From: Psilocybe azurescens
Lineage: Eukaryota; Basidiomycota; Agaricomycetes; Agaricales; Agrocybaceae
NCBI GenBank assembly: GCA_023853785.1
Contig: JAJIRX010001058.1
Coordinates: 18,599 to 82,598, forward strand
Direction: 5' to 3'
Length of the DNA: 64,000 bases
Made by a program: the position numbers and the translations under genes. Of the stretch, positions 1 through 64,000 are shown piece by piece; position 1 is the stretch's first letter, and each line of letters begins with the position of its first letter. The notes beneath the pieces are model-generated. The model did not search any database. It was given only the letters and a program-made list of their open reading frames with translations, and was not told the origin of the DNA.

Positions 1-539
1 CCAGCTATAATATATCCCAGCTGCTCTCTCAATATTCAGAGCTTCGAACAATATCTTAAATAACTGGGAAACAATTAAATTTTTGCATGCGTCTTTCACC
101 GACTTCCTTTTCGATTCGGCGCTGTCTCTACATTTTGCTATTGATCGCAGCAAAAACATGAGGAAGCAGCACATTTGCGTGTCGCTATTACCAGCTCGAG
201 TAAGTAATTCCCTGTAGAATGAAGCCACAGGGAGCGTGTAGCCACTGTGCTTGTATATATACGAGCCCTTGGCCCATGCTTTGCACGGGGTACCAATATG
301 CCACCGCGTTAATCTGAAAATATTCGCATATGTATGCCCAATATTCGCCCAATATGTTTTATAAATTACATATTGACATCGTCGAGCAAGCTCGAAACAG
401 AAAATTCAGCATGTTTTATCTGATCCGAAATAAGTTAACTGTCCAGAGGAACACCACAGTCAATAATGCATCCCAGAATACCAATCCACAATCGAGGACG
501 GGTCAATCTTCTCCATCTCCTGCACAAAACCTTCTTCTC
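1..539. other. Intergenic, no gene seen
   Basis: No reading frame here looks like a conserved protein. The sequence is moderately AT-rich and contains a TATA-like run near 255-262, but no coding region can be tied to it. I see no tRNA or rRNA. Confidence 0.4.
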
Positions 540-1710
540 CCTCTTTAGCAGCCCACGCACACTTCTGCAATCCACACCTCATACGACTACCTGTGCCCCT
601 CTTCCCACTAGAACTGGAACCACTGGAACCGACGCCGCCGAACCTGACGCATGCAGACGCCATGCGGTACTTCATGAGTATGAACGCGATCATGTACGAT
701 GTGGGCAAGACGACGCGGCGCTGGCGTGCCAATTTGTATGCAGGCACGGGCTCCGAGGAGAGTGGTGGAGGGAAGATCGGATGGGGCGGGAGGGTACCTG
801 GTCGTCATCAAGGGACAGAGCGGGGACGGGCATGAGAGAGGGATCTTGCTACTCAAGCTGCGTCTTGTGCTCGATGTCGTTCGCCACCACCTATCCTCAT
901 CTTCCGCTTCTATCCACCATCTGACCCCTCGACGAACTGCACATCGAGCTTGGCCTCCGACACACCCTGTATCCTCAAAAGTACTTCAATCGAATGGCGT
1001 GGAGCGCATCATGGACTTAGAGCTTTGCAATGCGCTGCCTGCACTCGACAGAGTAGCGCGTGCTGTTGAAATGTGGTCGGAATCATCCTTGGCTGTAACA
1101 GAGTCGTTGTCGTCCTCGACGAGGGGGAAGTGACCGAAGAGCCTCGATATCTGGTCCGAAGCACCAGCGACGCGGATGCCGGACCCATGGTCATTCATAT
1201 CCGAGGTTGCCGTCGCAGTCGAAGGGCATTATCAACAACGCCGTCATCGCTATCCTCCACAACAACAACAGGCACAGGAGAACCAGACATCGGCCGCAGA
1301 CTCATCGAACTTCTCGCAGCCGCAGAGGACATCGTAATGCAGCAGTGCGCACCATCTTGGCTCGGTACCGCCCCTCGACGACGTACGACCGTGGGTAGAA
1401 GTACACAAGCACTTTGAGGGCCGAGGACGCGATGAGCTGGCGGCGCGGCGGGTACGAGTAGGAGCGAGCATTTAACGAGGACAACGACGACGACGACGTG
1501 AGCCAGAGGAAGAGGGCTTGACCGTGACAGGTATGAGATGCACGAGGGCTTTGGCTCAAGCGGGAGCGGGAGAACCTTGGTAGAGACAGGGTCATGGGTT
1601 AGGGTTAGGGGACGGCGAGCGGGACGGAGACGCCGAGTACGGCTCGGCGGGGGTCGAAAATCTTCTCTTTCTCCTTCTTGAGCTACAGCTGCTGCTTGCA
1701 GCAATAATAT
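540..1710. other. GC-rich, coding-like segment, unresolved
   Basis: This stretch is clearly richer in GC than its flanks and has overlapping open frames on both strands, for example a 169-residue frame on the minus strand (1195-1704) and a 144-residue frame on the plus strand (699-1133). The plus-strand frames read most like protein around 593-760 (a segment with RYFMSMNAIMYDVG) and 1000-1130 (VERIMDLELCNALPALDRVA). The frame changes repeatedly without a convincing splice pattern. I do not recognise a family. It may be a multi-exon gene damaged by indels, or a dead gene. The long valine run on the minus strand comes from GAC/GTC repeats and should not be read as a membrane segment. Confidence 0.3.
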
Positions 1711-1867
1711 AAGCGCCTCGATGGTTTACATCCGTATCTGTCACACGCTGCATGATAATGCTGCTCCTGTGAGCCTGCATGTGCTACGAAAGAGGGGAGA
1801 CGATGGCCGGGTTAGGATTTTGGCTCTGTGATGGTGACAACAGAGTGTTAGACGTTTGGAAAGCCGG

Positions 1868-1945
1868 TAGGGCTACGCGCCGAAGCCATATTGACGGTTT
1901 ACGGCTGCCGACATGCGGCCACCGTCACCTACATGTGGACGCCAA
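1868..1945 (+). mobile_element. Fragment of a hAT-like MITE
   Basis: The segment begins TAGGGCTACGCGCCG and continues with TTTACGGCTGCCGACATG and GGCCACCGTCACC. The same opening and the same order of blocks occur at 29,893 (complete MITE) and, on the minus strand, leftward from about 21,187. Only one end is visible here, so this is probably a truncated or decayed copy. It contains no coding sequence. Confidence 0.45.
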
Positions 1946-3590
1946 ATAAAGTGACCCCTCAAATACGTTCCTTCAATGCACCAGGCCCAGAACATGTTAG
2001 ATGATGTAGGAAAAAGCAACTTCTGGGCTCGTCATGCACCATATAACCACAGGTTGCTTCGAATAATATTCACATTTGTCCCATCCATCATAAAGTATTC
2101 CAGCCACTCTAAACACCTTGCAGCCCCAAACTCAGATCTCTCTGACGAGGTTAGGCTGTATTTTCCATTTCATGCCTGATATTTCGAGAGTTCATACACC
2201 CTGGTGGAGAGTTCCATTCCAGCAGGTACTCGCGACCCTACTCTCTTCGTAATCATGCTGCATCTACCATATTAAAGAAACGATCTCACCCATCCACGAT
2301 TCCACTTATAAAATAATGTACTGACGTTCGTAGGTTCTCTGCGCTCAGAATCGCCTTCATCACGCATCTTTCGTTGGTCATAATTGGGTAAATGGTACTT
2401 CATTGCATTATATTATTCTTATTTCCTGGAAACGAGCGGACACTCTTCCTACAAATTCCGTATACGTTCCCAATCCCTTTGACAGCTTTGCTTTGCTCCT
2501 GTCCTAAGCCTTCCTTTCTTTCCCCTCATCATTCATTCGTTGTCATAGAACATGGGCTCCAGCTTGATATGCACGCACCGTACTACTTTAGTATCACCCC
2601 AAGTCCCGGACTGAAGGCCACGCCGGCTGATTAGACGTTGTAGCATCGAGGAACAGTGATCAAATGCTTGAGTGTTAATAACTCAGCGTAAAATTCTCCT
2701 CAATCACCTTCCCCTTAGTTCTCTTCTATATCTGTTAATAGCCTATCCATTCCATTTACCTTCTTCTGGTTTTTATGAGTGTAGACGTCGAAAATCAGTG
2801 ATACGAAATTGAATTCATACTAAAAGACTGTTCACATATGCTGACGACACGACTGTGAAATTATGCAGTACTAGACATGACGCACAGTCCCCAGGACTAT
2901 TATCAGTCTCAATTATGCATCATTGCTTTTAATTTTGTGGTTCTGGCTCATGTACGCAACATGCCACAATCCCCGTGATTCACTTACCGGTAGTTGCAAC
3001 ATTCGACATAGAAATTAGACCAGGGGAAATTTTGTATCAAAAGCCTACCATATTGATACGGAACATAGTTGTATGGGAATAGCGGGTTGTTGGGTTATCT
3101 GGACATCACTGTCGTCGCATCACTGGTCAACGGATACTGATCAACGGACATCCCCAACATTAACTACCGGCCTACCCACATCGTCGCTACTCATTCATAG
3201 CTTGCCTCACATGTCAATGCTAGAACAATGTTTGAAAATATGATTAATATTATTATAAATGGCGGAACATTTGCGGAGCACCAGCATAAGCACCAGCATG
3301 GTCCATCATCATCTCAAGTTCAATAGCACGAGCGAGACTGGTATGTACATCTCGTCTAGACCTATGCTCATTGAGACAGCATCTTTTGGCGTGTTGCATA
3401 ACTTGGGCAAGCGATTCCATCCAAATGCTATCCGAACACATGCGTGTCCAATGGCGACCAGAATGCATTAGATACCACATGTACACAAAGTAAAGCGCAA
3501 AATCATATTTAACGGAACACAATCTGTATCGAGTCACTAATTTTATATTATATACATTTGAGCAACAGAAAAAACCCCATCCCTCTTTAT
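1946..3590. other. Downstream flank of PSD, no gene seen
   Basis: AT-rich DNA without a convincing reading frame. A 121-codon minus-strand frame at 3253-3618 overlaps the end of the PSD gene and is rich in Met, His and Arg; I regard it as chance open sequence in the 3' flank. Short direct repeats (ggtcaacggata, gatcaacggaca) lie near 3125-3150. Confidence 0.35.
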
Positions 3591-3592
3591 TA

Positions 3593-6500
3593 TCAAATAT
3601 CAAGCAGTGTCCATTCATCCAATGAGCTAAACATCTGTGATTTTTTCATCCTACATAGATGGTGAGCGCAAAGGCAAGGCTGAAAGAAACTGCTTGCCCT
3701 CCCAATACCCATCCCAACCTGGACAAGGGTCTCCAACAAAGCCCGGCCATTGATCAATAGGTCTTTGTCCCACTCCACGCAGCCTTTTTCAAACAGGATG
3801 ACGATCGTGGATTCACCTATAGAGAAACATCAGTACATTGATTCAACAATAGTACAGGAACATAAGAATGAAAGTGCGAAAATGGAAAACAAAGGATAAG
3901 AAGGATGAGGCGATGGGCAATGGAGCAATGGACAACCAGGCAAAAGTATAACAGTCAGCCGATGCACAAAGAAAAGAGAGAGAGAGAGAAAACAAACAAA
4001 AAAACAAACTACTGACCAAATGCAAAATACCCAAATTCCTGCCCCCGCTCGACCCACTCGCCCTCCTGCACAGTCATCTTGATACTCCTGGCCACCATTG
4101 CTCCCATACACACCATGAATACTCTTCCAAATTGAGGGCTATCAATGGGCACGATCTTTCGTGCATTTTCGCCGTAGACGTCGACAGCAGAGCGGATGGC
4201 TTGGGGCTGAAGAGTTGTGTTGTGTTGCAAAGGACGGAGGCAGAGGTTAAAAGCAAAAATGGGGAGGAGGGAAAAAATCAGACCTTACACTAGAAAATTA
4301 ACAAAGGCAGACTTACAATGACAGTGTAATTCTCTCCCTCAACATCTATCATCGCCCCCACCTTGCCCTCCACCGGAGAGTGGAATCTATGATAATCCTG
4401 CGGTGCCAGTCTAAAAATAGCCAATGCCCTCCAACATACCGCTCCGCCTCCGCCTTATAATGTTCACCTAGCAAACGGGCGACAGAGAACTCCCGTCCCT
4501 TGATCCAAAGCTGCGTGGCTTCGGAGACGGTGGCGAAGGTCATGAGACGGCAATCGGCGGCGGAGATGAGGCGGTAGGGGTCGGTGGGACATTCCATGGG
4601 GCGTGCGGATGGTTTGAGTTTGCGGTAGAAAAACTGGTTGAATGTTTCTAGTAAATATACGCTTCGGCGAAGGGATTAATTTAGGGAGAAAGAGAGAATA
4701 CGCACTGAACGAATCAAGCGGATCGAGTATTTCGTCCATTTTCAACCCATGGAACTCGATAAATGCCGGGATCTCCTTCGTGCTCCCGGGATCATCGTAC
4801 TTGTTGTCATGCTTAATCGACAATGACTTGAGCAGCCTTCGAGCTATGAATGCCGCCATGCCACGTCAGTGCCAGTCCATGAAGTAAAAACAAAGAAGGA
4901 AAGGAACACACCTTGCCCACCCTCCATACCACTCCAGGCGCCCAATAACCTAATCCCAAGCCAGTCATAAATCTGTATTTTCTCCTCCTCTAGCTGGCCC
5001 GTCATGCGGTTTTGGATAACGACATTTGCTGAGTTCTGTTTGAAGAAAATGAGAAAGGCATCAGGACTCGTCCAGTGACAGAAGAGGGCTGAAAATCAGA
5101 GGAAGGATGGACAAGCAAAGATCGTCAAAAGCAGACAAAAGACCAAGGCAAAAAGATGAAAAAAAAATAATGAAGGGAAAAAAAAGAACTTGGGGAGACA
5201 GTAATCAAATAAATCCTTCAGATGGGAGGAACCACACAGAACAAACGAATCCACGGATAGCTCGTCGGCTCGACAGAGCTTCTCTTTTCTCATCGCCTCT
5301 CATGCTATCGCACAAACAAACTCGAAAAAAAAATTAAAAAAAAAGATTAAAAAAAACAAGAATTACGTCCTGGCGCACTGATGAAACAAGGGCGAAGCAA
5401 AGAGAGAAATGGATGGCTCCGATCTTGATTCACTCCTCTTCTCTCCTCTTCTCTAAAAAACCACAACACAACCACAAAACAAAAACAAAATAAAATAAAC
5501 TCACCTCCCTAATCCTGTTATCCCACCATCCCACCCTCTCAAGCGCCTTCGTATACAGCTCCCTCTGCGCCTGCCTCGCCGTGACAAAATTTCCCAGCAT
5601 AATCTTATCCATCTTGTTCCAGTCCCCCGATGCGCACACAGCAAGGTGCGTGACGATGTCCATATCTGCTTTCGAGTTGAGACGCAGACGGTGGCACAGG
5701 GGCAGTTCTTGATGTTTATGACGCGTTCGACGGGGTTGGGGTTTAGCCCTCCATCCTCTCCCTCCTCCGTGTCCCCATTCCCACCAATGCGTTTCTTCTT
5801 CTCTCTCACGGGGCCGCCAAGCTCCTCCTCCAAACACATGACAGCCTGCTCGATGCTGATCTCGTCCTCATGTGGGTGCTTCCCATAGCGCGTGAAGAAC
5901 GAGGACACAGTGGTCGAGGTGAGTGTGGACCCGAGCGATTCGAGCATAGTGCGCAGCTCGACGTAAGACAGCGCGCACGTGTTGTTCGTGTCGTATTGCG
6001 CGAGGTACTGCTTCCAGAAGCGCTGTCGGAGCACGTCATACGGCTGGTATTTCGCTCTGCGTAGCGTTGCGGTAACGTTAGCATATATATCCGTTCAAGT
6101 TCACAGGAAGAAGGAAGAAGGCACACCTGAAGCGTATGATGGGATTATACCTCGCCTGCCACCTCATCTCCTTTGCCGTGGTTAGCGGCAGACTATACTC
6201 CCGCATCCTCTCTGCACCCTTCTCCCCTCCTCGCCCCCAACCGGATACAGTCCCGTGTCCTTATCAGGCTGCGGTGCGCGCCGCACCAGCTCATTCACAT
6301 CAAAATAGGCATCCCCGATGTGGGCGTTCGACGAAAGCTTGTCCCAGTCTAGCACAGATAGCTGTACCTTGAACGACGTCTCGCACCTGCGCACATGGAA
6401 GAGCAACATCTCGTCCCAGACAGGATCCCGCGAGTGCCGGATCACACGTGTCCTGAACACCTTTTTGCCAAAGGAGATGACGACAAAAGGGTCCATGTCC

Positions 6501-7978
6501 CGGTCCATACGTGTTACTAGAGTTTAGAGTTTCGTACGCGTCAATCATCGCCTGAAATGGAAGGAAAAAGAGGAGAAGACTGACTGTTAACCGGATTGGG
6601 CAGATCATCCGCGCCCTGGATCTCTAGCATGACGGTGCCCACAATATCATTCTCGCCGCCCCTGAACTTGAAATCTCTCTTCCTCCTTCTCGTGTCTCGC
6701 AGTCTCACCGGCCTACTGCCCGAACCCGACCCTGCACCTGCCACCGACCCTATCCCCGACTCCCCTTCCCATACGAAAATACCTGCATCACTCTCACCAC
6801 TCCCCGAAGGCGAACCCGTATCACTCCTACTACCCCCTGAAGGCGACACGCGCCCGCTCCCGCTTCCGTCGTTATCATTATTGTTGTCGTCGCCTGTATC
6901 AGACGACAACCCCCATCATCTTCATACTGCAGCTGTGCCGCGGGTCCGCCTGCGCCCGCAGGGCCATGGTCCGATCGAACCGTTCTTACGCCTTGCGTCT
7001 GTATCATAGCAAAAGTAGAAAAGTTATATTTTAGCGCAAACAAAACAAGAACAAAAGAAGGTCAAGTTAACGCACCGGGGGCACCGACACCAACGATGGC
7101 CTACTCCTCTTGATCAGCTCCGCATAAATCTCATCAAACCCCATTACATTCTGCGCGTCCGATGTGCGCACCAGGCCGAGCTTGATCGTTATCCGGCCCT
7201 GTGACGGCGTGGATGCGCGTGTCGAGATCAACGGGAGCGTGAATGGCTGTATAGAAAAAGGAAAGAGTGTCAACACCAACCACCCTACGAAAGAAGCATG
7301 AAGAATGAAGAAACACATACAACATTCCCCTCCGCCTTAAACCCAAACACCCTCTCCTCCTTCCCCCTCCCCTCCCCATAGCCCTCGCCTCCACCCCCAA
7401 ACCACTCCTCCAGCCCAACAGCGACCTCGCCCAAATACTCCTTCCCCACGAGATCCTTGTCCCACACCACGGCTTCCAGGCTCCCCAGGCCCAGGCGCTC
7501 CACCAAGCTGAGATACAGTGGGATGTCAAAGGTCGCCATGACGGGTGCGTACGTGGGGTTTGTGGTACGCCGCTGCACAGGGGTGCGGAAGCGGTGGGTA
7601 AGGAGGAAATGACCACAAACCTGTGAGAGCGCGGTGTGCAATAGGCATTATTTAGTATTATATTATATGAGGCAAGGAAAATGGAGGGAGAACATACGGA
7701 TCACTGCTCCTCCCACCGCTATCCTTGCCCAACAAGTCCTTACACCCCAGGACCTGCATCCGCAGAACAACAACAGGCGACTCGCCCGCGCGGGGTGCGA
7801 AGGCGCCCATACCTTTCCTCCCTCCTATGCCTATGACACCCAAATCCTTGCCAAGCCCTTTCCCTTTCCCGAGGCCGCTGTAGCTCTTGGGCTGCTTAAT
7901 CCCTCCAGAGGGGACCCGTGCGGTGGCGGCGGAGTGCAGCGCGCGCTTGATTTTCGTCTTTTGGGGCGTCGTCGGCAT
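3593..7978 (-). CDS. Phosphatidylserine decarboxylase, PSD2-like, with C2 domains (frame-broken)
   Basis: PSD converts phosphatidylserine to phosphatidylethanolamine; the fungal PSD2 class acts on endosomal or Golgi membranes. Spliced exons on the minus strand give, in order: a basic N-terminus from ATG 7978 (the upstream TTG frame is closed by TAA); a first C2 domain (7760-7330, [17 protein letters not shown] and [15 protein letters not shown]); an acidic Ser/Gly linker; a second C2 domain (6510-6280, [22 protein letters not shown]); an EF-hand (about 5970, [10 protein letters not shown]); a Cys/His motif (5700-5630); and the PSD catalytic core. The Asp (SAADCRL), His (DYHRFHSP) and Ser of the family triad are present. 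The self-cleavage motif, spliced across 4011/3816, reads G-E-S-T where PSD2 enzymes have GGST, and the conserved VGSI reads ARSI. Five single-base frame breaks lie in or beside G/C runs near 7603, 6912, 6230, 5700 and 4430. Introns are 50-80 nt. Family assignment is firm; whether the gene works is uncertain. Confidence 0.9.
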
Positions 7979-10340
7979 CGGCGTCGTGGCTTGTGACAAT
8001 TATGACGATGAAAGGATGAGTGGTGTGGTGTAGGGTGTCAAATGGTCCTTCCAAAAAAAATTAAACAAAGAGATAGATGCTCGAGTACGAGCTCGAGCTC
8101 AAGCTGGCAAGTGGATAGAAGAACAAAGATGGAAAGCAAAACGAGGACAATGCAAGGCAAAGCAAAGCAAGATAAAAATAAAGATGATGATGACGATAAA
8201 GAAAGATCAATGAAAACACTACGAAACGAAAAGAAAAGCCGGTACGACACGAAACAGAATGCAACGAGTCGAATATTAAAAAGAACAGAGTCATGTCCAA
8301 TCTGGTCCCGTCGAGCCATCGTGTCGTGTAAGGCGCAGTGTGCTCTGAAGAAAGGACAGAAGATAACCAAAGACGATCTAGTCTTTTGACAGGTGACCAG
8401 TGATGACAAAGTCCTCGCCCGCAATTTGCCGGTCCGTGTGGTTACATCACATGATTATCTTGGCTTGGGTCTGAGTTTGACCGTCGAATCTTCTACTTGT
8501 AAAGTTACAGCTATGCTGGCTGAGCATCATGGGATGCTCAGATACACTCCCGACTCTGGAACCCGATGATAACTACAGTATCTCCTCGCCGACGCAGTGC
8601 CGCAGTCCCACTGCCCCACCCACTGCCACTCCAATGACCCACATCGTTATATATATACATACTTCACCCCCATAAAGAAAATAATGCATGTAACGCGTGT
8701 GGTTATTTGCTTAATTTTAGAACTAACAAACCCTTCTGTTTGTTGCGACGATTCTACATGGAGCTTTGACACCCTACTTTTCATCTTGAAATTTTTGTCC
8801 TGCTCACAAGGCTTTCTGGGCCTACCTTCGTCGAATATAAATAATTTCTTACTCACGATACGCTTGTTTCTCTCTCTTCCCTCCCTTCAAGTATATGTAT
8901 GTATACTGTTCAAAACCACGCATACGATCCAATTCCATACTATGCGAGCCCGCTTTTCTGCTAACTTGGCGTTCGTTTCAGACCATGATTTAACACCACC
9001 TGCTTCCCGACAGAATACGGCAGACAACTGAAACTCCCTTCGACGTCTGACCGTCAGTCGTCGACTAATACTCAATCTCATGCTCTATGCTCTAATAACT
9101 CAGGCTACTATTCTTTTCTGCCTGTCTGCTAGTTAGTTGGTCAGTCAAGCCCTACTTCTCGACTTTCCTATGTAACTGTGAGTCCTGAGCTCTCTCATTC
9201 ATTAAATAATAGCCTTTACAAGCATGGCTATATTCTGCATATATGTTTGGTTTAACCCTACCTGAAACGCTAGATGAATGCATTTCCTCGACAGACCCAA
9301 AACTGATTTTCTGCATGCTGACTCTCGACGTCTATCATACACCCACCCGCACTCGAAACCCAAACTAATCCCCACATTCTCTACGTACCACTTCACCTCC
9401 CTGCGAAGACCTAACTAAAGTACAACGATCATGTGGACAATCTCGCTCATTCCATTCCCAAACTCCATCCCATCCTGTTCTCGATCTCGACCACCGTCCG
9501 AGTCGAGCCCGGTAGTGGTAGTGGATAGTACAATCAAGCGACTTCCAGCCAATTCTTATTTTCACCACTTTATCCGCAGTTCCTAGTCTATTCTTCGGAA
9601 CCTCACTTAGCATACTCTACACAACGCCAGCTGTCAATTTCTCGCACAATGCATAATGCACAGTCAGACCGCCACTGCTGCTACCGCGCTTATTCATGGA
9701 AAGAAGTTTGCGGCTCGATTTCATTAGCTCTCATGGTCATGTTACAGCACACTGCGAAGAGATATACTCTAACAGTTGTAATATTGACACTGGGAGCCGC
9801 TCCCTGGAAGCACGCCCTTCATACGATTACAATTCTCCAAAGCCCATTCCAAGTTGACATTCATCTCAAATTTAGGTGTGGACAAATATATAAACGGACA
9901 CGCGGAATCGTGTCAGTCGACTCTCCTTGGCCCGTGCATATTCACATTTACGGATTAGCATTACATCGAACAACTTGGAACATGCCACTTCCATTACATA
10001 CCATCATCATCATAAATTCAGTCTTTCTTGGCTTTATGCATTGGCATGCATGACCCGAACTTGTTACTCAGCTTGGCTCCCTAGACCTTGAATCATTATA
10101 TTACTTCGAATCCTCGTTCTGGCCGAACTCTCCGCCGTCCCAGAACCCATCGAAACTCAACGCCATACATACATGGCTCTGTCGTTATCGCTGTCATTTG
10201 TTCGTCCTTACACCCCTCCTTCATCAATACAGTATGTATGTACTCTCAAACGAATCAAAAAGATTATCCTTTATAATTATTCGGGGATTCTGATTCCCGA
10301 TCGTCAGGATGTTCAATGTTTGGGCACCACGCCTACGGCT
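7979..10340. other. Intergenic upstream of PSD, no gene seen
   Basis: The first 400 bases upstream of the PSD start are purine-rich on the plus strand (pyrimidine-rich in the PSD sense), as is common for fungal promoters. A 128-residue minus-strand frame at 8038-8424 is composed of Phe, Ser and Leu and reflects this base bias. Pyrimidine-rich tracts recur at 8860-8890. I see no conserved protein, tRNA or repeat up to 10,340. Confidence 0.35.
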
Positions 10341-10346
10341 GCGATT

Positions 10347-13241
10347 TCAGAGTACAGAACGCAACGTCCTCCTCCTTCGTTTATTCCGCTTCTGATATGT
10401 CTTCGATGCACAGAAGTCAGAATAAGAACGCAGAGCCAACTGGGTGGCTGACACGACCAGAGATTGTCCCCAAACTAAAGAACTTTCCACCCCGGGCGTT
10501 AATTGCGACCTTGATATCTGTGAGTGAAACCGAGTCGTTAATGCCAAAGGACTCGATTGCCATTGGTTCTTCGTGCAAGTTATTAACGCGGCAGTGGGAT
10601 CTACGCGGATATATAGGGCGTCTAAAAACAGAGCTGTTTGATTTTTGTGCCCTGCAATAAATACTGGGATATATCTGGCATTACTTCAAAAATTAGTCGT
10701 TTGATGCGAGAATCTAACAGGGGATCTCTGAGAGCCACTCGTAGCTCTGGATTTATGGAGGAAACTGAGTGGGTAAAAGATGCAGTATGCAGAGATGACC
10801 GTAATGGGTTGCTGAAGACGTGAGATATGTCGCCATTCTTGAGGACGGGTATGCTCTCGTCGTAGTAGCAGAAGATCATTAGGGAGAAAGATGTGGAAAA
10901 GGTGCACAAACCGGCATTGTAATGATTACACCTCTCGCATCATCATTTTATCGTATGAAAGCATTCATCCCTGTTTTCTTATTCGGTATTGACTGTCAGC
11001 TTTGTCCGTAGAGTCACGGGCACTACGAGCATAGTACGCCATCTAAGGCTGAAATTTATCAAAATCTGATGTCCTTCGTATGATAATGATATTAGAATAT
11101 TTGATATTTTATTAACTTGATTCTAGGAGGGGATCGTGAAGTCGTCAGCAATGAGATAGAGTCCTGTGCTTCCGACATTGCGATGGCTGAAACTGACCAG
11201 TCGAGACCTATGTATCCATGTTATTTTTGCTAAAGGGAACGCCCATATAATGTCTTCAATTTGGATATTAAATTCATGCGCCGCCTGAATTGTATCGAGA
11301 TCTGAGCTCTTTCGTTCCTCGCGGCACTCGCTTACTTCTCATGTTTACCATCAGCCCATGATCGGCTGAGTCTTCATCGCTCATATGGTGAGGTGGATGC
11401 GTTGGAACCAATGCCTGCGAGGTCTCAGAAGTACTGACGGGGTAGTCATTCGCCCCGCCTCCTTCCTTCCAGACGAGCTTCAGCCTCGACGTCATTCTGG
11501 GCTAGCCGCAAAGAGAGGGAGGTGGTGCAGAGAAAGACACAAGAAGGGAGAGCTGGATAGATTGATGAATGCGATAATTGAGATTTATTCTACATTTGGA
11601 AGAGTTGTTCTTATCTTTAAGTGGCATTCAAGCCGCATATATCGACTTTATTATATGTGTAGCCTCATTTCTAACCTCCTGTACCTGTCTCTATGTATCA
11701 CATGTATGCATATCCGTCTTCCAACGTCTGCTCATGTCCTTGTTCCGGGACGTTTAAGTAGGCCGTCACGTTTTATTCATCCCTGCAAAATAGAAAGTAA
11801 CTACAACAGGATCGTGAAACGGGCTTCTAATCACTTGCTAAATTGACTCAGTGACATCATCATGACATTGATCATCTTCCTCTTCTTAGTACCTTTGCCA
11901 TCGCCCCATTCACATACATGTGCATGCTTAAGCTCATGTCTATCCCTCAATTCTACACTTCAGCTTTGCCTTTTTCTATATTAGCCGCTGCACTCAATTG
12001 GTCTGTTTTTGCTTCCATTCTTCTTGCGCGCTTATTTATCGGACTGAAAATATCATGTGCTGATGTACTGGCGTCAAAATATCCCCAATTTGAAGGAACT
12101 GGAGATATTATGGGTCAGATAGGGCTCAAAATCTTCGACACAAACACCTCAATTGTCATAGGAGAACGACGTTATGAACAGGGTGCCGACGTATCTAATG
12201 ATCTCTAAAGAATGTGGTATGCAACTTTGTTCTTGATTTCGTATCCTCTAGTATACATCTACCTGTCTTGCTTAACACAACATCCTCATCTGTGTTTACC
12301 CTCCCTCCCCCTTTGCACCACACCCACACTCAAATTCATATCCACTTTATTATCCATCCCACCCAATATCCCTGGTCATAGATGAGATACGGCTTAAGTG
12401 TAATCTGCCGCACACCATCTTCATTCAGTATGGCTTCTTCCAGTGCTCTGTGCCCTCATCCCTGCGCTCTGAAGAACTTCAACAGTCAACAGTTTGATTG
12501 AGGGCACTTACGATGCCTGAGATATAACACAACTTTCCGCAATACCGAGTCTACAAATAGTCCGAGTGCATGATGAGAGTCAGGAGGTTTTGCCTCGAGT
12601 GGGATGGGGATGTTTTGGAAGGCGCAGGGATCAGATATGATGTAGGAGGAGCAGTGTGTAATACCAATGACGAAGAGGATAAGGACGAGAAAGGCGATGA
12701 AGGTGTTTGTAAACTCAACGCCCAACAGCAACGGGATATTCGATACCTGCCCCTCATACACATATCTGCACCGCCCTTCATGAAGACTCACAAGGCTTCT
12801 CTCCCTGTCGTAGGTTATTATGTGTTCTCCCATTCTGTTCCGGGTTGCCTTAACTGTGCATTTCACCATTGTATACCATAGGGATCACGTACCTGATTCT
12901 GAGTTCGTGGTACAATGTTGTACGTGTTCTCTCCTCACTGCTATTTTAGGCTCATCGGATGCTTGAATGTGGCGGACTAGTCTGGATTTATATCCATTGA
13001 TACCCCATTCCGAATTCCCACATTCCATAATTCGACATTAAGCATTGTGGTACCGTAGTCTCATCCTATACATACGAAATGGAATAGTTTTGAGCACAGC
13101 AACTATCAGCTCGATGTGAATTATAAATGGACTGAGTGAATGCCGTATGATCATTGTTCCTTTGAGCTTCTCTCGCACGTCACCCCTGTCCACACTGGCC
13201 GTTGATACCATATCTCGTATTGTGAGATAGACCTGCAACAA
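10347..13241 (-). other. Possible exons of a membrane protein, unresolved
   Basis: Several minus-strand frames could be exons of one gene. The frame at 12,486-12,869 holds a strong hydrophobic segment (NTFIAFLVLILFVIGITHCS), preceded by a polar stretch. The frame at 13,038-13,241 has a shorter hydrophobic patch (SPFIIHIELIVAVLK). The frame at 10,622-10,909 contains NPELRVALRDPLLDSRIKRL, and the one at 11,274-11,495 is charged and basic. Splice signals between them could not be settled and no family is recognised. It could equally be several unrelated open frames, so this is a weak call. Confidence 0.25.
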
Positions 13242-13387
13242 ATCAAAGGGGCAACCAGATGATGGTTTAGCTCATTTCATATGTCCCGGATCAGATTACC
13301 GCATACACATATCTGATGAAGACAAATACGAGCGGGCGGCGTATGACGGCTGGACGATGATCTCAACTATCATAACGGTATTTCGAG

Positions 13388-13819
13388 CTTGGGGTGAGGG
13401 GGCGCAAATTAATGCAAAAGGCTGTGTGTTACACTATGAGTGTGGGGGCAATACTAGCTAAATAGCTTTGGAGGGATATCCAAAGTAGCCATTTCGTCTT
13501 TATAGACTCATCAGTAGCTATCGTACGTAAGGAATATTACTATATGCTCCTAAAATAAGCGCGTGTTTACTAAGCTAAGCGCCTATTCTTAGCGAATCGA
13601 CTATCGATTCCTAATCGTTTTGTATTACCTTTGTAATCTTTCTCGTACTAAAACGGGAACGTCAGAGGTCTTACTGACTAATTACAATAGAGCTGATTAA
13701 GCTCGTTTCCAATAATATCGTGGATGATTAGTTATCGAGTCACTTTGATTATGAATCGTAGAGCTAGAGTTGCTCCGATCTAGCATTCTGACTAAAACGT
13801 TAGTCATATTCGAGTAATA
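13388..13819 (-). repeat. PLE pseudo-LTR, distal unit
   Basis: This unit and 13,820-14,250 are tandem copies about 432 bp long. Both contain the block GTTACACTATGAGTGTGGGG, then the hammerhead core, then TAAGCGCC and TAGCGAATCGACTAT, and both end in an AGTAATAGCTT segment. A third copy lies at 62,400-62,830. Tandem, partly duplicated terminal repeats of this sort are typical of Penelope-like elements. Confidence 0.65.
13455..13520 (-). ncRNA. Hammerhead ribozyme, type I (copy 1)
   Basis: On the minus strand the core CUGAUGA (13,514-13,508) is followed by a perfect 4-bp stem II (GUCU/AGAC, loop AUAA) and then GAAA (13,495-13,492). Stem III is UGGC pairing with GCUA, a UAC bulge, then UUUGG pairing with CCAAA around an 8-nt loop. 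The cleavage triplet is AUU (13,463-13,461), and stem I is UAGCUA (13,520-13,515) with UAGCUA (13,460-13,455). The predicted cut is between 13,461 and 13,460. All invariant core bases of the hammerhead family are present. Confidence 0.85.
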
Positions 13820-14250
13820 GCTTGGGGAGAGGTGGTGCTAAAAGCGAAATCTGCAGGTTACACTATGAGTGTGGGGGCGATATGTGCTAAATTGGAGGGT
13901 TATCCAAAGTAGCCATTTCGTCTTTATAGACTCATCAGTAGCTATCGTATGTAAGGAATATTACTAAATGCTCTTAAAATAGGGCGCGCGTTTACTAAGC
14001 TAAGCGCCCTATTCTTAGCGAATCGACTATTGATTACTCATCCTTTTATTGTTATCTTTGTAATCTTTCTCAGCGAATGCGAGAAACGTCAAGGTCTTGC
14101 TGACTGATTACAATAGAGTCGATCGACTCATTGCTAATAACATCGTGGGGTGGATTAGTGATCAATTCATCTTGATTATGAATCGACGAGACCGGATTGC
14201 TCCAATCGGTCAATCTGACTAAAAGATTAGTCATGTCAGTGTAATAGCTT
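13820..14250 (-). repeat. PLE pseudo-LTR, proximal unit
   Basis: This is the second tandem unit, next to the reverse transcriptase. It is slightly more diverged around the start (GCTTGGGGAGAGG) but keeps the hammerhead core and the paired GGGCGC/GCGCCC-like segments near 13,982-14,013. Its end continues into sequence shared with the other PLE copy (GAGAATAGAC, then CTACTAATCCGGCGG). Confidence 0.6.
13886..13944 (-). ncRNA. Hammerhead ribozyme, type I (copy 2, stem III weakened)
   Basis: CUGAUGA (13,938-13,932), the identical stem II with loop AUAA, and GAAA (13,919-13,916) are intact. Stem I pairs GCUA with UAGC, and AUU precedes the cut at 13,890/13,889. Relative to copy 1 the base of stem III has lost several nucleotides (CCAAUU instead of CCAAAGCUAUU), so pairing next to the core is poor and activity may be reduced. 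The outer UUUGG/CCAA pairing remains. Confidence 0.7.
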
Positions 14251-14550
14251 ACCAATCGTGTCGAGAATAGACACTAGACTTTATAATTGTCTATCCATGT
14301 ACTTATGCTACCCGGATAAATCTGGGGCCAAGGTACCGGTCAACGATCCGGACTACTGGGTTCGAATCTACTAATCCGGCGGTGCATCGTGTTGGGCTGC
14401 TTACTAACCTAGGTGTTGGGCAGCTTACTAAGCCAGCGGTGCTTCGTTTTCGGAACGATCCGTTCGTGAGGAAAGTGCCGGTCCCGAGATACATCTTGTA
14501 CATCCTTCCCTAATAAGGCAATTGTTAGAATTACCTATTTGGGTAAGTTC

Positions 14551-14585
14551 GGTTTGGGGTTGATTGGGTTTGGGTTTGGGTTTGG
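14551..14585 (+). repeat. TTTGGG repeat tract in the PLE
   Basis: The tract has three consecutive GGGTTT units preceded by GGTTTGGGG. It resembles variant telomeric repeats and could form a G-quadruplex on the plus strand. An equivalent tract sits at the same place in the second PLE copy (63,167-63,201). A shorter GGTTTGGGGTTTGGGG lies at 14,651-14,666. Confidence 0.6.
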
Positions 14586-14623
14586 CTATTACGAATCAAG
14601 ATGTGCTTGTGAGTTGATGTAGG

Positions 14624-16183
14624 TCACTCTATAGCATGAAAATTACATACGGTTTGGGGTTTGGGGTAGCGCATCGCGACAAAGTCGCTAGTAATTTTCT
14701 CATCGATTATTCGCTTTTGAGCTTCTGCCGAATTCTGGATGTTCCCGATCTGGAGATCGTGAGCGTCGGTGTAGTATAATATCTTCACCATCGCTTTCAA
14801 TGGGTATCTGTTCAGTAGCTTTGTCTGAGTCAGATTGATATTCTTCAACGACGTCTTGAATCGTAGGAACGACACCACCTTCTTCGGCGATGTTTTCATC
14901 CAGTTTACGAAAGACTGTTTTCTTCCATACATTTGCAAGGTCGAATAGATTTGTGTTGCGTTTCCGGGACACAATCCAACGACTTCCGAGTAGTCCTATC
15001 TTCCTCAAGTCCGGAACATACACTTCGTCTCCGTCAAGTTGAAGCCGCGCAAACAGCTCCGGTCTGACATCACTGAGGTCGTGTTCATCCCTCGTCACTT
15101 GGTTTGATAAAGGGTCTGGATGCGGAGGCACTAAAGTCTCCTTTCTCAGCGTGGTCGTACCACTCTGACCAGTACTCGGTAACAGCTTTTCCAAGTTCGG
15201 CAGCTGAGAACCAATTCCATACGTCGTCAAATCTGGTTTTAAGTACAAGAACACCTTCGTCGTGCTCTACGACTCGCGGTGCAAATCGTTTTTCCCAACG
15301 TTCTTGTATGTTTTTCTTACACCAGCTTATGACTAGTTTTTCGGGATAGCCAGCGCGTTAAATAGAGAGCGTTAAGGTCTCTAATTGCCTCTATGTAGAT
15401 ATCCTTTGAACTACATAACACGGCTAACCGGGATAACTCACCGATGTAGACGCCTCTTTTGACGTCCAACGGATGATGTGATACCCATGGAACTCGTTCT
15501 CGATTGTTTCCAGACTTGACATACGGCTTCCATTGAAGTTTTCCAGACTTCTTGAAGAGGAAGCTGTCGAGAAATTGACATCCAGTCTCTGAAACAGCCC
15601 ATTCAATCACACATTCATCAAAACGAATTGTCTTTTCGACAAAGTCGAGGGCTGCTTGCGCTGATTCTGCGTAAACTATGCCTAGGCAATCGTCGATGTA
15701 CCTTCCATAGAAGGCCACGTCGGGATGGTCTAATATCTTTGAACGTTTTCGAAATGGTATCCGTAAAGGTTGGCAAGGTCGGCAGAATCCGCGACCCCCA
15801 TTGCGAGTCCACTTAATTGTTCAAAGTATTTATCACCATGTTGTGTGATTAATTGCGTATTGCCAATCTCGATGGCACTTTTAAAGATGTTTAACTTAAT
15901 CTTATTATTCTCTAACGAATTAGGATTAAGGTGTGACAATGCATCGTCCGCATCCGAATTGCTTAAAAGCCACTCGTACATTGAACAAATGATTTCTATG
16001 CACGATTTAAGCGGTATATTCGGGTAATAGGCGACAACATCTCCTGTGACAAAGTAAAACTTTCGTCTGGAGTCTATACGCAATTGGCTTAACCTCGTGA
16101 AGAGGTCCTTCGTACCGTGAATGATAGAAGGAGCCGCTTTTACAAGCGGTTTAAGCTCTTTGATATGAACTTAGCAGCCGGAT
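14624..16183 (-). pseudogene. Broken reverse transcriptase of the Penelope-like element
   Basis: The conserved core is spread over successive frames: residues leading into FVTGDVVAYYPNIPL (motif A with the catalytic Asp) and GLAMGVADSADLANLYG (motif B) lie in 16,083-15,730; GRYIDDCLGIVYA (motif C, YIDD) lies in 15,718-15,317; the Trp- and Lys-rich thumb region (SWCKKNIQERWEKRF) lies near 15,330-15,280; an acidic C-terminal tail ends near 14,700. Each junction needs one added base (near 16,165, 15,737 and 15,355), and a further stop lies near 15,115. All catalytic aspartates are kept, so loss of frame is recent or partly a sequencing effect. The N-terminus is not seen. Confidence 0.7.
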
Positions 16184-16194
16184 TAAATACGACC

Positions 16195-16375
16195 GAATGA
16201 CTTGGGGTTATGGGATACATTTTGTTTTGTTGCCTGGGGTGGTGGGGTTTTAAAATTGTTAGGGTGGGGTGGGGTGGGTTTATGGTGGGCTGGGCAAGAC
16301 GGCGATACGGTAGGGTCAACGGGTAGAGAGGGTGGGGCAGTGTGTGGTACATAGGTAGTTGAGGCGTGAAAGAGC
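16195..16375 (+). repeat. G-rich low-complexity spacer
   Basis: This is strand-asymmetric DNA with runs such as GGGTGGGGTGGGGTGGG. It separates the 5' end of the PLE from the minisatellite and has no coding potential. The frames on the minus strand are proline/threonine-rich artefacts of the bias. Confidence 0.5.
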
Positions 16376-16379
16376 GAAT

Positions 16380-19300
16380 ATGAGGTTGATTTGTCCTCAT
16401 AATATTCACAGACCGGTTGTGTGTTATACTTGCTGTGTGTGTGTGCAAGTGAGAATACGAGGGCGATTCGTACTCGCATTATTCACAGGTGGTGTACTAT
16501 ACTCGCTGTGTGTGTGCAAGCTGAGAATATCGAGGGCGATTTGTCCTCGCATTATTCATCGGTCGTGTGCTATACTTGCTGTGTGTGTGTGCAAGTGAGA
16601 ATACGAGGGCGATTCGTCCTCACATTATTCACAGGTGGTGTACTGTACTTGTTGTGTGTGTGTGCAGAGTGTAAATCACGAGGACAATTCGTCCTCGTAT
16701 TATTCCACAGGTGGTGTGTTGTACTTGTTGTGTGTGTGTGCAAGTGAGAATACGAGGGCGATTCGTCCTCTCATTATTCACCAGTTGTGTGCTATGTTTG
16801 CTGTGTGTGTGTGTGCAGCGAGAATACGAGGACGATTTGTCCTCGCATTATTCACCAGTTCGCGTGTTATACTTGCTGTGTGTGTGTGCAGAGTGAGAAT
16901 CACGAGGGCGATTCGTCCTCGCAGTATTCACCACTTGTGTGCTATGTTTGCTTTGTGTGTGTGCAAGCGAGAATACGAGGACGATTTGTCCTCGCATTAT
17001 TCACCGGTTGCGTGTTATACTTGCTGTGTGTGTGTGCAGAGTGAGAATACGAGGGCGATTCGTCCCTCGTATTATTCACCAGTTGTTTGTTATACTTCTT
17101 GCTGTGTGTGTGCAAGCTGAGAATACGAGGGCGATTCGTCTTCGCATTATTCACCGGTTGCGTGTTATACTTGCTGTGTGTGTGTGCAAGTGAGAATACA
17201 AGGGCGATTCGTCCTCGCATTATTCACCAGTTGTGTGCTATGTTTGCTGTGTGTGTGTGTGCAGCGAGAATCACGAGGACAATTTGTCCTCGCATTATTC
17301 ACCGGTTGCGTGTTATACTTGCTGTGTGTGTGTGCAGAGTGAGAATCACGAGGGCGATTCGTCCTCGCATTATTCACCAGTTGTGTGCTATGTTTGCTTT
17401 GTGTGTGTGCAAGCGAGAATACGAGGACGATTTGTCCTCGCATTATTCACCGGTTGCGTGTTATACTTGCTGTGTGTGTGTGCAAGTGAGAATACGAGGG
17501 CGATTCGTCCTCGCATTATTCACCAGTTGTGTGCTATGTTTGCTGTGTGTGTGTGTGCAAGCGAGAATACGAGGGCGATTTGTCCTCGCATTATTCATCG
17601 GTCGTGTGCTATACTTGCTGTGTGTGTGTGCAAGTGAGAATACGAGGGCGATTCGTCCTCACATTATTCACAGGTGGTGTACTGTACTTGTTGTGTGTGT
17701 GTGCAGGAGTGTAAATCACGAGGACAATTCGTCCTCGTATTATTCACAGGTGGTGTGTTGTACTTGTTGTGTGTGTGTGCAAGCGAGAATACGAGGGCGA
17801 TTTGTCCTCGCATTATTCATCGATCGTGTGCTATACTTGCTGTGTGTGTGTGCAAGTGAGAATACGAGGGCGATTCGTACTCGCATTATTCACAGGTGGT
17901 GTACTATACTCGCTGTGTGTGTGCAACGAAATACGAGGGCGATTTGTCCTCGCATTATTCATCGATCGTGTGCTATACTTGCTGTGTGTGTGTGCAGAGT
18001 GAGAATACGAGGGCGATTCGTCCTCGTATTATTCACAGGTGGTGTATTGTACTTGTTGTGTGTGTGTGCAAGTGAGAATACGAGGGCGATTCGTCCTCGC
18101 ATTATTCACCAGTTGTGTGCTATGTTTGCTGTGTGTGTGTGTGCAAGCGAGAATACAAGGACGATTTGTCCCTCGCATTATTCACCGGTTGCGTGTTATA
18201 CTTGCTGTGTTTGTGCGCAGAGTGAGAATACGAGGCGATTCGTCCTCGTATTATTCACCAGTTGTGTATTATACTTCTTGCTGTGTGTGTGCAAGTGAGA
18301 ATACGAGGGCGATTCGTCCTCGCATTATTCACCAGTTGTGTGCTATGTTTGCTTTGTGTGTGTGCAAGCGAGAATACGAGGACGATTTGTCCTCGCATTA
18401 TTCACCGGTTGAGTGTTATACTTGCTGTGTGTGTGCGCGAAGTGAGAATACGAGGGCGATTCGTCCCTCGTATTATTCACCAGTTGTGTATTATACTTCT
18501 TGCTGTGTGTGTGCAGAGTGAGAATCACGAGGGCGATTCGTCCCTCGCATTATTCACAGGTGGTGTACTGTACTTGTTGTGTGTATGTGCAAGTGTAAAT
18601 ACGAGGACAATTCGTCCTCGCATTATTCACCAGTTGTGTGCTATACTTGCTGTGTGTGTGTGCAGAGTGAGAATCACGAGGGCGATTCGTCCTCGTATTA
18701 TTCACCAGTTGTGTGTTATACTTCTTGCTGTGTGTGTGCAGAGTGAGAATACGAGGGCGATTCGTCCTCGCATTATTCACAGGTGGTGTACTGTACTTGT
18801 TGTGTGTGTGTGCAGAGTGTAAATACGAGGACGATTTGTCCCTCGCATTATTCACCGGTTCCGTGTTATACTTGCTGTGTGTGTGTGCAAGTGAGAATAC
18901 GAGTGCAATTTGTCCTCGCATTATTCACCAGTTGTGTGTTGTACTTGCTGTGTGTGTGTGCAGAGTGAGAATACGAGGGCGATTCGTCCTCGCATTATTC
19001 ACCAGTTGTGTGCTATGTTTGCTGTGTGTGTGTGTGCAAGCGAGAATACGAGGACGATTTGTCCTTGCATTATTCACCGGTTGCGTGTTATACTTGCTGT
19101 GTATGTGTGCAAGTGAGAATACGAGTGCGATTCATCCCTCGCATTATTCACCAGTTGTGTGTTATCCTTGCTGTGTGTGTGTGCAAGTGAGAATACAAGG
19201 GCGATTCGTCCCTCGCATTATTCACCAGTTGTGTGCTATGTTTGCTGTGTGTGTGTGTGTAAGCGAGAATACGAGGACGATTCGTCCTCGCATTATTCAC

Positions 19301-20340
19301 CGGTTGCGTGTTATACTTGCTGTGTGTGTGTGCAAGTGAGAATACGAGGGCGATTCGTCTTCGCATTATTCACAGGTGGTGTACTGTACTTGTTATGTGT
19401 GTGTGCAAATGTAAATACGAGGACAATTCGTCCTCGTATTATTCACAGGTGGTGTGTTGTACTTGTTGTGTGTGTGTGCAAGTGAGAATATGAGCGCGAT
19501 TTGTCCTCGCATTATTCACCGGTTGTGTGCTATACTTGCTCTGTGTGTGTGCAAGTGAGAATACAAGTGCGATTCGTCCTCGCATTATTCACCAGTTGTG
19601 TGTTATACTTGCTGTGTGTGTGTGCAATTGAGAGTACGAGGGCGATTCGTCCTTACATTATTCTCTGGTTGCGTGCTATACTCGCTGTGTGCGTGCAAGT
19701 GTCAATACGAGGACAATTTATCATTGCATTAATCACAGGTTGTGTACGATGCACTTATTTTAGTGTCCGAGTGCGAATGTAACGACAATTTCTACCCACA
19801 ATATTAACCAGTTTTTGTTTGCTACGATTGCTGTGTCCTTGTGCAAATTAGAATATGAGGACGATTCGTACTCACCATATTTACTGTTTATTTATGCTAT
19901 GTACTTGTGTGTACTGTTTATGTATGCTATGTACTTGTGGGAATGTGAAATTGTGAATGTGAGGATGATTTCTCCTCGCATCGTTCACTGGTTGTATGCT
20001 ATACTGTGCTGTGCCAGTGTCCAAGTGTGAATTTGAGGGCGGTTCGTACTCACAATGTTCAATATTTTATGTATGCTATATACTTATGGGAGTGTGCAAT
20101 TGAGAATGTGAGGACAATTCATCCTTGTGTTATTCGCAGGTTGTTGGTGATTCTTTGCTGTGTGAGTGTTCAAGTGAGAATATGAGGACGATACGTGATC
20201 ACAATAATAATGGTTTATGTATGTTATGTATTTGTGTTAGTGTGCAACCTTGAATATGAGGACGATTAGTCCTCGCATTATTCAAGGCTTGTGCGTGGTG
20301 GTTTGCTGTGTGAGTGACCAATTGAGAATGTGAGCACAAT
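16380..20340 (+). repeat. Minisatellite of about 75 bp with a palindromic core
   Basis: About 45 regular units run from 16,380 to about 19,790, then roughly seven degraded ones to 20,340. Each unit has a hairpin (in the best copy, 19,272-19,290, CGAGGACGATTCGTCCTCG), then CATTATTCACC, a TGTGCTAT segment and a (TG)n tract ending in CAAG. Unit length varies from 73 to 77, mainly through the (TG)n tract and single-base changes. Long open frames through the array, up to 403 codons, encode only the repeat (RIRGRFVLALFTG, VLYLLCVCA) in all phases and are not evidence of a protein. The array adjoins the telomere-type PLE, so a subtelomeric origin is possible. Confidence 0.9.
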
Positions 20341-20990
20341 TTGACCTCACAGTATTTTTACCCGGTTGTGTGATCTCTTTTGAATCTTTTCATTATGTGT
20401 GTCTGTAACCATGAATAGGTAAATACAACTTGGACTGAACACTACTAAAAGACAATAGCAAACTAGATCAAATGGGCAAGTCTACCTTTGATGACTCCCC
20501 AACATTTTCAGTCAGATTAGTAAAAACAAAACAATTTATTCATAAACAGGTACCGACAAAATGTAGAAATTCCAATCTTTGAACTGAGCCGCCATTCGGC
20601 ATACAGAACTATGGCTCCACCGATGCCCCTAATCAGACTGTTCTTGGCAACCATTTGGTGTATAAGTAAGATGTATGGCTCTCACTGTAATACATACCAC
20701 ACAGAGTATGCAGTACAACATAGTATGTATGGAAAAATAGTACTGAATTGCTTTAGTTTGTAAGTAGTTCGATGGAAAACCAGGAACTCAAGTACGCCCA
20801 GAGCATTGAGAGTGCCTCTTGAGTATGTAGTAAATCTCACGGCATACAGCTTTCCATTTTTTTGGAAAATAATGGGCTATTGCCTCCATCAGCCATTTTT
20901 ACCCATACTTTTGCCATTGAATGACTTTAATTTCTGCTTGGCAATGCCTCATCTGAATGTAGACCGCAGAATCAAACACCAAGGTGCAAA
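20341..20990. other. No gene seen
   Basis: AT-rich sequence between the minisatellite tail and the MITE fragment. Open frames are short and unlike any family I know. Confidence 0.35.
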
Positions 20991-21009
20991 ATCTTTCCCT
21001 TTGGTCCAA

Positions 21010-21187
21010 AGACTGCCGTACCACGATAAACAGCTGTTTACCACCGTATTTATATAGCAAATACGGTGGTTTGCCATACCGTTGCCATATCGACATCTTC
21101 CCCCTCCTTGAGCCTCATGGTACGGTGACGGTGGCCATATGTCAGCAGCCGTAAACTGTAAATACGCCATCGGTGCACAGCCCTATT
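21010..21187 (-). mobile_element. hAT-like MITE, partial copy
   Basis: Reading the minus strand from 21,187 gives TAGGGCTGTGCACCG followed by TTTACGGCTGCTGACATATG and GGCCACCGTCACCGTACC. This is the same block order as the MITE at 29,893 and the fragment at 1868. The inner part has its own inverted pairs (GGTGGT... ACCACC around 21,040-21,072). The opposite terminus was not found, so the extent is approximate. Confidence 0.4.
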
Positions 21188-21710
21188 TTTGTTTGAGCCT
21201 GTTCTCCAAAATAGGCATGCTATAATCTGAGCCACTAAGCAGATGGTCGTTATAAGCATCTACCTCGTCAGGACTCTCCTGGGATCGAGTGCCAGAAGAG
21301 GATGAAGTAGAGCCGGACTGGGAATCAAATGATTCAGAACTTGCTATTTTGCAAGGAGGTGGCCCATCAACTTCAAGCTGATAGTCTATTACTCTTGTGG
21401 ATCACTCAGCAGGCTGCACAGAGCAGTAAGATCACTGCCAAATATTTGTTTTAAATGCTCCACCAACAAAAATTATTTTTAAGCTTATCTAAATCTACCC
21501 ATGTTCATCAGATTTTACATATTTTTACCCTGAAATCAACTAATTGTGTTGTCTAAGATGTTATAATTAGTCTTCAGACGCCATACCATTGCTAATGATA
21601 TTGTAATAGCTAAGTGCATATGAATTGCACACAAGTTAATGAGATTGCGTCAGGTGATGCACAAGCGAGGTAAGAGCATATCCCTTTTTTGATTCTGATT
21701 GAGGGTTGTG

Positions 21711-21738
21711 GCTTACAAATTGAGCGGGCTGACAGCTT
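21711..21738 (+). repeat. Dispersed 28-bp motif
   Basis: This copy reads GCTTACAAATTGAGCGGGCT then GACAGCTT. Near-identical copies lie at 24,592, 56,939 and 62,370 (same direction) and at 54,830 (opposite direction). It behaves like the end of a DNA transposon family. Confidence 0.5.
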
Positions 21739-21771
21739 CCTTTTGAACTGTGCTTGAGTGTGACATAAGTG

Positions 21772-24192
21772 ATAACCGTGACTGGTATAGTTTCTGTTAG
21801 ATCGTTTGGTCACACGGAAAGGTGGGTAGGGTGAAACTCAGAGGTAATATAGACAGGTGTAACTGGTATGTGTTCACTGGTTAGACTGAATTGAAAAATT
21901 ATCGATGTGAATTTCAGAGGTAGCAAGTGTGGTATCTTGAGACGACAAAGCAGAAGAGAGAGATTTGGTAAAAGAGAGTGGAAATAATAGGAGGAAATCA
22001 GAAGGAGTGGGAACGGTACATTGTCTTCGCCAAATAAGAAATCTACGCTAAGATTATCGTCCGCAGAACCAGAATTCAAGAAGAAAATGAAGGTTCAAAA
22101 TTAAGCTGTGAAGTGTCCATGTTAGAATCAGTGTTAGAAGTCATTTGGGGTGAATTAACATTTGTGAAAGATGGAAAGTGGGTGGTGAAGAAAGAACAAA
22201 AATGCGAGAGGGTTTTGTGATTTTTGAATGAGTTCTGGACTCGGAAAAATAGATTTGGTGAAGGAAATTTTGAGGGTCATTGGCTGGAGGCTTTCCTTGG
22301 CCCTTCGGTAGTTGTCTAATATTATCAACGCTGAGAAGGTCTAGATAAATTTTAAGCGCTTGCAATTCAGCTATGTTTTCATATTGTAGCCATGTAATAT
22401 TGCCCGTTTTCCATTCAATCTCAAAAATGGAGTCCAGTCGGCTTCTGAAATGTGATCTTATTCTATCCATGATATTTTCCGTGGTAGGTTTTACTGTTTT
22501 CATTGTGTTTTTGTGCCGCTCCCGCCCTTCTTTCGTTCGACAGGGGCTTGAAGACGAAATAATCGCGCATCAGGGCTGCAAACTTGTGAGAATTCTCTGG
22601 TCTGCTCATTTTAGCAAGCAAGACTTTTTACGTGTTAGTCTTTGCGAAGCCTCACGCGCTTCAATTTTGTAACTTATACATCTTCGTCCACTACATCATG
22701 GTACGAGTGCTCACTAACATCTTTGCACAAAGGTTCCACATATCTGTCCAGAGTCTCTCTCACAGCCTCAAGGTTATTTTGTACAGGAGATAGCATGTTC
22801 ACCATTGGTTTGGTGTCTACCCCAGCTCTCATAGGCAAAGGTACATCACTCCTAATTATAACTCATGCAGGATTTAATCCAATGCACATTGAATGCTCAT
22901 ATAGGAATGAAGTCCCTAATATCAGGTTGTAAAGACTTATATTATCTATATCAAATGTGCGTTCGCTTTTAATGTATTGGTATTCAAACTTAACCGTCAT
23001 CGAGGGCGTTTACTTTAGAGCAGGAGCCTTGATGGCCAATTGTAATGTAATGGACTGTTCAAACTTAGTTGATCTGCTAATGCTGTAGACATGAAGTCCC
23101 CCAACAATTTTTTCTTTTGGATTGCAATAGACGGCTCACAAGACCCTTCAATTTTACCCAGGTTTCTTCAGAAGCTGGGATCTCAGAATCTCTGAGTCTT
23201 GAAATATCAGTTCTTTCATGTCGTTCTAGCTCATATACTGCAATCTGGTATTCATACCATTGTTTCAGATCAAATTTCGAGTCTTCCAGGCATACTTCTG
23301 GTAAGTGTGCCTTGATGTTGCGCAGCTGATCTTTTACTTCAAAAATTTTAGGATTCTTATCGCTTCTCTCAACTTGAAAGCGGGCCTTTGTGATGTTATG
23401 CGTCTCATCGGCCGAATGGTGCATATTGATTCAGCATTATTTTTCTAACGGGATTCCGATTATTGTTTCATGTATCGGGCGCTTCTTTAGCCACTCATTG
23501 GCTGGTTCACAGGGGCTATCTCATCGTCTTTGACCGCACAGTGCATCACGTACCAATATCCTACCGAGAATATATTATAACGCGTACAACGTGAAGGCAG
23601 ATTTCTATCCATCGGGTTCCGGCTGTTGATCACGGTATTAACAGCACAGGATAGGGAATGGAGGGGATATCTGAGAGCCATAGTAATTAGTGTAATGATT
23701 TTAAATAAATTACTTATGGGGTTATGGAGTTATATTTTGTTGTAGAGGTTTGGAGGGTGCTGTCTTGAAGTGGGTAGCTTGGGTTGATCAGACCTAAGGA
23801 TTCCAAACGTCGAGACTGCGGGAGAGGTTTTGAGATAGAGTAGAGGTTAGAGGTTTACTGTCAAAAATATATGATGGAAGTTATAACCGTGACAGGTATA
23901 GTTTGTGTTAGATCGTTCGGTCACACGGAAAGGTGGGTAGAGTGAAGTTCAGAGGTAGTATAGACAGATGTAACTGGTCTGTGTTCACTGAGGGATCTAT
24001 AGCTACAGCATACAACAGGACCTGTATTTATACTGCTGGGTAAGGTCTAGAACTAAGCTATAGAGTCCAAAAGGAGTAGTTGTAATCAAGGAGTGAGTAT
24101 GTAAAAGATAGGGTCAAAAGATGAATCGAGGGAAAAATAAAATAACAAAAAGTAGTAGATAGTCAAGTGTGAGAAAGTACCAGATCGTTACA
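21772..24192 (-). mobile_element. Internally deleted Ty3/gypsy-type LTR element
   Basis: A block of about 108 bp containing GTTAGATCGTTYGGTCACAC is directly repeated at 21,772-21,880 and 23,884-23,991, as expected for LTRs. On the minus strand the 5' LTR seems to start TGTAACGATCTGG at 24,192. Between the LTRs, minus-strand remnants read in order: a helical segment (23,424-23,077), a retropepsin-type segment ending NLILGTSFLYEHSM (about 22,930) with an in-frame TGA soon after, and a tail segment with TWLQYENIAELQALKIYLD (22,503-22,141). I see no reverse transcriptase, RNase H or integrase, so it is a deletion derivative that could move only with help. The 3' LTR is truncated. Confidence 0.6.
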
Positions 24193-24591
24193 ATGTCTGC
24201 ACACTTGAAAATAACACTACTATTCCTTACCTGTTGTTCATTTTGTGATCGCTAATCAATGATTTTCATGAAAAATATAAAACTCCGTCATATGCCGACG
24301 AGAAGCCGGTCACGTGTTACCGCATGCATTGAATTCCGTTCAGTCAACTTCTCATCGACTTTTACGGGCCGCCGATATGCCGTTTGATGATGGCTGTGAT
24401 GGGGTTGATGGGAGGTCCTTTTCTCATCCTTCGGTTTCTCTTAATGTACTCCATTTTTGTTGAATTAAAATGTATATTCATTGATAATAAACCTACAAAA
24501 TTATATATACCCAATTTTGAGGCAAGGAGAGGAGGAGAAGGGTGTCAAAACGAACATGTGGTTAAACCGAACAACGGGTAAGGGATAGTAT

Positions 24592-24619
24592 GCTTATAAA
24601 TCGAGCGGGCTGACAGCTT
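24592..24619 (+). repeat. Dispersed 28-bp motif
   Basis: This copy reads GCTTATAAATCGAGCGGGCT then GACAGCTT, followed by TCTTTTAAAC as at 56,967. A degraded second half-copy (GCTTACAAATCAAACGGGC) follows at 24,659, touching the left end of the 2.8 kb TIR element. Confidence 0.5.
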
Positions 24620-24990
24620 TCTTTTAAACTACGCTTAAATCTCCACTTAAAATTAGATGCTTACAAATCAAACGGGCCCATCTATTAATACATACGAGCT
24701 TTATGACCCGCCGCTACGCGTCGGGGGATTCGCTTTGCTCACCCCCTGTGCTTCACGGCAGGGTCAACAGCTCGCTGGGGCTGCGCCCCCAGACCCCGCT
24801 GTCGGCGCCCTGCGCCTCCTCATTGAAAAATAAATGATAGCAGTCATAATTATAATATCTTGGGGGAATGAGCTTCGCTCATCCCCCCTTATATCAGCAC
24901 TTCACACCTCATTAAAGAAATTAATCATAGCAGTCATCTATATAATATATTTTTTTTTGTGGGGAATGAGCTTCGCTCATTCCCCCCTCT

Positions 24991-25157
24991 GCTTCACACC
25001 TCCTCACTCTTGCTTCACACCTCCTCACTCTTGCTTCACACCTCCTCACTCTTGCTTCACACCTCCTCACTCTTGCTTCACACCTCCTCACTCTTGCTTC
25101 ACACCTCCTCACTCTTGCTTCACACCTCCTCACTCTTGCTTCACACCTCCTCACTCA
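24991..25157 (+). repeat. 21-bp minisatellite, 8 copies
   Basis: The unit GCTTCACACCTCCTCACTCT plus T is repeated eight times with almost no variation, so it is young or homogenised. Because 21 is a multiple of three, open frames run through it in all phases (CFTPPHS on the plus strand, RCEARVR on the minus strand). These are not genes. Confidence 0.9.
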
Positions 25158-26841
25158 AAAATAATCAACAATTATCTTTCATATAGCATGTGGGCAGGAG
25201 ATGACCACAGCTCACCCCTCCCTTGCTTCACAGCCAGGCCAACAGCTTGCTGGTATTTTTGAAGTCCATTATAGAGCTACACAGCACTTCTACAGTCAAA
25301 TTATATATGCTCACAGTCAATAACAGTCAATATTTCTTTGCTTTGTAAATCTGAAACCAAAATTTCAAATAATATTAGACCTACTCCAACTAATCCACAG
25401 TACCTTTGTCATGATGTCTGCAACTGTTTTAATATTTACACCCCTGTCTATATCCACTCCCAATCAATTATCATTCTACTTTATATTTTATACAATAGTG
25501 TACTACTCATTGACTATCCACAAATTATCTCATATGCACAGCACCTGTGGCACTGTGCCATTTAAATTTCATGCCTTATACTCTTTATCTTCACAATCAA
25601 AATAGTCTGCAAATTAATCACATCAATCTACAACCTATAGTTTATTAAAATTTAAAAGTCTATTTTCACACACAATACTTAACAGTCTATTTATTTTTAC
25701 ATGCATAAACCACACAGGAGCTTTATCATCAAAAATATTTTTATCACTTGTAAAGAACAGTAGACTGCCTATTTCCAATTAGGAAATTATATCCCAGTGC
25801 TATCTTGATATCCACATCATTATTTAAATAGCATCCACACACTCACAAATTCCTCTACTACATATCAGTTTTAAAGCTTGCCAATGCAGTGCTCCTGCAC
25901 CTTACTAAGTCAGTGCTGCACACCTCCATACTAAATATAATATAAATATTTTATCACTCCACCCTTTAAGTTTAATCAAAACCATTTGGAAATGTCACAA
26001 CAAAGCATGGCACCTTCAGCACTATGCCTATAACAATATACATTCCGCAATATATCCCCAGCCCATCACTGTGTACATTATTTTTCACAAAAGAATCTTA
26101 CTTTGCATTTTATATAAAACTGGAACTATCCTACACTCTTCACAATTAAAATAGCTGTCCTCTCACTCCACTACAGTTGTTCTGCAAATTAATCACATTA
26201 ATCTACAGTCTATAGTACATTAAAATTTACATGTTAGTTCTTGTGCCCAATAGTTAACTGTGTCTATATTTTTACCCACTACATGAGTAAAGCACACTGG
26301 AGCTTGATCCTAAAAGAATAATTTTATTATCTGTACAGCACTGGAGACTGCCTATTTCCAGTTGTAAAATTGTGTCCCAGTTCTATCTTCCTATCTACAT
26401 CTTTATTTAAATAGTTCCACCCTGTTCCATTCAAAAACATTGTCACCAACTGATAGTTCATTTCATACTAACTTGTTTACTGTCCCAATTGTGTTCATTG
26501 TTTGCAAATTTATTCAGTGGTTTGCATTTGAATTTTTATAAATAGTCTCCACCATAACAACTGCTTACCAAAGCCAACAGCCACAGAAAAATGCTTCAAC
26601 AGCACTGGAAATAGCTAATAGACACATTGAGGGTGCATTATTTAGGCACAGAATGTTTTTTAGGCTGTGTGGCACCCATTTTATTGTTTGCCATCAGTCA
26701 CTGGTTGTTTGTTTCAAAAGGCCCCGCTTCGCAGGCCCTAAAACACAACGGTGTGCTTTGTCATGATTAAGTAATTTGACTTATGTAACATTTATTTCCT
26801 CTTTCAGAAAAGCTTAGTCATCGTGCTCTCTTATATTATAG

Positions 26842-27449
26842 ATTAGGGATAAAGAGGGTGGGAAGCTTCCTTTCTAATTAGAGTGAAAAACCTTTATCGC
26901 CCGCTTGGGTCAATAGTGATGGGTTAGCTCTAGGGAACTCAGTGCAATAACTCTGAACCGGCTATTAACTTTCATTCAGGTTAGTATGTACGGGATCACC
27001 CACCATTGTTCTGGGCCTCCCAATTGGCCTCCCATCACTGTCACTGTCATCTGTCTGTCCATCACTCCGCACGCCCGTCGTATGCTAAATATAACTGTCC
27101 CGCTCCGTGTCCCTATCCCGCCTTCTCACCTCTCACGACAAGCACGCTATTCCGAGCATTACTGGTCCTTTCTCTTCAATGTGTTTTGCTATTTGGGATG
27201 TATGTTATATGGACTCAATAATGAGAATATCTGTCTGCAAGTAGTGTAAATTAACTGTCTAAATCTGTATGACCATAAGCACCATTATTATTGCCATAGA
27301 TCCTGTACTAACCGAAGGAAAGTTAATAGCCGGTTCAGAGCTATCGCACTGAGTTCCCTAGAGCTAACCCATCACTATTGATCCAAGCGGGCGATAAATG
27401 TTTTCACTCTAATTAAAAAGGAAGCTTCCCACCTTCTTCATCCCTAATA
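26842..27449. mobile_element. Foldback element (long inverted arms, about 145 bp)
   Basis: The left arm (26,842-26,990) starts ATTAGGGATAAAG and includes GCCCGCTTGGGTCAATAGTG and CTCTAGGGAACTCAGTGC. The right arm (27,308-27,449) is its inverse with about 8% difference. The 320-bp centre has no conserved frame. The right arm abuts the right TIR of the larger element, so the two may be one unit or nested. No transposase is present. Confidence 0.7.
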
Positions 27450-27469
27450 TGTATTAATAGATGGGCCCT

Positions 27470-28370
27470 ACAGGTGGTGAAAATGAGTAAAATGGTTGGA
27501 ATATTTTGAGTTCGCATCTACTATTATAACCTATGGGTTGTTCTAAGAAATTATGGTGAACTGCCACTGTTGTACATGCACATATCTTTAAATCTGCAAA
27601 AACCCAACATATTCCTCACCTCTAGAAAATTCAGTTGGATTCTGTTCTGCCGAAAGCGATTCTGGGGTACACATCAATGCATGGGTCAACAGAAGGAACA
27701 GATGGCGACAAGCTTGGGATGGATGCCTATAGAGAATGACTAACTGCAAAAGATGCTCAATTGTGAGTGCAGGCATTCAGCTCGTAGAAATAAACCTCGA
27801 CGTGTGCCAGAGCTGCATTTGATCATGCCTGTAGAACTTTTGGACAACAAGATCTCAAAGCCATAGAAGTCATAAAAATAAATTCCGAGAGTGGACATAA
27901 TGGAACGTCGGCGTCCGGAGACCACCAGGACAGCATCCAGCAGGGGGCCACATCCGATCCCACTTGCGTAGTGGATGCAATCAGCCACTGGGCAAAGACC
28001 ACAAACAAGGTGTGCACTTGCAGCAGTCAGTCAGATTCATAAAACAGCATGGCCACTGATCTGCCTTCAACTTGCTGCTTTTCCTCATCTAAGGAGCTAA
28101 ATAAAACAGTCGGTGCTGCCTTGCGTTTCAAAGAGGCTTCCACCCATCTTCGTTGGCAAACTGAACCATTCTGTCTGGTCTGTGTGGATGATGCTTGCCG
28201 GAAGTGATATAACTTTCACAGTTTTTGGAAATCTTCCCGCTGCTGGAGCCATTGTCATCTTGAAGACTGAGTTCGATAGGTCTATTACGGCTGCTGACAT
28301 CAGTGTCATGGTCCCTGGCCAGACTTGTTGTTTCCTTGGCGGCGACCGTTGTCAGGCCTGCGGGCGCCAG
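27470..28370. other. No gene seen
   Basis: Mixed-composition DNA between the TIR element and the Zn2Cys6-type gene. Minus-strand frames at 27,740-28,309 are open but unlike any family I know; the part near 28,100-28,370 could be 3' sequence of the Zn2Cys6 gene. Confidence 0.3.
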
Positions 28371-28372
28371 TG

Positions 28373-29097
28373 TCAATGTCTGCAGGGCTTGGGCCTCCTG
28401 CCCCGTGTATTGTCCGCGGCTGTCAGTTTCTGGTCATTCTGGGAGGAGGGAAGCTTGATGACAGTGCCCTTGGTCGGAATGGACGCAATGGTGGCGGTGC
28501 GAGGAGGTGTACGTGCAATGGCCTCCGGGACGGCCACTGCGACATAGGCCGGAAGACGTTCTTGTATCTCCTTCAACTTCTGTATTTCCGACAGGAGGTG
28601 CGTACTGTCGTCCCTGACTACGCGGAGACTAGCGACGAGGTGCATGAGGATTCCTCCAAAATCCACCGGCATTGCCCACTTCCTCTCCACAATTTTCAGG
28701 ACCGACCTTCTTGAACGAGCATCGGGATTGGGTGCCTCCCACAAAAGATCGTTCACCATCTCATTGTTAACCATCGTTCCATAGCCCAGGATGGGGGACA
28801 TCGCCTCTGCTAATGGGCACTTCCTTTTTCTGATGTAGCACTCCCAGCAAGCGTGGGCGCCGTTGTCCCTGTCAACCAGTACTAGGCATTGCTTTTTGCA
28901 AGAACGCAGGACCTGCAGGCAAGCTCCCCTTCGGTCCACTTCCTGATATTTAACACCTCCATGCTTTGTGCTGGCATGCGGGCATTGGACGCCTTCATCC
29001 TTTGGATTGGTGGATGGGGCTGAGGGGTTGTGGAAGGAATGGCGGCCGGGGCCTGCCTACGGCGACCGTCTTCGGTCGCCCGGTGTGACGGAGTCAC
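28373..29097 (-). CDS. Zn2Cys6-type zinc cluster protein (one frameshift)
   Basis: The protein has a polar Pro-rich N-terminus, then ELACRSCVLAK (about 28,925) and, after a frame change, KQCLVLVD and ACWECYIRKRKC. Together these give C-x2-C-x6-C-x12-C-x2-C-x6-C, the spacing of the fungal Zn(II)2Cys6 binuclear cluster, which binds DNA in transcription regulators. A short predicted coiled coil follows (LLSEIQKLKEIQERLP), as in dimerising members. The frame break falls in an A-run at about 28,896-28,900, where one more A would join the halves. No other regulator domain is visible and the protein is short, near 240 residues. The apparent ATG at 29,097 lies inside the neighbouring LTR, so the native start may be internal. 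It could also be a mobile-element protein using a similar cluster. Confidence 0.55.
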
Positions 29098-29326
29098 CCT
29101 AATTGAGTTTTACATATCTTATCTTATCTTATGTTTTTCTTTCTTTACTCTTCTATCTCTTTCTAAATCGTATTTGCTCGAGTAATTAATATTACGTAGA
29201 CACTTTCTACAATATATAAGAGCTTGTTGATGTACGTAGGTAGTCGACCTTGAATACACGGCTTTACCTGGTCATTTAAGGTTCTCCCAGTGTGTCGAGA
29301 CTCGTGTGAAAGCACGCCTCGTCACA
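29084..29326 (-). mobile_element. Solo LTR
   Basis: On the minus strand the sequence runs from TGTGACGAGGCGTG (29,326) to CTCCGTCACA (29,084), 243 bp, with the TG...CA ends of an LTR. It has a TATATA run (about 29,213-29,220) and an (AAGAT)n tract towards its end. Flanks GCCGG (29,327-29,331) and CCCGG (29,079-29,083) match at four of five bases, fitting a 5-bp target duplication. It sits directly upstream of the Zn2Cys6-type gene in the same orientation and could supply its promoter. Confidence 0.65.
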
Positions 29327-29464
29327 GCCGGGCGTCTTGTTGGATAGGGTTTGCCGTGTATTTCTGTGAGCGTCCATTTGATTTGAATCTACAGATATGT
29401 TAGTCTTTGTACTTGGAAAATGTTGGAGGCTTACATTGCTCTGATTTTGAATCCTCCCCTCGTC

Positions 29465-29812
29465 TTATCGACACCACGATGTCATCACTATCTGTACCAT
29501 CATCATTTTCCTGTGTCGATGTTTCCTTCCTTTTCCCTTCGTTGTCAAATACTTCTTTGACTTGCCCAGCTGGATTTCCTCATCGTCATCCTCACCGAAG
29601 ACAGGATTACTTGTTTCCATCTCAGTTACTTTGGTTGTCGAAGGCCATGAAGGTTTTAATGGGATGGCAGAGGCTGCTGGTTTCTTAGCGGGCGGCCCTA
29701 TCTTCACCTCCGCGTTAGCCGTCAATCGCAACACACGAACTAGGTTCAACTTCGGTGCCGAGAAGTATAACTTGGTATAAACATGTATAACCACGTCATG
29801 TGACCACGCCAC
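29465..29812 (-). other. Lysine-rich open frame upstream of the solo LTR
   Basis: The 115-codon frame is polar and basic to acidic (AKKPAASAIPLKPSWPSTTK, FGEDDDEEIQLGKSKKYL). It resembles a disordered, nuclear-type region. It may be the displaced N-terminal part of the Zn2Cys6-type gene, separated by the LTR insertion, or unrelated. No family is recognised. Confidence 0.25.
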
Positions 29813-29892
29813 AACATTTCAAAGAACCCCAGTACTTTACCTTTCCCCACAGAGTCCATATGGAATCCAGTGGAATCCAGTGGAGTCCAGTG

Positions 29893-30229
29893 TAGGGCTG
29901 CGCTGAACCGTAAGTTACGGCATATAGCCGTAAATTACGGCTGCCGCTGTCGTACCGTGAGCCTTTGGGGTGCAAATTTACGGCTGTAAGCATACGGTGG
30001 CCTTACAGTGATGGCAAATACTCACATTTTTGAGGCGGAGTGACTTGATTCTAGCTCAGTTAGATCCGAAACGCCCAAATCCAGTCTCAGAATAATTTTC
30101 TGATGGCTGGTTGTCGACCTACGGCTCTCACGGCGATCAAACTGTACCGTACCACGAAGCCTCAGGAGGTTACGGTGTACGGCTGTACTTTTACGGCCAA
30201 CTACCATTACGGTACGGCGCGCAGTCCTA
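29893..30229. mobile_element. hAT-like MITE, complete, with 8-bp target duplication
   Basis: Termini are TAGGGCTGCGC at the left and the inverse of TAGGACTGCGC at the right, with inner inverted blocks (CCGTAAATTACGGC on the left, CCATTACGGTACGG on the right). GTCCAGTG flanks both sides (29,885-29,892 and 30,230-30,237). An 8-bp duplication and TAGGG-type ends are hAT characters. The 337-bp element encodes nothing. The flanking octamer is also part of the local repeat, which weakens the duplication evidence somewhat. Confidence 0.65.
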
Positions 30230-31390
30230 GTCCAGTGGACTTGCCTATACATTGAGTGTAAAGAGATACACAAAGCCCATTGGAGTCCACTGGACTCCAC
30301 TGGACTCCAGTAGATGCTATACTACACAGCTGTACTTCACTTTTTTGCCGAATTTATCTAGACTGTAGTAGATTCTACTAGATTTTATTAGATTTGCAAT
30401 ATGTGAATATTAAATTGGGAGTACTCAGAGTCCACTGGACTCCACTGGACTGTTTGAATTTAGAAAGTGAGTGATTGTGTTAATGCTATAAATTAAATGT
30501 AGAGCCTGAGTGCTCCATTCTAAATCTATTTGAATTGTGCTATTTGCTTTTTTTTGAGAAAATGCAAAATACTTGACAAAAACCAGTGATAAACAAAATT
30601 TGACTGATGGATTTTTTTCCAAAAGAAAACTTTGTACTAGATTATATAAAGTTATTTTTGAAGATCTTGATATTTAAATTATGTGTCTGAGGTCCTTTTT
30701 ATTTAGTTATATATAGATTAGACAGTATTAAATGTTATATTAGATAATTTAGTTCAAAATTATTTAAATTTAAATATTTATTGAGTGCATGTTATTTTTT
30801 TGTTTTTCTATTGAGAAAACTTTTAACTGCTTGTCAACAGCTAATTAAAAGTAAAATTTAACAGATGAGAGTATTTTCTAAAAGTAGAAATTTTCTATAT
30901 AATATAGTTTTTTTTAAGATTATACTAATGTTTAAATTATGTTTGTAAGTATTTTTCTTTTAGGAAATATATTAACACATTGAATTTTGACTAAAATTTT
31001 ACAAATATTTATTATTATTTATTTTAACATATTTTATTTTACATTTTTTGTTAACAAAATTGTAGCCTGCTTTGATATCTAATTTATATATTTAATTATA
31101 TTTGAGGCTATAAATGACATCATTGTGCAATATGTATATAAATAGAGCCAAATTCAAGATCACACTTTCAAATTGATCTCATCAAAATATAAACAAATCC
31201 AAATTCAAACAGTGTACTAGATATGTACTGAAAGTCCAGTGGACTGACACTGGACTAAAATTTGGCAGGAGTCCAGTCAGAACTAGTGGACTTGACTGGA
31301 CTATAGTCCAGTGGACTGTCGGTTTTTGTACATTTTAGCAGAGAATAGTGCAGTGGACTCCACTGGACTCTACTGGGGTTCATAATGGAT
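30230..31390. repeat. AT-rich island bracketed by palindromic 13-mers
   Basis: Clusters of AGTCCANTGGACT and part-copies lie at 29,865-29,892, 30,230-30,310, 30,430-30,450 and 31,230-31,380. Between them 30,450-31,220 is extremely AT-rich with no reading frame of note. The 13-mer is its own inverse apart from the centre. Confidence 0.6.
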
Positions 31391-31681
31391 TACATGGAGG
31401 AAAGAAAAGACCTCAAGAACCCCGTTATCTTAAGTTGGGTGTCAAAACACACGTCCTTTCGCTCCACATATAAGATTGACATATCATGCAGAAGAGAAAA
31501 CAGCAACACTTCTAATATCCACAAAAATACCCTGTGTGGCTGTGGTCATGATGTTGGAGAAAGCTTCCAAGTGGCTGTATCAACTGTCACAGTCTCAAGT
31601 GGTGTGGACAAGGATTTAGAAACAAAAATCCCTGGAGTACTGGTCAAATGAAACAGAAACAGAGACACAGGCCACGTCCAC

Positions 31682-31972
31682 TCAAAATACACAAAAATGC
31701 AAAACATAAAATGAGTCAGCCACCTCCCTACTCTTCATTCTCACAAAATTCTTCAACCAATTAATCAAACTCAATGTCCCATCCTCATTCCACTGCTTAA
31801 TATCGCCTGTCCTGAACCACCCATCCACCACAAAAATACTCTGATCGTCTATAAGATCTGAGCAGTTGAAGTACCCATATGTGATGAGGAATGGGCTTGA
31901 GACATCCACAAACTCAAAAGACAGGAGCTCAAGAGGGAAGAGTGCCCATTCTTGACGCTTCCACGAGTCCAC
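31682..31972 (-). pseudogene. Fragment of a long-chain acyl-CoA synthetase
   Basis: The frame contains VDGWFRTGDIKQWNEDGTLS, matching the GWxxTGD region (motif A8) of adenylate-forming fatty acyl-CoA ligases, followed by the usual LINWLKNFV helix. Upstream, LSFEFVDVSS corresponds to the preceding segment. Neither the AMP-binding P-loop region nor the C-terminus is present, and the conserved K-rich stretch after the helix is degraded (RMKSREVAD). It lies alone in AT-rich repeat DNA, so it is a gene fragment, possibly carried by a transposon. It has no catalytic capacity. Confidence 0.7.
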
Positions 31973-31999
31973 ACCCTAGAAAAAAATAAAATGATGTCA

Positions 32000-32392
32000 A
32001 AAAGGATATACATACTTATAATGCATGATAGCCCGCCCTGTGTTCCTCTCAGATGATTTTTAGCCCCTTCTCCTTCTCCTTCCCTCTCCACCCACTCCCA
32101 CAGCCGCCTCCATAGTAGCCTTAATGGTCCTCATCTGCTTCAACCCAAACTCAAACAACCTTGCACGCTCCTCCTCCAGCACACTGTCCAACTTTGCTTG
32201 TCCACCCACTTGCACACCCCCGCACCATTGAACCTTGACTGCCCTTTCCAGAGCTGCATCTTCTTGTCCAGGGCATGTAATCATGTTGTCATCATGTTCA
32301 GCCCTCCCTCTGCCTCAGTCTTGGTGGTGATGGCACTGGCATCGGTAGCAGAGGTGGAAGAGGAATCATCAGCAACAGAGGAAGAGGTCAGC

Positions 32393-32425
<33 letters not shown>

Positions 32426-35400
32426 CCCCACAATAGCTCTTGAGCTCCTCCACCTTGCACTCCATCCCACAAAATTGTGCCCTGCGCAGCGTATGCTGCT
32501 GCTCTAGCGCCACTGTCAGCATGACTATGCTCAACACCTGCAGGAAAAGCTTTGTGACCTCCTGCATGAGTACATTGCTGCCATTATTGTCACTGCCTTC
32601 ATGTGCTGCACCTCGTTCTTCCTGTCATAAGCCTGATCCTTCATGGTCTGGGTCTGCATGGTGCTCAGCCTTGGCCTTGACTCAGATCCACCATCCCCAT
32701 CCTCACCTTCACCCCAGCCCTTGCCCCAGCCCTCATGCTGCCGCCTCAGCTGCCCCCACACAAGTGGAAATTTTACACGTGCCTGCCTTGAGTGACCACC
32801 CATGCCTCACATGGATGTCTCAGAAATCTTTGCCAGTCCAATGCCTAGGTCCTGCCTCCTCCTCTGTCTCTGTCTCCGCTGTACATCAGCAAAATCAGAA
32901 ATACTACAGAGCTCTCAGGTAGTACTCTATAGCATCTGAGTATTTTAGCAAAGGTCCCCATTTAGATAGTCTTTCATCATTTGTATATAATTTATTCTGG
33001 TTGTTATGGAGTACTATATACCTCTCAATAGCATGTGCTACGAAAGCCCATAGCATTCCATAGCACCATCTAATTATGTTTATAGCACTGCCTAATTATG
33101 TCCATAGCATTACATATCATAATCCATAGAATCCCATATCACAATCCATAGTATCATCTATTAGAATCCAAGGTAATCTATAGCATCCCTCATCCTACTA
33201 CATAGCAGTATATAGACAATGGCAGCATTACAAACCACTTACTATCCTCTAATATTATACCTTGATTAGCCAATTGAAAAGCCTGTACAATGTGGGGTTC
33301 AAATGAAATGACCAGGTAAAATTTCGTATGCATTAAATTAGTTCTACGACAATTACTGTAAAGAGGACTACCACTTCTGAGACAATACGAAGAAGAAATA
33401 TGATAGATACAGCCCAAACAATCAGTTAAGTATGGGTTCAAAGCTATATGGGTTGACCATATCATCACGAGCCTGAAGTTGCCTCCTATTACTCATACAT
33501 TTTGAGGTGGGTTCAGAGGAAACAGTGTATTGATTACTTACATCCCCATTGCTGCCCAACGACAGTGATTGTCCTCAAGAACACATTGATAGTAGTTATA
33601 TGTTCTGACCTTGTCTATCAGTGCTAGCATCGGCAGAGTGTATCTGCCCATATGCTTTTTGCTGAAGTCATTTTTGTCACAGGTTCCAGATCACCATTCA
33701 TCGAGGCAGCTGTGAAGCTGGTAGAGTGGTTAGCACTTGTCATGCTATGGTAAACAGATTAAAATGTAACATACAAACATCATGATCAGGGGCAATAGCA
33801 CCATCTGGTACCATGTCCTTAAACTGGTCAGGGAACGACTTTGCTATTCCATTGTCTCAATTGTAGTAGAATTGAAAGATGAGATTTTGAATACATGGGT
33901 GCAAGATGTTCACATGTTTGCCCTTCACAGATGAAAACTTAGTAGTGTTGATTAAGTGGATGAGGAGCTTTATTTACCTCAGTGTTTGGTGGACCAAGAA
34001 GGAACAAGCAGTTTGGTTGTAAAACTGCATGGACCAGCATTGTTGGAATACAAACCGCGCTTGGCACCAGTGATGGTCTGTTGGGTCTGTATGGTCTGCG
34101 GTAACATTACTGGCCTAATTTTTGTAGACCATAACATTCTTATTTTACACGTTAAATACCTTTCATCAACATAGCACACCCTCAGTCTGTTATTCTACAT
34201 ACTGAGGTATGTACTCATCTTGTCCCAATGCTTTTACTATCTTACTTACCTCTTTCATAGCTTGCATTTCAATAAGCATAGGTGAGGACATCTACATAGT
34301 GTTGCATGACAAGTTGATGGCAAAGTTGTTTCATTGCACACCAGTAGCTGGCAGCCTCCTTGTATACCTAGACAAGGTATCAATAAAAGATAGAAACAAG
34401 AAAATGAAATCAATCTTACAACTATGGACATGGGTCTGGTAATGGTGTACCCTGAAAGAATCAATCACATCAGTAAAAAGAATGATCAAATATAATTATA
34501 GACCATACTGTCACTGAGCTCTATACCCTTTTCTTTGTGAGCTGCTAAGGATTGCATTAAACATGCTCTAGCATCCAAAATATTGAATGAGTGCATAGAA
34601 AAGGCTTTTATACAGCAATGTAAAACTGGAATCATTCTTTAGCATACTGGATGACAGTTTGCCAGGTTTTTGAGTAATATCAAAGGCAAGTGTTGTTGTA
34701 TAAGCTAATTATTCTAATACTTGTCCCACCTTCCTGTTCATTTGACTGGGCCTCAGAGTCCACAGTATCCTCTTCTTTGCCACTTGACTCGAGGCCTGCT
34801 GATTTGAAGCAGCAGCAGCAAGCCTTGTAAGAAGGTGGGTGGCTGGGACAATTTTGGTAGTGGTGTTCTTCAAGGATATTGCAAAATCCACAGTCCTAAA
34901 GGACAAGCTCAGTACATGTACTTTAAACAGGTAAGATCATACCTCTTGTGCAGCCAAGTTGGGATTTTGAGAGTAGCTTCAAATATATTCAAAAGAGCAC
35001 CTTTCATCTTCATTGTCAGATACTTCATCAACAAAGACTATAAGTTTGTAGGTTCCTTAATCTTAGTGTATGGAGAGGAAAGACTTGCACTTATGGCCAT
35101 CCCCATTGCACTGAGCATCAAGTTGACCTCCTGGGAAGAACCTGATGTTGTAAGGATTGTTGAAGTCATAATTGTCCTGAAGATAAATAATTAGTAAGAT
35201 GTGATTCAAAAGTTTACCACTCACATGTTGATCATTTTGTGAGCAATCTTTATCATGCCACTGACTTTGGTGATTCTTGTCACCACTCCAGGAGAATGGT
35301 CTGAGTTGTACCTTGTCTTTGTCTTTGTCTTCATCCTCATCCTCATTTTTGCTCATCATGTAGTCTTCTTCATTGTCATTGTCATTGTCCTCATCACCAT

Positions 35401-37100
35401 TGACATCGCTCTTACTGATGAGTCAACTGTGGAGTCTGCTGGTTTCAGTGACTTTGTTCTCTTGAGCAGGTGGATCATTGTGTATGTTGTTGTGTGCTGC
35501 CTATATAAATTCCATATCAGCATTGAATATAACAAACATATATATATTAAAAAAGAAACATATGTCCATCATATAAAGCTCTTGCAAAGTTGAATTCACT
35601 TGAGGTACTGTTAGTGGGCTTCTTCTGTATTCAAAAGAGTAAGCTATACCTTGCAGAGTTAGTCCTGAGGCTTCCATGGGCCTCTGCTACTGCAAAGGGG
35701 TTGACAAAGTTGATTCGCAATGGCCTCTTGCTGAGAAGGGGATTGTTGTTGAACAAGGACTGGTTGGCACTGTTGTTGTTGAGCAAGGCCCAGGGGTGGT
35801 TGATGCTGCTGCTGCTGAGTAAGGCCCAGGGGTTGGTGCTGTTGGCACTGAGCAAGGCCCAGGGGTGGTTGACACTGCTGCTATTAAGAAAGGCCTGGAG
35901 GCACTCAATGTTGATGTTGCTGAACAACAGGAGGAGGTTGATGTTGTTGCTGCTGGACAACAAATGGTGTTGGTGATGCCTTTTCAGTCTCCTTGTTCCA
36001 CTCCACAGAATTGATTCGATGAGGTGATGGGGCTCCTTAAAGGATGGGTCAACCCAATTGACTTTTGTGACCTATGAAGGCTGTAAGACAACATTGAGAT
36101 ATACAACCCTCAGAACACTCACATTGCCACAAACACGCTTGGCAGGAGGAGCCATGTCATTATTAGACAATTCACCTGCAAAATTTTCAAGTTCAGTGGG
36201 CTCAGCACCTGTGCATGTGCCTTGTTGGTGCTTCTGGATCTTTGCCTCAAGGTCCTGACCAATAGCTTGGGCTGCCTTCTGCAGCTGAGCTATGTGACCA
36301 CCTTGGCCATGGGTACTGTGAATTGGCCTACAATTACCGGTAGGAACATTCTCTTTAGTACAAAGATAAGTAAAAATTGGTCCTGTATATTCTGGATTGC
36401 ATACCCTTATTCACTGCCGCTTGAGTGCTATCTGGCACTGATATGCCTGTAACTGCCAGGTTATATTCAAGGTCTGCTGCAGCAGAATATGTATGTAGGG
36501 GACTTAGATGTCTGCTAGTCCAGAACCATTCCAATAATCCCAAACAACACAGATGCAAAGCTTTAGAAATGGTTGGGCTTGAAGAACAGCAAGTAAAAAT
36601 ATTGTGGTACAGCATATATAAGGGGTATAGACATCTGCTAATCCAGATTCACACCAATAGTCCCAAACAATGAGTGAGAGAACATATGCAAAGCTGTAGA
36701 AACAGTTGAGCATGAAGAATGGCAAGCAAAAACAGGAGATAACTCACAGCCCTCTACGTGCTTTGTAAGTTTCTCAGATTCTTCAACAGCTTCACCAGGG
36801 TCATGTATAGGCACAACAATCCCAAAAGATATTAAAATATGTCAGATTTGACCCAGGGCAAGTTGTGCATTGAAAAGCTCCATATCAGCTGTTTTTAAGG
36901 CTGAAATTGCCACTTCTGCCTGGACACACAGCTCCACCTGTTTACGTCAGCATGCAGCCTCCTTTTCTTTGGCTTCTTGCAGCATTGTGTATGCTTGTTC
37001 ATGGCGGGTTAACTAAATGGTTGGTTGAGAGCTGTACCATCACAATGTGAACCGGTAGCATATACTGACACCAAGTTGTGATGCTTGTGATATAGAAGTA
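32000..37100. other. Repeat-derived, low-complexity region, no intact gene
   Basis: This stretch includes a CAG trinucleotide run (32,392-32,424), TATAGCA-rich short repeats (33,040-33,205), CTTTGTCTTTGTCTTCATCC-type tracts (35,320-35,400) and a threefold repeat of an AAGGCCCAGGGG segment (35,784-35,870). Many minus-strand frames are short. One at 33,979-34,179 reads plausibly as protein (TIQTQQTITGAKRGLYSNN) but is not assigned. The whole looks like old mobile-element sequence rich in CA/TG. Confidence 0.4.
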
Positions 37101-37106
37101 GGTGAC

Positions 37107-37654
37107 ATGATTAATTTGAATTCCTTTATATCGAATAAATTGGGTAGCAATCGAAGTAGCAAACAGGAAGAGGTGACAAAAACACCATGTAATAGGGACA
37201 ATAGAGGGTGGATGGCAACATTGGAAGGAGTCAGTCAAGGACTCAAAAAAAGATGGAGAACATTGGAGGAGACAGTAGGATGTAGAAGAAGTGCTCCTAC
37301 ACATCCTCATCTTTATCAACAGAAATGAAGGCAGCCGAAAATGTAAATCCTGTAGATCCTGCTGCCTGGATGGCAATATCGGACTGCTCACATTGACAGC
37401 ATTGGAGGCATGCACAATGCAGCCACTGGTTGTGACCTCTCTTATACCAGTTTGGAGGTATGGAACAAAGTTTGCCTTCAAGCTACTGCATATCATTATC
37501 CCCACAATATCTATCCACATGTAACAATCAATGCCTTTCCACCATCAGAAAAACAGGTGCATGGGCTTTTGACTCAGCAATTGCAAATATGGATCCAAAC
37601 TACATATGGCCTCAAAGTGGACTCAAAGGTGACTTTGAAATTCTAAATCTTTAA
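37107..37654 (+). pseudogene. Mobile-element protein remnant
   Basis: Over two plus-strand frames one reads LEVWNKVCLQATAYHYPHNI, then INAFPPSEKQVHGL, then IANMDPNYIWPQSGLKG. This layout, a variable segment followed by a PPS motif and a WPxSGLxG motif, recalls the tail of large proteins carried by Agaricomycete CACTA-like (Plavaka-type) transposons. The assignment is from memory of the motif only. Frame shifts show it is dead. The remainder of the element was not traced. Confidence 0.3.
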
Positions 37655-40600
37655 AGGACCATCTAATACTATATATCTTAGGACATGCTGTGGTCAATAT
37701 TTGTTTAATTTTTCAAATTGTTCCCATCTCTGCAAAGCTACCTTCCCATCATATCACCAACAGATTTCTTACATATGCACAACATTTTGATATCATTCCT
37801 CAGCCTCCAGTTAGAGGAGCCAGATTCTGAGGTCCAATGTCTCCTTCCTTGGTGTCCTCTCCCTCATGCTCACGCTCATGCTGTTGTTGTTCACATTCAC
37901 ATTCATGCCTCTGCCCCTGTCCCCCTTATAATCATCTCCCTCAACACCCCCACTGAAATGATCCTAATTTGTTTGAGTTTGGATCCGTTTGTGAGGGGGA
38001 GTAGACTCCGTCTATTTTGTGCTATAGGTTGGAGTTTGTAATGAGAAGGGTTAATATTTAATATGTTAAGATTTTTAGGGAGTAAAAAAAGGGACAGGAA
38101 ACAATATGGAATGATGTTCACAGAGGAAGAGAAACAAATTCAGAACATGTGAGGACGATGTGAGATGGAGGGAGCGGGTATCCAACTACCCCTACCAGGC
38201 CTAATCTATGTGTGCTTTATAGTACTCAGTATTTCTAAGGTACAAAATGTAAATGAAATAAAATATAAATCCACGTGTTCTCTAAGCTAAAGCCCAGGGA
38301 ATGTGTGTCCAATGAGCTGGAAGAAACATTAAAATTACACTACAAAGAATATGAAGATTACAGCCAAGCCCTGTGGCGCAATCTTAACCATACATGGTCT
38401 GTCTTGGCGACTGTGGTGTCCCTTTGGTACAAACTCCGGTGTGTGTAATTTCGTTGTCGCTGCGCCATTTGTTATCTTACTGCAATTGAAATGGCTACGA
38501 ATTTTCACATGAAAAATTCCCGATAGGCATTTTGTTGTGGGGATTCCAGTATCTGTTTCCGTCTGCACATCGGTAGCATCCCTTACACCACCTCTCTTCT
38601 CATTGCCTCCTGCTTGAGCATCCATGAGCCACAATTACACATCACTCAGTTACAATTGCAGGTCCCAGATGATGGTTGCTGAGAGCACAGGGGAGTTGTT
38701 GTTGCTTGTGGTGGTGGTGGTGGTGGTGGTGAAGGCAGAGGCAGAGGAGTTGACTGTAGCTGGATCAGCAGAGGAAGAAGAAGCAGATCACATGCTGCCA
38801 ACCAATGTTGGTTGTTCTTGCTCTGCCCTTGACCAAGTTATTGCTGCAGATGGCAGTGGCAGTGGCAACAACAATGAGGTGGATGCCCCTGTTCCTGTCT
38901 CTTCTGTAGCCCACTTTTTCTCAATCCCTCCTGGCCTGCATCAAAATTGAGGCTGGAACAGTGACAGGTGCGGTAGGTGGTCCCACTCCCAGACCTCCAG
39001 CACTGGCAGATGCAGCAGCTGCACCAGGCTGATTATTAGCAGACTGAGAAGGCAAATGTGCTATGTCCACCAGCAGAGCATGTATAACTGAGAGGTATTT
39101 TGAGAACGATGGAAGTTTCACAGGCTGGAAGTAGAATAAAAGAATGCTGTCAGCATATTTGCATGAAAATAGAGATAAGATGACAAAAAAAAGAGAAAAG
39201 AGAATAATGCGCAATGAGATTTCAAAAAGAAAGGGAAAGGAAAGACAGTGTGACAAAAGACAAAGCTCAAGACTCAAAGCACATTTCATACAAATCTAAA
39301 TCCAAGCCCTGCCTGCAACCACAAAAAAAAATAGCAAACCCAAACTATGCCAAAAAAAAAAACTCACCCTCCCACAAGAACATCACCCATTTCCCCCATC
39401 AGACCTCTCCTCAGATTCACATCAAATGTCAAGTCCGTCTTGCCACCATTGAGATATGTGCCCCTTATCCATTGATGCTACAGCCACAATTCATCCTTCC
39501 CAAAGCTCCAATTACACCCAGCAGCTGTCCTCCAATGCCTGCATGCTGCTGCCTATCCATCTCCACACCTGCACCCCCACCATGCATCTGATAAAATGTT
39601 GCTGCTGCTGCTGCTGCTGTTCCACCCTGGCAGCCACCTATGCATCTTTCTCAGTGAACACACACATGACACATGTGGCAACTTTGTGGTGGATGATTGT
39701 TTTGTTGTCTTTGTTGTTTATGATGTCAATGCTAAATTCCTATTTATAGGGAGGAAGAACTGGGAAGGTATGAGTGGATGCCTTGGAGGAAAGAGAGAAA
39801 GGATGAGGGGGGGGATCAAGGAAGGAAGGAAGGCAAGGGACATATAATGATATCATCACTTTTGATTCTTACCAAAAACAGTGGAAATTTTGTACTTATA
39901 TCAAATCTATGTTCAAAAAAGGTATTCTGCCTTAATTCCATCTAAAGAAGTCTATGTTTCATCTGCTGGATACTTCAGAGAGTGCTACTAATAGGACATG
40001 GCATAGAATTTCTTACCTTTCTGCAATATTTCTGCACTTTTGCAAATTTTTTATTCATTGCAAGACATGTTTCTACTCTCTGTAGTCTTTGATTTAAACT
40101 CCCTTTTAATAACTACTGATTTAACCTGAATATAAAGTACTGAATTAACCATGGTATATGAAGTTCTGAAGTAACTCTGTTTTTCAACTACTGATCTAAC
40201 TGGGATGTATCTATTGATTTAACTCTGCTTTTATTGTACTGATCTAACCCCTGTTATGTCTGAAAGGAAGTACTGATTTAACCCTCATTATGTCTTTCAA
40301 AAATACTGATCTAATCTCCATTATGTCTTAAGGGCCTGTTTGGCTGCACCATCTCACAGATGCTTCCGAAGCACTCTCAAAGACGAGCAAGCAGCCAAAG
40401 ACTGGCTTCGGTGGTCTCTACGTGTGGATGGACCACTTTTCTTCAAAGACACCCTCACTGATGGGTTCTCCGATTGGACACAAAGATCCAGCATGTCAAG
40501 TAAGTGGATATACATCACCATGACAGAATACAAATACTGATATATATAAAGTTTCCTGGAGGTCGTTACTTTCCCCTTTCATTATCCGGCCTTGCCACCC

Positions 40601-41700
40601 CTCTCCTTAGCCTTAGGGCTGGCTCAACCTCCGATAATGGATAACCCAAAGGCCTTGTCGCATTGATCATGGCAGCAGTAAGTACAGCTAAAGTGATGAT
40701 CAATCTTCAGCTGTAGCTAATTCACTTTTATTTTAGTTTGAGTGTGCTGTCAGACACCTTTCCAAGCCATCCACCAAGCCGAAGGAGTTTTCAAAGCCAT
40801 TTTGGGGATCGCAAGTTAGAACATATTACGATGGCTTTCATGGAGCGAATGGCATCATGGGAGCTCGCTGGAAAGAATTGGTGGAAGCTTGTTTGGAATG
40901 CTCAGAGTAGAGCGTGAACAATACACATGATACTGATTTGTCTATCTTAGACAATGACCGTGCTCAAGTCTTCAATTTCTGTGGCCCAGTCAAATCCCAT
41001 GCTTGATCCTACGTTTCATACTCCTACAGTCTTAATACTTTCCAAAATTATTTGATTATAAATCCTGTAGATACACGCTTCACTTTTTCCCACCTTTTCC
41101 GCTGTTTCTTTTCCTTGAACAGCACGAAAAATAGCTAGCTTTTTGGATTAGACACCTATCTTTTGGACTCGCTCCTTTTTCACTTGTACAAGCGGAAAAA
41201 AGCTATTTGTTAGACTGCTGATGGCCTACCCTCCATCCCTCCCCACCACCTCACCCCACCTGCCCAATCCTAAAGCTCAGCCAACCATAGCCCACCCAAC
41301 ACACTCGCTGGAATAACCACCAGCGTCAACACACAATAGCTCCAAAACAGTCCAATTAATGAGCTGCCTGATGCGCTGGCGGACGTGATCTGCGCGAGGG
41401 TGGGCGTGGGCAGAGATCAGAGCAGAATGCTATTGACAACAGTGAATACAGGGAGGCTTATAAAAATAATCGTGTTGCGAATAGTAGGAGGAGAAAGGGG
41501 AGATAAAGGGGAAAGTGAAGTGGAGGGAAAGAGGAAGAACGGTCGAGAGATCGTGGTCAAATGAACAAGTCCGCAATCAAATGACAAAATACGGAAGGAT
41601 ATCAAATTTCCCATATAAATGCGAGGAAAAGACAGGGCGCATATATTCAAAAGAAACAAAAGGAAATCACTCACTGCTCAAACACAGCACACCAATTGCT
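37655..41700. other. Low-complexity DNA, no gene seen
   Basis: The region contains GTGGTG (38,706-38,731) and GCT (39,598-39,621) trinucleotide runs and repeated phrases such as TACTGATTTAAC / TACTGATCTAACC (40,110-40,320, at least seven related copies). A short insert starting GGGCCTGTTTGGC at 40,331 has the look of a MITE end, but no partner was found. From 41,100 the sequence becomes more balanced, leading into the next gene. Confidence 0.35.
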
Positions 41701-41730
41701 CTTTTTCATCTAGCTCAGCTTCCTACCATC

Positions 41731-43052
41731 CTACCTATGTCCTTTCCTATTGTGATCGCACTTCTTCTGCTTCACACTCGCTTTCCCAAAGCCAAATAGG
41801 TTTTCTTCTGCTCCTGTTCCTTCCTCCACTCTCCATCCTCTTGCCTCCTCCCCGCCCCGAATATACACCCAAAGCACAACAAGCGTCACCGGCACTACAC
41901 GCTTCCCACATGTCTTGACCGCCCCATTCACAGACCGTAACGACAAATTTGAATGCACGAGCGCCCTTAAACCATGCACGCTGTCCTCTCCCTTGTTGGT
42001 GAAGTCTACAAGGAGCGGTGTGCACTCACCGTCGCAATCGATATCCTGTGCACTCACCGTCGCGAATCGACATCCAGTCCAAACATGGAGGCTGATGGAG
42101 TGATTATGGATGAGATGGCAAGTGGTGCGAGGATCATGTCGGGACGCCGAAAGGAGGCATACGCCGTAGCTGTGTCGAACCTGTGATTTCATAGAAGGGA
42201 GGGAAGAGCTGGTGGGTGTATGCGGGTAAGGATCATAGTGCAAGCGTCGAAAGGATGCGGAAGGGAAGGGGGAGACGAGAGGGGGAGGGAATAGGTAGGT
42301 TACGGGTACATGCTAAAAGAACAAGAGAAAATCCACATACCACAACCCCAGGCGTACTGTACATCGTCAAATATGTCAATACCCTCCCGAGAATTGCGTT
42401 CTAGTTGTCATCCAAGCTCTATGCGAGATGACGAGGCTATGCATCAGCGCAATGGAGAGCGCGATGGAGTTTGTGCACATCGCAGTGGCCATGATGAAGC
42501 TCCTAGATACATGTGGATGTGTGAGTTTGGATATATTAGGTGTAAATGGGTGGAGGAGTGAGATTAATAAGCGAAATGACAGCGGGTAAGGATGTATTCA
42601 TGGGTGAGATACAAGGGAATATGCATGGATGGAAGGCAAATAGGAATGGGAAAGAAGGAAATAATGACCAACACAAGGAGAGAGATGTGGGCGATATACC
42701 TCTGCGACTTTCTCAATACGAACGTCTATCCCAAACCCGACTACGACCATTGAGGTGCCGGTGATGACGATGAACCACATCGGTATCACCTAGAGTTTCT
42801 TTGTCAAGCCAACGTAAGTCTCGTCACGAATCGTGAACCATATGATGACGGAAAGCAAGAGAAAGAATGTGTATGTCAGATACGACAGATAACAAAACCG
42901 GTATAAATACACAATAAGTAGCTCCAAAATGTCGTCTGGCTGATGAGCCGCGTGAAGCGCCCGGTGGACATAATCTAAGTAATGGTTAGCGCACGGGGAG
43001 CAGAGAAGGAAGGTGTCGACGACACCCAATATCGGACTGTCAGAAGGAGAGT
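41731..43052 (-). pseudogene. Multi-pass membrane protein, fragmentary
   Basis: The best exon (43,052-42,790) reads SPILGVVDTFLLCSPCANHY, a hydrophilic patch (HAAHQPDD), then a long hydrophobic run (LLIVYLYRFCYLSYLTYTFF) and FTIRDETYVGLTKKL. An in-frame TAG follows and the frame continues with IPMWFIVITGTSMVVVGFGI before a GTATAT donor. Further hydrophobic exons are likely at 42,490-42,400 (MATAMCTNSIALSIALMHSL) and 42,170-42,060 (DMILAPLAISSIITPSASMF). At least four membrane segments result. I do not recognise the family; a fungal receptor or transporter-like protein is possible. The internal stop suggests a decayed gene. Confidence 0.45.
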
Positions 43053-43119
43053 TTGTTAGTGAATATCTCGCCTCCCAATAGCAACATTAAGTAGAGATGC
43101 TATCAAAGTTCACCAAATA

Positions 43120-44160
43120 TCAAGGCATGCGCCAGGTTAGACCTGTTCGCAGAGCGTATGGTATTGGTATGTAAGAGTGATTGGAATGTCCAAGTCGCGC
43201 TTGGCGGCATCGTGCTTCCCGGCATCTCGCTTCCAAGCTGCCTGAGCTTGCTTCCCGCACTTTGCTGAGTGATGTCGGCAAGGACAACTCGTTATCGTCA
43301 CTACATACTCTCATCATTCTCCTCCCTGCCATGCCGCACACACATTTGCCGGTCTTACCGTGAATGCTGATCTTGCGTGCTGTCCAGCATTGTTGGTCCC
43401 CCCTCCCCCCCCCTCATCATCTAGAAGACGACTGCATGCTGGCCACCGCTTTACACCGGGAACGCAGTTGGCAAACAGTTGTGTTCAAGGTAACGGGCGC
43501 ACCCTCTCCTCCCTGGCATCCAGCAAATGCACATTCAACGGTCTCACCGTGAATGCCTCTAGACAACGTGCTTTTAATTCCATTTCTAGCCTGCAAATCT
43601 TCTGTCGTTCCCGACATATCTCCTGCCTGTCCGCGCTTCGCCTCTCTGGATACAGCGGAACCGCCGCCGCCTTCTCGACCTTTCCATAGTCAACCTGCTA
43701 CTACCAGATGTATGGGAGCGTGATCGCCTACTGCGCCTGTCGCTGTTCCGGCCCTCGATTTCCGACAGAAGCGAGGGAAAAGAGAGGCAGAATGAGAGAG
43801 AAGGTCGACGGAAGGGGCAGGGACGTCCACGTTGTTGTTCTCGTCGCCGCCACTTGCAGTAACAACTTCGTCTGGAGCGGAGCAATATCGCCGAACAACC
43901 GACGGCCATTGGCACCACGTCGCCCACTTCTTCCGCGGTCAAGCGAGCACACAACATCGCTAAGATGCGCAACATCGAGGGTATGTGCTGCAGAAGCGGG
44001 AACTTAATGTTAGTCTGCCTGCCTTGGACTAGATGTGTCTGAGACGCTGACATTGCTCTGTCTAGGTCCAGAGCGCCTGCTGGTGTCTCTGCTCCTCGCA
44101 TCCCGCTCTCCGACAACCAGCACTGCTATTTCTTCCTTCGTCTTTCGCCTCCCTCATAAT
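43120..44160 (-). other. Coiled-coil exon with duplicated splice boundary, unresolved gene
   Basis: One minus-strand frame (43,686-43,490) reads RQEICRERQKICRLEMELKA, a strong coiled coil, and ends in GCATTCACG then GTGAGA, a plausible donor. A similar block with GTAAGA is found at 43,315-43,372, so the exon/intron boundary has been duplicated. Upstream (44,160-43,730) frames are Arg- and Ser-rich. No family is recognised. Confidence 0.3.
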
Positions 44161-44762
44161 GTGCACGGTACTGGTCTGCCCTTCTCACAAATCCACCTGC
44201 ACGCTCGTACCTCGGCCCCCATCAATTCAGCTGATGGTCTATTCCTGCCACCGTGGTGTGGGTCCCCCATCGACTCGGCCACCAGCAGTTTAACTACACA
44301 GTCCACCCTCCCATCCACTCCATAAGCACATGTACACGACCAGCATTTGAACACATCACGTACCATCATTCCGACTGCTGTACACACTTTTGTGAAATGC
44401 AAGCGTGAACTGTGCTCGCTTTCCCAGCGTGTGTGCGCACTTAGAATGTAGGCACCATTTGTACACGCAGGCCCAACTATTTGTGCACGCAGATAGGTAA
44501 ACGGTAAAGAATTAACTTGACGAACAGAGAGGCTGTGGGTACTTACTTTGAGGTGAAAATCTATAGGGCCTCGGCCGCCGGTGAGCTCGTAGTTCATGTC
44601 TCTGCCGTGTTGTGCGCTGTAGTCAGTAACGTAGTATACTTTCAGAATATGGAACCCCTTTTAACACTAATTTTGCGCTCATTTTCGTTGTACAAGTTTA
44701 TTTTCTACATTGCAAAACCCACTGTAAGATCGAGGTTAGTCGTTGTTTAGAGAGGAAAGATA

Positions 44763-45471
44763 GAAAAGACTTACCAGTACTAAAGGCACCTCATGCCTGG
44801 GTACTTCGCCTGAACATCTCGAAATGTCATCCGTATCCAAACAGCCCTATCCTTCTCCGGCATAAATACACTGCCAGTGACCCTAACGCCGTCGACGATG
44901 TGCAGCGACGTGATGTACCGCACGTCGGGTCCCCCGACCCGAAGATTTTCGCCGTATAGTGCGGCTCAGGGCATGACGGGCTCGAATGCCTGCTGGAGCT
45001 GGACAACACACGATAGGAAAAAGAAAATAGAAAGGAAGATAAGACTTACATGACAACTACCCTGCCGGTGTCGACGGGAAGATCGCATCGAACGATACGG
45101 AGCGCCTCGAACGTCTTGGCGCGCAATTCGTTGCGCATGATAGCCGTCAGCGCCCGGTCGCTCCAAAGTGATAAATTTGAAAAAACATCTAAAGTGGGTT
45201 GAGGTCTATACGCATTATAACAGAAAAAGAATACTTACCTTTCGAGGACGGTTGGCGGACCTGAGGAAAGAGGAGCACGCGTTCATCTGCGCGTTTTATT
45301 GCCAGCCGAATTTGGAAATCAAACATGTTGGAGCGCCTTGGGTGATTAAAGGGTAACTTATGGACAACTGATGAGCGAAAAATTGTGTGAGTTGAAGATT
45401 GCACTTACAAGACAAAGTGGGGGCATAGTGTGCGTCAGCGAACTCCCTGGAAGCATATCGCCGAGGGGCCA
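44763..45471 (-). CDS. Small intron-containing gene, unknown function
   Basis: The start is ATG in CAGGATGGCCCC at about 45,471 and the first exon reads MAPRRYASREFADAHYAPTL up to a GTAAGT donor at 45,409. Exon 2 reads NHPRRSNMFDFQIRLAIKRA and ends at GTAAGT (45,240). Exon 3 reads WSDRALTAIMRNELRAKTFE and ends at GTAAGT (45,051). The next exon is split between two frames (PEPHYTAKIFGSG and ITSLHIVDGVRVTGSVFMPE), again suggesting an indel near 44,940, and closes at TAG after KYPGMRCL. The product would be near 170 residues, soluble and basic at its start. No family is recognised. Its promoter and first exon are repeated in the adjoining 250-bp array. Confidence 0.5.
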
Positions 45472-46822
45472 TCCTGCTGAACCAGAGAGAGCACGTACAG
45501 ATTAGATCTGTTACGCCGCATCACCGTCCAATTTGTGGGTTAGACCCGCACACGAACGATGATTCTGACTGAAGATGATTGATGGTGCACGATTGAGCTC
45601 TGCGAACGAGGAAATTTTATAAATTGAGCTTTTAAATCAATAGACCATTGCACTTACGAGGAAAATTGGGGGCTTGGTGCACGCCGCGAACTACCCCGGA
45701 AGCATGTCGTCGTAAGGGCTATTCTGCTGAGCCAGAGTGCGCACGTACAGATTAGATCTGTTACGCCGCATCACCGTCCAATTTGTGGGTTAGACCCGCA
45801 AACGAACGATGATTCTGACTGAAGATGATTGATGGTGCACGATTGAGCTCTGCGAACGAGGAAATTTTATAAATTGAGCTTTTTAATCAATAGACGATTG
45901 AACTTACGAGGCAAATTGGTGGCTTAATGCACGTCACGAACTCCCTGGAAGCAAGCGATCGTAAGGACCAATCTTCTGAGCCAGAGTGAGCACGTACAGA
46001 TTAGATCTGTGATGCCGCATCACCGTCCAATGTGTGGGTTAGACCCGCACACCTAATGATGATTCTGACTGAAGATGATTGATGATGCACGATTGAGCTC
46101 TGCGAACGAGGAAATTTTATAAATTGAGCTTTTTAATCAATAGACGATTGAACTTACGAGGCAAATTGGTGGCTTAATGCACGTCACGAACTCCCTGGAA
46201 GCAAGCGATCGTAAGGACCAATCTTCTGAGCCAGAGTGAGCACGTACAGATTAGATCTGTGATGCCGCATCACCGTCCAATGTGTGGGTTAGACCCGCAC
46301 ACGAATGATGATTCTGACTGAAGATGATTGATGATGCACGATTGAGCTCTGTGAACGAAGAAATTTTATAAATTGAGCTTTTTAATCAACAGACGGTTTC
46401 ATTTACAAGGCAAATTGGGGGTTTGGTGCACATCGCGAACTACCCGGAAGCATGTCGTCGTAAGGGCCATTCTGCTGAGCCAGAGTGCGCACGTACAGAT
46501 TATATCTGTTACGCCGCATCACCGTCCAATGTGTGGGTTAGACCCGCACACGAATGATGATTCTGACTGAAGATGATTGATGATGCACGATTGAGCTCTG
46601 TGAACGAGGAAATTTTATAAATTGAGCTTTTTAATCAATAGACGATTGCACTTACGAGGCAAATTGGTGGCTTAATGCACGTCACGAACTCCCTGGAAGC
46701 AAGCGATCGTAAGGACCATTCTGCTGAGCCAGAGTGCGCACGTACAGATTATATCTGTTACGCCGCATCACCGTCCAATGTGTGGGTTAGACTCGCACAC
46801 GAACGATGATTCTGACTGAAAG
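45400..46822 (-). repeat. 250-bp tandem array repeating a promoter and first exon
   Basis: The units, about 249-250 bp each, are placed by the palindrome ACAGATTAGATCTGT at 45,497, 45,747, 45,996, 46,246, 46,495 and 46,744 (the last two read ACAGATTATATCTGT). On the minus strand each unit holds the upstream region, the first-exon equivalent and a GTAAGT or GTAAAT donor. The ATG is kept at 45,471 and in the units near 46,468 and 46,717, and lost (ATA or ATT) in the others. Other constant parts are GGGTTAGACCCGCAC and TTTTATAAATTGAGC. Confidence 0.8.
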
Positions 46823-48350
46823 AGGACTGTAAAGGAATTGGCACACGATTGAACGCCCATTATGTGGCTTTATTTGACTATTTGGCTATAGCATCGATGC
46901 CAAATACTGTGATCGCGGCTGCCTGTCGTTGTTAATTACGTGACTTTATTTGGTTGTTTAGCTGCAGCGTCCCCAAAACCGCTATGCCCCGCGATTTGGA
47001 CTTCGCCATCTCTCTCACCTACCATATAGTCTACGTACAGGTCTCACCTGGCGCACGACTTGGCTGTGGGTGGCCCCCGATACTCTCTTGTTAAAATCGT
47101 CATCATCCATATCTGCAGCGTAGCTGGTCCCATCCGTGCGTATACCCAAGATTGCTATTGAGATGCGAATGTGCCGAGGGACATGCATGGGCTGGATGAT
47201 GGCGAGTGCTTCCTCATTTTATATCTGAGTTTTGAGTCACCAACAAGCATAGTATATGTCTCACTTGTGCGTATCGTGAGGTTGAAAGTACTCGCCTCGC
47301 GGGTACGCCGTCTCGTGATAAGGAGACGCCACCACGTGTTTACTTCCCTAGCACCTTACTTTACTGACTATAACTTGTACCACGACCGACTGCATAGGCG
47401 GTCAACACAAATTTTACCTTACCCATTCATCATCTACCGAACATCTCTAAAATCCCACCTACCCATCACCTTCAGAGTTGGTTAATCCTTATATTGGTCA
47501 CAAGGCTATACGTATAATAGGTAGAGTAGAATACCATAGCGGAGCGAAGTGGGGTCACCCTTCAGCATTGCCATCGGTCCTCTACGCCCTGCAGATGATG
47601 CGGTCAACCTCTCCACCCCCGCCTCACTACCTTACTGCTTCCACCTCTTGTTACAAGGCGCTGACGCACCGTCCTCGAGACTAATTTTTGCATCCTTGAT
47701 GTGCTTCGGCCATCTTTGTTTGTGAGGACGAAGTCGTGCTCGCTTTTTCGCTGTGCCTTTTGTACTGACCACATGGATGATGATGTCGTGAGCTGCGCCG
47801 CATCAGGTCTCACCTCTGCGTATCGTAAGAACGATTCGTACTCCCTTTCTCGCCCCCTCGCCCCTTGCTCTCTAGCCTCACCAGTGATTACTCACGTACC
47901 GGATAGCGAGTGCTTCCTCCTTTCATGTCTGAATTTTGGCTCACCAACAAGCACGCCATATTGCAATGCGTAAGATCCTACGTATGTGTATCGTGAGGTC
48001 GATTACAGTACCATGCACTCTCTTTGGCCTCAGCAGCGAACGCTTGGTGGACGAACTTGTTGACTGTAGCGCATCAGGTCTCATCTGTAACTTCGGATTA
48101 GCAGTGCATCAGGTCTCACCTGTAGCGTATTGCGAGGACGAATTGTCCTCGCGTTTTCACTCTGGCCTCACCAGGGATCAGTCACACTCTACCTCGTATT
48201 TACAGTGCATCAGGTCTCACCTGTGCATATCGTGGGGTCTAATATTTGCATCCTCGATGTGCTTCGGCCATCCTCATTTGTGAGAATGAGTCGTGCTCTC
48301 ATTGCCGCTGTGCCTTTCGCACACCGAATTATAAATTGATACACAGAAAC
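46823..48350. repeat. Degenerate hairpin-rich repeats, no gene
   Basis: Phrases such as GCATCAGGTCTCACCTGTG and CGTATCGTGAGG recur irregularly (47,275, 47,800, 48,080, 48,105, 48,205). They are associated with palindromic hairpins, the clearest being GCGAGGACGAATTGTCCTCG at 48,132. Reading frames here are short and contain only repeat phrases. Confidence 0.5.
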
Positions 48351-48688
48351 TATGTAGTACAAGACATTGCGTGCGTGGGTCTATTGATGTATATCTTAGG
48401 CATTAAAGTTGGGTAAAAATATGTGTAATAAAAGCAATAGTACGCACAAAGGAAGGTACACAAACTTTACAGGACGGGCGAAGAAAAATGAAACTCGGCC
48501 AGACTGAATGGTGGGGCTATAAAATGAGCACGTGTATATACAAAGTAGGCGCAGTGAGGAGGATGGAAATAGAGCCGAGATGGCAAACTCATATACATGA
48601 ACCGTATGAAGTCTATTGTCATCCACCCTACCATGTCGGCGAATCACTATTCGGGTTGATAATAATGCAAGGTGCAGGTGCCTTCTCG

Positions 48689-51227
48689 TCATGTCCACTC
48701 GATTTCTGAAAGTTTTTCTCTTTCTTTGCGTAGATAAAGCATGTGACCGTAATGGTGCACGTTCGGAGCATAGGTGTGTCCTTTTGGAGGCCACAACCTC
48801 CTGAAATTGGCCGCCCATTCTTTCTCGTCGGGCGATCCTCCACCGGCAGTCTCGAAAGTAGTCTGATAGTTTTCGGTTTCGATAGGTATCCTCGTTAACG
48901 ACCATGCGTTCATGTGGATCGAGAATGATGTATGATGGTTCTAATGCAGATTTCGAGTTCGGTGCTTTGGACGTGAGGTCGAGCAAGAATTGGCGCCAGG
49001 CATCGTTCACCGCGTCGTCAATCCCTTTAATCTCATTGGTGTCCCCATCAAATTGCTCAACGTCGGAGCCTTCATCTCTAGGTGGGGTCCCCAGCGAGTA
49101 GCCTCTCTTGGTGAACTTGAAAATTTTCCGACCAGGGTCATCTTGTCCCATATTAACATATTGGATTGTCCGTTTACGATTAGCAACACGAGTAGGGTGG
49201 GTGCCCTTCGCCACAATATTAGTGCTAAAGTATGTCATAATGTTGTCAGGCTGCGTCTGAAAATAGAACGAAAAAGCTTTGTCGCTCAATTTCGCGATTG
49301 GGCTCGCGCTTGAAGCGTGGGATGGGGTGTTTGTTGCCAACACGAATGGATCGCAGGAAAATTAGGCCGTAAATTGCGGCGGGGCCGGTGTTAGAGGTTG
49401 GGCGACGAATGATAGCAAGTGAATCTTCGTCCGAGTCGTCCGAATCGTCCATGCTCCAGTCAGATTCATCCTCGGAGCTGTCATTGTCCGGGTCCCAGTC
49501 GGAGCGACGACTATTGGACCTACAACAAATCAAGACGTCGGGTTGAGCTTCCTCCAGAGAGACATGGGGAAGGATTGCAGAGATCAGCTCTCTGCCGATC
49601 CAGTATCCATAGTGGAATGGATCCCATTGATCAACCACGAGCAGGCAGCTGTGAGGAGAAGCGCCTCAAGCTTCGATCGTGCTTCAGCTGGCCCAGACTC
49701 CTGCCACTCGATGACATATTTTATTGCCAAACATCGAAGTGCACGTAGGGTCCTACACAACGAATATTAAGTTTCACATCAAGAACAATGGTTAGGACAA
49801 ACGTACCACCATGCGGGCCGATCAAATGACAGAAGGGATTTCCGCAGAAGATGGTCGCCGATGTCAGCGATACAGCACCGTGTGTGCATACTTGAGCGGG
49901 ACACGAAGTTCAAGGCGCGCCAAAGAATAATTATTTTCAGCGGCAATTCTTATACAGATCGTACAAGCCGGACATGTAGCTCCGACCTGAGCCTCGCATA
50001 ATCTGGAGAGCCGTAAGGCTCTTACCAGGCCGGCTGGGGTTGCTTCGAGTGGGGCAATATGTGACTGCCTTGTCCGTGGTATATGCTTGCATGTACTGAC
50101 ATTCGAATACGCCTTGACCACGTTCCCCGGTATAAGCCTGAAACCAGAGACGTCCATAAGATGCTGAGCCAAATCACGTCTGTAGGATGGCCGGGTGACC
50201 TTCGTCAATCGAACGGCAGTAGCTTCAGACACCCTGCAGACTTGCTGGACAATGTCCGCATGAGAATTCGACTTCCACTGGAGGCAATGAGAGCTAGTCG
50301 AGGACACCTCAATTCCTACATCAATCCACCACTGTGACTGTTGAGAGCTGGTGAACTCGGTGATATTGTTGTCGACCAGGGAAAGAAGATGGTTTTCTTG
50401 GAGGAATTTTATCAAAGCGGATGTAGTGGCGTTCGGTATCAATCCGTGCTCAGTGGAGTGCTTGACACCCCTGATTTGGTGGAGGATGACGATGCCGTCG
50501 TACCAGGGACATCCGTTGAATTGCAGGTATTCGCGAATTTTGCCTGCCAGATGATCAACGGACCACGCGGGCAATTTCTTGGCCTGGAAACTTAGCTTGC
50601 CATCCGCGCCACGCGCTCTAAACATTTCATCATCGTAGCTCGGACACCATTCGACACCGTCGTTGTTGAGAAGAAAGCGCATCGCCAGGAGAAGGCCATG
50701 ATTATAAAATATTCGCTGCTCGTCCTGGGTGGGACAAGATGACCTGCCCTCTGAAGAGACCAGGAATAATGACTCGCAGCATGTTGTGAGTCTGCCACTT
50801 TCCCAGGCAAATGTTCGGTACTTTGTGGATCTCAGAACGAAAAGACTGACATGAATATTCAATACGGTATTACATATGATCTGGACACAATGCGCATACG
50901 TACTTTACCTTCCACCGTAAAAAGATAGCTAAGATGAACGCTTGACGTTAGCGTGTCAGCATGTCGAGCCAATGGAAATACGTCGATGCTGGAAAGGACC
51001 TTAATGTTTGGATCAATTCCGAGGAGCGAGTCGTAGTCGCGCATAACTTCAAGTTGCTCGTCATCATCGATACCGTTTTGGAATGCGTCAACAATGACCT
51101 GGGTCTCATTGGTAGGATCGATCCCACATAACATGAAGCGGACAAATTCTTTGTACTTCTGCTCACTGAGAAGAATCTTGCCTTTGTGACAGAAGGCTCT
51201 GAGACCGTAGGATGTAAACTCGTCCAT
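48689..51227 (-). CDS. Large uncharacterised Agaricomycete protein (frame-broken)
   Basis: Exon 1 (51,227-50,903) begins MDEFTSYGLRAFCHKGKILL and ends at a GTACGT donor. The next exon reads EIHKVPNICLGKWQTHNMLR, changes frame near 50,752, and continues with PTQDEQRIFYNHGLLLAMRF, a WWIDVGIEV motif (50,290), YRRDLAQHLMDVSGFRLIPG, and LARLELRVPLKYAHTVLY. Later exons give WDPFHYGYWIGRELISA, an acidic Ser/Asp tract (49,500-49,430) and WPPKGHTYAPNVHHYGH, ending at TGA near 48,689. An extra A near 48,878 appears to break the last exon. From memory, proteins with this layout are numerous in mushrooms and have no known function. I see no enzyme motif, signal peptide or membrane segment. Length is near 700 residues. 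Confidence 0.55.
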
Positions 51228-51547
51228 TGCTGTATTATATTTCCGTCAAAGGAGATGTGGGCGAGAGACAATATGCAGACAGAAAAGCCGGAAATCGGTG
51301 TAGGTCAGGAAAGGACGAGAAGCAAGAATCTAGCAACAAAAGCTGACGGTACTGAATTGTGAGTGAGATTAATGCGTAACACGGAAAAGGGAGACCAAAA
51401 CTAACGAAGAGCTAAAATTTTGGAAGAAGATCAGGTCGCAAAGTGGGAGGAAACGCCTGGAGAGATGTACGTCAAAAGTTTGAGAGGATTGCTGCTGTGC
51501 TGGGCGTAGATGAGATCTAACGTGCCGAAGTCGACAGTGCAGGAGGA

Positions 51548-51555
51548 CTTTTATA
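51548..51555 (-). promoter_or_regulatory. TATA box candidate
   Basis: TATAAAAG lies about 320 bases upstream of the 51,227 start codon, with a second TATATATA run at 51,584-51,591. The spacing would imply a long leader or an intron in the 5' region. Weak support. Confidence 0.3.
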
Positions 51556-51626
51556 TGACGCAGTCAGAAAATCATACAAGCACTATATATACGCTGATGA
51601 GCTGAAGGAGGCAGAGAGGTGCAAGA

Positions 51627-52085
51627 GTGAGAATTCTCGTAAGACAAAAAAATCAACCCTACCGGAAATACGGCAATGGTGGTATAATTTCCTTTGACTG
51701 CATAATTACCGTGCTGGGTGCATGTGTTCTAAGGGACAGATGGAGATATATTAATCCAAGGAGCGAAATACAACAGAATTACGACTTACTAAGTGTAAGA
51801 AATGGGAGAGTTGAGATGACGACCGCGCTACATGAGCACCTAAACAGGCTAGAAAAGCGAGACTGAGGGGGTGAGGATGTAAGACAAAGCAGTACGACAA
51901 CTTACGAACAATTGCGTAGAACCCGGGAACCCCAAAGAACGGCGACACATGACGACAATGGTGAAAAGGGAAAGGGCAGGAGTATCCGTGAGCCGTAAGG
52001 ATGCTTTAGTAAAGGCATGGAGGAAAGAACTTAGGCGAGGTGGTCGTCCAAGGGTCGAGGGAGGGCGCTCATAAATGGGAATCAT
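51627..52085 (-). other. Possible small gene, unresolved
   Basis: A minus-strand frame starts ATG at 52,085 (MIPIYERPPSTLGRPPRL) and runs to a GTAAGT donor near 51,908. The continuing sequence (ACLGAHVARSSSQLSHFL) could be a second exon. The product would be short and Ser/Leu-rich. No family is recognised. Confidence 0.25.
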
Positions 52086-52129
52086 ATCTTCATGCTTCTA
52101 GACCCCACATCCCTAGGAGGAACATGAAG

Positions 52130-52620
52130 CCAAGACCAGACTGATCGCCGTTGGCTCATGCGTATGGATTAGATCCATTGCGCCGCCCCTCGTCCTAAAT
52201 GTGGGTCAGACCTCACGCGCGGACATCGACGAATGATGGGCAAGTTAGGATGCGATCACGGTCACATTTCCGTGTTGTTATTTGTTTCGCAACGGCTGCC
52301 GTGCAGGCGGGCCCGTGGATATCTTATCTCTATGCTTTCCATCTTACATCACGGTAGTGCAATTGGTCTCACCTTTGTGGGCATCTGATTTCTTTTACAA
52401 GAGCACGATTCGTGCTCGCCTTTCACGTCATCGCATTTGGTCTTACTTGTGTGCGTATATAACTCCTAACTTCTCACACACAAGCATAATCCGTGCTTGC
52501 CTTTCCGCGAACAGGGAGCTCACTGGGCGCTAGTCACATTGTTCCTGTGTCTCATTCTACCGGCTCTGTAGCTTCTCACAAACGAGCACGAATCATGCTC
52601 TAATTTTACCTTCCAACTAC
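52130..52620. repeat. Diverged relative of the 45-48 kb repeats
   Basis: The segment ATGGATTAGATCCAT (52,164-52,178), then GCGCCGC and TGTGGGTCAGACC, aligns with ACAGATTAGATCTGT, ACGCCGC and TGTGGGTTAGACC of the 250-bp unit. Hairpins follow at 52,401 (GAGCACGATTCGTGCTC), 52,481 and 52,584, each before a pyrimidine-rich stretch. The order of blocks matches 46.7-48.3 kb. Confidence 0.5.
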
Positions 52621-52839
52621 GGAAACAAAGAACAGGGCTGTGTTAGACGCGGGCAGAGCGTAAACCATTTATTACACAAGATACAGGACATAATTTTTGT
52701 AAACGAGATGAAAAATACACGGCAACAGGCGTTGTGAAAGAGCTGGTGCATCGTAAGGCACGCATCCAAAGCTGCCGCCGAATACTTAATTAGCGATCGT
52801 GGGCTATGCGTCGAACCTAATGAAGAAAGAAATAAAGCG

Positions 52840-54345
52840 ATGCTTAGAGAACTCGTAAGTTTAATTATTCAATGCATTCGCCGAATAAAACTCACCTTTT
52901 TGCAGCTTGAGATAGGGAACGAAGCGTTCCCAAAAAAAGAGGCTGGAAGGAGGGACCTGGGCCCAATTTCGCTCGATGCCGGACCTATATCTTCCCTCGA
53001 CAAACCGACCCATTGATTGGTCTAAGGAAAGCGGAACGAGATCGACCCTTGAGTGTTTGGAGGAGCGGGGATCACATAAACGGCAGGGCGGCGAGTAATT
53101 TGTGTATTGTTACGTGTAGGATCTTTCCACTAACTCAATGGGTCATATGGCGGTCCCGGGCAACCGGCTCCATTTTTCAAACATCATCCCTGTCACTAGT
53201 GCAAGCCAGGCTTTGTCTTGTGTATCTTTACGGTAAGCAATTCTCCTAGCCTTAACAACTAATATATTTACGACAGCGTACGCGCACCTTGTCGTATGAT
53301 TGTACGGCGCTCCATCCACTCACTCGTTGTATATTTTTAGAAAGATTACGGGGGCTTGAAAGGTCGCCGCAATTCTGGTTAGTGCATATTTCTGTTCTGC
53401 ATTTTCCCATCGTAAATACTGACACACGGCTATAGGCACAGCGACGGCCAATGGAATCGAAGCAGCCGTTTGAAGGGACAGGCCTGCATAGAAAGGACGC
53501 CCCCACACGCAGCACCATTCTCCATAAAATCACACTGATTCAAGAAGAAAACACAGAAAATATGCAAACGAATAAAATTTTGACTTCCTCTACTGGTCCT
53601 CCTACTTCGACCCCTGTTCAGTTGTTACCTATGCAGCCTACTTGTCCTGCTATTTCGACCGCCGTTCAACCGGCAAACTCGACTGCTTCTCGACCAGCTA
53701 ATCCGGTACCGCCTGTCCCAATGGTCATCAACGAACCTCAAAACTTGGCCATTATTAGTAAGTGTTCGTATTTAAAATATCTATTCCTCTCTGACGATTT
53801 CATTCTAGCCGATTCCGAGGCCTTTACTGTAGATGAAAATCCCGCCTGCAATCCGAACCTCTCCGTCACCGCCATCATTCACTGGAAGGCCTTGGTTCCC
53901 CGGCTGATCGTGAACGGGATTTTTTGGAGTCGTCACTGTCGGACGACCTGTTGGCATCACCAACAACCCTGAGTAAGCTTAAATTTTTATACTAGATATT
54001 ACATTCAAAACTTACTCCACCTTAGTGAAATCTCTACGAGCCTCCGTGATTTGCCCTCCGAACTCGCCGTCACCTGGTTCAAGAATTGGGATTGCGCATT
54101 TGGCTATTATATGGCGCATCTCGGCTGCGGAACCATTCGTCTCCTTCCTCCCCAAGGTCCTGGTCACTTCCGAAACCCGATATGCGTAGCGTCGGCTGAC
54201 CCAACTCCACCTATTGTTCGCCCTCTCCTGCTCAGTATGCCTTATACTGCACCTCTGCACCCAATAGGCTTCAGGTTATTGAAGCGGCACTGGCTCCCAG
54301 GATTGTGCATGATGATAGTTCCAAAAACCCATCCTTGCTACACCT
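52840..54345. other. Gene fragments, unresolved
   Basis: On the minus strand, 53,508-53,320 reads GRPFYAGLSLQTAASIPLAV and IAATFQAPVIFLKIYNEW, with one hydrophobic segment. Further down, 53,050-52,900 reads QSMGRFVEGRYRSGIERNWA and LFFWERFVPYLKL. Together these could be the 3' exons of a membrane-associated protein. On the plus strand a Pro/Thr-rich frame lies at 53,451-53,972. Splice links are not convincing and I name no family. Confidence 0.25.
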
Positions 54346-54349
54346 AGGA

Positions 54350-54829
54350 ATGCACTGACCTCCACCCGGCTGCATTTACCTCTCCCCAATTGCCTCCACA
54401 TCCAATACTGTGGATTCCTCTATGATCAATGATGACAAAAATGATGTTGACAGTGACCATGGGTATTCTGATTTTGATGAAGTAGAAATGGAACAGATTG
54501 GGTACATCTGCGATCGTGCAATGGAACATGCTGGGTATATCAATGATCGTGTGGATGATGCTCAACTGCATTCTGGAGCATGAGTCTGTAGCTGCAACCC
54601 CTTGATTTTCTTTCCATATGATGTCATTTTTTTATGCCTGTTCAAGTTACTATTTACAGTCGCTACTCATATGGGTCATAGTGCTATGAGTTGTCAGTCT
54701 TACGGGTTGATATTCTATTAGTCACTATTCCACTACAGTTGTTACCCTATACAGCCACCGCCCTAATATACATCCATTACTATGTCATTGCCTGAATCAG
54801 CCCTAGGCGCTTATCCCAGCGTTCATAAG
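54350..54829. other. No gene seen
   Basis: Short repeats around 54,420-54,570 (ATCAATGATGACAAAAATG, GGAACAtgctGGGTAtATC variants) but no conserved frame. Confidence 0.3.
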
Positions 54830-56966
54830 AAGCTGTCAGCCCACTCGATTTATAAGCATTAGACCGTGCGACGGCACGCACCTTAAAGATAGGGTAGTAG
54901 GAAAAGTGTTTGGATCATATATTGTGAAATAGATTGTGGATGATAACAAAATTCGGTCGGCGGTATTTGGTGGCCTTGCTTTGGTACAGTGGATACAAAC
55001 AAGTACTAAACGAAGAAGGACAAAGAAAGAGATCGAAGCCTTTGCTTCAAAGACTAAGAAGGTCGAGTCAGTGGAAGGAGACAGCGCAGATGAAAGCGAA
55101 TAATGGGAAGAGATAGATGAAGGCTCGACGGGATCTTACGACTGTTTCATGCCAGACCATCCAATATAAGGAGAATATAGACCAATGTGCCCAATTTTGT
55201 GGGAGGATCATTACTTCGCACTGACAGAGGCGACAGGAATATTATTGCATAACAATGCTTACCCTGTTCAAACTGTGGAAGGATGGCCTCGATTTAAAAA
55301 GCGCACGACCAGTCTTGGAATGAAGCCTTGGTCCAGTACAGGTTCGAGGACCGCGATGTGTAAATAATGTCCAACTTAAATCTTGAATACGAGTGTCTGG
55401 ATGCCAGTGACGACTTTCACAGCGAGTTGGATATAAAGATCAAACAGGCTGCGTATGATAATGGACATGGATATAGATCCGACGAATCAGAGGATGAGGG
55501 AAATGACTACACAAACACCATACGACGACCTGATAGGTACGATGTCCTTTCAGAAATGGCTGTCTGACAGATGAGACAATAGGATGAAGCCAGCACAATA
55601 TAAACGTATGTGGATGGACACATACCAGCAATCAAGCGGCGGACACAGTTGTGGCGGATACAAACAGAAACATACCAGAAATAGAACTAACATATAAAGG
55701 CAAGGAATACAGAGATCGTTATATCAGAGAAAAATTAAGCAATATGTAAAGCACTTCAAGGTCCTATATGGCAGCAGATAATTACCGTAGTTATATTAAA
55801 AGAAAACATACGTCAAGGGAGCCAGACGCCAGATGATTCAAGGTTAAGAACTGCATTGGAAAACATGAGATACGCAGCATATACGACGGACGACATAGCC
55901 TTCCTTCAATAAAGAACGTCCAGTCCGACATACGTGGCAATGAATTCAGAAACGCGTTAATAATAACAGCTTGGAACGTATAGAAGAACAAAATAAATAA
56001 TCTAGGTTGTGACAAGTTTGTGTCAGACACCTGGCAGGAATTAACAGAATTCCATCCAGTAGACAGGCTTAAATGTGACCAGGACGATACTGTAAGCCTG
56101 GCGGCTCACCGCTTCATATACAGTCCGAGCAACTAGATGCCAGAGTGTATTAATAGCGCCATTTTGGTGTAACGGTTACGGCTTGTCGGAATGGCATGAC
56201 TAGCTTACAGATACGAATGTAAAGAAAAGGAAGCGTGAATTTAGTAAAGTACTGAATAAGAGAAAGCTAGAGGCTATTAAAAAAGAGGCTATGTGGAATT
56301 TATATCCAAGAAATACTGAACACATACACCTGGCATTGAAATTACGATTGTGTCTTGGATTGCCTGTCATGATCAGACACAATTACGGTATGAAGATGTT
56401 CATAACTAAAGGTTAAGAAGGCACCGTATGCGGATGGGGCAGTTACGCTGGACCCGACGGGAATATATGCTTCGGCACATTATATGTTAAGCTAACTAGT
56501 AACGACACCCCCAATGAAATCGACATCCCTGGCCTTGGCACGAATGTGGTCCCGTTAATGAAGATGTTGAACCGCAATCTGCTGTCGTATGCCCAATGGC
56601 AGAGATCAGATTACAAAGAACGCAGGTATTGGTTCTTCCAAATTTTGTCATGACCGACTAATCCCCAATGAGATTATGCGGTCTGATATACGGAGACGGT
56701 TCCCATTTCTCCAGCAGACTAATTGATGAGAGCGGTACTGTATGGTTTCAGACACGAGTTGGCTGACACAACATAAAAACAAATACTTGTTGACATGTAT
56801 ATACAGCATAACACAGTCTATATCTACAGATACATCATGTAATATGAGTATCATACCAAACCACATTGAACGCATTAATCTATACTTATTTTGAACAAGA
56901 GAATGCAACATACTTTTTAAGTCCCACGTCTGGATTCAGCTTACAAATCGAGCGGGCTGACAGCTT
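54830..56966. mobile_element. Decayed transposon bounded by inverted 28-bp motifs
   Basis: The left motif (54,830-54,857) starts AAGCTGTCAGCCCACTCG and the right one (56,939-56,966) is its inverse with two differences. The enclosed 2.1 kb contains a plus-strand helicase remnant and scattered short frames. Single right-facing copies of the motif elsewhere in the window show that it belongs to a repeated family. No target duplication is obvious. It could be a Helitron-related or other DNA element; the motif itself does not decide. Confidence 0.4.
56215..56680 (+). pseudogene. C-terminal remnant of a PIF1-like helicase
   Basis: The frame reads RLCLGLPVMIRHNYGMKMFI then TKG, a TAA, then EGTVCGWGSYAGPDG, LYVKLTSNDTPNEIDI and GTNVVPL; in a shifted frame RTQVLVLPNFVMTD follows before TAA. 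G-x-PVMIRxN and ITKG-x-EGxV match the region after motif V in PIF1-type SF1 helicases of fungal mobile elements. The expected QGKT motif that follows MTDY is missing. The internal TAA stands where Gln is expected (CAA to TAA). The ATPase motifs are absent, so it is a dead fragment. Confidence 0.55.
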
Positions 56967-57242
56967 TCTTTTAAACCTCGATCTAAACCCAGATGTATGT
57001 CAAACGAAATGGTCTGGAATCTTTTCAATGCACGACCCAGACGGCATTTAAATTAACAGTACATATGTGCTCATATAGTAAATGGAACGTTAAAATTAGT
57101 ACCTATGTTTTTATACTTGAGTCTACAAACTGCGACGATATTGTAAGCATTGTACTGTAAGGGTAAGGAACCCCACACGATGAACAAGAAGAACTCAAGA
57201 AAAGGCAATGACGTTGAAAGAATACGAAATGCATGTATGTCG

Positions 57243-60144
57243 TCATGCACCGGCAGTTTTTGTTCTTTTGGTGGGTTTGTAGTTGCTGCTATCTGATAAC
57301 GCAGAATCACGTGGATATTGGCACACTGGGTAATGGACACAAATGGAGCACAACAAAAAAAACGTACCGGAGTCATCATCGTCATGCTCGTCGTCGGTGT
57401 ATGGATTCATGTAACGAGCTAGATCGAACAGGAGCCAATTTTTGGCGAGTCCTATCTCAAACCGCTCATCCTTGGCCGTGACCCCAGAAGCCATGCGATA
57501 ATCTACAAGTGCATCAGTACTCACTACACGAATCAAAAGAGGATATTTACCTAACTGAGTGCGGTCACCGGGAGTGAAACTATAATCCCTATCATATGGG
57601 AAATTGTAGATCAATGTGTTATTGTCGTTTTTATGGTCCTCCATCCATTTCAAGATGTCATCCTCTTCCCACATGGCGGCTTCAATTTGACTGCGCAGAT
57701 CTGAGGCAGAGATATCAGGGACGTAATGCGGATCTCGTTCCACTGCGGTCTCCTTGTAATAACATATGACATTACATATGTTCCCAAAGAATGTGGTGAG
57801 GACTTCTCTACGGATATCCACGTCTATCACGCTGCCGTCACGCAGAGTCGCTTTCATCTCTCCGTGGCACAGCCATTCAATCAAGTCCCAGGCCAGGCCC
57901 CTCATGTAAATGCACTCTTTGCGGACAAGTGCTGGTATGACGTGAGATCGTACTTGAGATTGAGGAATTTCTGTAGAATGAGAGTTTCCTTTTGGAATCT
58001 TCGTCGCCATGAGGAGGGGGTGGGTGATCGTATGTATCGAAGGACAAGGCGTTCATTAAAATATTCAAGAGACAAGCCGACATTAAATCGAGCACGGAAT
58101 TCAGGTCGGTGAGTTCAGGTAGATGTGCCGAGATCACCGAAGGCAGACTGTCCGGTGCTTTGGCTAGGGCAGCGTAATAGAATGCGATGAGCCGGTGAAT
58201 CAACGACCTGCTGACTGCGTGTTCAGCGTTGGTGACCATGTTGTTGCATACAAAGAGTGGACCCATCCAGATAGAGTTTGAAACATGGTAGATGTGCAGT
58301 AGAAGTGGCCACCGGTGCATATAGAAGGCTCTACAGTGTAAACGGCGTGTGGAAAATTTGGGGAAAATAACTTGTGTGCACAGCAGTTTCAATCTCTGAT
58401 TAACGAAAAGAAACATTTAATAACTCACATAGTGTCTCCTGCCTCTATGCATATAGCCTGCGTATCCCATATTTTTTCGCATGAGTCAAACGGGTCGAAG
58501 TGTTTGGAGGCGAAACGATCAATGGAGGAAGGATCGGGATCACCGTCACGAACACATCCGAAGAAAAACACCTTCTGCCGACATTGCAGGTGATAAAGGA
58601 TCCGAACCCGTTGCTATCGATATGCCAGTTGTGAAGCGCGTGTGCAGTGGCAACAAGCGCCCATCTGAGATCACCGACTGGGACATCCAAATCCTTATAA
58701 TACGACGAATTTCCAGTGTACTCCCAAGCATGTAAACCGCTGCAAAACGGAGTGGGCGCGCATCCGAATCGCTGAAGCAAATCCAGGACGTTCATGATCT
58801 GGCCCGTTGAATTTTCGACGCTATTTAACACCTGACGGAGACTTCCCTTGCAGTTAATTGTACTGTGATCTCCTCCCATCACAGGAATTGAGAAATCTAG
58901 ACATAAACATGTCAGCACATGTAATAGGCTATCCGTAACATGCATACCTTGAATATCGACAACACTGTCCACGTTTCTAATAGATGCGAGTCCGTCCAAG
59001 TCAAATTTCTTGACGGTGGTAGGGCATCCGGTCACAACTATAACATAAGGTGCAGCCAGCATCTCAATCAGCGCAGCAGTCGAATGTCCGTCGAATTCCT
59101 GTTTGGTGAGGATTTTGAACACAGACGCCGACTAGTCTGCTATATGCAATGGCACCCCGTCTTGTACGTGTGCGCTAGAAATGCGGACCAAGTTTTTCAA
59201 CTGTTCTAGTGCTCTATCGTTCTAATCGAAAGCAGATATAGAAAGCGACTATAATAATAACAGAATCGCCACTTACATGCATTTTGGGGTCCAGTGCAAT
59301 AGCGTCTCCCCTGGGCGTGTAGACTTGGAGGAGAGAAGCGTCTTCGTCTACTGTAACGTACTGCACAAGAAAGTCAGCTAAATTTTACGTTCATAAACTA
59401 ATCTACATACCTGAACTTTGTCATGTAGTTCTAACGTCACTTCGCTTTCACCAGACTGTAAAGTCAGATATATAGTTAGACCAGTGTAGTAGGAAAAAGT
59501 AACTAATTACACTTACCTCGAGATCTGATATACTGACAGGCTTGTATTTAAATTTGAGGGAACATGAAAGTGAAGCCTCGGGCAACACATCCACGGTAGG
59601 AGCATCGATGGATTCGGGCAACTCGGTAGCATATCGATACGGTATGTCAATATCCAAAGGAGTTACACGCTAGAGGGAAAATGAGGTCCGATGTTACACA
59701 ATTTGCTTCCTCACATACCGCTCGTTTATTCTTCCTGTTTGATCTTGTCTGGGATCGCACCTTCGACTTCACTGTCATGCCGCCAGTGGCAGAAGTTGTC
59801 CTGGGGATCACAGTATATGCAGGATCCGCGTTGTTGGTAGATGGTGCACTCGTTTGTTCAGTGATAGCCGCTGTAGTCGTTTGCTGGGTTACGCCAGCAG
59901 TCAACGTGTTTGCAGTAGGAGGTCCCCGGATGTAAAACCTTCGTTTACTGGACGTTCAAGGTCATCCGTAGGATTATCAGCATGTACATTTTCACCGACT
60001 TCTGCCACAGAGTCGGGAACATCAGTATATATATACTAATCAATCATCTTAGCCTGGAGGGAACTCACCATCGCTTGCAACAGAAACATCAGCGTCATCA
60101 GGAGCGTTTGTAATAGCACGCCCGTTTTTTTTACTGGAGCGCAT
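57243..60144 (-). CDS. JmjC-like 2-oxoglutarate/Fe(II) dioxygenase-type protein (broken)
   Basis: The model starts at ATG 60,144 (MRSSKKNGRAITNAPDD) and passes through well-formed introns of 45-65 nt. The N-terminal region is polar with a basic cluster (RSQTRSNRKNKRARV). From 59,215 the conserved part reads PYVIVVTGCPTTVKKFDLDG, VDIQ, then ALHNWHIDSNGFGSFITC (58,640), FDPFDSCEKIWDTQAICIEA and PNFPHAVYTVEPSICTGGHF (58,360). WHID and PHAV supply the HxD...H iron triad of JmjC cupins. A helical region follows (LIHRLIAFYYAALA), and the C-terminus is acidic then basic (KPTKRTKTAGA), ending TGA 57,243. Defects are an in-frame TAG at 59,130, probably from Trp, and single-base frame breaks near 58,250 and 59,940. 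Related proteins are numerous in mushrooms; substrate unknown. Confidence 0.6.
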
Positions 60145-61889
60145 GGATATTATATGGACATGCACTATCTGCAACATACCAATTGTACACACCTTCAGCG
60201 ACAATTTCGGCGGACCAGGTTTCAGGGACGGTGTCGTCGACGATACCGGAAGAAATAAGGCTACATATTTTGCCTTCACCTTGATCTGCAAATGTGATGA
60301 GCAGCGCACATGTATGGTGCTGATTTGTCGAATTGATGATGTGACTCACATCCGTGGTACCATCCTTGGTCAGCACCGTTGTCGAGATCAAGTCCGTTGA
60401 GGAAATTTAGTAGAGCGGGGCCGGGCTGTGACTTCCGGATGCAACATCAAATACGATGGACCATATGCCCATGATAACTTCACGAAGCGCGGGTTCAAAA
60501 TTGTTACCGATTGCCTTGCATGTCTGTAGCCAAAACCATAATGAACATAATGGACCTACGTTCGAGAAACAAAAGACTTGCTTACCATTATAAGATCTTT
60601 TTGTCGCATGCAATATTGGAGAGAACAACTAGGAGAAACAGAAACAAAGGCGTAGACATTGCAGCAAGCGTCAGAGGGGTGCGCATGTAGCGCCCCTTAC
60701 CACTAACAACGGAGTCTGCATTCGCCCGATCTTGACGGGTTAGCACCGCTGGCAAGACTTTTAAACAAAGGTAATGGGTCAGAAGAAATCACGAAAAACA
60801 GATATATGTAGTATACGCACCCCGCCACCATAACATCGAACATTTTCTCGTCATTTGGGATGTCTATGCGATCCTCGTTGTCGTCCATTAACACGGCCAC
60901 ATATAGCGCTGCATGAATGAAATTTTCCAATATTTTGATACCATGACCAGCCTGTCGAATATGTTTCATTGAGTTAGAAAGGGACACGAAGACGTTATCG
61001 TTTTCTCTTGGCCGTGGTTGGGGAGAAGCGATAATGTGGGAAACGGAGTTCAGAGAATTTTGGCGTCAATCAGAATCTGGTGCCAATTCCTCAGCTTGTC
61101 CCAATACTGATGAAAAATATTAGACAGAAACGAAGGCAGTTACAATGTAATATATCCTTACTTTTGTGGGTCGCTTCTCCACTCTTAACTTCTCATGAAG
61201 AACAATGTCGCGATTTTTCCTGTAGCCTTTGACTGCTACGTAAACATCCAGGACTCTATATGCAGTCAAGAGCGAACACAGCTTATTACTGACTGCTCTG
61301 TCAGGATCGCAAGCAGGGTTTGAAGGAGCTGCTTGTACTTGTGCACGCAAATCGACCATTTCTTGTAGCTGGCTTTCTTCGAGAAGACCATAGTACTTGT
61401 CTAGTTTAATAGCTAGTGGCTATAAAAGAGTCAGCAAAAAGTTCCTATACAACATATGTGTTTATACTCACTCGCCCCAATCATCCCTCGGGTATAACAT
61501 CGGTAAATAAATGTGGACACATGACGATGTCAGTATGCCACGGAAAAGATCCTAAGACATAAGAGTTCCTGCGAGACCTAGTTGGTACAGACGGATACGG
61601 TTAACATCAAGGCATGAGAGAGAGAAAAATCAAGAAAACTTACAGCACCGACAGCGGGCACATGGATCAGTACGCCATCACCCATTTGCTCCTCCATTTC
61701 GTCTTCCTCTAATTCTACATTATTGTTCGATTCATTGCATTTACCGGCGTCGTCCAAGTTAATACCCCAGACGCGTCCGTCAGAGTCATGGCCGTGTTCG
61801 CCTTCAGATTCGCCAACGATAATGTCCCGGTCACCGCGTTCCTCTCCAGGTTCGGTGATATTGACTGACAAGCCTGTAACATCGGCCAT
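60131..61889 (-). CDS. Unknown protein gene upstream of the JmjC-like gene (frame-broken)
   Basis: Exon 1 (61,889-61,644) begins MADVTGLSVNITEPGEERGD and is acidic. Later exons give LAIKLDKYYGLLEESQLQEM (61,420), YRVLDVYVAVKGYRKNRDIV (61,260), a helical stretch NSMKHIRQAGHGIKILENFI (60,970) and IGNNFEPALREVIMGIWSIV (60,510), then ALLNFLNGLDLDNGADQGWY (60,400). One-base breaks are needed near 61,050 and 60,420. The last frame ends in TAA at 60,131, overlapping the ATG of the JmjC-like gene by 14 bases in another phase. In that other phase the exons also join directly (KLSLK to IVHVHIISMRSS), so the two could be a single long gene. No domain is recognised. Confidence 0.4.
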
Positions 61890-62369
61890 AACTAAAGAGA
61901 TATGGTGACATTTTTAGGGACACTCTTCGGACTGCCTCACCAGTATCGCCCTGACAGTCGGGCCGTTTCGGTATTATAACCCATTTCGTCCTGTTAATCT
62001 AAGGGTTCAATGACCGAAGCTCCTGTTATTTCTTATTTTGAAGACGTACAGGTGAGAGTGGAGGAGGTGTAGGGTCGAAAATAGTGTCATCCAAATCCAT
62101 CGTTCTGACGAGGTAGAATGGCAAGAAATGATGGGATATCAAACCGACAAGGTATTATAAGTCGCGTCAAATGTGAATAAAAGAAAACTCAAGAGTACCT
62201 TATCACTCAATCTACTTGCAATGACTTATAATCGACGGATAAATAGGTTAGTGGGTAGAATAGAGCTGTATTATATGTATGGTATTAATACTAATAGTGG
62301 ACGCGACGAATGAGAAAATCGACCGGTAAAACTTTAGGGCAGACTAATGGAAAAATTTGATGACAAGAT

Positions 62370-62396
62370 GCTTACAAATCGAGTAGTCTGACAGCG
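62370..62396 (+). repeat. Dispersed 28-bp motif, diverged
   Basis: This copy reads GCTTACAAATCGAGTAGTCT then GACAGCG and runs directly into the PLE pseudo-LTR, so the PLE may have joined here. Confidence 0.4.
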
Positions 62397-62462
62397 TTGT
62401 TTGGGGGTGAGAGCAATTTAATGCAAAAGCTGTGTGTTACACTATGAGTGTGGGGCGTACAG

Positions 62463-62525
62463 GCTAAATGACTTTGGAGGGGATCCAAAGTAGCCATTTC
62501 GTCTTTATAGACTCATCAGTAGCTA
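62463..62525 (-). ncRNA. Hammerhead ribozyme, type I (copy 3)
   Basis: CUGAUGA (62,519-62,513), stem II GUCU/AGAC with loop AUAA, and GAAA (62,500-62,497) are intact. Stem III pairs UGGC with GUCA and UUUGG with CCAAA around a UAC bulge. AUU (62,469-62,467) precedes the predicted cut at 62,467/62,466. Stem I is GCUA/UAGC. Compared with copy 1, two stem III pairs change from G-U to G-C and from G-C to G-U, so pairing is kept. Confidence 0.85.
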
Positions 62526-63166
62526 TCGTACGTAAGGAATATTACTATATGCTCCTAAAATAAGCGCGTGTTTACTAAGCTAAGCGCCTATTCTTAGCGA
62601 ATCGACTATCGATTCCTAATCGTTTGTATTACCTTTGTAATCTTTCTACGTCCTAAAACGGGAGCGTCAGAGGTCTTACTGACTAATTACAATAGAGCTG
62701 ATCAAGCTCGTTTCCAATAATATCGTGGATGATTAGTTATCGAGTCACTTTGATTATGAATCGGTGGACTAGAGTTGCTCCGATCTAGTGTTTCTGACTA
62801 AACGTTAGTCATATCCGAGTAATAGCTTACCAACCTGGTCGAGAATAGACCATAGACTTCTGCAATAATAGCAGTCTATTCATATCGCTAACGCTATCCA
62901 GTAATCCGAAGAAAACCGGGCCCGGGCCGACCTACTTTGTACAAGGCCGAGTTACTGGGTTGACCTACTAATCCGGCGGTGCTTACGTGTTCGGCGGCAG
63001 CTTACTAACCGTAGTGTTGAGGCGTAACACTAAACCGGCGGTGCTTCGTTTTCGGTAAGATCCGTTGGCTCGATCGAGACGTTTCGACAATTCGACCGTC
63101 GATGCGAATAGCAATATCAGCCCTCCTAATAAGGTAACTGTTAGTATTACCTGTTTGGGTAAGTTC

Positions 63167-63201
63167 GGTTTGGGTTTGGGTTGGGTTGGGTTTGGGTTTG
63201 G
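63167..63201 (+). repeat. TTTGGG repeat tract in PLE copy B
   Basis: GGTTTGGGTTTGGGTTGGG and further TTGGG/TTTGGG units stand at the position equivalent to 14,551-14,585. Unit number and spacing differ from copy A, as expected of a slipping repeat. Confidence 0.6.
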
Positions 63202-64000
63202 CTATTACAAATCAAAGTGTGCTTGTGAGTTGATGTGAGTCGCTCTGTAGCGTTTAATAATTACATACGGTTTGGGGTTTGGGGTGGCGTGTCGCTGACA
63301 AAGTCGCTAGTAATTATTTCATCGATTATTCGCTTTGGAGCTTCTGCCGAATTCTGGATGTTCACTGGTCTGGAGACCGTGATCGTCGATGTAGTATTAT
63401 CTACGTTGTCGGCTGTCGTCGTGGCAATTTTCTGTTCAATAGCTTTTACTGAATCAGAGTGATGATCTTCATCAACGTCTTGAATCAAAGGAACGACACC
63501 ACCTTCTTGGCGATGTTTTCATCCAGTTTGAAAAACTGTTTTCTTCCAATACATTTGCAAGGTCAAAGAGATTTGTGTTACGTTTCGGGACACAATCCAT
63601 GACTTTCAGTAGTCCTATCTTCGAAGGTCTGAGTGCGTACATATCTTCTCCGTCAACCCGGAATCACTGCGAACAGGTCCGGCAACACGTCGTGAGTCCA
63701 TGCCATCGTCGCTAGGTTTGATAAAGGGTCTGGATGCGGAGATTGAGTAATCTCCATTCTCAGCGGGTATACCACTCTGACCAGTACTCGGTAACAGCTT
63801 TACCAAGTTCGGCAGCTGAGAACCAATTCCATATAAGTCGTATCTGGTTTTAAGTACAAGAACACTTTCGTGCGTGCTGCGGCTCGCGATCTGAACCGCT
63901 TTTCCCAACGTTCTTGTATGTTTTTCTTACACCAGGACATGACTAGTTTTCAGGATAGCCGCGTGATATAGAGAGCGTTAAGGTCTCTAATTGCCTTATG

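Follow-up and report, generated by a model that had tools for sequence, protein, structure and literature searches.

Evidence that a mostly telomeric Penelope-type retroelement of Psilocybe azurescens carries a conserved type I hammerhead ribozyme in its pseudo-LTRs

Coprina elements, as reportedly described by Gladyshev and Arkhipova in 2007, are fungal Penelope-like elements (PLEs) that are endonuclease (EN)-deficient and attached to telomeres, and according to Cervera and De la Pena in 2014, fungal PLEs are said to carry hammerhead ribozyme (HHR) variants stable as monomers. HHRs in the pseudo-LTRs of PLEs have been known since 2014, as cited in the available parts of three sources (PMC11167929, PMC6431247, PMC7761336), and the combination of an HHR with a telomeric tail has been described in rotifer Terminons (PMC6431247, excerpts). 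In fungi, hammerheads have been recorded in interspersed repeats of Yarrowia lipolytica since 2011 (PMC3088659, available text), and PLEs were noted at chromosome ends of Agaricus bisporus (PMC7473861, available text). The Y. lipolytica hammerheads resemble those studied here in being fungal and repeat-borne but belong to a different host phylum, and the accessible part of PMC3088659 does not give their element type. Among the matches listed in our literature search there was no open paper on a fungal telomeric HHR-bearing PLE, which says little. The kind of system is thus already known, with HHRs in PLEs and a ribozyme plus telomeric tail in Terminons, and the fungal element adds a new member.

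This element was found in a 64,000-nucleotide stretch of P. azurescens DNA (contig JAJIRX010001058.1, positions 18,599–82,598, forward strand), hereafter the window. Like the PLE hammerheads of Cervera and De la Pena, it carries a type I HHR in both pseudo-LTRs; relative to these, our copy number, covariation and termini analyses are additional data, and no difference can be demonstrated. Bdelloid rotifer Terminons, which carry the Athena reverse transcriptase (RT), share with it a 3′-end HHR beside short telomere-complementary repeats, as well as 5′-truncated units, telomere-repeat caps and head-to-tail chains (PMC6431247, excerpts). Terminons are giant multi-ORF units in a rotifer host, whereas the fungal units are about 4.4 kb (4409–4479 nt) and their tail is CCCCAAA. 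The fungal ribozyme has a long stem III, in contrast to the HHRs of PLEs and Terminons, which the available text of PMC7761336 presents as minimal variants without helix III or loop-loop contacts. In Poseidon PAc of Anolis, an HHR likewise lies near the border between pseudo-LTR and ORF (PMC11167929, in part), but PAc has a GIY-YIG endonuclease and an ORF that starts within stem II, whereas in the fungal element the ATG follows the cut by 89–96 nt and a GIY-YIG domain was not found.

We interpret the feature as a conserved type I hammerhead in the pseudo-LTRs of a mostly telomeric retroelement of Penelope type in which a GIY-YIG domain is not detectable, and assign this reading, together with the rest of the explanation developed below, a probability of roughly 0.65. 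Copy 1 (13445–13530, minus strand) is a complete type I hammerhead with an intact core, a stem II of 4 bp and a stem III of 5+5 bp. Its minus-strand sequence reads GCUA, CUGAUGA, GUCU(AUAA)AGAC, GAAA, UGGC(UAC)UUUGG, a loop, CCAAA and GCUAUU, followed after the cut by UAGC. Stem I pairs 13523–13515 with 13460–13449, resuming beyond a 3-nt bulge (CGAUA with UAUUG); CUGAUGA occupies 13514–13508, stem II 13507–13496, GAAA 13495–13492 and stem III 13492–13462. The UAC bulge interrupts stem III, which is followed by the AUU triplet and the UAGC that closes stem I, placing the predicted cut at 13461/13460. As in type I hammerheads generally, the CUGANGA/GAAA core, three helices and an NUH cut site are present, the triplet being AUU and in some copies AUA. 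The initial annotation, which had proposed a hammerhead on the sense strand of fungal Penelope-type pseudo-LTR units, holds on each of these points: the core is present in both tandem copies as read, and the type I layout, the triplet, the bulged stem III and the cut site of copy 1 can all be read from the sequence.

Copy 2 (13874–13954, minus strand; predicted cut 13890/13889) retains the core and 5′ side of copy 1 but is 5 nt short on the 3′ side of stem III. Near the contig end there is a third copy (62451–62535, minus strand; predicted cut 62467/62466), and a piece of RT lies distal to it (match C911:82446–82595). Our own model R1, whose training set includes all three copies, scored them at 110, 80.9 and 106.4 bits, respectively. 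The forced hammerhead fold lay 1.0 kcal/mol above the free optimum for copy 1, 2.0 for copy 3 and 11.3 for copy 2. In none of the five copies tested was the free optimum exactly the hammerhead; three were 1.0–2.0 kcal/mol off, and a copy on C440 4.6 kcal/mol. Since its hammerhead fold is so far above the optimum, copy 2 is probably weak, disabled or dead as a ribozyme, in line with the weakness originally suspected. The proposal of a self-processed RNA of about 430 nt from the tandem units is unsupported in that form: the 429 nt between the cuts of copies 1 and 2 are an accident of one 5′-truncated unit. As a general product such an RNA was rejected, as the 37 spacings below 6 kb between neighbouring ribozymes range from 141 to 5936 nt and nine of them correspond to the full unit of 4409–4479 nt; within the window, copy 2 is probably unable to supply one of the two cuts required.

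Searching the 70.4-Mb genome with a 38-nt family pattern (at most 3 mismatches) gave 105 matches, against 0 in the reversed control. A generic core (CTGATGAGN10CGAAA, a 4-bp stem II with a 4-nt loop) gave 92 matches versus 2 for the reversed pattern, and all 92 carried the stem II and loop letters of the element family with at most two changes. Scanning the window with Rfam at gathering score returned no match, which by the initial annotation's own measure counts against the finding. Below that score only two models matched: RF00008, at 24.3 bits in both copies (gathering 48.5, E 0.0096) and limited to core plus stem II, and RF03152, the hammerhead model RAGATH-1, at 22.1 bits in copy 1 (E 0.34), with the correct three-way layout, and 15.6 bits in copy 2 (E 9.3). 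The gathering score is a curated cut-off and no defining trait of the hammerhead fold, and we judge that copy number, conservation and covariation, all independent of Rfam, outweigh the miss.

Among the 92 core matches, the second pair of stem II occurs as U-A, A-U (C312), C-G (C439, C440, C916) and U-G (C373, C621), and is mismatched in one (C913). Alignment A1 (38 sequences, the 41 distinct ribozyme sequences minus three truncated on the 5′ side) had 99.7% of its cells paired and two pairs with two-sided changes, a number equalled in 1 of 500 shuffles. In alignment A2 (19 sequences), chosen for diversity and composed of 18 of the 38 after near-duplicates were dropped plus L059, 99.4% of cells were paired and four pairs had two-sided changes versus 0.7 expected, which none of 500 shuffles reached. 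These compensatory changes support stem II as well as stem III on either side of its bulge, and the C440 copy by itself shows compensating changes in all three; inner stem I never varies and hence provides no covariation evidence. Across the 38 aligned copies, which had been selected for their resemblance to the core, the unpaired catalytic residues are as constant as the paired ones of the stems.

Subfamilies A and B share 95–97% identity in the ribozyme, compared with averages of 63–65% for the upstream pseudo-LTR and 49–61% for the tail, and in sliding windows identity is already 84–86% directly upstream of the ribozyme. With the lineage of C312:28998, subfamily A shares the same identity in ribozyme and upstream region (84–87% in each), and subfamily B shares more in the ribozyme (85–87%) than in the upstream region (64–66%). 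Conservation is not confined to the ribozyme. In this comparison, C262 has a shorter upstream part, so that its upstream identities are not comparable. When 62 tails were located by tail sequence alone, 59 were accompanied by an intact core, one by a decayed core and two belonged to 5′-truncated units missing part or all of the ribozyme; setting aside units truncated inside or past the ribozyme, the core is intact in 59 of 60 tails, a count that leans towards intact copies because the stretches had been fetched for holding ribozymes.

The core is broken in at least 11 copies of the family, through G12 to A in ten, all at a CpG, and G8 to A in one, not at a CpG. The G12 changes would fit decay of methylated copies. 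C300, C836, C291, C825 and other contigs hold ribozyme copies with either G12 to A or a stem II C to U, both belonging to one CpG, which suggests that methylation decay may silence the ribozyme core.

The genome contains about 100 copies of the element, mostly at chromosome ends, and most copies examined carry the ribozyme. On C423, direct pseudo-LTRs of at least 868 nt, one of which runs to the contig start, flank an ORF; they are 98.9% identical and 4.46 kb apart. By matching to this element, three minus-strand parts were delimited in the window: a 5′-truncated pseudo-LTR unit with copy 1 (13389–13821, also bounded by its junction), a 3′ pseudo-LTR with copy 2 (13822–14624, the latter border approximate) and, from RT matches, a 5′-truncated, frame-broken RT remnant of the same element (14700–16205, 5′ border approximate). 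Pfam scanning of the RT pieces in the window yielded nothing over the cut-off. Against our reading, Foldseek ranked a group II intron RT above telomerase for the element RT. A sequence search of the PDB returned Drt3a alone (E 0.0045), an uninformative match. The description of the element as endonuclease-less agrees with the lack of a detectable GIY-YIG domain: PF01541 had a single match across the genome, on C224, which is not one of the contigs for which ribozyme or RT copies were listed, and GIY-YIG was absent from the Pfam annotation of all 120 relatives listed out of 210. Its lack fits an EN-deficient PLE branch. Elsewhere, C440:18580–19689 holds an RT match inside a 634-codon open frame, about 1 kb upstream of the ribozyme with compensated stems. 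A 73-nt satellite with 45 copies (16412–19745 of the window) adjoins the truncated RT and also occurs on C207, C686 and C927; on C686, satellite and ribozyme copy follow each other in the same order as in the window.

The 3′ tail of the element, (CCCCAAA)n, is complementary to the apparent telomere repeat TTTGGGG. We scored 63 copies, 9 upstream of an ORF and 54 representing 3′ ends, having set aside two places on C911 in which a cut motif could not be recognised. A C-rich telomere-like run begins 58–71 nt past the cut in 61 of them and at 79 and 82 nt in the two outliers, which contain extra TCACCCC repeats. The run is present on all 54 3′ ends, 27 of which join as CCCCAA followed by G (in 20 by GC); three or more CCCC-A units occur in 10 of the 54, and one or two in the nine upstream pseudo-LTRs. 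In the window, the tail of copy 1 after the cut (13389–13460, minus strand) ends in CCCCTCACCCCAA and abuts DNA unmatched to the element at 13389/13388, and that of copy 2 (13822–13889, minus strand) ends in CTCCCCAA and abuts the 5′-truncated copy 1 unit at 13822/13821. More broadly, 28 of 53 classified 3′ ends adjoin non-element DNA, defined by no match to two reference elements, and 25 adjoin another unit. Several 5′-truncated units start directly after C-rich repeats (C873:4796, C319:1920), and repeats at the junctions would be expected if units attach to ends made by telomerase. The 3′ pseudo-LTR with copy 2 also has a CCCAAA run in its interior that resembles telomere sequence (14566–14585), and several downstream units start at such runs, as if these might act as a second annealing site.

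No element 3′ end coincides with the predicted cut (0 of 54), nor does any unit 5′ end (0 of 25, two placed only roughly), the nearest being 12 nt past it. On C19, a seamless ORF-pseudo-LTR-ORF-pseudo-LTR stretch has the ribozyme in its middle. Had RNA cut within the pseudo-LTR been the template, insertions would be expected to stop at the cut. Predicted cleaved ends are neither the start nor the end of the insertions examined; this and the seamless C19 stretch indicate that in these cases the RNA copied either had not been cleaved or had been re-ligated.

No TTAGGG array of four units exists in the genome. (TTTGGGG)n occurs at three contig termini (C8, C262, C528), G-rich outward, as well as at one unit-unit junction (C153:135987) and one 3′ junction (C262:1361); a reversed control is uninformative here, the reversed repeat being the same array. 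The telomere repeat of this genome thus appears to be the unusual TTTGGGG and not TTAGGG, with the array at three contig termini only. A telomerase RNA-binding domain is encoded on C568. A survey of Basidiomycota found TTAGGG in most species and variants in some (PMC10100673, in part), and the agaric Agrocybe has a TTAGGG telomere (PMC11433599, in part); TTTGGGG is absent from the main texts of these two sources as available.

Orientation was counted for 62 of the 105 family-pattern matches, those on 25 contigs of known length. Copies within 15 kb of a contig end all point inward at 25 of 26 ends, the exception being the start of C440. The six copies further inside are all on the minus strand, five of them nearer the contig start, and so depart from the inward rule. 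The window array at 13.4–16.2 kb lies in the contig interior, 32–35 kb from the contig start; it probably formed at a chromosome end earlier and has since been buried. Telomere position, inward orientation and a telomere-complementary 3′ tail place the element with the EN-deficient, telomere-attached PLEs (Coprina/Athena), its likeness to Coprina being one of description (fungal, EN-deficient, telomere-attached).

The match between tail and telomere suggests that element RNA would anneal through its C-rich tail to the chromosome end and be copied there, so that units would chain with their 5′ ends towards the telomere. Sense transcripts may self-cleave within the pseudo-LTR. Cleavage upstream of the ORF, where in the nine pseudo-LTRs available the predicted cut precedes the first ATG by 89–96 nt, would give a coding RNA, and cleavage in the downstream pseudo-LTR would remove the tail that matches the telomere. 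On this view the coding role would fall to cleaved RNA, and RNA left uncleaved or re-ligated would act as telomere template. We consider it most likely that cleavage yields coding RNA and sheds the tail and that the uncleaved form is what gets copied. More tentatively, the ribozyme could be a switch between two fates, in which cleaved RNA is messenger and uncleaved or re-circularised RNA keeps its tail and can heal a chromosome end, the tail having followed the host to its unusual telomere repeat. In the one PLE tested in vitro (PMC11167929, available portion), ribozyme mutants had no effect on insertion, which fits an uncleaved template, and no RNA reads started or ended at the cut, which argues against a processing role in that PLE.

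Cleavage followed by re-ligation is an alternative that we consider unlikely: tandem transcripts would be cut to unit length and closed to circles that restore the tail after the ribozyme, and tail-primed RT running round the circle would produce pseudo-LTR-ORF-pseudo-LTR. The lack of any insertion terminus at the cut despite a retained core, the seamless arrangement on C19 and the shared subfamily of both pseudo-LTRs in all eight units compared are consistent with it, and HHR circles are known for retrozymes (PMC7229834, in part). However, in only four of the eight (C257u1, C423, C292 and C907, the last a tie) was the unit's own pair at least as close as its 5′ pseudo-LTR was to any other unit; the C251 and C19 pairs are clearly not closest, and linear read-through RNA accounts for the same layout. 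We regard as similarly improbable that the fold is kept mainly as a 3′-terminal structure, one that binds the RT or offers the telomere overhang its C-rich tail, with cleavage incidental. Such a role has been suggested for rotifer Terminons (PMC6431247, excerpts) and would suit the distance of 58–71 nt from fold to tail in 61 of 63 copies, but a mere fold need not keep the letters of the core, which vary no more than the stems among the 38 copies picked by core likeness and are intact in 59 of 60 tails.

It appears very improbable that the motif is a relic, decaying and no longer functional. The copies at 13–14 kb of the window accompany a broken RT, copy 2 is damaged and at least 11 copies have broken cores, ten through G to A at a CpG; against this stand the 95–97% ribozyme identity of subfamilies A and B despite diverged flanks, and the double compensatory changes. 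Of these readings, we prefer that of an element whose RNA would be cleaved for coding and copied uncleaved or re-ligated at the chromosome end.

A 2020 review called the role of HHRs in Penelope-like elements a mystery (PMC7761336, available text). With about 100 copies in one genome and 54 sharp 3′ junctions examined, DNA can test whether cleaved ends are copied, and they are not in any of these 54. The apparent non-TTAGGG telomere that matches the tail of the element supports direct priming at chromosome ends.
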